Source of the DNA: a bacterium BMS3Abin11
GTDB taxonomy: Bacteria > Pseudomonadota > Gammaproteobacteria > BMS3Bbin11
DNA length: 37,005 nt
Assembly: GCA_002897635.1 (NCBI GenBank)
Contig: BDTD01000014.1
Location: 1-37,005, forward strand
Reading direction: 5' to 3'
Below are positions 1 to 37,005 of the stretch, piece by piece. The notes under the pieces are model-generated. The model was not told the DNA's origin, did no database searches, and saw only the letters and a program-made list of their open reading frames with translations. Position numbers and translations under genes: made by a program. Within the stretch, counting starts at the first letter, position 1, and each line of letters begins with the position of its first letter.

Positions 1-453
1 CCTTCACGACTTCCGATGAATTGCAAAGCTGATATAACGTTTGTTGATGTATCGATACCGATGCTTAAGGAAGCGCAAAATAGATACGCAACTACAGATT
101 ACTACATAAACGCCCGTAGTGTAGCACTGCCATTAGCAGCAGAATCTTTTGACTTTGTGTTTTGCAGTCAACTTCTATCACATTTGACTGATGAAGAGTG
201 TATCCGAAGTTTATATGAAATGTTTAGGATCCTGGCACCAGAGGGGGCTCTGCTTGTGGTCGATTCGCATAAACCATCTAGAGGTATAGCCAATTCGAAT
301 GAGCAAATTCAAGTTAGGCAAAGCATTGATGGGCGCTGCTGGAGAGTATACAAGAGGTATAGGGCTACAAATTGGTTTAAGGAGAGTTTGCCTATGGAAG
401 TAAACCATTTATACGAAGGCAGATTCTTATTTTCTTTACTCTGGAAGAAATAA
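1..453 (+). CDS. Class I SAM-dependent methyltransferase, 5'-truncated by window edge
   Basis: The reading frame is open from base 1, so the gene starts outside the window. The first internal ATG is at 16. The visible part is the C-terminal half of a Rossmann-fold methyltransferase. A beta strand ending in an acidic residue (ITFVDVSIPMLKEAQ) matches the motif II region that contacts the SAM ribose. It is followed by FDFVFCSQLLSHLTDEE (motif IV-like) and a helix-strand pair, LYEMFRILAPEGALLVVDS, typical of Methyltransf_11/25 proteins. The glycine-rich motif I would lie upstream. Substrate is unknown. It is the left-most gene of an AT-rich accessory segment and faces a minus-strand kinase-like gene. 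Fold call is firm; the role is not inferred. Confidence 0.7.
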   Translation, partial: PSRLPMNCKADITFVDVSIPMLKEAQNRYATTDYYINARSVALPLAAESFDFVFCSQLLSHLTDEECIRSLYEMFRILAPEGALLVVDSHKPSRGIANSNEQIQVRQSIDGRCWRVYKRYRATNWFKESLPMEVNHLYEGRFLFSLLWKK

Positions 454-560
454 ACGTACCTATTAGGAATCGACTTCAACTGGTAAGTTGTTCGTTGCAA
501 TAGGTCAACTGATAAGGCCTGAAACCTTAGCAGCAATAGTATTTAATATTGCGATCCAGT

Positions 561-594
561 CAGGTAAACCCATGCGTACTAGCTAATTTACCTG
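561..594. repeat. Inverted repeat between convergent genes
   Basis: CAGGTAAA at 561-568 is repeated in inverse as TTTACCTG at 587-594, with an 18-nt loop. It lies in the 185-bp gap between the convergent methyltransferase and kinase-like genes. It could serve as a weak bidirectional transcription end, although there is no T-run. No gene is seen elsewhere in this gap. Confidence 0.3.
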
Positions 595-638
595 GCAAAG
601 ATAGTTAACGACTGATTCTGCCTGCCTTCATAATGAGA

Positions 639-1211
639 TTATTTATTTGAATCACCGAGAGTGTGATAGGAAAGGTCTTCTACAAGTGCTGCTACATTCT
701 TTTGTAGTATTTCATGACAGTAATCGGTTCGAATAGTTCTAACTTCATCAGCTTCACAAGCGATGACCCTCTCAAACAGGCGTGTATGATGTCTAAGAAT
801 TATATTTCTAGTAAATCGCGGGCCAGAAAGCATATCATTTCGTCTTGCAAGTCTACCATATTGTTTTCTGTGGTTTACTTTGCACTCTATGATAAACAGA
901 CGAGCTCGGCTCCTGCGAGCCAATTCTTTTGCCTTACCTCTAAGCAATGTGGTGAGGAATGTTGCGTCTAAAACAATTACAGAGTTATTAAGTTTCAGCA
1001 AGTTATCCTCAGCCTGTTGTATTAATTCTTGATAGGTTTGCCTTGTAATTCTTCTTGAGTATCTATTTTTTGGGTTAATTGAGTTTCTTGTAATAACTCT
1101 CCTTATTTCATCAGCAACAAGTACTCTAGTACCAACGGCGTTAGCAATCAGTTTTGCTACCGTTGACTTACCACTTCCTGTAGTGCCACACATAATAAAG
1201 ATTTCTTTCAT
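639..1211 (-). CDS. P-loop kinase-like ATP-binding protein (AAA_33/zeta-toxin-like)
   Basis: The protein is about 190 aa with an N-terminal Walker A, GTTGSGKST, at residues 9-17 after a hydrophobic strand (MKEIFIMC). Around residue 75 the strand VIVLDATFL has the Walker B/LID arrangement of the polynucleotide-kinase/zeta-toxin-like AAA_33 group. An arginine-rich lid (RRSRARLF, RLARRNDM) and a second strand LFIIECKV follow. The start is taken at the methionine just before the P-loop strand (1211); an upstream ATG at 1241 would add ten residues without family support. Members of this fold phosphorylate nucleotides, sugars or antibiotics, so the substrate cannot be named. It is transcribed in the same direction as the downstream phosphorylase-TPR gene, 125 bp away. 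AT-rich composition suggests transfer. Confidence 0.65.
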   Translation of the reverse strand: MKEIFIMCGTTGSGKSTVAKLIANAVGTRVLVADEIRRVITRNSINPKNRYSRRITRQTYQELIQQAEDNLLKLNNSVIVLDATFLTTLLRGKAKELARRSRARLFIIECKVNHRKQYGRLARRNDMLSGPRFTRNIILRHHTRLFERVIACEADEVRTIRTDYCHEILQKNVAALVEDLSYHTLGDSNK

Positions 1212-1335
1212 AATTCTGCACATGCTAAATCTGTTGACCACTGACTCGGAGATGGCTCAATAGACAATAATGCGTATTTATTTGTGAAATTGATGTAATC
1301 CTTTTTGCTTTATTTGAATAGACATAATCTCCAAC

Positions 1336-3156
1336 TTAAACATCATGAGTTTCTAAATGGCCTCGTGTCTCGGGCTTAATTGCCCTTCCAATAGTTTGTT
1401 GGACTGCAATGAATTTAGAGATGCCTGATATATAGTGTATAGCTGTTGGTGAAGTCCTATCGTATACCAAGTAAATTCGCGCATAAACCATGTCAATATT
1501 ATCCAACGCAATAACAAGATTACGTTGCTTTTTATATTCGTTGCAGAGTTGATCGAACTCATCTGACAAATTGGCGAGTGCTAATAGCATCAGCATATAA
1601 ATATATATAAGGCCGCGACGCGGATTGGCGTTGATGCTGTTTAAAGTTGTGAGCTTTGCTCGTTCAAATGAATAAGTGCTATCTTCAGCGGAGTTTATCC
1701 CTTCATTTTCCAATAGTTTACACGCAAAAAAGTGATTTATATCGATGAAAAACTTAGGATCTGCGCTATTCATAGAGACTGCACTTTGCATGGCTTTTTC
1801 TGCTTTTATTAAAGCTGTTTTTTTATTTCTCCTATCAGGTGAATAACTTACTTCGAAAATCAGTGCGAGCGCTGAAAGGTAGAGAAGTTGACTTGTGGAT
1901 AACTCGGTATCATCTAGAAGGCGCTTCATTTCTAAATAATCACCCTGGCGCCATAAAATTTCAGCGATTAGCTCAATTGTAGTCGGGTCGTTGTACCAAA
2001 TACGCTTGCGCTGATCTTCTAAGGTTTGAATGGCTTCATCGTAATTTCCTATTCTCATCAGGGATTTTAGATATAGTTTTCTCGCAGAGTTTGTACGTAA
2101 GCCACCGTTATACGCTTTTTTTATCTTTTCTCTCGCATGCGCGAAGTCTCCTTCCTCGTAATAGGAAGAAGCATTCTGAAGATACTTTAAAAGTTTCTTA
2201 TCGCGACGAGACCGGCAAAATCCACGTACGATAGCGCTTGGTAGGACGGATCCGAGAAAATCGAACGCGTTTGCGAGTGCCAATTTATGTATGCGATCAT
2301 GTTTGTCTAAATCTGCAAAATCTACTACACCCTTGACAACTAGCCAGCCGACATTTCCTGCCTGTTTTGCTGCGTAAACCATAGAATGTGCTTCCATTTC
2401 TATAGCCAACAACTCCCGTTCATCTTCATCGCCAACATTTGGTTCAACATTATTCTTAAAATATTCGAAAATACCCGGCACCTTAATAATCTGGTTTCCT
2501 GTTGAAAAAATACCGAGGTGAGCTTTTCCAGGATTATCTTTTATGTTTGTATTTTTAGTGTTTAACAATTGTTTATTGTAACCATCGATTTCAGAAATAA
2601 AATCAGCTAGTCGAAAAAAAGATTCATCCATGCCACTTATCGTATTTGTATGTAATCTGTGGTCGAAATGTAGCCGCATTTTTATTTTACTGAGCAGTGG
2701 TATGTATTTCTTTACCCAATCGGAGCTAAAAAGTGGCTTCAACTCCAATTTACCGTAGTCATGTCGGACGGTTGAACATGCAATAATTACATCACCTAAT
2801 TCTATAACCTTATCCTTATCCTTATTCCTGCCCGGGTCGCCTGCACAAATACCTACCATACATATAGCTAATGGATTAATTTTATAAATTGTTTTAGTTG
2901 CGAGGTAGGTAGTTGCATCACTACCCATAGAAGGATGAGGGAGTTTATAAATATGGTATCGAAGGATCTTTCCATCAGAGTGTTCTACTTCAAAAACCAT
3001 ATCAGCATCTGTTTGGCCATCAGGGAGCTGGTAAAAGTTTATGTCTGACGACTTCTTCAACTTCTGAGACCATTCTTTTAAAGCGATATATTCATTTTTT
3101 ACCGCAACAAGAAGTACAATATCCAGCTCATAGTGAATTGTGCCTTTCTTCGTCAT
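1336..3156 (-). CDS. Nucleoside phosphorylase-superfamily domain fused to TPR-like helical repeats
   Basis: The protein has 606 residues. Residues 10-310 match the PNP_UDP_1 / MTA-SAH nucleosidase fold: strand DIVLLVAVKNEY, the glycine-rich turn AICMVGICAG (98-106), ELGDVIIA (119-126), the EMEA signature at 253-256 that binds the nucleoside ribose, and GVVDFAD (276-282), which corresponds to the conserved Ser/Asp-Asp segment near the base. Residues about 320-590 are helical repeats of TPR type (for example YYEEGDFAHAREKIKKAY and IGNYDEAIQTLEDQRKRI). No transmembrane segment or signal peptide is seen. Phosphorylase domains joined to repeat scaffolds occur as effectors or sensors in microbial conflict and signalling systems; that role here is inference. 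It lies between a P-loop kinase-like gene and a methyltransferase in an AT-rich accessory block. Confidence 0.75.
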   Translation of the reverse strand: MTKKGTIHYELDIVLLVAVKNEYIALKEWSQKLKKSSDINFYQLPDGQTDADMVFEVEHSDGKILRYHIYKLPHPSMGSDATTYLATKTIYKINPLAICMVGICAGDPGRNKDKDKVIELGDVIIACSTVRHDYGKLELKPLFSSDWVKKYIPLLSKIKMRLHFDHRLHTNTISGMDESFFRLADFISEIDGYNKQLLNTKNTNIKDNPGKAHLGIFSTGNQIIKVPGIFEYFKNNVEPNVGDEDERELLAIEMEAHSMVYAAKQAGNVGWLVVKGVVDFADLDKHDRIHKLALANAFDFLGSVLPSAIVRGFCRSRRDKKLLKYLQNASSYYEEGDFAHAREKIKKAYNGGLRTNSARKLYLKSLMRIGNYDEAIQTLEDQRKRIWYNDPTTIELIAEILWRQGDYLEMKRLLDDTELSTSQLLYLSALALIFEVSYSPDRRNKKTALIKAEKAMQSAVSMNSADPKFFIDINHFFACKLLENEGINSAEDSTYSFERAKLTTLNSINANPRRGLIYIYMLMLLALANLSDEFDQLCNEYKKQRNLVIALDNIDMVYARIYLVYDRTSPTAIHYISGISKFIAVQQTIGRAIKPETRGHLETHDV

Positions 3157-3289
3157 TTATATGGAATCCTATTTTGTTATATTTTATTTTGCTCGATTGT
3201 ACTATTATTATCACGTTAATTTATTAAATATGAGATAAGCATTTTCTCACTCTAATTTTATGAATTACCCAATATCATCCAAAAAGCAT

Positions 3290-3874
3290 TTATTGGTGTA
3301 GAATTTTATATGCGGAAATTGAATTAATGGTATGGAATGGTTTTGTTATTAAGTCCGTTTCAGTTCTCCATGAATCGACTATTGTTTTTACTGCGGGGTA
3401 TCTCGAATCGAAATAGTCGTGGAAGGCTATGACTCCATGATTCTCAAGTAGATTTGAATATAAAACATCGGCGCGGAGTGACTTCTCATCGTGTCCTCCA
3501 TCAATGAACATAAAGCAGAAGCTCCTACCAAACGTATGCGCAATCTCTTCAAATGCATGTTCTGACCGACTGGAGTATAAAGTTACTTTTTCAGAAAACC
3601 CAAGATGCTCGATGTTGAGTTTCCATTCTCTTTCTACTTCACGAAAATCCACTGGGGTTTGATCACCTCGAAGGCTAGCTTGACCGGCGAATGAGTCACA
3701 GGTGACTACATGAGTCGCTGTAGAGGAAAGATATGCTGTGGATCTCCCACGAAAACAGCCAATTTCTAAGACAAATCTATTCTTTGCCATTTTTGAGAGC
3801 CACAGCCCTTCATCCTGAGATATGTGGCCAGGAATAGAATGTGGAATATTATTATGGGGTGGTTTGTACGTCAT
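3290..3874 (-). CDS. Class I SAM-dependent methyltransferase (Methyltransf_24-like)
   Basis: This 194-aa protein has a clear SAM-binding motif I, VLEIGCFRGRST (about residues 35-46). CDSF follows as motif II and FMFIDGGHDEKSLRADV as motif IV; IDGGHD is characteristic of Methyltransf_24 and cephalosporin-hydroxylase-like families, where the acidic residue and histidine can bind a metal. GVIAFHDYFDSRYPAVKTIVD is the next conserved block. The likely reaction is methyl transfer to a small molecule or sugar; the substrate is not predictable. It is separated by 133 bp of AT-rich sequence from the phosphorylase-TPR gene and lies in the same direction, so co-transcription is possible but not evident. 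Confidence 0.7.
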   Translation of the reverse strand: MTYKPPHNNIPHSIPGHISQDEGLWLSKMAKNRFVLEIGCFRGRSTAYLSSTATHVVTCDSFAGQASLRGDQTPVDFREVEREWKLNIEHLGFSEKVTLYSSRSEHAFEEIAHTFGRSFCFMFIDGGHDEKSLRADVLYSNLLENHGVIAFHDYFDSRYPAVKTIVDSWRTETDLITKPFHTINSISAYKILHQ

Positions 3875-4239
3875 CAGGTAGTTCCTAAAATAATGAAGTA
3901 TGTCGTTTAGAAGGAAATAGAATCAAGGATGTTACTCAGATAATGTGTAGCATGAAGGTTGCCATGTGAGACCTAAATATTTTATCACTTTTCGTGCGCC
4001 TAAATTAGAATCATGAGCAACCTGAGTCTATTATATAATTACTGCGTGAAACACCATGAATGTTTAGACCCTACTGTTTATTCAACTAGGCTGCTCAATT
4101 GACTTGGTGAGCAACATAATGATTATTTTCCTCCATAATTTTGATAACTAATTTAACTACCAACAGTTGTGGATCATCACTAATTGAATTTGAATACTAG
4201 AATATAATTTTTGTAAAAACGATAATGCTAGTTAATCAT
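3875..4239. other. AT-rich intergenic gap with no recognised gene
   Basis: These 365 bases are AT-rich with stops in all frames and no convincing coding or RNA signal. The gap ends at the repeat arm that precedes the first partial tRNA-Arg copy, so it is probably the right end of the left-most integrated module. Confidence 0.5.
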
Positions 4240-4242
4240 ATC

Positions 4243-4292
4243 TGCGGGGTTTTTGCGGGAGCTGGTTATGCTCGGTTATGCACAGTGCGGGA
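4243..4292. repeat. Right-hand arm of module 0: candidate integrase arm-type sites
   Basis: TGCGGGGTTTTTGCGGGA at 4243-4260 is followed by TGCGGGA at 4286-4292. The same arrangement with the same spacing to the att core recurs at 7741-7790. Repeats placed 60-110 bp from a tRNA-derived core fit arm-type binding sites of a tyrosine recombinase. The assignment is inference from position and recurrence. Confidence 0.5.
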
Positions 4293-4351
4293 GAACAGCA
4301 ACAGACGCCCACGGAATACATTAATAAAAACAATAAGTTAATAAATCACTT

Positions 4352-4401
4352 GCTAACTACGAACCAGGCGGTCGGGCGTTCGAATCGCTCCGGGCGCGCC
4401 A
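4352..4401 (+). repeat. att site A: 3' half of tRNA-Arg(ACG)
   Basis: The sequence from CTACGAACC through the T-arm (GGGCG-TTCGAAT-CGCTC) to the terminal GCGCGCCA is the 3' part of a tRNA-Arg with anticodon ACG, starting at the anticodon loop. The 5' half (acceptor, D-arm and the anticodon-stem partner CCTGG) is absent, so this is not a tRNA gene. It is the product of integration at a tRNA 3' end. About 110 bp upstream are also shared with att site B. The intact tRNA gene should lie left of the window. Confidence 0.85.
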
Positions 4402-4418
4402 AATTCAGCAGTAAAAAC

Positions 4419-4449
4419 AAGCGGTTATCGGGTTACCCGGTAGCCGCTT
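4419..4449. terminator. 14-bp hairpin at the end of the first integrase remnant
   Basis: AAGCGGTTATCGGG (4419-4432) pairs completely, allowing G-T, with CCCGGTAGCCGCTT (4436-4449). The loop TTA is the stop codon of the minus-strand integrase remnant. Flanking A-rich sequence on the left gives a U-tract on the minus strand, so it is a plausible intrinsic terminator. Confidence 0.6.
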
Positions 4450-4703
4450 TGCGTTTAAGCATAACCAGTGCCGGACTTTTGCCGGACTTTTCAGCACACA
4501 CGCTATTTACTGCCTCAATTAACTCCTCCAGTTCAGGGGCAGAGTAGTGCGTCGTAATGTCGCCGTTCTTGTGACCAAGTAACACTTTCCGTGTCTCCAT
4601 CGGTACACCTGCAGCCCTCAGTCGACGACCGAAGGTGTGCTTCAGGTCGTGAACTCGAACCTGACGCAATCCCACCGAAATTCTGGCACGTTTCCAGGCC
4701 CTG
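4433..4703 (-). pseudogene. Tyrosine recombinase (integrase) C-terminal remnant, module 1
   Basis: The frame reads AWKRARISVGLRQ, then VHDLKHTFGRRLRAAGV (the H-x-x-[K/R] box) and LLGHKNGDITTHYS (the second His and the Tyr nucleophile), then a C-terminal tail. The N-terminal arm-binding and core-binding domains and catalytic Arg I are missing. Similarity stops at about 4703, where the IS21-type end begins at 4714, so an insertion cut the gene. The gene end lies 32 bp from att site A, the usual place for an island integrase. Its last codons contain TGCCGGACTTTTGCCGGA-type repeats (4469-4491, plus-strand view). Confidence 0.85.
4469..4491. repeat. Left-hand arm of module 1 inside the integrase 3' end
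   Basis: TGCCGGACTTTTGCCGGA followed by CTTTT at 4469-4491 matches, up to C/G changes, TGCGGGACTTTTGCGGGA at 7741-7758 at the other end of the same module. A matched pair at both ends of a module is what attP arm sites would leave after integration. Confidence 0.5.
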
Positions 4704-4718
4704 TTATTAATAGTGCAT

Positions 4719-4810
4719 ATTCCGGTTCAAGTTGAACACCCATTCCGGTCGAAGTTGAACACCTATTCTGGTTTAAGTTGAACGGTCATTCTGGTTTGAA
4801 GCTGAACACT
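4719..4810 (+). repeat. Four 23-bp terminal iterons, left IS21 end
   Basis: ATTCCGG/ATTCTGG followed by a variant of AAGTTGAAC recurs at 4719, 4742, 4765 and 4788 with an exact 23-bp period. Such iterated ends are transposase-binding sites in IS21-family elements. Confidence 0.7.
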
Positions 4811-4934
4811 TTCTGGTTTTTTCCGGAATAGCTGTTCAACATCCAGGAATGGGTGTTCACGTTCAACCAGAATCTTTTCCAACGCATTGTTTTTTAACTA
4901 TGTTTGGTATCCTTCCACGTTTTTCGAGGGTCCC

Positions 4935-5171
4935 ATGCCAGCAAAGAGAATCACAATGCGTAAAATTAGAGACGTTTTAAGGCTCCGGCACCATGCCGGG
5001 CTGTCAATTCGAGATATCCAATCCAGCACGAAAGTCAGTGTTGGTTCAATTCAAACCCTGCTCGTCAAAGCAAAGGAGATGGATCTATCCTGGCCATTAC
5101 CAGATAATTTGGATGATGCCCGTCTGGCTAGCCTGTTTTATCCTAATACCCGGGTATCGGAGGCAGGATAA
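4935..5171 (+). pseudogene. istA: IS21-type transposase IstA, N-terminal fragment (left)
   Basis: The start is the ATG at 4935, preceded by GAGGG. The fragment reads PAKRITMRKIRDVLRLR, then a helix-turn-helix LSIRDIQSSTKVSVGSIQTLL. This is the sequence-specific DNA-binding N-terminus of IstA. It ends at LFYPNTRVSEAG and a stop produced by reading into the opposite strand of the second fragment. The DDE catalytic domain, normally some 400 residues further on, is gone. It shares only about half its residues with the facing fragment at 5138-5380, so the two come from different IS21-family members. Confidence 0.8.
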
Positions 5172-5380
5172 AACAAGCGGGCGAGCTGCTGATCATTCAG
5201 CTTCTCTATAGCCACCCAGCTCAGGCCTTCAGCCTGGGCTTTGCTGATGACTTTCTGGATAGCACCCAGACTGATTCTCAGGCTGTCCTTTATTTGCCTC
5301 ATGCTCAGTCCAGCATGAAGTCGTAGTCGCAATAGCTCGCGTAATTGTCGCATTGATATTCTCTTTGTTGGCATAACCAT
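5138..5380 (-). pseudogene. istA: IS21-type transposase IstA, N-terminal fragment (right, inverted)
   Basis: PTKRISMRQLRELLRLRLHAGLSMRQIKDSLRISLGAIQKVI is summarised here as the IstA helix-turn-helix region; the order and spacing match the left fragment. It ends LFYPASDTRVLG, reading out into the antisense of the left fragment through the joint. The start is at 5380 or at the second Met (5374). It overlaps the left fragment on the opposite strand by about 34 bp, which includes the palindromic joint. No catalytic part remains. Confidence 0.78.
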
Positions 5381-5490
5381 CCCCGATAGAAATTGGGCAG
5401 GTTAGCAGTGAATTATCAATACATGGAAAAGATTCTGGTTGATCGTGAACGGTGATTCTGGTGAAACACGAAAAGTGTTCACGTTCACAC

Positions 5491-5566
5491 CAGAATAGGT
5501 GTTCACCATCAATCAGAATAGGTGTTCACGATGCGCCAGAATCACCGTTCACGTTCGACCAGAATA
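5491..5566 (-). repeat. Four 23-bp terminal iterons, right IS21 end
   Basis: CAGAAT recurs at 5491, 5514, 5537 and 5560 with exact 23-bp spacing, each followed by a variant of GTGTTCAC. This mirrors the left end and gives the outer boundary at TATGCA (5570). Confidence 0.7.
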
Positions 5567-5705
5567 TGCAATAGCACAGTAGTTGACAGCCCATAATCAA
5601 AACCCCATCGTATCGGCTTACTATTCGAGGCTTTTCTATCTGCTCTGTTTTTTGATTTGCGTTTGTGTTTTCCCAATATTTTTCTCTTTCCATAGGCAGT
5701 GCAAG

Positions 5706-6308
5706 CTAGGAGCGCACGAATTTCATCAAAGGTTTAATATTATGTTTGTCAGCAGCACGAAGGGCAGATACATAGGTCTTTCGAGCTTCACCGGCATCAA
5801 TGAGGCTTACTTGTCCCCATGTAAAGCGTTCCTGGCCGAGTGATTTTAATAATAAGTCAGTGGCCAACCGTGCATGTCGTCCATTTCCGTTTGGAAAGGG
5901 ATGAATCTCAACAAGCCGATGATGAAACCTTGATGCTATTTCATCAGGTTCATACGTACTATGTTCGATCCAGTATCGACAATCGTCCAGTAGCAATTGA
6001 AGATCATTTGGGATTTTATAGGCTGGTATCCCTATGTTTCGCTCAGTTTGACGAAATTTACCAGCCCATCTCCAAACCCTGCCAAACATCCGTTTGTGTA
6101 GGTTAGAAAGGAATTGTTGTTTAAGAACATCACGTTTACGTAGAAATGCCCATTGTTCAGCAGCAAGAATATTTGTTTGTTCTGCTTCATTTAGCTCTCT
6201 TCGCAGCGTGATATAAGCAGGAATCAATTCTTCCCGTTCTTCTGCAGTAAGCGGGGTAGCAGCTCCATCCTGCTCAAGCAATGGATCGGTCAATTTTCTT
6301 CCTGCCAC
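5706..6308 (-). CDS. Mobile mystery protein B, Fic-domain protein
   Basis: This 200-aa protein carries the Fic catalytic loop HPFPNGNGRHAR at residues 136-147, after an N-terminal helical region with TNILAAEQWAFLRKRD. Fic proteins usually transfer AMP from ATP to a target hydroxyl; the His, the N/D-G-N-G anion hole and the Arg are all present, so it looks catalytically competent. Overall layout and partner match the mobile mystery protein B family (TIGR02613), which is always paired with an HTH protein A and often found in mobile regions. It overlaps the upstream partner gene by 19 bp, implying coupled translation. It is probably a toxin-like modifier controlled by its partner (inference). 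Confidence 0.85.
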   Translation of the reverse strand: MAGRKLTDPLLEQDGAATPLTAEEREELIPAYITLRRELNEAEQTNILAAEQWAFLRKRDVLKQQFLSNLHKRMFGRVWRWAGKFRQTERNIGIPAYKIPNDLQLLLDDCRYWIEHSTYEPDEIASRFHHRLVEIHPFPNGNGRHARLATDLLLKSLGQERFTWGQVSLIDAGEARKTYVSALRAADKHNIKPLMKFVRS

Positions 6309-6739
6309 AGATCAGAACCCGACTTGTTTGTTAGTTGTTCGACTAAACGTTTGAACTGTTCTTTCTCGTCGTCTTTATTCATGCCCTGTGCTTCAAGCGC
6401 CATTGTATGACTTACCGTATCCAGCTGTTTTTTAGCAAGCAGGGCAGCGCGCTTCTTAACTACTTCGTCAAGAGAGACTTTAGGAACTAAAGCATAAACT
6501 AAGTGGCAATCCAGGGCGTGCGCAGCCCGCTCCAGACTATCCAGAGTGATGGAGGAATTTGCCTCAGCTTTTTCGACAGCAACAGCGCGTGGTTGGCTTA
6601 CACCCATTCTTTTACCGAGTTGACTGGTCGTCATGCCAAGAGCTTCTCTGATTGCTTTAATCCAGCCTTTCGGAGGGCGTGCGAGGGTACTGGTATCAGA
6701 AAGTAAACTTAGTCGCGTATCAAGCTGGCGGCGTGCCAT
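6290..6739 (-). CDS. Mobile mystery protein A, helix-turn-helix partner of the Fic protein
   Basis: The roughly 149-aa protein has an Xre/Cro-type helix-turn-helix, MTTSQLGKRMGVSQPRAVAVEKAE, near residues 37-60. A SLERAAHALDCHLVYALVP segment and a charged C-terminus follow. This matches mobile mystery protein A (TIGR02612), the obligate upstream partner of the Fic-type protein B. The start at 6739 (MARRQLD) is preferred because GGAAG lies about eight bases before it; an ATG at 6760 would add seven residues. It is likely to bind the palindrome just upstream and autoregulate the pair, and perhaps to restrain the Fic enzyme (inference). Confidence 0.82.
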   Translation of the reverse strand: MARRQLDTRLSLLSDTSTLARPPKGWIKAIREALGMTTSQLGKRMGVSQPRAVAVEKAEANSSITLDSLERAAHALDCHLVYALVPKVSLDEVVKKRAALLAKKQLDTVSHTMALEAQGMNKDDEKEQFKRLVEQLTNKSGSDLWQEEN

Positions 6740-6772
6740 TATTCGTTCTTCCGAGCGCATTTTAAAATAATC

Positions 6773-6796
6773 CTAATATTATTAAATAATGGTTAG
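6773..6796. promoter_or_regulatory. Probable operator of the mobile mystery A/B operon
   Basis: CTAATATTATT at the left and AATAATGGTTAG at the right form a near-perfect 24-bp palindrome around an A/T centre. It lies 34-57 bp upstream of the chosen start of the HTH gene, within AT-rich promoter-like sequence. The position fits autoregulation by protein A. Confidence 0.5.
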
Positions 6797-6902
6797 AATA
6801 TAACATAAACATGATATAAAACAATAAAAATAATAATATATATGTAATAAGTATTGCTTGTATACTAAGGTTGTACCTTTAATTCTGGAGACGAAATCGT
6901 GC

Positions 6903-7033
6903 GGGACTTTTCTCTGCAGCCTCAATCAGGTTCGTTAATTCAGCAACCGAGCTCAAAATTCACACCGGCGGCCCGCAGGCGTCGACCGAAAGTGTGTTTC
7001 AGACCGTGAGCCCTAACCTGACGGAGTTCAGCC
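6903..7033 (-). pseudogene. Fifth integrase scrap with internal deletion, no att beside it
   Basis: On the minus strand the sequence reads ELRQVRAHGLKHTFGRRLRAAGV, the integrase His-box region. It then jumps, with loss of the LLGH...HYS catalytic part, to a segment reading VAELTNLIEAAEKSPA, which matches the tail after the Tyr in the 4433-4703 remnant. The frame changes at the deletion. The fragment lies between the mobile mystery operon and the RHH/ParE pair, and no tRNA-Arg copy accompanies it. Confidence 0.7.
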
Positions 7034-7085
7034 TAAGAAAGAAATAATCCTGGTTGATTTTCTGCTATAGTCAAGATGATTGCAT

Positions 7086-7095
7086 TTGATATCAA
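7086..7095. promoter_or_regulatory. Palindrome upstream of the RHH antitoxin
   Basis: TTGATATCAA is a perfect 10-bp palindrome, 15-24 bases before the antitoxin ATG. Ribbon-helix-helix antitoxins bind short palindromes at this position to repress their operon. The functional call is inference. Confidence 0.4.
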
Positions 7096-7109
7096 TATGA
7101 GGTCATTCC

Positions 7110-7376
7110 ATGAGCAGCCAAAGCGTCACTATCAGAACTGAAAGCAACACAGTAGACAAAATCAGCGCCATCGCTAAAGCAATGGATCGTTCCAGAAACT
7201 GGGTCATTGAAGACGCGCTCAAGCAGTACATTGATCAGCAAGCCTGGTATATTGAAGGAATACAGCAGGCTCAGGCATCATTGATAGCAGGGAAGGGCAT
7301 ACCTCATGTAGAGGTCATGGAAGAAATCTCTGAACTGATCAATGAACGCATCAAGACCCATGAGAATAAAGAGTGA
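7110..7376 (+). CDS. Ribbon-helix-helix (CopG/ParD-type) antitoxin
   Basis: This 88-aa protein starts SVTIRTESNTVDKISAIAKAMDRSRNWVIEDALKQYI. The beta strand SVTIRTE followed by two helices with the turn DRSRNWV is the ribbon-helix-helix DNA-binding fold. The C-terminal half (QAWYIEGIQQAQASLIAGKG, EEISELINERIK) is the usual toxin-neutralising tail of ParD/RHH antitoxins. The stop codon overlaps the GTG start of the toxin gene (GTGA), the standard antitoxin-first arrangement with coupled translation. It is probably also the repressor of the pair. Confidence 0.85.
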   Translation: MSSQSVTIRTESNTVDKISAIAKAMDRSRNWVIEDALKQYIDQQAWYIEGIQQAQASLIAGKGIPHVEVMEEISELINERIKTHENKE

Positions 7377-7660
7377 GGATAAACTGGTCCCCGGAAGCTC
7401 GGTCTGATTTACGGGAAATGGTGATATATCTCTCAGACAAGAATCCATACGCAGCTGAAGCACTATACGAGCGCATCGAAACCGCAGCCACCGAACTCAC
7501 TGATAACCCATATATAGGTCGTCCTGGCAGAGTGCCCGGCACTCGTGAGTTAGTTATCACAAATACCTCTTACATTCTTCCTTACCAGATCAGTCAAGAT
7601 CGAATAGAAATCTTGCGGATATATCATGGTGCCAGGAAATGGCCAGAACAATTCGATTGA
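7373..7660 (+). CDS. ParE/RelE-family toxin
   Basis: The protein is 95 aa from a GTG start overlapping the antitoxin stop. Features are the first strand INWSPEARSDLREMVIYL, the helix AAEALYERIETAATEL, NPYIGRPGRVPGTRELVI, and the C-terminal signature RIEILRIYHGARKWP, which is typical of ParE-type toxins of the RelE/ParE superfamily. ParE members poison DNA gyrase, whereas RelE members cut ribosome-bound mRNA. The GRPGR...RELVI and YHGARKWP segments favour the ParE branch. No catalytic RelE-type residues can be assigned with certainty. The frame is intact, so the pair may still be functional. Confidence 0.85.
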   Translation: MRINWSPEARSDLREMVIYLSDKNPYAAEALYERIETAATELTDNPYIGRPGRVPGTRELVITNTSYILPYQISQDRIEILRIYHGARKWPEQFD

Positions 7661-7740
7661 GACCACCATGCGGCACAGGTAAGTTCTGATGACCGTCGCT
7701 TAGAGGGGGGGGCAACCAGCAATTGGAAAGTGGGATTGCT

Positions 7741-7790
7741 TGCGGGACTTTTGCGGGAGCTAGTACTGCCCGGTTATGCCCAGTGCGGGA
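7741..7790. repeat. Right-hand arm of module 1
   Basis: TGCGGGACTTTTGCGGGA at 7741-7758 and TGCGGGA at 7784-7790 reproduce the arm before att site A and match the repeat type at the left end of module 1 (4469-4491). Direct homology with 4243-4401 continues through the att core at 7850-7899. Confidence 0.5.
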
Positions 7791-7849
7791 GTATTGCAAC
7801 AGACGCCCACGGAATACATTAATAATAACAATAAGTTAAGAATTCACTT

Positions 7850-7899
7850 GCTAACTACGAACCAGGCGGTCGGGCGTTCGAATCGCTCCGGGCGCGCCA
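7850..7899 (+). repeat. att site B: 3' half of tRNA-Arg(ACG)
   Basis: The copy is identical to att site A from GCTAACTACGAACC to GCGCGCCA. It again lacks the tRNA 5' half. The 60 bases before it are also nearly the same as those before site A, so both were left by closely related elements. Confidence 0.85.
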
Positions 7900-7905
7900 A
7901 ATATC

Positions 7906-7940
7906 AAAGGGTTACAGGATTTTATCTTGTAACCCTTTTT
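7906..7940. terminator. Hairpin terminator beside att site B
   Basis: AAAGGGTTACA (7906-7916) pairs with TGTAACCCTTT (7928-7938) and is followed by Ts. The same hairpin lies at 10188 and 11818. It would end transcription coming from the integrase side and possibly from the tRNA side. Confidence 0.65.
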
Positions 7941-8138
7941 CATTTTCCGACAATTTTCCGACAATTTGATAATTTAACCACTGTCATAGTCGGAGTTTGG
8001 GAAATACCCCTATCAATGACCTTTTCTAATGTATCTATTAACTCCTGTAACTCTGCAGCAGAGTAATGAGTCGTAATATCTCTATGAGCATGACCCAATA
8101 ATGCCTTGCGCGTTTCCAGTGCAACTCCTGCTCCTCTG
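7940..8138 (-). pseudogene. Integrase C-terminal remnant, module 2
   Basis: The minus strand reads RGAGVALETRKALLGHAH, then RDITTHYSAAELQELI with the second His and the Tyr nucleophile, then a tail ending early at a TGA (7940-7942). A small deletion in the tail relative to the 10194 and 11824 copies causes the early stop. The gene is cut at 8138, where an unrelated plus-strand recombinase tail begins. The first His-box, Arg I and the N-terminal domains are lost. Confidence 0.8.
7943..7963. repeat. Left-hand arm of module 2
   Basis: TTTTCCGACA is repeated at 7943-7952 and 7954-7963 inside the integrase 3' end. This type differs from the CCGGACTTTT type at the right end of the same module (10022-10038), so the module ends do not match. 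Confidence 0.45.
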
Positions 8139-8142
8139 GTAA

Positions 8143-8256
8143 TCCAGGGTCATGACTCTGGAACAACGTGAAGTTGATCGTCAGGCGCGGCTTACCATCA
8201 GCCGGGAACTGGGGCATGAGAGAGAAGCCGTGACTTGTGCCTACCTGGGGAGGTGA
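8143..8256 (+). pseudogene. Tail of a second, unrelated site-specific recombinase
   Basis: A plus-strand frame reads TLEQREVDRQARLTISREL, then GHEREAVTCAYLGR and a stop at 8254-8256. LGHER...YLG is the His/Tyr end of a tyrosine recombinase of the integrase-domain type, in a different subfamily and orientation from the att-flanking integrases. Only about 37 codons remain. It joins the module 2 integrase remnant directly at about 8140 and ends just before the abiEii stop. Confidence 0.55.
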
Positions 8257-8263
8257 GAATCCG

Positions 8264-9124
8264 TTATTTTGTGTAAGCTTGCCGCATTAAGCTCTCAAGC
8301 TTGCTCTGGAAAAACTTCTCACTCCAGAGCTTCAGGCTTTGTTTCTCTATTGGTTTCAGAAAGCGCTCAACGTCCAGGGCAGCTTCTTTCCATTCAACCG
8401 AGGCAATTTTCTCCGTCAGCGCCTGATGCAACCAATCCATGTTGGCTGTGATGCTTTGATCCTTCCAGGGACCAAACTGACGCAAGGCGGCCTGTAAATG
8501 AGGGAGGTTAGGTTTCACCTTGTGCTTCACGTACCAGTTGAAGTCATACCAGTCACGCCCCTTTAGGTAAGGCCGACAAAGCAGGGCATGAACTTTCAGG
8601 GCAAAATTGCTAGCTAGATCCTGATGACATACTTCAAAGTCCAGGGGAAAATCAAGATAGGAGTATTCATAACCAGAACCTTTCGGGGGGTTGATGTCAA
8701 TTTCCAGCTTGATCTTGAGTTTCTGCCCGGTATGACCTCGATAGAAAGAAAGATTCAATTGGTTGCTGATGGATTTATCTTTCAACACCGCTTTTTTCAC
8801 ACTTTGATCCATGCGACTTTTATCCACTACCTCAGTTTGAAGACCAAATTCTTCGAAGCCGTCCTGAAGTTTTGTAAGGTAGCTTCCCCATTCAAAACCA
8901 GGGTCTGGTTTCTTCAGGATGAAATCCAGATCCTCGGAAAAACGAGGCAGTTTGTGCAGAATGCGTAAGCTGGTGCCTCCCTGAAATGCGGCTACCTCAA
9001 AAAAGCCCGCGCGCCACAGAGAATACAGCGCTACTTCCTGCAGGATCTCTTTGGTTGCCTGTTCCTCTTCCACTGGGTTAGTGGCTTTATAGCTGTCCAG
9101 CCGCTGTTGGATTAATTCAATCAT
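8264..9124 (-). CDS. abiEii: AbiEii-type nucleotidyltransferase toxin
   Basis: This 286-aa protein has the DUF1814/AbiEii nucleotidyltransferase pattern: GGTSL at residues 49-53, SEDLDF at 63-68 with the metal-binding acids, and a later KGRDWYDFNWYV block near residue 195 that carries the conserved Lys/Asp of motifs III-IV. AbiEii enzymes are type IV toxins that add nucleotides to tRNA acceptor ends and halt growth; they also give phage resistance by abortive infection. It overlaps the upstream antitoxin gene by 8 bp. The frame is complete and the motifs are intact, so activity is plausible. The original module integrase lies just downstream as a remnant. Confidence 0.85.
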   Translation of the reverse strand: MIELIQQRLDSYKATNPVEEEQATKEILQEVALYSLWRAGFFEVAAFQGGTSLRILHKLPRFSEDLDFILKKPDPGFEWGSYLTKLQDGFEEFGLQTEVVDKSRMDQSVKKAVLKDKSISNQLNLSFYRGHTGQKLKIKLEIDINPPKGSGYEYSYLDFPLDFEVCHQDLASNFALKVHALLCRPYLKGRDWYDFNWYVKHKVKPNLPHLQAALRQFGPWKDQSITANMDWLHQALTEKIASVEWKEAALDVERFLKPIEKQSLKLWSEKFFQSKLESLMRQAYTK

Positions 9125-9770
9125 TGCCTAACTCCCTGGCTAAAGAATCGAGAAACCGGATGACACGTTTATGCTTGTAAACCAGTTTCAGGGTTCGGAT
9201 GTCGGCACCCGTTACTTGCCGAAGATACTCGTAATCAATACGCAAACTTTCCTGTAGCCAGTCCATTCCCTGCCATTCGGTCTTTTTTAAGCAGACCAGG
9301 TCAAGCAATGCCCGGACAGGCCTGGCCACGAGCATGCTTTGTTCATTGGAGTGCTCGCGATCCACCAGTTCCAGAAAATATCCTGGCCGTGTGGCCAGAG
9401 GATGGAATGAAAAATGACCGAATGCCGTATGCTCGTATTCAAGGGACTTTCTCCCTGGCGTCACGCAGGCAGTTGTGTAAACGGCTTCGGGAATCCAGCC
9501 ATGGTGGGACAGGGCGGTTTCAAAGGACACATAGCTTCCGGGCACAAAGGCCTGGGCCAGCGCAAAGGGATGGATGGGGTAATCTCTAAAGGGCTCGGCC
9601 AGCAGATAACTGCCTCGGCGTAGCCGTAGCAGTTCACCGGCTTTGATTGCCCGGTTCACCAGGTGATAGCGGCGCTGTTTGCTACCTTTAATGATCCTCG
9701 CCATCAGGGTATCAGTTAGCATCCGGTTGGACAGGTTCAGATCAATTAGCTGTTTCGTTAAAGTTTGCAT
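9117..9770 (-). CDS. abiEi: AbiEi-type antitoxin/transcriptional repressor
   Basis: This 217-aa protein begins with a winged helix-turn-helix (NLSNRMLTDTLMARIIKG, RYHLVNRAIKAGELLRLRRGSYLL) and continues with SYVSFETALSHHGWIPEAVYTTACVT and VARPVRALLDLVCLKK, the domain order of AbiEi proteins. AbiEi represses the abiE promoter by binding paired inverted repeats, and it neutralises AbiEii without a stable complex (type IV behaviour). Two adjacent palindromes occur 23-64 bp upstream of this start, which fits. It is first in the two-gene operon and overlaps the toxin gene by 8 bp. Confidence 0.83.
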   Translation of the reverse strand: MQTLTKQLIDLNLSNRMLTDTLMARIIKGSKQRRYHLVNRAIKAGELLRLRRGSYLLAEPFRDYPIHPFALAQAFVPGSYVSFETALSHHGWIPEAVYTTACVTPGRKSLEYEHTAFGHFSFHPLATRPGYFLELVDREHSNEQSMLVARPVRALLDLVCLKKTEWQGMDWLQESLRIDYEYLRQVTGADIRTLKLVYKHKRVIRFLDSLARELGND

Positions 9771-9792
9771 GGTTGGTATGTAATTAAATTCA

Positions 9793-9834
9793 TTCTAGTA
9801 TAGAAAATACTAGAAACTTCCACAATATGGAAGT
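9793..9834. promoter_or_regulatory. Paired palindromes, probable AbiEi operator
   Basis: TTCTAGTAT-AGAAA-ATACTAGAA (9793-9815) is directly followed by ACTTCCA-CAATA-TGGAAGT (9816-9834). Both lie in the AT-rich leader of abiEi. Known AbiEi proteins bind two inverted repeats in their own promoter, so autoregulation is the likely use. The two palindromes differ in sequence, which is unusual for one repressor. Confidence 0.6.
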
Positions 9835-9897
9835 ATTCAGCAATAGTTAAACAATAAAAATATTGCTGTAGAGCAACTACAGCATATTTATGCGTGA

Positions 9898-10005
9898 CAT
9901 TATCGCAAGATTGCTTTACAGGATGCCCAGGAAACTATTGAGATCCGGATCAAAAAACACCGGAGTGGGCGTATCCCACCGGGTATTGAGGTGCTAGCCC
10001 TCTGA
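9898..10005 (+). pseudogene. Short coding-like remnant of unknown origin
   Basis: A plus-strand frame without a start reads HYRKIALQDAQETIEIRI, then KKHRSGRIPPGIEVLAL and a stop. The composition looks protein-like, charged and helical, and differs from the AT-rich DNA around it. It sits at the right end of module 2, between abiE and att site C, where mobility or cargo genes of the original element would have ended. The family is not recognised. Confidence 0.3.
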
Positions 10006-10021
10006 ATCAGAGTGATCCGCG

Positions 10022-10038
10022 TGCCGGACTTTTGCCGG
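10022..10038. repeat. Right-hand arm of module 2
   Basis: TGCCGGACTTTTGCCGG matches the arm type of module 1 (4469-4491), not the TTTTCCGACA type at the left of its own module. This suggests the module is a product of recombination between two elements. Confidence 0.45.
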
Positions 10039-10134
10039 TCACAGTTCTGCATGGTTATGCACAGTAGTGAAGATTGCAACGGGCATCACCACCAATAAGT
10101 TAAATAAAACAAACACTTATACGCTATAGTTAAA

Positions 10135-10180
10135 GCTACGAACCAGGCGGTCGGGCGTTCGAATCGCTCCGGGCGCGCCA
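10135..10180 (+). repeat. att site C: 3' half of tRNA-Arg(ACG)
   Basis: GCTACGAACC through GCGCGCCA is identical to sites A and B over the tRNA part. The homology starts at the anticodon loop, and the sequence upstream is unrelated to the tRNA 5' half. Confidence 0.85.
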
Positions 10181-10187
10181 TACAATA

Positions 10188-10222
10188 AAAGGGTTACAGG
10201 ATTTTGTCTTGTAGCCCTTTTT
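10188..10222. terminator. Hairpin terminator beside att site C
   Basis: AAAGGGTTACA pairs with TGTAGCCCTTT across an 11-nt loop and a T-run follows. It is nearly the same sequence as at 11818-11852. Confidence 0.65.
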
Positions 10223-10341
10223 CATTTTCCGACAGTTTTCCGACAATTTTTTCCTGAAATCGTTTAACTACTGTCATAGTCGGCGTTTGAGCAATGCCCC
10301 TGTCAACGATCTTTTCCACTGCAGCCATTAACTCCTGTAAT
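10194..10341 (-). pseudogene. Integrase C-terminal stub, module 3
   Basis: Only the last ~49 codons survive: LQELMAAVEKIVDRGIAQTP, then a tail ending KGLQDKIL. The sequence is almost identical to the end of the module 4 integrase (11824-11972). The stub is cut exactly where the IS21-type palindrome starts (10342), just before the codons for the Tyr region. Reading on through the palindrome gives a spurious frame to 10448. TTTTCCGACA repeats at 10225-10245 lie inside it. Confidence 0.8.
10225..10245. repeat. Left-hand arm of module 3
   Basis: TTTTCCGACA occurs at 10225-10234 and 10236-10245. The related pair at 11673-11703 marks the right end of the same module, so module 3 has matching ends. 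Confidence 0.5.
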
Positions 10342-10376
10342 TGCATATTCCGGTTCAACTTGAACCGGAATATGCA
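10342..10376. mobile_element. IS21 end-to-end scar: 35-nt perfect palindrome
   Basis: TGCATATTCCGGTTCAA, one central C, and its exact inverse complement. The 17-nt arm is identical to the outer left end of the IS21 remnant at 4714-4730. This is what remains if both ends of an IS are retained and everything between them is lost. It truncates the module 3 integrase stub. No target duplication is visible. Confidence 0.7.
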
Positions 10377-10410
10377 CGTAAGACTAAAAAGGAGTAAGGA
10401 AAATATCTTT

Positions 10411-11469
10411 CTAGGTACGACCGTACCAAGTTCCTTTGCCTTTTCCATGCTGGTTTAAATGCTTGTCCAAAACAAGCGATTGCAGATGTTTTTTTACCGT
10501 ATTGCGATTAGCGCCTGTGATTTTAATAATTTGACTAATTGTTAATCGACCATGTTCTTTCGCAAGTTCAAGGATTTTTAAGGACAATTCTGGCAGTGTC
10601 GCAACAAGGATTTTCTCTCGCTCAATTTTGACCTGCAAGCGCTGTTTTTGTTTTTTCAGTGCGTGTAGAAAATATATTACCCAGGGTTGCCAATCAGGAG
10701 TATCCGTTCGGATCGTGCCTTGTGTATTTCTAAGCGCCTGATAATAACTTTCTTTAGTTTGCTCTATTTCGCTTTCTAGTGAGCTATAGGGTACGTATGA
10801 ATATCCACTGCGTAAAAGTAATAATGTTGTTAGAACGCGAGATAAACGACCATTGCCATCCTGAAAAGGGTGAATTTCTAAAAATACAACCGTAAAAATT
10901 GAAATTATCAGAAGAGGATGTAACTGATGTTCATCCATAGTTATATTTACCCAATCTACAAGCTCCGTCATTAGTCCTGGTGTATCGAATGGCGAAGCAG
11001 TTTCAAAGACAATGCCGATTTCATTGCCTTCGGCATCAAAAGCGCTTACATTGTTGGGATTAGTTTTATAACTTCCTCGATGCCGCTCATCCTTACTACT
11101 ATAGACAAGGAGGTCACGGTGCAATTGTTTAATATGATTCTCAGTAAAAGCAATTTCCTCTGAGTGAGAAAAAATTGTTTCCATTACTCCTGCATATCCA
11201 GCTACTTCCTGTTCATCACGAGTATCAAATTTCTTGATTTCAATATTGTTAAGGAGTTGACTGATCTCACTATCTGAAAGCTTGCTGCCCTCGATTCGAG
11301 TCGATGAGCCAATGCTTTCAATTGTGGCTACACGACGTAAGGCAGATAGACGTTCTGGAACCAAAGTCCCAAGTGAACGCCATGCACCCTTGAATTCATC
11401 CAACTCAGAAATAAGAGAAAGGACTTCAGGTGTGATTTTTAAACTGTTTGTGTTAAAGCTCATACCCAT
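10411..11469 (-). CDS. Class II Fic-family protein with C-terminal winged helix
   Basis: From the chosen ATG (11469) the protein has about 352 residues. The N-terminal region holds the inhibitory motif STRIEG (about residues 56-61), whose Glu blocks ATP gamma-phosphate in class II Fic enzymes. The catalytic loop HPFQDGNGRLSR is at 200-211 with all key residues present. Residues about 290-352 form a winged helix (LTISQIIKITGANRNTVKKHL). This is the common Fic-wHTH architecture: an autoinhibited AMP-transferase or de-AMPylase joined to a DNA-binding domain. ATGs at 11463 and 11526 are alternatives, and no strong ribosome site is seen. It is the only cargo of module 3 and needs no antitoxin partner. 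Confidence 0.85.
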   Translation of the reverse strand: MGMSFNTNSLKITPEVLSLISELDEFKGAWRSLGTLVPERLSALRRVATIESIGSSTRIEGSKLSDSEISQLLNNIEIKKFDTRDEQEVAGYAGVMETIFSHSEEIAFTENHIKQLHRDLLVYSSKDERHRGSYKTNPNNVSAFDAEGNEIGIVFETASPFDTPGLMTELVDWVNITMDEHQLHPLLIISIFTVVFLEIHPFQDGNGRLSRVLTTLLLLRSGYSYVPYSSLESEIEQTKESYYQALRNTQGTIRTDTPDWQPWVIYFLHALKKQKQRLQVKIEREKILVATLPELSLKILELAKEHGRLTISQIIKITGANRNTVKKHLQSLVLDKHLNQHGKGKGTWYGRT

Positions 11470-11492
11470 ATTAATACCCATAAATACCCATA
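11463..11492. repeat. TACCCATA direct repeats at the Fic gene start
   Basis: TACCCATA occurs at 11463, 11475 and 11485, with degenerate copies (CACCCACA, TACCCAAA) near 11520-11540. The repeats overlap the possible start codons. They may be operator sites for the protein's winged helix, or slippage repeats; neither can be decided here. Confidence 0.4.
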
Positions 11493-11672
11493 AATGCAAG
11501 AATAAAATATCTAAAAAAGCACCCACAAATACCCAAATAGTGAGTTCAGGATAGTTTCTTTCTGAAATCCTTATATATATATGAAACGTTCGCTTTTATT
11601 TATGAATAGCTGTAATTTTTAAATCAGTTATCGTATTTCCAGGGAAATTATTTATGCTTTGTAGCACACATC

Positions 11673-11703
11673 ATTTCCGACATCAGTTGTGCATAATCCG
11701 ACA
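11673..11703. repeat. Right-hand arm of module 3
   Basis: ATTTCCGACA at 11673 and AATCCGACA ending at 11703 repeat the CCGACA type found in the integrase end of modules 2-4. The matching type at both ends of module 3 supports a single original element. Confidence 0.45.
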
Positions 11704-11764
11704 AAAGTAGCAACGAGCGTCGTTTTTATCCTATATAAAACAACAAGAAATATTCGCAGGTGTA

Positions 11765-11810
11765 GCTACGAACCAGTCGATCGGGCGTTCGAATCGCTCC
11801 GAGCGCGCCA
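11765..11810 (+). repeat. att site D: diverged 3' half of tRNA-Arg(ACG)
   Basis: This is the same element as sites A-C but with changes in the variable region (CCAGTCGATC for CCAGGCGGTC) and acceptor strand (CCGAGCG for CCGGGCG). It is the most diverged copy and the right-most, as expected if it is the oldest. Confidence 0.8.
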
Positions 11811-11817
11811 TACAATA

Positions 11818-11852
11818 AAAGGGTTACAGGATTTTGTCATGTAGCCCTTTTT
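11818..11852. terminator. Hairpin terminator beside att site D
   Basis: AAAGGGTTACA pairs with TGTAGCCCTTT, followed by TTTC. It overlaps the integrase stop region and repeats the structure at 10188. Confidence 0.65.
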
Positions 11853-12551
11853 CATTTTCCGACAGTTTTCCGACAATTTTTTCCTGAAATCGTTTAACTA
11901 CTGTCATAGTCGGCGTTTGAGCAAAGCCCCTGTCAACGATCTTTTCCACTGCAGCTATTAACTCCTGTAATTCAGCAGCAGAGTAATGTGTCGTAATATC
12001 TCCATGAGCATGACCCAATAATGCCTTGCGCGTTTCCAGTGCAACTCCTGCTCCTCTGAGCCTGCGCCCAAAGGTGTGACGAAGATTATGCACACCTTTG
12101 AGAATTCCAGTCTCAATTGGCAAGCCAGCCTTCTTCCATGAACGCTTCCATGCACTGGTGTTGGGCTTTCTAACGGGGTTTCCTCGGTACGTGAACACAA
12201 AGTCCCGATTTATCCCGCGCCTTGCCTCAATAACCCTACGGGCTACTGAATTCAGCACAACAACACGTTCAGTACTGGTTTTGGTGATAGATTCCGATAA
12301 AATGAAAACCGAAACATCCAAATCAGGAATCACAATCTCCCATTCCTGGCGAAGCTGACAGACCTCCTGCTCACGGCAATCCGTATTTACAGCAAATAAT
12401 GCCGCATCCGCCAAATGCTAGCACTGCTGAAACGACACCAATCGCGTTATTGCTCGATTTTCGAGCTTTACCACGAGAAGCTTCATGATCCACAAAAGGT
12501 TTTAACGTTCCATCGTGAATCTGTTCCAGCGTACAGCCGTGCGCCAACACC
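11824..12551 (-). pseudogene. Tyrosine recombinase (integrase), frameshifted and deleted, module 4
   Basis: This is the longest integrase copy. The C-terminal part (11824-12414) keeps the catalytic set: Arg I in NTDCREQEVCQLR, HNLRHTFGRRL, LLGHAHGDITTHYS with the Tyr. The upstream part, in another frame (12551-12425), reads HGCTLEQIHDGTLKPFVDHE, then SNNAIGVVSAVL, the end of the core-binding domain. About 40-50 residues normally between these parts are missing and the frame changes near 12420. The N-terminus is absent because the sequence runs into the stop codon of the RND gene at 12553. Confidence 0.82.
11855..11875. repeat. Left-hand arm of module 4
   Basis: TTTTCCGACA at 11855-11864 and 11866-11875 is identical to the pair in module 3. 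No corresponding right arm or att core is found between here and the RND gene. Confidence 0.45.
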
Positions 12552-12552
12552 A

Positions 12553-14874
12553 TCAGGAATGCTTCCGATAAAGCAGCGCCGCCAACGCAGGCAACAAAGT
12601 AAGAGCTGCAATCATGTTCAGCAGAAACATGAACGTCAGAAGTATCCCCATATCTACCTGAAATTGAAGATCAGAAAATATCCAGGTAAACACACCTATA
12701 CCCAGTGTCAGCCCGGTAAACAGAACTGCATTGCCTGTCATATTAAGGGTCTGTTCGTAGGCATCACGAAGAGACAAACCTTTATCCAGTTGTTCGAGCA
12801 GTCGATTAAAGATATAGATACCGTAATCGACACCAATACCGACACCCAGGGCAACAACGGGTAGTGTGGATACTTTTAGTCCTATACCCAGAATGGTCAT
12901 CAGGGCATAGGCCAGTGCGGAGACCAGCCCGAGTGGCAGGACGATACACAGGGTTGCACGCAGTGAGCGAAAAGTGAACAGGCACAGGGTAATAATTGCG
13001 CCGTAGACATAAAGTAGCATTGGGAACTGGGCGGCAGCAACGACTTCATTGGTTGCTGCCATGACGCCAACATTGCCACTGGCCAGTTTGAAGTGAACGG
13101 CATCATTGGTATTGTTCTTTTCAAACTCTTTTACACCGTTGATGATTCGGGTGATGGTCTTTGCCTCGTGATCAGAGGTGAATATCAGCACAGGCATGGC
13201 GCTGCAGTCTTCGTTCAACAAACCTGTTGATGTATCGACAGGTGATACTGCCTGCACAAGTACCTGCTGATTACGGGGTAAAACCTGCCATTTCGGGTTG
13301 CCTTCGTTCCACCCGGCATTATACAGCCTGGCTAGCGTTGGCAGGGAAATGACGGATTGGACGCCCTCAATATTCTGCATGTGCCAGTTGAAACGGTCGA
13401 TCGTGGCCATGATGTCATGATCAATACATCCATTGGCTTTGGTTTCCGCAATGACAGTCAGGATATCTACGCCGATTGAGAATTTGTCAGTGATGATTGC
13501 ACTGTCAATATTGTAGCGGGAGTCACTGCGCAGTTCAGGCACCCCTTGCTCCAGGTCGCCAATTTGGATTGCTGAACCTTTCCAGAGTCCGGCAACGAGC
13601 AATAACAGACTGATGATGATTGTTACTGTAGTCAGTGGGTTAACGGTAAATGAAGATAAGCTGCGCCATAGGGGTTTCAGACGTTCAGTTCGACGGGCAA
13701 GCTGCGATTTTAGAGTTTCTGTTGTTTCAGGCAGGTAAGACAGCAATACGGGCAGCAGAAATAGATTGGTAAGAATGATGACGGCGACACCAATACTGGC
13801 AGTAATGGCCATCTCCTGGATCATCTCAATTTTGATCAGCAGTATGGTCAAAAAACCTACGGTATCGCTGGCCAGGGCAATGCCACCGGGTATTAGCAGG
13901 CGCTGAAAGCTCGATTTTGCCGCCTCTTTAGACGATGCGCCATTTAATATTTCAGAGCGCATCGAGTTAATCATCTGCACTCCGTGACTGACACCGATAG
14001 CAAACACCAGGAAGGGAACCAGTATCGACATCGGGTCGATGCCAAACCCTAACAATGGCAGCATACCCAGCTGCCAGCTAACAGCCGTTAACGATGTCAG
14101 TAAGGGCAGGGCAGTCAGCCACAGTGACAGAGAGTAGACGTAGACGAGTATGCCGGTGATAACAAAAGCAATGGCAAAGAACATCAGAACATTTTTTGCA
14201 CCTTCGGTAATATCACCGACCACCTTGGCAAAGCCGATGATATGTATACGTATGTTGGCGGTTTCATATTTTTTTCGGATATCTTCAAGGCGCTTTGCAA
14301 TGTCCTGATAGTTGATGCGCTTACCGGTAGTTGGATCTATTTCCAGTAAACCTGCCGTGATCATGGCACCGGAGAAATCGTTGGCAACCAGCCTGCCTAC
14401 CTGACCGGACTTGAGAATGTTTTTTCTTACCTGAACCAGATCCTCTTTGGTACCCTGGAAATCGGCAGGAATGACATTTCCACCGGCGAAGCCGTCTTCA
14501 ACGACTTCTATAAAACGTACGTTCGGTGTGAACAGGGATCGCACCTGTGAGCGGTCGACCCCCGGGATGAAGAAGACATCATCTGTGATTTTTTTCAGGG
14601 TATTGAAGAATTCAGGGGTAAAGATGTCGCCTTTTTTGACAGTGATAGCGATCAGTATCCGATTTGCACCACCAAATTCCGTCTGGTATTTGACGAAGGT
14701 TTTCATGTAAGGATGTTCCAGCGGCAGCAGTTTGTTAAACCCTGCATCGACTTTTAGTGCTGTGGCACTCCATAGCATGAATAAAGTGGCGCTAACAAAA
14801 AACAGTATAACCAGTGGTCTGAAACGAAAGATCAGACTACTGATACGATTCACCAGGTCAGGTTTTTCACTCAC
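12553..14874 (-). CDS. MMPL/RND-superfamily transporter
   Basis: This 773-aa inner-membrane protein has the duplicated RND layout. One TM segment at residues ~17-35 is followed by a periplasmic domain to ~220, then a five-helix bundle (MFFAIAFVITGILVYVYS, DPMSILVPFLVFAIGVSHGVQMINS). A second TM at ~410-430, a periplasmic domain and a final bundle (VSTLPVVALGVGIGVDYGIYIFNRLLE) complete it. GIGVDYGIY contains the Asp of the proton-relay motif. Such single-chain MMPL/HpnN-type proteins export lipids or hydrophobic solutes. It is the last gene of a four-gene cluster and overlaps the YCF48-like gene by 4 bp. Its stop codon touches integrase debris, so any downstream partner was lost. Confidence 0.85.
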   Translation of the reverse strand: MSEKPDLVNRISSLIFRFRPLVILFFVSATLFMLWSATALKVDAGFNKLLPLEHPYMKTFVKYQTEFGGANRILIAITVKKGDIFTPEFFNTLKKITDDVFFIPGVDRSQVRSLFTPNVRFIEVVEDGFAGGNVIPADFQGTKEDLVQVRKNILKSGQVGRLVANDFSGAMITAGLLEIDPTTGKRINYQDIAKRLEDIRKKYETANIRIHIIGFAKVVGDITEGAKNVLMFFAIAFVITGILVYVYSLSLWLTALPLLTSLTAVSWQLGMLPLLGFGIDPMSILVPFLVFAIGVSHGVQMINSMRSEILNGASSKEAAKSSFQRLLIPGGIALASDTVGFLTILLIKIEMIQEMAITASIGVAVIILTNLFLLPVLLSYLPETTETLKSQLARRTERLKPLWRSLSSFTVNPLTTVTIIISLLLLVAGLWKGSAIQIGDLEQGVPELRSDSRYNIDSAIITDKFSIGVDILTVIAETKANGCIDHDIMATIDRFNWHMQNIEGVQSVISLPTLARLYNAGWNEGNPKWQVLPRNQQVLVQAVSPVDTSTGLLNEDCSAMPVLIFTSDHEAKTITRIINGVKEFEKNNTNDAVHFKLASGNVGVMAATNEVVAAAQFPMLLYVYGAIITLCLFTFRSLRATLCIVLPLGLVSALAYALMTILGIGLKVSTLPVVALGVGIGVDYGIYIFNRLLEQLDKGLSLRDAYEQTLNMTGNAVLFTGLTLGIGVFTWIFSDLQFQVDMGILLTFMFLLNMIAALTLLPALAALLYRKHS

Positions 14875-15842
14875 TTCGAATCCCCAGCCTCTATTGTGAT
14901 GCCTGCGCTGCCGCTCATCACCAGTTGACCGTCTGTGGCCTCAATTATCGAGGTCAGTGTTTTTCTGTCAGCACGCACCCTGAGTGAAAATTTCTTCCCC
15001 TGATCGGTGCTGGTAAGAATGTTTCCACCTAGTCCAACAATGCGAATGGTACCGTTCTTTTGTACCAGGGCCGCCATTAAAGAGGCTTCTGTACCTGTTT
15101 CGATTTTTTTCCATGTCACGCCTTTGTCCGCTGATCGAAAAAGGTTTCCACGCAGGCCATAGACCAGCATGGTCTGCTGATTGATTCTGGTGATGCCAAA
15201 AAATGATCCGGCATAAGGTGAGGGGAGTTCTGTCCAGCTGTAGCCACCATCTATAGAGCGATACAAATGACCCTGTTCGGCGGCGATGAAGAGTTGATTG
15301 CCGCTGAGGGAGGTGATGGCATTGAGGTGAAAGTCATCTTTGCTGATTTGCCGACGATCCCAGCTTTTTCCGCCGTCATTAGTGGCTAGAAACAGGCCAT
15401 AGGCGCCAATGGCAAAACCATTGTTCCGATCTTTGAACCAGACATCGAGTAACGGGTCATCGTACTGTTTATCACGATGTTGAAGAATCCAGCTGTCGCC
15501 TCCATCAATGGTGGCTAAAATTACAGCATCAAAGCCTACCGCCCAGCCAACACGTTCATCAATGAAAAAAACAGCGGTAAGTTGACTGCGAGTCGGTACC
15601 AGTTTTTGTTGCCAGGTTTTCCCGCTATCATCAGAGGTAAGTACAATCCCTCTCTCACCTACTGCAACGATTCGCGTACCGGCCAGGGTAATGTCCAGCA
15701 GTAGAGTGCGGCTGGCAAGTCTGGCAGGCTCTGATTGCTCGTTGGCTGTAACAGGTAGTACCCACAGCAATGAGGCAATCAGGATGCCTGTGATAATAGA
15801 CTTTGTCTGATAAGGCCAAAACAAAATCAATAGACCTTTCAA
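14871..15842 (-). CDS. YCF48/BNR-repeat beta-propeller protein, exported
   Basis: Up to 323 residues. A hydrophobic N-terminal segment (IITGILIASLLWVLPVTANE) is a signal peptide. Repeats of about 45 residues follow, each with the Asp-box-like SxDxGxTW motif: SDDSGKTW, IDGGDSW, NDGGKSW, IDGGYSWTEL, SADKGVTW, STDQGKKF. This is the seven-bladed propeller of the YCF48/photosynthesis-system-II assembly-factor-like family, which in proteobacteria is often beside RND transporters and DUF1302/DUF1329 genes. The start is unclear: TTG at 15842, or a TTG at 15830 preceded by AAAGG; no ATG fits. It is probably a periplasmic scaffold for the transporter (inference). Confidence 0.8.
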   Translation of the reverse strand: MKGLLILFWPYQTKSIITGILIASLLWVLPVTANEQSEPARLASRTLLLDITLAGTRIVAVGERGIVLTSDDSGKTWQQKLVPTRSQLTAVFFIDERVGWAVGFDAVILATIDGGDSWILQHRDKQYDDPLLDVWFKDRNNGFAIGAYGLFLATNDGGKSWDRRQISKDDFHLNAITSLSGNQLFIAAEQGHLYRSIDGGYSWTELPSPYAGSFFGITRINQQTMLVYGLRGNLFRSADKGVTWKKIETGTEASLMAALVQKNGTIRIVGLGGNILTSTDQGKKFSLRVRADRKTLTSIIEATDGQLVMSGSAGITIEAGDSK

Positions 15843-15877
15843 TTAATAAGAAGAGTCTCTATATGTGTATAAAGCGT

Positions 15878-17245
15878 TTATCTCAGGCCCTCACGACGCA
15901 GTGCAGCAGGCGTAAAGTCCGCTGCTGTCCTTTTCAGGTGGAAGTCGTACATACGGCTTTCATTGTCCAGACCAATGGCCAGATATCGCCCCGCCTGCAG
16001 ATCGGTATGGACTGCCAGCGTAGTCCATAAGGTTGGCACATCGTAGTAGTTGATCACGAAGCCTTCCGAAACACGCCACAGATTGCCGCGCCGGTCGTAT
16101 TGATCGACAGCCAGGATCTGCCAGCTATCCTCATCAATGTAGAAGGTGCGGCGGGAATAGATATTACTGGTGCCTTTTTTGAGAGTGGCATCTACGACCC
16201 AGACACGGTGCAGTTCATAGCGAGCTAGATCCGGATTGATATGTTTTGGTGTCAGGATGTCTTTGTATTTGACATCACTACTATGTAGTTTGTAATCATT
16301 GTAAGGAACAATCATTTCTTTACGGCCAAGCAGTTTCCAGTTATAGCGATCAGGTGCACCGTTGAACATGTCAAACTGGTCGGAAGTACGTAAGCCGTCA
16401 GAGGCAGTGCCGGGATTGTCATAGGCGACATTCGGTGCCCGGCGAACGCGTCTTTGACCGGTATTATATGTCCAGGCCATACGTGGTTGTTTGACCTGAT
16501 TGAGCGTCTCATATACCAGCAGGATAAAACCGGCAAGTCTGGGTGGGGCAATGACCTTCTGCTTAAAATACAGGATGATGTTATTTAGGCCTGCAAAAGT
16601 TGCCCCTGGCTTGCTGTAGAGCATGTCGAATTCATCTTCAAATTTGACCAGGGTATATTTACCACTCCTTGTTGGGGCGGCTTGTGCTATCCAGCGGCCT
16701 ACTATGTCACCGCGGTAACGCAGCAGATGGTTCCAGATGGCTTCGTGTCCATTAGCCGGTATTGGAAACGGGATGCCAATGATGGCATCTTCAACTCCGT
16801 TGCCATCTGCGACTAGTTTTGCCCGGGTGGCATTTTTCCGTGTTGCATCATAGATTCTTTGCGGGTAGGAGGCGCTGCGCCGGGTTGGGTAAACATTTAT
16901 CTTGAAGCTGTCAGGATAGGTTTCGAGCATGGCAAGATGACCCGCGGTCAGCTTGTCTTTGTACTGATCCTTGTTCTGTGCAGTGATGGTATAGAGTATC
17001 TTGTCTGACGCATAGGGATCCTGATGATGATCACCGGGTTTGTATTCGGCTGGGGGTGTCGTAATACCACCATCCCATGCGGGAATAGTCCCATCGGCAT
17101 TGCCAGCTTTGATAGCACCCATTGGGGTTAGATCTTTACCAAGGCGGGCCGCTTCGGTTTCGGATACTGCGGCCTGTGAAGCAGTAAAACCGAGTAATGA
17201 CAGCGCCAATGTAGTGAGAAGTAGTACGGCTTTAGTGATTTTCAT
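15878..17245 (-). CDS. DUF1329 family periplasmic protein
   Basis: The start at 17245 is preceded by GGAGAACACATT and gives 455 residues. The signal peptide is MKITKAVLLLTTLALSLLG... with a cleavage site after SQA. The mature protein has ARLGKDLTPMGAIKAGNADGTIPAWDGG, the recognisable start of DUF1329 proteins, and a later beta-rich half (GQRRVRRAPNVAYDNPG, RTFYIDEDSWQILAVDQYDRRGNLWRV) resembling LolA/LolB-type lipid-binding folds. Function is not established; outer-membrane lipid or hydrophobic ligand handling with DUF1302 is the common guess. It lies 26 bp downstream of the DUF1302 gene, so the two are co-transcribed. Confidence 0.88.
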   Translation of the reverse strand: MKITKAVLLLTTLALSLLGFTASQAAVSETEAARLGKDLTPMGAIKAGNADGTIPAWDGGITTPPAEYKPGDHHQDPYASDKILYTITAQNKDQYKDKLTAGHLAMLETYPDSFKINVYPTRRSASYPQRIYDATRKNATRAKLVADGNGVEDAIIGIPFPIPANGHEAIWNHLLRYRGDIVGRWIAQAAPTRSGKYTLVKFEDEFDMLYSKPGATFAGLNNIILYFKQKVIAPPRLAGFILLVYETLNQVKQPRMAWTYNTGQRRVRRAPNVAYDNPGTASDGLRTSDQFDMFNGAPDRYNWKLLGRKEMIVPYNDYKLHSSDVKYKDILTPKHINPDLARYELHRVWVVDATLKKGTSNIYSRRTFYIDEDSWQILAVDQYDRRGNLWRVSEGFVINYYDVPTLWTTLAVHTDLQAGRYLAIGLDNESRMYDFHLKRTAADFTPAALRREGLR

Positions 17246-17271
17246 AATGTGTTCTCCAAACTTTCGCGTCA

Positions 17272-19020
17272 TTAGAATGATGTCTTGATATTAAAAGAGA
17301 CGAAGTCTCTGTCGTTGAGCAGATTGTATCTGCCGGCGCCCATGTAGCGCGTGTAGGCGATATCTGCTGACCAGGTCTGCAGATAGACAGCATTCAGGCC
17401 CAACGATAAGGCTTTGCGGCCTTCAATGAAGTTGCCGCCAGGTCCAGGTGTTGTACCAGATACATCATGGGCCCAGGCAATACGTGGATTCAGATTAATA
17501 GAGCTGAATGCATTGTCATACCGCCAGCGTGCAAGCAGGCGATAGCCCCATGAGGCGGCCGTGGCAAAGCCTTTTTTTTGTTCAGTGGCAGGCTGAACAC
17601 CCGCAGCAGTGGCGAATGGGTTGCCTGAGGTGTAGGTGCCCGGGCCTTCGAACCGTAATTCCTGATAACTGGGCATATCGATGACCTGGGTGAAGCCGAC
17701 TTCGCCGACGACTGCGAGCTGGTTCGCGCCCATGATATTTGAAAATACCTGGGTGACTGTAGATTGGATTTGTGCGACATCCAGCCTTTTGTAACCGGAG
17801 ATTTCCTGGCCGAAACCAAATGTTCCGAGCTGGTTGATTGCTCCTAAGGCCGGAGATACCGGGGTCAGGGCAGCGAGCAGTAATTCGGTATCATCAATTT
17901 GTAATGGCGAGTCGATCTTATAAGTCAGTTCTCCCTGCCAGGATATGCCACTGGTACCAATTTCAGTGTTAAAACTGGTGCCAATTATTTTAATATTTTC
18001 TGGATATTCAATAAAATAACGGGCACTGGCAGGGTAGTCACCAGCGAGAGCTCCGGCAATGCTGCCCGTCATCGCACTAATGATAGGCAGACGGCTGTGG
18101 TAGTTGACGAAATAGAAGCCAAATTCTGTGGCATTTTCTGTTAGATAATTTATTGCCAGGCCGTATTCACCGCCATTCTTAGCCTCCCGGGTGCTACCTT
18201 TTGGGACTGCTGTTCCAGGTAATGCGGGGTTATCGGGATAGCTACCAAACCCCAGAACGACCTTTTCTGCCCCATCACCCGCCAGGTCACTGGTGCTGAA
18301 GTAGCTGCCGACCGGATCGATAATGGTTTTTTTCCAGTTGGTCTGGTAGAAGCCCTCCACTGACACTTTATCTGTTGCACCCAGACTCGCCCAGATTCTC
18401 GGCACCGGTTTGATGGCTTCGCGTAATTCAGCGCCGGGTACACGCAGGCTGTTTACATTCACAGGGTTGATACTGCTCATGCCGCCCTGGATAAAGGTAC
18501 TTTCACCCCAGTTGATGACCTGGTTACCAAGACGCACATCAAGCGGTTTGTTGTTTACATCCCAGCTACCCCAGACATAGGCATCAAGTAGTTCACCTTT
18601 CTCACCGACCTGGTCTTTAGCGGCCTCACTTAAAGGTGTTCTCGCTGTATCGTTACCCATGACTTCAAAATCATAGAAGTAATAACCTCTGAAGAAGGCA
18701 CCATAGTTTTTGTACCTGAGCTCGAGTTCCGGTGTGATCTTGAGAACATTGGCGACCAGGCCCTTATCATAGTTCAGGTTACCATCATCACCGTTGACTG
18801 AATTGGCTGTGCCGCCATTGGCCTTGCCGATGATTGACTGATCCCGGTCCTGTACACGCCATCGAGCACCGTAGGAGATGGTGGTGTCGAGACTTCCTTG
18901 CAGATCACCGCTACTAAAAGTGAATGCCTGTGCAGGGCTTGCCGTAAGCGCAGTCACGGCTATTGATAAAAGCGATAGCCGGGACATTCTGCTGGTCTTG
19001 TTGCGTGGAGTATCAGTCAT
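17272..19020 (-). CDS. DUF1302 family outer-membrane protein
   Basis: The protein has 582 aa. A signal peptide (LSLLSIAVTALTASPAQA) is followed by FTFSSGDLQGSLDTTISYGARWRVQDRD, the typical DUF1302 start. The rest alternates beta strands with glycine/aromatic girdles (LELRYKNYGAFFRGYYFYDFE, VRLGNQVINWGESTF), and the chain ends in FNIKTSF with a C-terminal Phe, the outer-membrane barrel insertion signal. The start has a good AAGGAG site 8-10 bases upstream. It is the first gene of the DUF1302-DUF1329-YCF48-RND cluster, so it is likely the outer-membrane partner of the transporter. The transported compound is unknown. Confidence 0.88.
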   Translation of the reverse strand: MTDTPRNKTSRMSRLSLLSIAVTALTASPAQAFTFSSGDLQGSLDTTISYGARWRVQDRDQSIIGKANGGTANSVNGDDGNLNYDKGLVANVLKITPELELRYKNYGAFFRGYYFYDFEVMGNDTARTPLSEAAKDQVGEKGELLDAYVWGSWDVNNKPLDVRLGNQVINWGESTFIQGGMSSINPVNVNSLRVPGAELREAIKPVPRIWASLGATDKVSVEGFYQTNWKKTIIDPVGSYFSTSDLAGDGAEKVVLGFGSYPDNPALPGTAVPKGSTREAKNGGEYGLAINYLTENATEFGFYFVNYHSRLPIISAMTGSIAGALAGDYPASARYFIEYPENIKIIGTSFNTEIGTSGISWQGELTYKIDSPLQIDDTELLLAALTPVSPALGAINQLGTFGFGQEISGYKRLDVAQIQSTVTQVFSNIMGANQLAVVGEVGFTQVIDMPSYQELRFEGPGTYTSGNPFATAAGVQPATEQKKGFATAASWGYRLLARWRYDNAFSSINLNPRIAWAHDVSGTTPGPGGNFIEGRKALSLGLNAVYLQTWSADIAYTRYMGAGRYNLLNDRDFVSFNIKTSF

Positions 19021-19159
19021 CTTTGTGAGTCTCCTTTGAAGAATGATAGGGAGGTGGATACCCTTTTTATTCTATGGTTTTATGATTTTGTCAGAGTTTG
19101 TATTTTTTTTAGGAAAAACTCAACAAGCATTTAGTTATATAGATACCTCTGATTTTTCA

Positions 19160-19244
19160 TCATTGCGAGAAACGTCGTGACGAAGCAATCTCTAAATGCT
19201 TGATTATAGTGATATGAGATTGCTGCGCTTTGCGGTCAATGACG
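19160..19244. repeat. Dispersed CATTGCGAG/GAAGCAATCTC inverted repeat
   Basis: CATTGCGAGAAACGTCGTGA-CGAAGCAATCTC on the left is answered by GAGATTGCTGCGCTTTGCGGTCAATGACG on the right, an imperfect ~30-bp stem with a 25-nt A/T-rich loop. This motif class recurs in intergenic regions of many bacterial genomes. It sits between gatB and the DUF1302 gene and may also stop gatB transcription. The rest of 19021-19313 shows no gene. Confidence 0.7.
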
Positions 19245-19313
19245 TAATTCTACGACTAATATTAGAGATTCCATAGAGCACCTAATGTTGCCGATATCAG
19301 GAAAAATAATCTG

Positions 19314-20747
19314 TCAGCTGCCCAATTTCTTCCTCAATAAGTCATTTACCTGTTTCGGATTTGCCTTGCCGTGGGTAGCCTTCATCACCTGGCCGACAAA
19401 GAAACCCAGCAGTTTGCTATTGCCTGCTTTGTACTGTTCGATCTGATTCGGGTTGTTAGCAAGGATCTCATCAATGACTGGTTCGATGGCACTGTTATCC
19501 GAGATCTGTTTCAGGCCTCGTTTTTCAATGATTTCATCCGCACTTCCTTCACCGTTCCAGATTGCTTCGAAGACCCCCTTGGCGATTTTTCCAGAAATGG
19601 TATTGTCATCTATACGCGCCACCAGCTGGCCGAGCATAGCGGCAGTGACAGGGCTTTCAGTGATACTGACAGCATTTCGATTTAGTCCTGCAGATAACTC
19701 CCCATTTACCCAGTTGGCAATCAGTTTTGGCTGTGAGGGCAAAACAGCGACAGCCTGTTCATAATAATCGGCGAGTGGTTTGCTGGTGGTGAGTGTTTCT
19801 GCATCATAATCCGACAACCCGTATTCAGAGATGAAGCGTTCACATCTGGCGCTGGGTAATTCAGGTAGTTCAGCTCTGATAGCGTCAATGAACGAATCCT
19901 CCAGTACCATCTGCGGCAGATCGGGATCCGGGAAGTAGCGGTAATCATTAGCCTCTTCCTTGCTGCGCATTGATCGGGTCTCATTTTTATCCGAATCATA
20001 GAGGCGGGTCTCCTGTACAACCCTGCCGCCTGATTCAAGGATATCAATCTGGCGTTCTACCTCAAATTCAATTGCCTTCTCTACGAAACGGAATGAGTTG
20101 ATGTTTTTTAATTCAGCACGGGTGCCATACTCTACCTGACCCTTAGGTCGAATAGAAACATTTGCATCGCATCGGAAAGAGCCTTCCTGCATGTTGCCGT
20201 CACAGATATCAAGATAACGCACCAGTGAATGTATCGACTTGAGATAGGCAACGGCTTCAGTGGCTGTGCGCATGTCAGGCTCCGAGACAATTTCTATTAG
20301 TGGTGTGCCGGCACGGTTGAGATCAATGCCGGTCATGCCATGAAAATCCTGGTGCAGGGACTTGCCGGCATCTTCCTCAAGGTGTGCCCGGGTAATGCCG
20401 ATGGTCTTTTTATTACCGTTGACATCAATAGTGATAGAGCCTTGACCGACGATGGGCAGCTGCAGCTGAGAAATCTGATAGCCTTTCGGTAGATCTGGAT
20501 AAAAATAATTTTTGCGGTCAAATATGGATGTCTGATTGATTTTGGCACCTATGGCCAGCCCAAACTTGACGGCCATGCGGGCGGCATCACGATTCATTAC
20601 CGGTAGCACACCCGGCAGAGCAAGGTCTACCGCACAGGCCTGGGTGTTGGGTTCGGCGCCGTATGCAGTCGCCGCACCGGAGAATATTTTACTTTTTGTT
20701 TTAAGCTGGGTGTGGATTTCCAGCCCAATAACGGTTTCCCATTCCAT
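19314..20747 (-). CDS. gatB: Aspartyl/glutamyl-tRNA amidotransferase subunit B
   Basis: The protein has 477 aa, the usual length. It opens with [24 protein letters not shown], the GatB signature, and keeps the cradle-domain segments ([38 protein letters not shown] with the acidic metal ligands, RADVN-type [11 protein letters not shown]). The C-terminal YqeY-like tail domain (about 330-477) binds the tRNA and ends [11 protein letters not shown]. GatB phosphorylates mischarged Glu-tRNA(Gln)/Asp-tRNA(Asn) and converts them with ammonia channelled from GatA. It is third in gatC-gatA-gatB, 24 bp after gatA. The start is fixed by family alignment. Confidence 0.97.
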
Positions 20748-20771
20748 CTTTTTAATATCCTGAACCTTGTT

Positions 20772-22223
20772 TCATTTTTGTAGCGGCCTAAGCGTATGCC
20801 AGTCTGTGACCTGTTGATAGCGATGAGCGACATTAAGCAGTCCGGCTTCATCGAAATACTGACCAATCAGCTGCAGGCCGACAGGGAGATTATCCTTGTC
20901 CATCCCCACCGGGATCGAGATGCCCGGCAGTCCGGCGAGATTAACCGAGATGGTATAGATGTCATTCAGGTACATCGCTACCGGGTCATCGCTTTTATCG
21001 CCAAAGTGGAAAGCCGTTTCCGGTGCGGTCGGGCCGGCTATGACATCACATTCTTCGAAGGCGCGGGTGAAGTCCTCAGAAATCAGGCGGCGTATTTTTT
21101 GTGCCTTGAGATAATAGGCATCGTAGTAGCCGGCAGACAGGGCATAGGTACCGATCATTATGCGACGTTTAACTTCATCACCAAAGCCTTCAGCGCGTGT
21201 CCTTTTGTACATGTCCAGCAGGTCATCGTATTCCGCAGTCCGATAGCCGTAACGTGCACCGTCAAAACGGGACAGGTTTGAGGAGGCTTCAGCAGGTGCC
21301 AGAACATAGTAGCAGGGCACGGAGAGATGGCTGTTCGGTAAGCTGATTTCTACCAGTTCTGCACCGATTTTTTCATATTCACGCAAAGCATCCATGGTGA
21401 TGGAGGCAATACCAGGGTCGAGGTCATCATTGAAAAATTCAATCGGCATACCTATTTTCAGACCCTTAAGATCATTTTCAAGAGCTGCAGAAAAATCAGG
21501 CACAGCGATGTCTACCGATGTTGAATCCCGTTCATCGAAGCCTGACATGGTTTGCAATAATATTGCGGCATCTGCTGCGCTGTGGGACATCGGTCCAGCC
21601 TGATCCAGCGACGATGCAAAAGCGATCATGCCATAGCGTGAAACTCTGCCGTAGCTTGGTTTCAGGCCAGTGAGGCCACAAAAAGAAGCAGGTTGACGTA
21701 TAGAGCCGCCGGTATCTGTGCCGGTAGCGGCCGGTGCCAGTTGCGCAGCCACTGCCGCAGCAGAGCCACCTGAACTGCCGCCGGGAACATGTTCTTTGTT
21801 CCAGGGATTTAATACGGGGCCATAATAAGAGGTTTCATTAGAAGACCCCATGGCGAATTCATCCATATTGGTCTTGCCCAGCGTAACACTGCCTGTCTGG
21901 CGGAATTTCCGGATAAGCGTCGCATCGTAAGGGGCGATAAAGTTATCCAGCATCTTTGAGCCACATGAAGTGCGTAGTCCATCAGTACAGAAGATGTCTT
22001 TATGTGCCAGCGGTATGCCGGTTAAGGGCAGGGCTTTGCCAGCGCCCAGTAGTTTGTCGGCTTCAGCTGCCTGCTGCAGGCTGCCCTCATGGTCAACAGT
22101 GATAAACGCGTTAATATCCTGATGCGCTTCTATACGCCCAAGGAAATGCCGGGTCAGTTCGACACTTGAGAAATCTTTGTTTGCCAGGCCAAGAGCAAGT
22201 TCTTGCAGAGATTTTTTGTGCAT
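20772..22223 (-). CDS. gatA: Aspartyl/glutamyl-tRNA amidotransferase subunit A
   Basis: This 483-aa amidase-signature enzyme has a Ser-cisSer-Lys catalytic triad: Lys75 in [14 protein letters not shown], cis-Ser150 in the [13 protein letters not shown] loop, and Ser174 in [16 protein letters not shown]. It hydrolyses glutamine and passes ammonia through a tunnel to Gat[16 protein letters not shown]-like [13 protein letters not shown], a GatA-specific stretch, separates it from other amidases. It lies 30 bp after gatC and 24 bp before gatB in one transcription unit. Start [10 protein letters not shown] agrees with family length. Confidence 0.97.
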
Positions 22224-22253
22224 GGGTAAAAAGTTTTTGCTGTCTATTCCTGG

Positions 22254-22541
22254 TTAATCTAGGACTTTGGGGACCAGAAACAGCCCGTTTTCACTTGCCG
22301 GGGCCAGTTTGATGAATTTTTCACGTTGATTGTTTTCGCTAACAACATCATCGCGCAAGCGGAGTTTAGTATCCCGTGGGTGGGCCATAGCGGCTACTCC
22401 GTCAGTATCTACCTCATTCATCTGTTCGACAAGATTCAGAATTCCCGACAGGTTTTTTGTATATGTCTCCAGCTGACCGGGGGCGATGGCGAGGCGGGCA
22501 AGGTGGGCAATTTTCTCTACATCATCATTGTTTATTGACAT
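22254..22541 (-). CDS. gatC: Aspartyl/glutamyl-tRNA amidotransferase subunit C
   Basis: The 95-aa protein reads VEKIAHLARLAIAPGQLETYTKNLSGILNLVEQMNEVDT and later LRDDVVSENNQREKFIKLAPASENGLFLVPKVLD, both diagnostic for GatC. GatC wraps around the GatA-GatB interface and stabilises GatA. It is the first gene of the operon and divergent from mreB, with 340 bp between the two coding starts. A GGAGAAAATATG arrangement gives a good ribosome-binding site. Confidence 0.96.
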   Translation of the reverse strand: MSINNDDVEKIAHLARLAIAPGQLETYTKNLSGILNLVEQMNEVDTDGVAAMAHPRDTKLRLRDDVVSENNQREKFIKLAPASENGLFLVPKVLD

Positions 22542-23931
<1,390 letters not shown>

Positions 23932-24012
23932 ACGACACTTTAGGACTCTTTGAAAAACTTCATAGAAGACACTGTTTTTGCGGAAGATATTCCTGGAATG
24001 CTTTTTAACTTT

Positions 24013-24185
24013 CCTGACATAAGGAACTTCTGAACAAGTCGTGATTGCGATCTTGCCTTCCAAAAATTCCAGTTATTGTGTTGAAAATCTTGCTAACAGT
24101 TTGTTATTAGCTGTGATCTTCGCCCTGTATTCGGAGTTTCTGAAAATCAACCTCATCAACCAGACTTACAGAGGTTCCTTTCAGG
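24013..24185. repeat. Inverted-repeat-bounded insert between mreB and mreC
   Basis: AAGGAACTTCTGAACAAGT at the left (24021) and ACTTACAGAGGTTCCTT at the right (to 24180) are inverted copies; CCTGA/TCAGG outside extend the pairing. The enclosed ~160 bp stays open in one plus frame for 56 codons (EQVVIAILPSKNSSYCVENL...), but has no ATG and stops one base before the mreC ATG. This looks like a MITE-like or IS-derived dispersed repeat. The mate motif CAGAGGTTCCTT also lies before mreB. Confidence 0.5.
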
Positions 24186-24193
24186 CCATATAA

Positions 24194-25069
24194 ATGAGAG
24201 AGCTTCTTAGACGTCTGGGTGGTGCCGCTCCCGCGACTGTGCGTATCATAGTCCTGATTGCGCTGTCTGTTTCAATGATGCTGATTGATTACCGCACACA
24301 ACAACTGGAAAGATTGCGAAATATTCTGCAGACCGTTGTCTACCCGATTATGTTTGTTTCGTCTATCCCGCGAGAGGTGATTTACGGGGTCACAGGGTCT
24401 ATGGAAAAAAGCGAAAATTTGCAGACTAACAATGAATCACTGCGACAGGAAAATCTGCTGCTGCGTAGCCGCCTGAAAAAACTACATTCACTGGAAGCAG
24501 ACAATCGCCGGCTCAAGCGCCTGCTTGGACAATCGGATCAAATTGCAGAGCGAGTACTACTGGCTGAACTTGTGGAGGTTAGTCTTGAACCTTATACCCA
24601 GCAAATTAGCCTTAACAAAGGCAGCCGTGATGATGTTTATGTCGGACAGCCAGTAATAAATGGTGATGGTGTTATCGGCCAGGTCGTTCATACAAGTCAA
24701 TTTCAGAGTACAGTCACGTTGTTGACGGATCCGAGCAGCGCGGTGCCTGTAATGGTAATGCGAAATGGATTGCGAGGTGTATTGTTCGGCACTGGTGTAC
24801 GTAACAGGCTCACCATGCCTTATCTGACTGCTGATGCAGACATCCGTGTTGGTGACCTGCTGATCACTTCCGGGATGGGTGGTCGTTTCCCTACCGGTTA
24901 TCCTGTTGCGACAGTCACCGATGTGGAACAGGAACCTAGCGATGAATTTTTGACTATCAATACACTACCGGTTACACAGCTTGATCATGGGCGAGAGGTA
25001 TTGCTTATCTGGCCTGAGGTAGCTGAGACCCGAAAAGATAAAGTTTTACAGGAGCTGGTTGATGAATAG
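24194..25069 (+). CDS. mreC: Rod shape-determining protein MreC
   Basis: The protein has 291 aa. A cytoplasmic N-terminus (MRELLRRLGG) is followed by one TM helix (TVRIIVLIALSVSMMLIDY), a coiled coil of about residues 70-110 (NNESLRQENLLLRSRLKKLHSLEADNRRLKRLLG), and then the beta-rich MreC domain with GDGVIGQVVHTSQFQSTVTLLTD and MGGRFPTGYPVATVT. MreC is the periplasmic scaffold that activates PBP2 and links it to MreB. The start follows an unrelated frame by TAAATG. The end overlaps mreD by 8 bp, with AGGAG in the last mreC codons serving as the mreD ribosome site. Confidence 0.96.
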   Translation: MRELLRRLGGAAPATVRIIVLIALSVSMMLIDYRTQQLERLRNILQTVVYPIMFVSSIPREVIYGVTGSMEKSENLQTNNESLRQENLLLRSRLKKLHSLEADNRRLKRLLGQSDQIAERVLLAELVEVSLEPYTQQISLNKGSRDDVYVGQPVINGDGVIGQVVHTSQFQSTVTLLTDPSSAVPVMVMRNGLRGVLFGTGVRNRLTMPYLTADADIRVGDLLITSGMGGRFPTGYPVATVTDVEQEPSDEFLTINTLPVTQLDHGREVLLIWPEVAETRKDKVLQELVDE

Positions 25070-25541
25070 CCTGTTAGTACTACTTTCATTTCTCGTGGCG
25101 TTGGTACTAAGTAGCCTGCCGTTGCCAGATATAGCGATTGTTTTTCGGCCTGAATGGCTGATGCTGGTGCTGATTTACTGGTGTATGGCAATTCCGGATC
25201 GTATTGGTATTTTTACCGGCTGGTTGCTGGGGCTTGTCCTGGATGTAATGTATGGCAGTTTACTGGGGCAAAATGCTGTGGCTTTGGCGATAGTCGCCTA
25301 TCTGGTAAATACCTTTCATTTGCGTGTACGTGTATTCCCAATATGGCAACAGTCCTTCACTGTGTTCCTGCTGACTATAGTATATCTGACACTAATTGCA
25401 TGGGTCAGAGGAGTCGCAGGAGGATTTCCCATTACCTGGGCCTACTGGATACCGTCGCTGACCAGTGCATTTGTATGGCCATTTATATATATATTATTAA
25501 GAGATCTGCGGCGACAGCGAGTAAGTAGCCGGGAGCTGTAA
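25062..25541 (+). CDS. mreD: Rod shape-determining membrane protein MreD
   Basis: The protein has about 159 residues. It is very hydrophobic with five to six membrane segments (LLVLLSFLVALVLSSLPL, WLMLVLIYWCMAIP, GIFTGWLLGLVLDVMYGS, ALAIVAYLVNTF, FTVFLLTIVYLTLIAW). LGLVLDVMYGSLLGQNA is the MreD signature. It bridges MreC to the RodA-PBP2 synthase. The start at 25062 (ATG) is supported by AGGAG seven bases upstream; an in-frame TTG directly before is less likely. Two bases separate it from mrdA. Confidence 0.95.
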   Translation: MNSLLVLLSFLVALVLSSLPLPDIAIVFRPEWLMLVLIYWCMAIPDRIGIFTGWLLGLVLDVMYGSLLGQNAVALAIVAYLVNTFHLRVRVFPIWQQSFTVFLLTIVYLTLIAWVRGVAGGFPITWAYWIPSLTSAFVWPFIYILLRDLRRQRVSSREL

Positions 25542-25543
25542 GC

Positions 25544-27403
25544 ATGTCGGGCTTTGAAATCAAGGACGTATTTCGCGAAACGCGGGTGTTTACCACGCGA
25601 TCGATTGTGATAGGCATATTAATGCTGGTTTTGATCGGGATCCTGCTGACACGTTTGTTTTATCTGCAGGTGATTGAATACGATCGCTATAGCACTCTAT
25701 CAAAAAATAATCGAATTAGTGTGGTGCCCAGGCCACCGGTACGCGGGATTATTTTTGACCGTAACGGCATATCGTTGGCACGAAATATTCCATCCTACAC
25801 CCTTGAAGTCGTACCAGACCAGGTCAGGGATATGGATAGTTTATTGGACGAGCTGGGTAAACTGGTGAGGCTGACGGAATATGATCTCAAATTATTTTAT
25901 CGTGATGTCAAACGCAAAGCTCGATTTGATAGCATTATCTTACGCAGTCAGCTGACGGATATGGAGGCGGCCCGCTTTGCCGTCAACCGCTATCGTTTTA
26001 AAGGAGTAGATCTGCGTGCCAGGCTGGAGCGGAATTATCCAGAAAAGGAAAGTGGTGCACATGTGGTGGGTTATGTCGGACGTATCAGCTCACGTGATCT
26101 CGAGAAGATAGACAAGGAGATTTATCGAGGCATCAACTTCCTGGGTAAAACTGGAATTGAGTCTTACTACGAAGACTTGCTACGGGGGCAAATTGGTTTT
26201 GACCAGGTTGAAACTAATGCCCATGGCCGTGTGGTGCGAACCATCTCAAGAACGCCATCTGTGCCCGGTAAAAATATTTATCTGACCATCGACAGTAAAT
26301 TACAGCGTGTAGCAGAACAGGCGCTTGGCGATTACCGTGGTGCAGTGGTAGCCATCAAGCCGGCTACCGGTGAGATACTGGCTTTTGCCAGCACGCCATC
26401 CTATGATCCCAATGCTTTTATAAATGGAATCAGTACGGCAGACTATGCGGCTCTGCGCGATTCACCCGATACGCCATTGTTGAACCGTGCCCTGCGGGGG
26501 CGATACCCACCGGGATCAACAATCAAGCCATTTATGGGGCTGATCGCCCTGAAGTCGGGGATAAGTCCAGTGAAAAAAACTTTTTGTCCAGGATATTATA
26601 CGTTGACCAAAGGTGGTCGCAAGTTTCGTGACTGGAAGCGCGGTGGCCATGGACTGGTTGATCTACATGATGCAATTGTCCAGTCCTGCGATGTTTACTT
26701 CTATGACCTGGCACATCGGCTAGGCATCGATTACATACATCATAACCTGGCATTGTTTGGTTTCGGCACTAAAACCGGAATCGATCTGAACGGTGAATCC
26801 AGGGCACTTTTACCGTCCAGGGAGTGGAAACGGGCCACCAGGAACCAGGCGTGGTTCCCCGGTGAAACCATTATTGCCGGTATCGGACAGGGTTATGTCC
26901 TGGTAACACCACTACAACTGGCTTCTGCAACCTCGGCACTGGCCAATAATGGAATACGTATGAAACCGCATTTGTTACTGGCTGAAGAAGACCCATTGTC
27001 TGGCCAGAGGAAGCTGAATAAACCGGTAAAATTGAACGACAAAATCTGGCGCGATGAAGATCTTGCCGTAATTAAGCAGGCAATGATTGGTGTCACTAAC
27101 TCACCGGCCGGTACAGCCAGGCGAGTAGGTGCCGGTAGTCCGTACAAGATAGCGGGTAAAACTGGTACAGCACAAGTGATCGGTATCAAGCAAAATGAGC
27201 GATACAAGGAATCAGAAATAGCCCTGAGAAATAGAGACCATGCACTTTTTATTGCTTATGCCCCTGCTGAAAAACCTGAAATAGCCATTGCTGTAATTGC
27301 AGAAAATGGTAGCCATGGGGGATCAACTGCCGGACCTATGGCGCGTAAAGTAATGGATTTTTATCTTATTGATAAAAAACTGCAGCAGGAGGGGCCGTCA
27401 TGA
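25544..27403 (+). CDS. mrdA: Penicillin-binding protein 2 (elongasome transpeptidase)
   Basis: This 619-aa class B PBP has an N-terminal cytoplasmic tail and TM helix (IVIGILMLVLIGILLTRLFY) and a pedestal with RPPVRGIIFDRNGISLARN. The transpeptidase domain has S325-T-I-K328 (active serine), S381-C-D383 (the SxD form normal for PBP2) and K539-T-G541. It cross-links side-wall peptidoglycan with RodA as the glycosyltransferase. The stop overlaps the rodA ATG by 4 bp (ATGA), so the pair is translationally coupled. Confidence 0.97.
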   Translation: MSGFEIKDVFRETRVFTTRSIVIGILMLVLIGILLTRLFYLQVIEYDRYSTLSKNNRISVVPRPPVRGIIFDRNGISLARNIPSYTLEVVPDQVRDMDSLLDELGKLVRLTEYDLKLFYRDVKRKARFDSIILRSQLTDMEAARFAVNRYRFKGVDLRARLERNYPEKESGAHVVGYVGRISSRDLEKIDKEIYRGINFLGKTGIESYYEDLLRGQIGFDQVETNAHGRVVRTISRTPSVPGKNIYLTIDSKLQRVAEQALGDYRGAVVAIKPATGEILAFASTPSYDPNAFINGISTADYAALRDSPDTPLLNRALRGRYPPGSTIKPFMGLIALKSGISPVKKTFCPGYYTLTKGGRKFRDWKRGGHGLVDLHDAIVQSCDVYFYDLAHRLGIDYIHHNLALFGFGTKTGIDLNGESRALLPSREWKRATRNQAWFPGETIIAGIGQGYVLVTPLQLASATSALANNGIRMKPHLLLAEEDPLSGQRKLNKPVKLNDKIWRDEDLAVIKQAMIGVTNSPAGTARRVGAGSPYKIAGKTGTAQVIGIKQNERYKESEIALRNRDHALFIAYAPAEKPEIAIAVIAENGSHGGSTAGPMARKVMDFYLIDKKLQQEGPS

Positions 27404-28479
27404 ATGAAAATAAAGGTTTTTCCATTGACTGGGCATTACTTACTGGCTTGCTCAGTCTTTCTGTGATCAGTCTGTTTGTACTCTACAGTGCAGGTGACCA
27501 GAGTTCTGATATGTTGATACGACAGTCGATACGTATTGTCCTGTCATTTGCCGTCCTGTTTTTAGTTGCGCGTATCACGCCAGAACAGTTTTTACGCTGG
27601 ACGCCATATTTATACGGTATTGGACTGATTCTATTAATAGTTGTGCTCGGTGCCGGGGTGATTGGTAAAGGAGCGCAACGCTGGATAGATCTGGGCTTTG
27701 TACGATTCCAGCCGGCAGAGATGATGAAACTTGCTGTGCCGATGATGGTAGCCTGGGTGATGGTTAAAAAGCCATTGCCGGCATCACTTCCTACTGTGAT
27801 TCTCGGTTTTGTCATTGTCATCATACCTGTCATTCTTGTTATTAGACAACCGGATCTCGGTACTGCAATTCTGATTGCCGGCTCAGGTCTGGTGGTGATC
27901 TTTCTTGCCGGTATGTCCTGGCAGATTATCACTGTACTTGTTGCAGTAATGGCGGCTGCAGCACCCCTGGGCTGGTATATGATTCGTGACTATCAACGCC
28001 AGCGTATTTTGACCCTGTTTGATCCCTGGTCGGATCCATTGGGGGCAGGCTACCACACCATCCAGTCCGCGATTGCTGTGGGTTCAGGTGGTTTGTATGG
28101 TAAGGGTTGGTTAAACGGCAGTCAGTCACAGCTGGATTTCATCCCTGAGCGATCGACAGATTTTATTTTTGCTGTATTTTCTGAGGAATTTGGTTTTATG
28201 GGTTCGCTGATACTATTACTGGTGTATCTGTTTGTGGTTAGCAGAAGTCTGTATATTGCAATAGAAGCCAAAGACACTTATACACGGCTACTGTGCGGCT
28301 CACTGGCAGTCACCTTTGCTATCTACGTATTTGTTAATATAGGAATGGTGACCGGTATATTACCGATAGTCGGCGTACCATTGCCCCTGATAAGTTATGG
28401 TGGTACGTCAATGGTATCGCTAATGGCTGGTTTTGGTATTCTGATGTCCGCTTATTCTAACCGCTGGTTTATGCGTTAA
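27400..28479 (+). CDS. rodA: Rod shape-determining peptidoglycan polymerase RodA
   Basis: This 359-aa SEDS-family protein has about ten TM helices. Conserved landmarks are WIDLGFVRFQPAEMMKLAVPM (the FQPSE-like motif of the lipid II site), RQPDLGTAILIAGSGLVVIFLAGM, FIPERSTDFIFAVFSEEFGF with the catalytic Asp in extracellular loop 4, and the final PLPLISYGGTSMVSLMAGFGILMS. It polymerises lipid II into glycan strands with PBP2. It overlaps mrdA by 4 bp and mltB by 1 bp (TAATG). Confidence 0.97.
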   Translation: MNENKGFSIDWALLTGLLSLSVISLFVLYSAGDQSSDMLIRQSIRIVLSFAVLFLVARITPEQFLRWTPYLYGIGLILLIVVLGAGVIGKGAQRWIDLGFVRFQPAEMMKLAVPMMVAWVMVKKPLPASLPTVILGFVIVIIPVILVIRQPDLGTAILIAGSGLVVIFLAGMSWQIITVLVAVMAAAAPLGWYMIRDYQRQRILTLFDPWSDPLGAGYHTIQSAIAVGSGGLYGKGWLNGSQSQLDFIPERSTDFIFAVFSEEFGFMGSLILLLVYLFVVSRSLYIAIEAKDTYTRLLCGSLAVTFAIYVFVNIGMVTGILPIVGVPLPLISYGGTSMVSLMAGFGILMSAYSNRWFMR

Positions 28480-29474
28480 TGAAAAAATTCCATAAAACTC
28501 TTACGTGTATTCTGTTCAGTCTTATGTTCTTTAGTCTGTCCGCATTTTCCTTGCAGACCAGCAACTACAAACAGCTCGATAAGATGTTCGACGAGGTCGC
28601 CAGTAAAACAGCTTATAGTGTGACAGATCTTGAGGTACTGTTTCAGAAAGTTGAAATACAGCCGCGCATTATTGAGATTATGGATAGACCGGCAGAGTCC
28701 ATGCCCTGGTACCAGTATCGTAAGATATTTCTGACCGAAAAGAACATTAGCAAGGGTGCTGAGTACTGGATAAAGCATGCTGATACACTCGCTCGGGCAG
28801 AGAAAGAATTTGGTGTGCCGCCTGAAATAATTGTAGCCACACTGGGGGTGGAGACACGTTATGGTACAAATACCGGTGGTTTCCGTGTTATCGATGCGCT
28901 TTCTACCCTGGGGCTGGAATATCCCCGCCGTGGTAAATATTTTACAAAGGAACTGAAAAATTTTCTTTTGCTAAGCGATGAGAACAAGCTGGATCCATTA
29001 GCGGTGACCGGTTCCTATGCGGGTGCCATTGGCCTGCCTCAGTTCATGCCCAGCAGCTATAGAGCCTACGCTGTTGATTTCAATGGCGATGGATACAGTG
29101 ACCTTGTCAACAGTGCTGAGGATGCGATTGGCAGTATTGCAAGCTATTATAATGAACATGGCTGGAAACCCGGCCAACCTGTTTCCTGGGCAACCAAAGA
29201 TGTAAGCAGCAAGGCCAAAGAAATGGTGGTAAAAAAGCGTAAAACTGATCGGGTATTGAGCGATTTGCTGCGGAAAGGTTTTGTATTACAGGAGCAGCTT
29301 GATCCAGAGACCCGGGTGGGTCTGATAAAACTGGAAGGTAAAAAGGGTCCGGAATACCGTGTGGCATTTGATAATTTCTTTGTCATTACACGCTACAACA
29401 CTTCCGAGCTCTATGCGACGGCAGTTCAGCTGTTAGGTGAAGAAATAAAGTCACGTGTTCTGGCATCTAAATGA
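28479..29474 (+). CDS. mltB: Lytic murein transglycosylase B
   Basis: The protein has 331 residues with an N-terminal export signal (ILFSLMFFSLSAFS). There is no lipobox Cys after it, so unlike E. coli MltB it is not obviously a lipoprotein. Catalytic Glu125 lies in ATLGVETRYGTNTGGFRVIDAL, and AIGLPQFMPSSYRAYAVDFNGDGYSDL is the second family signature, including an EF-like Ca-binding loop. The enzyme cleaves glycan strands to 1,6-anhydro-MurNAc ends, making room for insertion of new material. The overlap with rodA by one base and with rlpA by four shows tight coupling in the wall operon. Confidence 0.93.
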   Translation: MKKFHKTLTCILFSLMFFSLSAFSLQTSNYKQLDKMFDEVASKTAYSVTDLEVLFQKVEIQPRIIEIMDRPAESMPWYQYRKIFLTEKNISKGAEYWIKHADTLARAEKEFGVPPEIIVATLGVETRYGTNTGGFRVIDALSTLGLEYPRRGKYFTKELKNFLLLSDENKLDPLAVTGSYAGAIGLPQFMPSSYRAYAVDFNGDGYSDLVNSAEDAIGSIASYYNEHGWKPGQPVSWATKDVSSKAKEMVVKKRKTDRVLSDLLRKGFVLQEQLDPETRVGLIKLEGKKGPEYRVAFDNFFVITRYNTSELYATAVQLLGEEIKSRVLASK

Positions 29475-30316
29475 AGTGGAAGTTTGCAATATGCTGCTTG
29501 CTGATACTGTTGCTTGCCGGCTGTGGTTCATCCGGCAAGAAAAAAACCGGAGGCGGTTATTATCTGGATGATGGCCCACCAAAATCTACTTTAGACCTGG
29601 CAAAAGTAAAGGATGCTGTTCCGCATACAGAGCCATTGAGTGCAACGGGCAATAAACCCTACGTCGTTTTTGGCAAGCGTTATCTGCCATTGAAAAGCAG
29701 TAATGGATTCAGACAGAAAGGGACGGCATCCTGGTACGGTAAAAAATTTCATGGCAAGCGGACTTCAAGCGGCGAAGCCTATGATATGTACAAAATGACA
29801 GCTGCGCATACTATTCTGCCTCTACCCAGCTATGCCCGGGTGACGAATCTGAAAAATGGTCGCAGTGTGGTTGTCAGAGTCAATGACCGCGGTCCATTTA
29901 AGCATGATCGGGTGATGGATCTTTCGTATGTCGCAGCACTGAAACTGGGCGTGGTTAAATCAGGAACTGCAGATGTTGAAATTGTTGCAATAAGCGAAGA
30001 TTCATCCACCAGCGCAGCTCGGGCCATAGAAACCCGGAAAACCGCTTCTGGTGAATCGCTAATGTTTATACAGCTTGGAGCTTTCAGTAATCAGGATGCA
30101 GCTTACAGCCTTCAAAAACGTCTTCGTGAAGCTGGTTATCATGGCGTGAAAGTGAGCAGCTTTACACAAAGCCAGATTGAGCTATATAGAGTAAGAATTG
30201 GCCCTTTACTACAGTCAGTTGATGCTGACTTTATGCTGGGTGACCTGCAGCATGCAGGTTATCCGGAAGCACACTACATTATAGAAAAAACTGAAAAGGA
30301 AGATATCAAAGAATGA
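29471..30316 (+). CDS. rlpA: Septal-ring lytic transglycosylase / rare lipoprotein A
   Basis: This 281-aa lipoprotein has a signal LLILLLAGC with Cys18 for lipidation. The double-psi beta-barrel domain covers about 78-170: GTASWYGKKFHGKRTSSGEAYD, MTAAHTILPLPSYARVTNL and VVRVNDRGPFKHDRVMDLSYVAA, which contains the catalytic/ligand residues H and D. A C-terminal SPOR domain (about 195-275: FIQLGAFSNQDAAYSLQKRL) binds denuded septal glycan. It cuts glycans lacking stem peptides and helps daughter-cell separation. ATGA overlaps join it to mltB and dacA. Confidence 0.94.
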   Translation: MKWKFAICCLLILLLAGCGSSGKKKTGGGYYLDDGPPKSTLDLAKVKDAVPHTEPLSATGNKPYVVFGKRYLPLKSSNGFRQKGTASWYGKKFHGKRTSSGEAYDMYKMTAAHTILPLPSYARVTNLKNGRSVVVRVNDRGPFKHDRVMDLSYVAALKLGVVKSGTADVEIVAISEDSSTSAARAIETRKTASGESLMFIQLGAFSNQDAAYSLQKRLREAGYHGVKVSSFTQSQIELYRVRIGPLLQSVDADFMLGDLQHAGYPEAHYIIEKTEKEDIKE

Positions 30317-31473
30317 ACAAACATCCAGTTATTTTGGGCGCGATTCTACTTATGGCATCCTTTATGTCATTTGCAAAAGATCAGCAGGCAGTCACGAACA
30401 TAAATGTGGTGCCACCCATTATCGAAGGAAAATCCTGGCTGCTTATTGATAATGACAGTGGAGCGGTCTTAAGTGCTGGCAATCCTGATATGCAGATTGA
30501 GCCTGCCAGTCTGACAAAGCTGATGACTGCTTATATTGTGTTCAGAGAGCTGGCTGAAGGCCGTCAAAGCCTCAATGACATGGTTTTTGTCAGCGAAAAA
30601 GCATGGCGTATGAAAGGCTCGCGTATGTTCATTAAGGTCAACTCCAGGGTGAGGATGGAAGATCTGATTAAAGGCATGATCATTCAGTCAGGCAATGATG
30701 CGACTGTGGCGCTGGCAGAGCGTATTGCCGGCACAGAAGAATCCTTCGTTGCTCTTATGAATAAAGTTGCCGCCGACCTGGGCATGAAGGGCACACATTT
30801 CGTCAATAGTTCAGGAATGCCGGATGAGGGACATCTAACGACAGCGGTCGACCTTGCAATACTCACAAGGGCATTGATCAATCAGTACCCTGAATACTAC
30901 AAGTACTATTCTGTCAAAGAATTTACCTGGAATAAAATCACACAGGGTAACCGCAATCTATTGTTGTACCGTGATCCAACTGTAGATGGTGTCAAAACAG
31001 GTCATACTAAATCAGCAGGGTATAGCCTGATTGGTTCTGCTGAACGAGAGGGCATGAGGTTGATAGCCATTGTCACTGGCACGGACAGTAAACTGAAACG
31101 TGCTGAGATGGTACAAAATTTGCTGAATTTTGGTTTCAGGAACTATATTACTAAGAAAGTTTATCCAGCAGGTAAAAAGATCCGCAATATCGACGTCTAC
31201 AAAGCGGCGAGCAACACTGTATCTGTAGAATCAGCTGACAGTATTTACCTGACAGTTCCGAGGCGGGGTGGTGCCGAGATTAAACAAACTGTGACGGTTC
31301 CTGCTTATGTTATTGCCCCGGTTAACCGTGGACAGGTGCTGGGGGATATCGAATTCAGCATGCAGGGCACCTCACTGGGGAAATACCCGCTAACAGCAGT
31401 CGCAGAGATACCGGAAGGGGGCATAGTTGATCAAATGATCGGCACAGTTATGCTCTGGGTTGCAGATTTTTAA
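30313..31473 (+). CDS. dacA: D-alanyl-D-alanine carboxypeptidase (PBP5/6-type)
   Basis: This 386-aa serine hydrolase has a cleavable signal peptide (VILGAILLMASFMSFA). Its active-site motifs are S66-L-T-K69, S126-G-N128 and K228-T-G230. A C-terminal PBP5 beta domain follows from about 275 (IRNIDVYKAASNTVSVE), and an amphipathic tail IVDQMIGTVMLWVADF acts as the membrane anchor. It trims the terminal D-Ala from pentapeptides and so limits cross-linking. Genomic position after rlpA is conserved in gammaproteobacteria. It overlaps rlpA by 4 bp. The next gene starts 19 bp downstream. Confidence 0.96.
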   Translation: MNKHPVILGAILLMASFMSFAKDQQAVTNINVVPPIIEGKSWLLIDNDSGAVLSAGNPDMQIEPASLTKLMTAYIVFRELAEGRQSLNDMVFVSEKAWRMKGSRMFIKVNSRVRMEDLIKGMIIQSGNDATVALAERIAGTEESFVALMNKVAADLGMKGTHFVNSSGMPDEGHLTTAVDLAILTRALINQYPEYYKYYSVKEFTWNKITQGNRNLLLYRDPTVDGVKTGHTKSAGYSLIGSAEREGMRLIAIVTGTDSKLKRAEMVQNLLNFGFRNYITKKVYPAGKKIRNIDVYKAASNTVSVESADSIYLTVPRRGGAEIKQTVTVPAYVIAPVNRGQVLGDIEFSMQGTSLGKYPLTAVAEIPEGGIVDQMIGTVMLWVADF

Positions 31474-31492
31474 GAAAGGTGCTCTTAAGATA

Positions 31493-32356
31493 ATGGCAGT
31501 AGAGGAAGTATATTTAAATGGCAAATACCTGCCAGCAACAGATGCCTCGGTTTCTATTTTTGATCGCGGTTTCATTTTTGGTGATGGGGTCTATGAAGTT
31601 ATCCCCGTTTATGGAGGCAGGCTATTTCGCTTACAGCAGCACCTTGATCGTCTGCGTTATTCTCTCGGTGAAATTCGCCTGCCTGCACCTTTAAGTGATG
31701 AGGCAATCACATTGATGTTTGAGCATCTGCTCAATGACAGAATTGATGATGCGTCTATTTATTTGCAAATCACACGGGGCAGTGCTCCCCGTAATCATGC
31801 CTTTCCCGATAACATAACACCGACAGTACTCGCCTATGTACAGGATTTAGACTATCCGAACCAGGCTTACCGTGAAGCTGGGATCCATGCCGTGAGTTTT
31901 CCAGATCAGCGTTGGCAGCGTTGTGATATCAAATCAGTTTCACTGCTGGCAAATGTGCTAGCACGACAGTTTGCCCATGAGCATGATGCCGCTGAAGCAG
32001 TTCTTTTTCGTGATTGTAAACTGACAGAAGGTGCGGCGAGTACCTTATTTGTTGTGCTTAATGGACAACTGCTGACGCCTTCCTCCGGACACAGCATCTT
32101 GCCGGGTATTACCCGCGATCTGGTGCTTGAACTTGCCTGTAACCACGGTTTGCAATGCCAGCAGACTGATATTTCGGAGAAGCAGGTTAAACAGGCAGAT
32201 GAACTTTGGCTTAGTAGTTCGACAAAAGAAATACTACCAATCGTAAAACTGGATGGGAACCCTGTAGGCGAAGGTAAACCTGGCCCGCATTACCATCAGA
32301 TTATTAAACTTTATGATGAGTTTAAACTGAGGTTCAGAAATGGTGAGGTTTCGTGA
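31493..32356 (+). CDS. dat: D-amino-acid aminotransferase (class IV, PLP)
   Basis: The start at 31493 gives 287 residues. The N-terminal segment YLPATDASVSIFDRGFIFGDGVYEVIPVYGG is the class IV fold-type opening. The PLP lysine is in RCDIKSVSLLANVLA, and LTEGAASTLFVV and LSSSTKEILPI are phosphate-binding and substrate-loop segments. The IFDRGFIFGDGVYEV wording and AEAVLF resemble D-alanine aminotransferases more than branched-chain or aminodeoxychorismate enzymes. It probably interconverts D-Ala and D-Glu, both wall precursors, which fits a place 19 bp after dacA. Aminodeoxychorismate lyase remains a weaker alternative. Confidence 0.85.
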   Translation: MAVEEVYLNGKYLPATDASVSIFDRGFIFGDGVYEVIPVYGGRLFRLQQHLDRLRYSLGEIRLPAPLSDEAITLMFEHLLNDRIDDASIYLQITRGSAPRNHAFPDNITPTVLAYVQDLDYPNQAYREAGIHAVSFPDQRWQRCDIKSVSLLANVLARQFAHEHDAAEAVLFRDCKLTEGAASTLFVVLNGQLLTPSSGHSILPGITRDLVLELACNHGLQCQQTDISEKQVKQADELWLSSSTKEILPIVKLDGNPVGEGKPGPHYHQIIKLYDEFKLRFRNGEVS

Positions 32357-32395
32357 TTTAATAACTTGTCTGAATTTGTTTTGAAATTCTTAGGT

Positions 32396-32455
32396 CCGCA
32401 GAGATACGCAGAAGTTTTTGTTCTATCAATATTTCCTCTGCGTCCTTGCAGTTAG
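32396..32455. repeat. CGCAGAG-type dispersed inverted repeat between dat and ybeD
   Basis: CCGCAGAGATACGCAGAAG (32396-32414) is answered by CCTCTGCGTCCTTGCAG (about 32435-32451), an imperfect inverted repeat. Motifs such as CTCTGCGTC...GCAG are frequent intergenic repeats in environmental bacteria. It interrupts an otherwise closely packed operon with a 121-bp gap and may act as a processing or attenuation hairpin. Confidence 0.5.
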
Positions 32456-32477
32456 CAAACATTTTGGTGGAATCATT

Positions 32478-32756
32478 ATGACAGATGAAAAAGACAAAGA
32501 ACCAGGGAACCTTTCTTTTCCCTGCACCATCGGTATCAAGGCGATGGGGCGTCAGGCAGACGATTTTGAAGATAAAGTCAAAGAAATTGTGGCCAGTCAT
32601 ACCGAGGCGGGTGCTATCGTTGAAGTGAGGTGCAGAGAAAGTAATAGTGGTAATTTTCATTCGGTTACCTGTGAGGTCCGGCTGCATAGCAGGGAGCAGA
32701 TGGAAGCGATCTATCAAACCATGCATGATCATCCCGATATATTAATAACATTGTGA
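32478..32756 (+). CDS. ybeD: DUF493 family protein YbeD
   Basis: The start at 32478, with GGTGGAATC upstream, yields 92 residues. FPCTIGIKAMGRQADDFEDKVKEIV and the ending QMEAIYQTMHDHPDILITL match the ACT-like YbeD/DUF493 family. The protein is small, soluble and alpha/beta. Its regulatory role is not settled; its usual place between dacA and lipB is retained here. It lies 17 bp before lipB. An in-frame ATG at 32418 lies inside the repeat and is rejected. Confidence 0.92.
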   Translation: MTDEKDKEPGNLSFPCTIGIKAMGRQADDFEDKVKEIVASHTEAGAIVEVRCRESNSGNFHSVTCEVRLHSREQMEAIYQTMHDHPDILITL

Positions 32757-32773
32757 TTGTTTAGAAAGAATCG

Positions 32774-33433
32774 ATGGCTATCAGTGATACATCTACGCGA
32801 CTGATAGTCCGCCAATTTGATGCCCCACAGAACTACCTGGTCAGCTGGCAATGGATGAAGGAATTTACTCGTAGCCGGACGAAAGAATCAGGCGATGAAA
32901 TCTGGCTGCTTGAACATGAACCGGTGTTTACACAGGGGATCAGGGAGAGGGCAGAAGATATTATTGACAGTGGTGATATCCCTGTCGTGAAAAGCGACCG
33001 CGGGGGCCTGGTCACCTACCACGGGCCGGGCCAGATGGTTGCATACGTTTTGCTGGATCTGCGTAGATCAGGAACAGGTCTTAAAGTATTGGTAAATACT
33101 CTGGAGCAGGTAGGCATTGACGTTTTGTTGGCTCAGGGTATTGATGCGGCGCGAAAAAAAAATGCGCCGGGTATCTACGTTGATGGCCGCAAGATTGCTT
33201 CACTCGGCCTGCGTGTCATGCACGGTTGTACCTATCATGGACTGAGTCTCAATGTGGACATGGATCTATCACCTTTTGATCGTATCGTTCCATGTGGCCT
33301 CAGTGGGATACAAATGACCGATATGAAGGAGCTAGGAGTTAACACCAGTCTCAATCAAATAGGCAGAGACTTTGTGCAGGAGTTGTCGAATGCTCTGGGA
33401 TATAATCCTGAATTTATAGGACTACCCGTATAA
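32774..33433 (+). CDS. lipB: Octanoyl-[acyl-carrier-protein]:protein octanoyltransferase
   Basis: The protein has 219 aa. RGGLVTYHGPGQMVAYVLLDLRR (about 77-98) is the LipB signature. Lys140 (DGRKIASLGLRV) and Cys174 (VPCGLSGIQMTDM) are the catalytic pair that form and resolve the thioester octanoyl intermediate. The enzyme moves octanoate from ACP to lipoyl domains of 2-oxoacid dehydrogenases and GcvH. LipA, which inserts sulfur next, follows after 9 bp, so the two are co-expressed. Confidence 0.97.
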   Translation: MAISDTSTRLIVRQFDAPQNYLVSWQWMKEFTRSRTKESGDEIWLLEHEPVFTQGIRERAEDIIDSGDIPVVKSDRGGLVTYHGPGQMVAYVLLDLRRSGTGLKVLVNTLEQVGIDVLLAQGIDAARKKNAPGIYVDGRKIASLGLRVMHGCTYHGLSLNVDMDLSPFDRIVPCGLSGIQMTDMKELGVNTSLNQIGRDFVQELSNALGYNPEFIGLPV

Positions 33434-33442
33434 TGGCGTCAT

Positions 33443-34432
33443 ATGACAGAGAGAAAAAAAGTGACCAGCAAACAAACGGGTAGTTTGATGGCGCCTTTGC
33501 CGGCAGGAGCCGAGAAGGGTCAGGCGAAGACTGCGCGCATTCCGGTAAAAATTGAGCCAACAAAAGAATTTCTTCGTAAGCCTGCCTGGATTCGTGTAAA
33601 GGCCCCCGTTACGCCCGAGGTTGTTCGTTTGAAAAAGGCCCTGCGCCAACAGAGCCTGCATACCGTTTGCGAAGAGGCAAATTGCCCCAATCTCGGCGAG
33701 TGTTTCAGCAAAGGCACGGCTACCTTTATGATACTCGGTAATGTCTGTACCCGGCGCTGCCCATTTTGTGATGTGGCGCACGGCAGGCCTGATCCTGTCG
33801 ATATAAATGAGCCGCAAAGCCTGGCCAGGACTATCGCCTCAATGAAGTTGCGCCACGTGGTTATTACCTCGGTAGATCGTGATGACCTCAGAGATGGTGG
33901 ATCCGGCCACTATGTAGACTGTATTGAAGCAATACGGGATAAATCACCAGAAACCCGGGTTGAAGTACTGGTACCGGATTTTCGTGGCCGGATGGAAATA
34001 GCACTGGATATTTTATCAAAATCCCCACCCGACGTAATGAACCATAATCTGGAGACAGTGCCGAGACTGTATCGGCAGGTCAGACCTGGGGCAGATTACG
34101 CCTGGTCACTGAAATTGTTAAAAGAATTTAGACTTGCCCATCCTTCAGTGCCGACCAAATCAGGACTGATGCTGGGTGTTGGGGAGATCTTTGATGAAGT
34201 TGTCGAGGTAATGCGTGACCTGCGCGCGCATGGCTGTGACATGCTGACCATTGGTCAATACCTACAGCCGTCTCGTTATCATCTACCGGTGAGTCGCTAT
34301 GTAGATCCGGCAGAATTTGAACAATACCGTGAACTAGGCGAAGAAATGGGCTTTTCCAATGTCGCCAGTGGGCCTCTGGTTCGGTCATCCTATCATGCGG
34401 ATTTACAGGCGGATGGAGTTAGCGTTACCTGA
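33443..34432 (+). CDS. lipA: Lipoyl synthase (radical SAM)
   Basis: The protein has 329 aa. The auxiliary [4Fe-4S] cluster ligands are Cys76, Cys81 and Cys87 ([12 protein letters not shown]). The radical SAM cluster ligands are Cys102, Cys106 and Cys109 (CTRRCPFC). [14 protein letters not shown] at the C-terminus supplies the conserved Ser ligand of RSSYHA. It inserts two sulfurs into protein-bound octanoyl chains, sacrificing the auxiliary cluster. The N-terminus carries about 45 poorly conserved residues and ribosome-site quality is modest. The gene ends the lip operon; a structured dispersed repeat, not a classic terminator, follows. Confidence 0.97.
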
Positions 34433-34790
34433 GGTTTTTTTGTGCTGGCGCACGGCTTGGGTTTCTTTTTTATTCGTTTTCTTGAATTTAACCGTGTTTT
34501 TCGCCCTTTATGGACGAGTTACTTTTACTTTGCTTGCTCAAAGAAAAGTAACCAAAAGAAAGAGCACCCGCATGCTTGCCCTTCGGGTTCCCTGCGAGGC
34601 TCGGATAAGCTGGCGGGGTGTGAACTCGGGCTACGCCCTCAGACAGGCACACCCCGAAACCCCAGCTCATCCTGCGCTTCTCGGCAAGCCTGAACGGGAT
34701 TATAAGTTCAACATCAAATTCAACATTGTAGAAGCGGCGTCCCGGCGCTACAGGGCTAGATCCTTCAACTAAAAAGGAGAATGGAAGGTC
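34433..34790 (+). repeat. Structured dispersed intergenic repeat downstream of lipA
   Basis: GTTACTTTT (34518) and AAAAGTAAC (34544) flank a nested CTTTG-GCTCAAAG hairpin, followed by AAAAGAAAG. This block is a familiar intergenic repeat head in many gammaproteobacteria. It continues in GC-rich stems (GGGGTGTG near 34616 with CACACCCC near 34648) to about 34700. Apparent frames in the region (for example SKKSNQKKEHPHA) are the translation artefact of this repeat. No protein is called. Confidence 0.65.
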
Positions 34791-35056
34791 AAAATCGGTG
34801 GCCTGAATTGGCAGCTATCGACCCATAGCCGTCTCTCAAGAATTTATGTAATTAGCCATGAGGATCAAAAAAGCAGACATTTATCTGTTACCTGTTAAGA
34901 TTGCCTCTCTTGTAGTCATTATTGTAATATCTGCCTGCTGACTATAAAGGGAAGCGCCTCTAAACTAGTCAATCGAACTTGACAAAATCCGGTTTTTGTA
35001 GTTCTATGGAGTGTAACTTGTTGATTAAACACCTATTTTAGGTGCTGTAACTAATA
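34791..35056. other. AT-rich gap with no recognised gene
   Basis: This 266-bp stretch lies between the structured repeat and the TIGR04255 gene. It has stops in all frames. TTGACA at 34979-34984 is a possible -35 element for the downstream cassette, without a convincing -10 partner. Confidence 0.4.
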
Positions 35057-35818
35057 ATGAAATCCGCAGTTATTAAAGATATGGCTCAAAAACCTTACGA
35101 CAGCCCACCGATCACCGAAGCAGTTATCGAAATACGTTTTGATTCGTCTATCAATGAAAAGGCTCTCGCTAAAACTGTAAAAGCGTTTACCAAGTATTAT
35201 CCGGAGCTTAAACCTATCGATCAGTATGAATTTGAGGTAGCAGTAAGAAACGGAGTACCAAAGACTAACACAAAGATAGTACGAGAATTTAAGCTTACGT
35301 CCCCAGATATGACGGAAGTTATTGTTATAAAAAAATCGGCTTTTGTACTGTCACAACTGGCTCCATATAAAAGTTGGGAGGATTTTATCGTTCGATTTGA
35401 GCGCGACTGGAATCTTCATAAAAAAATAGTAGGTCGGAAAAATATCGTGCGAATAGGTGTTCGGTTTATTAATAGAATTGATATTCCAAGGAAAGGAAAT
35501 AGCTTAGTTAATGAATACGAGTATCTGAATATTTATCCAAAACAACCAGAAGAAATAGGGCCGTTTATAAGTTATGCAGTGCAGACTCAAATGTTTTTGC
35601 CAGAACTTGATTCATTTTTGAAACTCAATTCTGCTGTCGTACCATCACCATTAATAGACAATACATCAATAGTTTTTGATCAAGACATCAGTAGAGAATC
35701 AGAACTGCCACAAAATACAGAAGATATACTAGCGCATTTAAACGAAGTGCGGGGCGAAAAAAATAGAGTTTTTGAACTATGCATGACGGATAAAGCAAGA
35801 GAGTTGTTCAGAAAATGA
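35057..35818 (+). CDS. TIGR04255 family protein
   Basis: This 253-aa protein reads KPYDSPPITEAVIEIRFD near its start, the hallmark of the sporadically distributed TIGR04255 family. IVRIGVRFINRIDIP, YEYLNIYPKQPEE and HLNEVRGEKNRVFELCMTDKAREL follow. It has no signal peptide or TM segment. Family function is unknown; its patchy distribution suggests a mobile or conflict role (inference). The start may be 35057 or the second Met at 35081. It overlaps the next gene by ATGA, so three genes seem to form one operon. The low GC content contrasts with lipA upstream. Confidence 0.8.
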   Translation: MKSAVIKDMAQKPYDSPPITEAVIEIRFDSSINEKALAKTVKAFTKYYPELKPIDQYEFEVAVRNGVPKTNTKIVREFKLTSPDMTEVIVIKKSAFVLSQLAPYKSWEDFIVRFERDWNLHKKIVGRKNIVRIGVRFINRIDIPRKGNSLVNEYEYLNIYPKQPEEIGPFISYAVQTQMFLPELDSFLKLNSAVVPSPLIDNTSIVFDQDISRESELPQNTEDILAHLNEVRGEKNRVFELCMTDKARELFRK

Positions 35819-36423
35819 GTGCCAAAAATATATCAATAGAGTTTAAAAAAGGTTACATAGACTCTGCTGTTAGCGAGGAGACTTTGGAAGTTCGCCGCCA
35901 CATTGACAATTTAGTTGTTAGCTCTAGTTCGAGTCTTTCAAATGTTTCTGCGGAATCTAACAACACTAAATTACTATTGAAACCAACCATAGAAGAAGTG
36001 CTTTTCGATGCTCGTGCGGACATTAAGGTGCTGACATCTACCTTGTCGATGCATCTAGACGATGCATTTAGAAAGAGCTTATTCGAACAGGTCGACCTGA
36101 TTCATGATCCCGATGATTGGGACGAAACCGATTCCCCAATTAATAGTGATGCTTTCAAGAGTTTTATTAGGTGGTACATATTAAGCTCACCGGGCGTTAA
36201 ACCTGGATATGGATTAAGCTCTACTGGAAACATTATCGCCATGTGGTTTGATAACAAAGATAAATTACTTATCGAATTTTTCCCATACGATAAAGCCCGC
36301 TGGCTAGTTTCAAAAGTTGTGGATGATGAATTTGAACGAGCTTCGGGGACTACGAAAATATCGCGTTTGTTCGATGTTCTAGCACCGTACTCACCAAATG
36401 ATTTTTTCTGGCAAAAGGAGTAG
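35815..36423 (+). CDS. Hypothetical protein, second gene of TIGR04255 cassette
   Basis: The protein has 202 residues and is not assigned to a family. The N-terminal third is Ser/Thr-rich and probably flexible (VVSSSSSLSNVSAES). The middle is acidic (HDPDDWDETDSPINSDAFKSF) and the last third is a compact beta segment, PGYGLSSTGNIIAMWFDNKD, then LLIEFFPYDKARWLVSKV, likely a small folded domain. It begins within the TIGR04255 stop (ATGA) and ends three bases before the TTG start of the next gene. Cytosolic. The partner arrangement suggests a complex; no activity is inferred. Confidence 0.75.
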   Translation: MSAKNISIEFKKGYIDSAVSEETLEVRRHIDNLVVSSSSSLSNVSAESNNTKLLLKPTIEEVLFDARADIKVLTSTLSMHLDDAFRKSLFEQVDLIHDPDDWDETDSPINSDAFKSFIRWYILSSPGVKPGYGLSSTGNIIAMWFDNKDKLLIEFFPYDKARWLVSKVVDDEFERASGTTKISRLFDVLAPYSPNDFFWQKE

Positions 36424-36426
36424 GTT

Positions 36427-36876
36427 TTGGGGATTCCTGACGATAATCATGTAATGCGACATATCCCGCAAAAAAAATTACTCAGAGATGGAGACGGGAA
36501 TATTTTGGGAATATCGCCCTACGCTTTTGAGGTAAGAGAGGAAGATCGAAATCGGTTATCAACAAACTGGTTGGAATATTTTGAAGGGTCTAACCATATT
36601 GAAAACGTAGAGTCGACGGTTCAAGCTATGAGAGATATTCCACGTAGACCGATTAAGAAGACCGCCAATTGCGGATTTGGGGTAGGAAACGTCTTAAAAA
36701 TTAAAGACATTTGTTCTGCTCATGGGATAAAAAAACCTGACGTAGTTCGCAGTCCATCAAAAGACAATAAATCACATTCTCGAATTCTTAGAGTTCCCCA
36801 AGATCATATGGATTTATACACTGCCTTAGCCGATGAAGCATTTTTAGAACTCCATATGAACGAAGATATTCCCTAA
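36427..36876 (+). CDS. Hypothetical protein, third gene of TIGR04255 cassette
   Basis: The 149-aa protein starts at a TTG (36427) backed by AAGGAG at 36415-36420, six bases before it; the next in-frame ATG (36454) would lose conserved-looking sequence. It reads HVMRHIPQKKLLRDGDGNILGISPYAFEV, GSNHIENVESTVQAM and NCGFGVGNVLKIKDICSAHGIKKPDVV. The protein is charged and soluble. Its family is not recognised. Three bases separate it from the preceding gene, so they are co-translated. HVMRHI...LGISPYAFEVREED may be a family signature worth searching. Confidence 0.72.
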   Translation: MGIPDDNHVMRHIPQKKLLRDGDGNILGISPYAFEVREEDRNRLSTNWLEYFEGSNHIENVESTVQAMRDIPRRPIKKTANCGFGVGNVLKIKDICSAHGIKKPDVVRSPSKDNKSHSRILRVPQDHMDLYTALADEAFLELHMNEDIP

Positions 36877-37005
36877 TACTATATAAGGGACAGACCACGA
36901 TTACCCCAAAATTTGATTTAGTTTATTCAAAGATGGAAAAGGGGGCGCTACCCTTTTGATTCACTCCAAATGAATCAGATTTTACATCGATTTAGAATGT
37001 CCACT
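36877..37005 (+). other. Non-coding end of window with repeat-like head
   Basis: AAGGGACAGACCACGATTACCCC at about 36887-36909 resembles the GGGGACAGACCACG leader seen near many REP-associated transposase and other dispersed sequences. The remainder is AT-rich without a gene. Its similarity is from memory of the motif only. Confidence 0.3.

What the first reader, a model, noticed from the sequence alone, without database searches (positions are those of the whole stretch)
35057..36876. TIGR04255 three-gene cassette with two unrecognised partners
Three genes are joined by ATGA and 3-bp junctions, the last with a TTG start and strong AAGGAG. GC is low compared with lipA, and the cassette sits directly after a structured dispersed repeat at the operon end, a common insertion spot. 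TIGR04255 proteins are sporadically distributed with unknown function. The fixed two partners make this a good candidate for an undescribed conflict module.
Basis: inference. Interest (0 to 1): 0.6.

Follow-up and report, generated by a model that had tools for sequence, protein, structure and literature searches.

The report
Mobile three-gene TIGR04255 cassette, effector-like third gene
Three overlapping genes of unknown function next to a lipoic-acid gene form a cassette that recurs, in the same order, across many bacterial phyla and looks like a horizontally spread conflict (toxin or anti-phage type) module whose last protein is predicted to fold like an ADP-ribosylating enzyme.

Summary
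g1 (35057-35818, TIGR04255), g2 (35815-36423) and g3 (36427-36876, TTG start) are intact, overlapped or 3 bp apart, GC-poor, and lie after a dispersed structured repeat. g2 and g3 match no Pfam, NCBIfam or PADLOC family, yet they are real and fixed partners: 18 other fetched loci carry g1-g2-g3 homologues in the same order. The g2 family follows TIGR04255 in 60 of the 80 fetched loci with a classifiable neighbour, and 13 of 15 g2-family genes in 369 gammaproteobacterial genomes sit directly beside TIGR04255. g3 belongs to a superfamily of four profile-related families with conserved Arg, Ser and His. Congeners lack the cassette; here it sits in an insertion between lipA and a murU-like gene, bounded by inverted repeat copies. 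TIGR04255 trees cut across phyla. Other TIGR04255 clades carry different pairs, including a HEPN protein. The g3 model (pLDDT 96.5) resembles ADP-ribosyltransferase folds (Z up to 7.3); the g1 model (94.2) is a duplicated TBP-like/guanidino-kinase-like sheet. Best reading: a mobile, modular conflict operon in which g1 and g2 hold or trigger an ART-like effector. Module and mobility are shown; ART fold is moderate; toxicity and defence are inferred. No paper naming TIGR04255 was found.

The parts
35057..35818 (+). g1, TIGR04255 family protein, 253 aa; model is a duplicated beta-alpha-beta4-alpha sheet (TBP-like / guanidino-kinase-like)
35815..36423 (+). g2, 202 aa partner 2 (family F01: variable N-terminus, C-terminal domain with W102, P130, G138 and W144 over 90% conserved); starts in ATGA overlap with g1
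36427..36876 (+). g3, 149 aa partner 3 (family F07), TTG start; predicted ADP-ribosyltransferase-like fold with conserved R11, S45 and H117
36415..36420 (+). AAGGAG ribosome-binding site of g3, inside the last two codons of g2
   Evidence: direct reading
34466..34748 (+). dispersed structured repeat at the lipA side of the insertion; an inverted copy (81% identical) lies beside the murU-like gene on contig C19
33443..34432 (+). lipA, conserved anchor gene; in three congeners a murU-like gene follows it after a short gap, without a cassette

Best explanation
The cassette is a mobile three-gene conflict module of the toxin-antitoxin or abortive-infection type. g3 is the effector: a small enzyme with an ADP-ribosyltransferase-like fold that would consume NAD+ or modify a nucleic acid, protein or small molecule. 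g1 (TIGR04255) is the conserved core, a two-lobed TBP-like or guanidino-kinase-like sheet with conserved charged residues, and would act as sensor or holder. g2 is the adaptor joining them, its C-terminal domain being the conserved part. The tight, overlapping gene order would give balanced synthesis of a complex that keeps g3 silent until infection or stress. Shown: conserved order, co-occurrence, mobility, partner exchange. Moderately supported: ART-like fold of g3 and fold of g1. Inferred: that g3 is the toxic part, that g1 and g2 restrain or activate it, and that the benefit is phage defence or element maintenance.
For: Nineteen loci including the window carry g1-g2-g3 homologues in order. 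In Gammaproteobacteria, 13 of 15 g2-family genes lie directly beside a called TIGR04255 gene, one more beside a TIGR04255-like gene below cut-off, and one has g3 but another upstream gene. g1/g2 overlap in 62 of 68 cases. Partner type follows the TIGR04255 tree (12 changes, shuffled mean 41.8), while phyla are mixed (74-76% g1 identity and 70% g3 identity between Bacteroidota and Planctomycetota loci). Three congeners have lipA directly followed by the murU-like gene; here an insertion with inverted repeats lies between. g3 model pLDDT 96.5; re-alignment to PDB chains ranks Tpt1/KptA Z 7.3, CC0527 6.2, AvrPphF 5.1, DarT 5.1, and the first 27 rows are almost all ART-superfamily entries, with the first unrelated fold at Z 4.2. 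R, S and H are the most conserved columns of the whole partner-3 superfamily (51, 52 and 55 of 57). In other TIGR04255 operons the third gene is a HEPN-domain protein, a common toxin class.
Against: Foldseek alone finds no significant PDB match for g3, Z 7.3 is within the range of common arrangements (note), and profile comparison of g3 families with DUF952, KptA and RES gives under 2% probability. The third conserved residue is His, not the Glu of R-S-E ARTs. Neighbours of the cassette are mostly housekeeping genes with scattered defence and integrase genes, not a recurrent defence island. No PADLOC match. No functional data exist.
Confidence: 0.42

Rival explanations
1. It is an addiction (toxin-antitoxin) cassette that maintains mobile DNA, without a role in phage defence: g3 toxin, g1 and/or g2 antitoxin.
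For: Small overlapping genes; TIGR04255 on plasmids of Crinalium and Thermus and a g3 homologue on a Rhizobium plasmid next to a VapC-type pair; chromosomal insertion flanked by repeats.
Against: Three genes rather than two, no recognisable antitoxin DNA-binding domain in this clade, and many loci fetched have housekeeping neighbours.
Confidence: 0.25
2. It is an accessory regulatory or metabolic operon: g1 binds a small ligand or nucleic acid and g2 and g3 are non-toxic subunits; sporadic spread reflects niche benefit.
For: g1 model resembles ligand- and nucleic-acid-binding sheets and guanidino kinases; neighbours are mostly housekeeping genes.
Against: No recurrent metabolic neighbour; cross-phylum transfer as a unit; partner exchange including HEPN.
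Confidence: 0.2
3. Effector and core are the other way round: TIGR04255 is the enzyme (conserved E21, R132, R136, N139, D208, D210) and g3 is a non-catalytic ART-like or unrelated adaptor.
For: g1 is the gene kept in all these operons, with several near-invariant charged or polar residues; structural likeness to guanidino kinases Z 8.4.
Against: g3 itself conserves R, S and H across four profile-related families; the exchanged position in other operons holds a nuclease-type HEPN, as expected of effectors.
Confidence: 0.12

Closest known systems
TIGR04255 (sporadTIGR04255, NCBIfam subfamily, no assigned function)
   Same: g1 is a clear member, 121.9 bits against a cut-off of 30
   Different: The NCBIfam entry covers only the first gene; no partner, operon or function was found described, and no paper in the library names TIGR04255
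ART-fold modules: RES-Xre and DarTG toxin-antitoxin systems, Tpt1/KptA, DUF952 (CC0527)
   Same: g3 model aligns to Tpt1 (Z 7.3, rmsd 3.0, 93 residues), CC0527 (6.2) and DarT (5.1); conserved Arg in strand 1 and Ser in a later strand, as in R-S-E ARTs
   Different: No sequence-profile relation to DUF952, KptA or RES; His replaces the Glu of R-S-E; two extra genes instead of one antitoxin
HEPN toxins linked to TBP-like domains (HEPN survey, PMC3710099)
   Same: That paper describes a TBP-like domain fused to HEPN; here a TBP-like-fold protein family shares an operon with a HEPN protein in Thermus
   Different: The window's third gene is not HEPN; separate genes, not a fusion; homology between the two TBP-like folds was not tested

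Membership tests
TIGR04255 | Score above the curated cut-off over the full profile | tested here: met
   121.9 bits, profile positions 2-251 of 252
ADP-ribosyltransferase superfamily (g3) | ART fold | tested here: inconclusive
   VIA-align Z up to 7.3, first 27 rows almost all ART, but Foldseek not significant
ADP-ribosyltransferase superfamily (g3) | Sequence-profile homology to a known ART family | tested here: not met
   hhalign under 2% against DUF952 (two sequences), KptA (one sequence) and RES; the test is weak for the first two
ADP-ribosyltransferase superfamily (g3) | Active-site signature H-H-h, H-Y-[EDQ] or R-S-E | tested here: inconclusive
   R 51/57, S 52/57 and H 55/57 conserved, i.e. 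R-S-H; the three clades are listed in PMC9503650. Spatial proximity could not be measured
TBP-like fold (g1) | Duplicated beta-alpha-beta4-alpha saddle | tested here: inconclusive
   Secondary structure fits; Foldseek probability 1.00, E about 2e-4 to TBP but TM 0.3-0.4; guanidino kinases score higher in VIA-align, Z 8.4
Known anti-phage system in PADLOC-DB 2023 | Match of any gene to a system model | tested here: not met
   Only PglZ at E 0.01 for g2, 12.5 bits
Toxin-antitoxin system | One gene toxic, neutralised by its partner | not testable with these tools
   needs expression assays

The most novel reading that the evidence does not exclude
TIGR04255 operons are an undescribed, phylum-crossing immune or addiction system with a fixed sensor core and exchangeable effectors, and the commonest effector class is a new ART-like family with an R-S-H active site.
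Probability: 0.35. Interest if true: 0.8.

Novelty: new variant of a known kind. Interest (0 to 1): 0.58.

Why it matters
NCBI names TIGR04255 'sporadic' and gives no function. Showing that it is the first gene of a conserved, mobile operon, with two previously unlinked protein families, gives it a testable role. If the third protein is an ADP-ribosyltransferase, it adds an effector family to bacterial conflict systems; the exchange with a HEPN protein in other clades would make TIGR04255 a general control core.

Tried and rejected
Single-sequence search with g2 in 84,980 genomes, phages and plasmids found nothing, and with g3 only a Rhizobium plasmid: the family is too divergent for one-sequence search. 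Degenerate-pattern scan of viral contigs with g3 failed. A first TIGR04255 alignment was too diverse for pattern search. PDB sequence profiles gave no relative of g1, g2 or g3. Idea that g1 is a triphosphate tunnel enzyme: only AtTTM3 at low rank in Foldseek, dropped. Idea that the repeat is a known RNA: no Rfam match. Idea that the cassette sits in a recurrent defence island: 116 proteins, nearly all neighbours of the fetched F07-type loci, gave mixed housekeeping, integrase, methyltransferase and reverse-transcriptase hits, none recurrent. Identity of the two genes on the other side of the insertion (L167) remained unknown. The upstream gene that replaces TIGR04255 at L181 is not detectably related to it.

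Full report
What is in the window. The three genes are exactly as read: g1 35057-35818, g2 35815-36423 and g3 36427-36876 with a TTG start. g1/g2 overlap by ATGA; AAGGAG stands six bases before the g3 start, inside the end of g2. g1 belongs to TIGR04255 with 121.9 bits. g2 and g3 match nothing curated in Pfam, NCBIfam or PADLOC, and no PHROG. GC of the genes is 0.36, 0.40 and 0.40, against 0.51 for lipA. The window is a whole contig of 37005 bp, so what follows g3 is unknown.

The partners are real families and fixed. Relatives of g2 and g3 are invisible to single-sequence search but appear once TIGR04255 loci are collected. Iterated profiles recruit g2 homologues in 19 other loci and g3 homologues in 20. 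Nineteen loci including the window carry all three in order. They come from Alpha-, Beta- and Gammaproteobacteria and IMG/VR contigs. More widely, one g2 family (F01) stands next to TIGR04255 in 60 of the 80 fetched loci with a classifiable downstream neighbour; the third gene is then F04 (26), F07 as here (18), F12 (7) or F03 (4). These four third-gene families are related by profile comparison: F04-F07 91%, F03-F04 89%, F03-F12 81%, F03-F07 80% in the better direction; F12 links to the rest mainly through F03. Selection bias: the fetched loci were chosen by likeness to g1.

Independent test of co-occurrence. A profile of the g2 family was run on the same 369 gammaproteobacterial genomes as TIGR04255. 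It gave 15 genes in 14 genomes, and 13 lie directly downstream of a called TIGR04255 gene. Of the other two, one has a TIGR04255-like gene below cut-off, and one (L181) has a g3 homologue but a different 219-aa upstream protein with no detectable relation to TIGR04255. In a sample of 398 proteobacterial genomes all four g3 hits lie in the full trio. g1 and g2 overlap in 62 of 68 cases.

Partner exchange. Other TIGR04255 clades carry other pairs: F10+F11 in cyanobacteria and others; F28 (weak helix-turn-helix similarity, below cut-off) plus F32, F32 being profile-related to F11 (86%); a weak HEAT-like protein plus another in Crinalium; and in Thermus a HEPN-domain protein above the Pfam cut-off (27.4 bits, cut-off 22), with a related protein in a gammaproteobacterium. 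So TIGR04255 is a core gene with clade-specific partners.

Mobility. TIGR04255 is in 34 of 369 genomes and in none of six congeners or the one other genome of the family. In three congeners with enough sequence lipA is followed within a few hundred bases by a murU-like gene; in two other relatives different small genes follow. In the own genome the murU-like gene lies at C19:2867-3523, and the 2.9 kb before it hold two unidentified genes and an inverted copy of the same repeat that stands after lipA, 81% identical. The inserted stretch thus seems bounded by inverted copies of a repeat with 31 matches in the genome. That C14 and C19 join is inferred from synteny. A tree of 73 TIGR04255 proteins keeps partner types together (12 changes, shuffled mean 41.8) but mixes phyla (21 changes, least possible 12). 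Loci assigned to Bacteroidota and Planctomycetota share 74-76% identity in g1, 70% in the third gene and 58% in the second for one pair. These are mostly metagenome bins, so single misassignments are possible.

Structures. g3 is predicted with pLDDT 96.5 from 19 sequences. Foldseek finds nothing significant in the PDB and one unnamed viral protein in BFVD (E 1.6e-4). VIA-align on Foldseek's candidates gives Tpt1/KptA Z 7.3 (rmsd 3.0, 93 residues), CC0527 6.2, AvrPphF ORF2 5.1, DarT 5.1, and further ADP-ribosyltransferases; the first unrelated entries come at 4.2. Such Z-values can be chance, but the uniformity of the list is not typical of chance (my judgement; no control was run). Among 57 third-gene proteins the most conserved columns are R11 (51), S45 (52) and H117 (55). 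ART clades are named H-H-h, H-Y-[EDQ] and R-S-E after their active sites (PMC9503650); R and S fit, His in the third place does not. Sequence profiles do not link g3 to DUF952, KptA or RES. g1 is predicted with pLDDT 94.2 from 73 sequences: two beta-alpha-beta-type lobes resembling TBP (Foldseek probability 1.00, TM 0.3-0.4) and guanidino kinases (Z 8.4). Near-invariant residues include E21, R132, R136, N139, D208 and D210. g2 was not modelled.

Interpretation. A tightly coupled, mobile, sporadic operon with a conserved core, exchangeable partners, an ART-like protein in one clade and HEPN in another is the pattern of conflict modules. The TBP-like/HEPN link has a precedent: a TBP-like domain fused to HEPN is described in PMC3710099. 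Against a simple defence-island story, neighbours are mostly housekeeping. Function is not tested. Literature searches found no paper naming TIGR04255 and none that evidently describes such a trio; most subscription papers and all preprints are missing from that library.

Noticed in passing
window 34466-34748 and L167 2522-2822: A dispersed repeat of about 200-300 bp with 31 matches in the genome, strong predicted RNA structure (z -4.5) and no Rfam family; inverted copies flank the lipA-murU insertion.
   Followed up: partly
window 10414-11481: GC-poor gene (0.39) encoding a Fic-domain protein (E 6e-37 to a solved Fido protein); possibly another acquired gene.
   Followed up: no
window 642-3874: A second GC-poor stretch (0.38-0.41) with a 606-aa minus-strand gene that has no solved relative.
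   Followed up: no
L167 3-1178 and 1396-2361: Two unidentified genes on the other side of the same insertion: the C-terminal part of a large protein with a weak TPR match, and a 321-aa protein.
   Followed up: partly
L181 444-1145: A 219-aa protein unrelated to TIGR04255 stands upstream of a g2-g3 pair, so the pair may also work with another core gene.
   Followed up: partly
L073 6037-6579, L025 2912-3478 and relatives: Unnamed proteins with a conserved 'S-[QH]-[ST]-C-D' motif (F11, F32) are the third gene in other TIGR04255 operons.
   Followed up: no
L110 3753-4223, L122 4793-5320: RadC-like proteins (recognised by eye) follow the cassette in loci assigned to different phyla, hinting at transfer of a larger block.
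   Followed up: no
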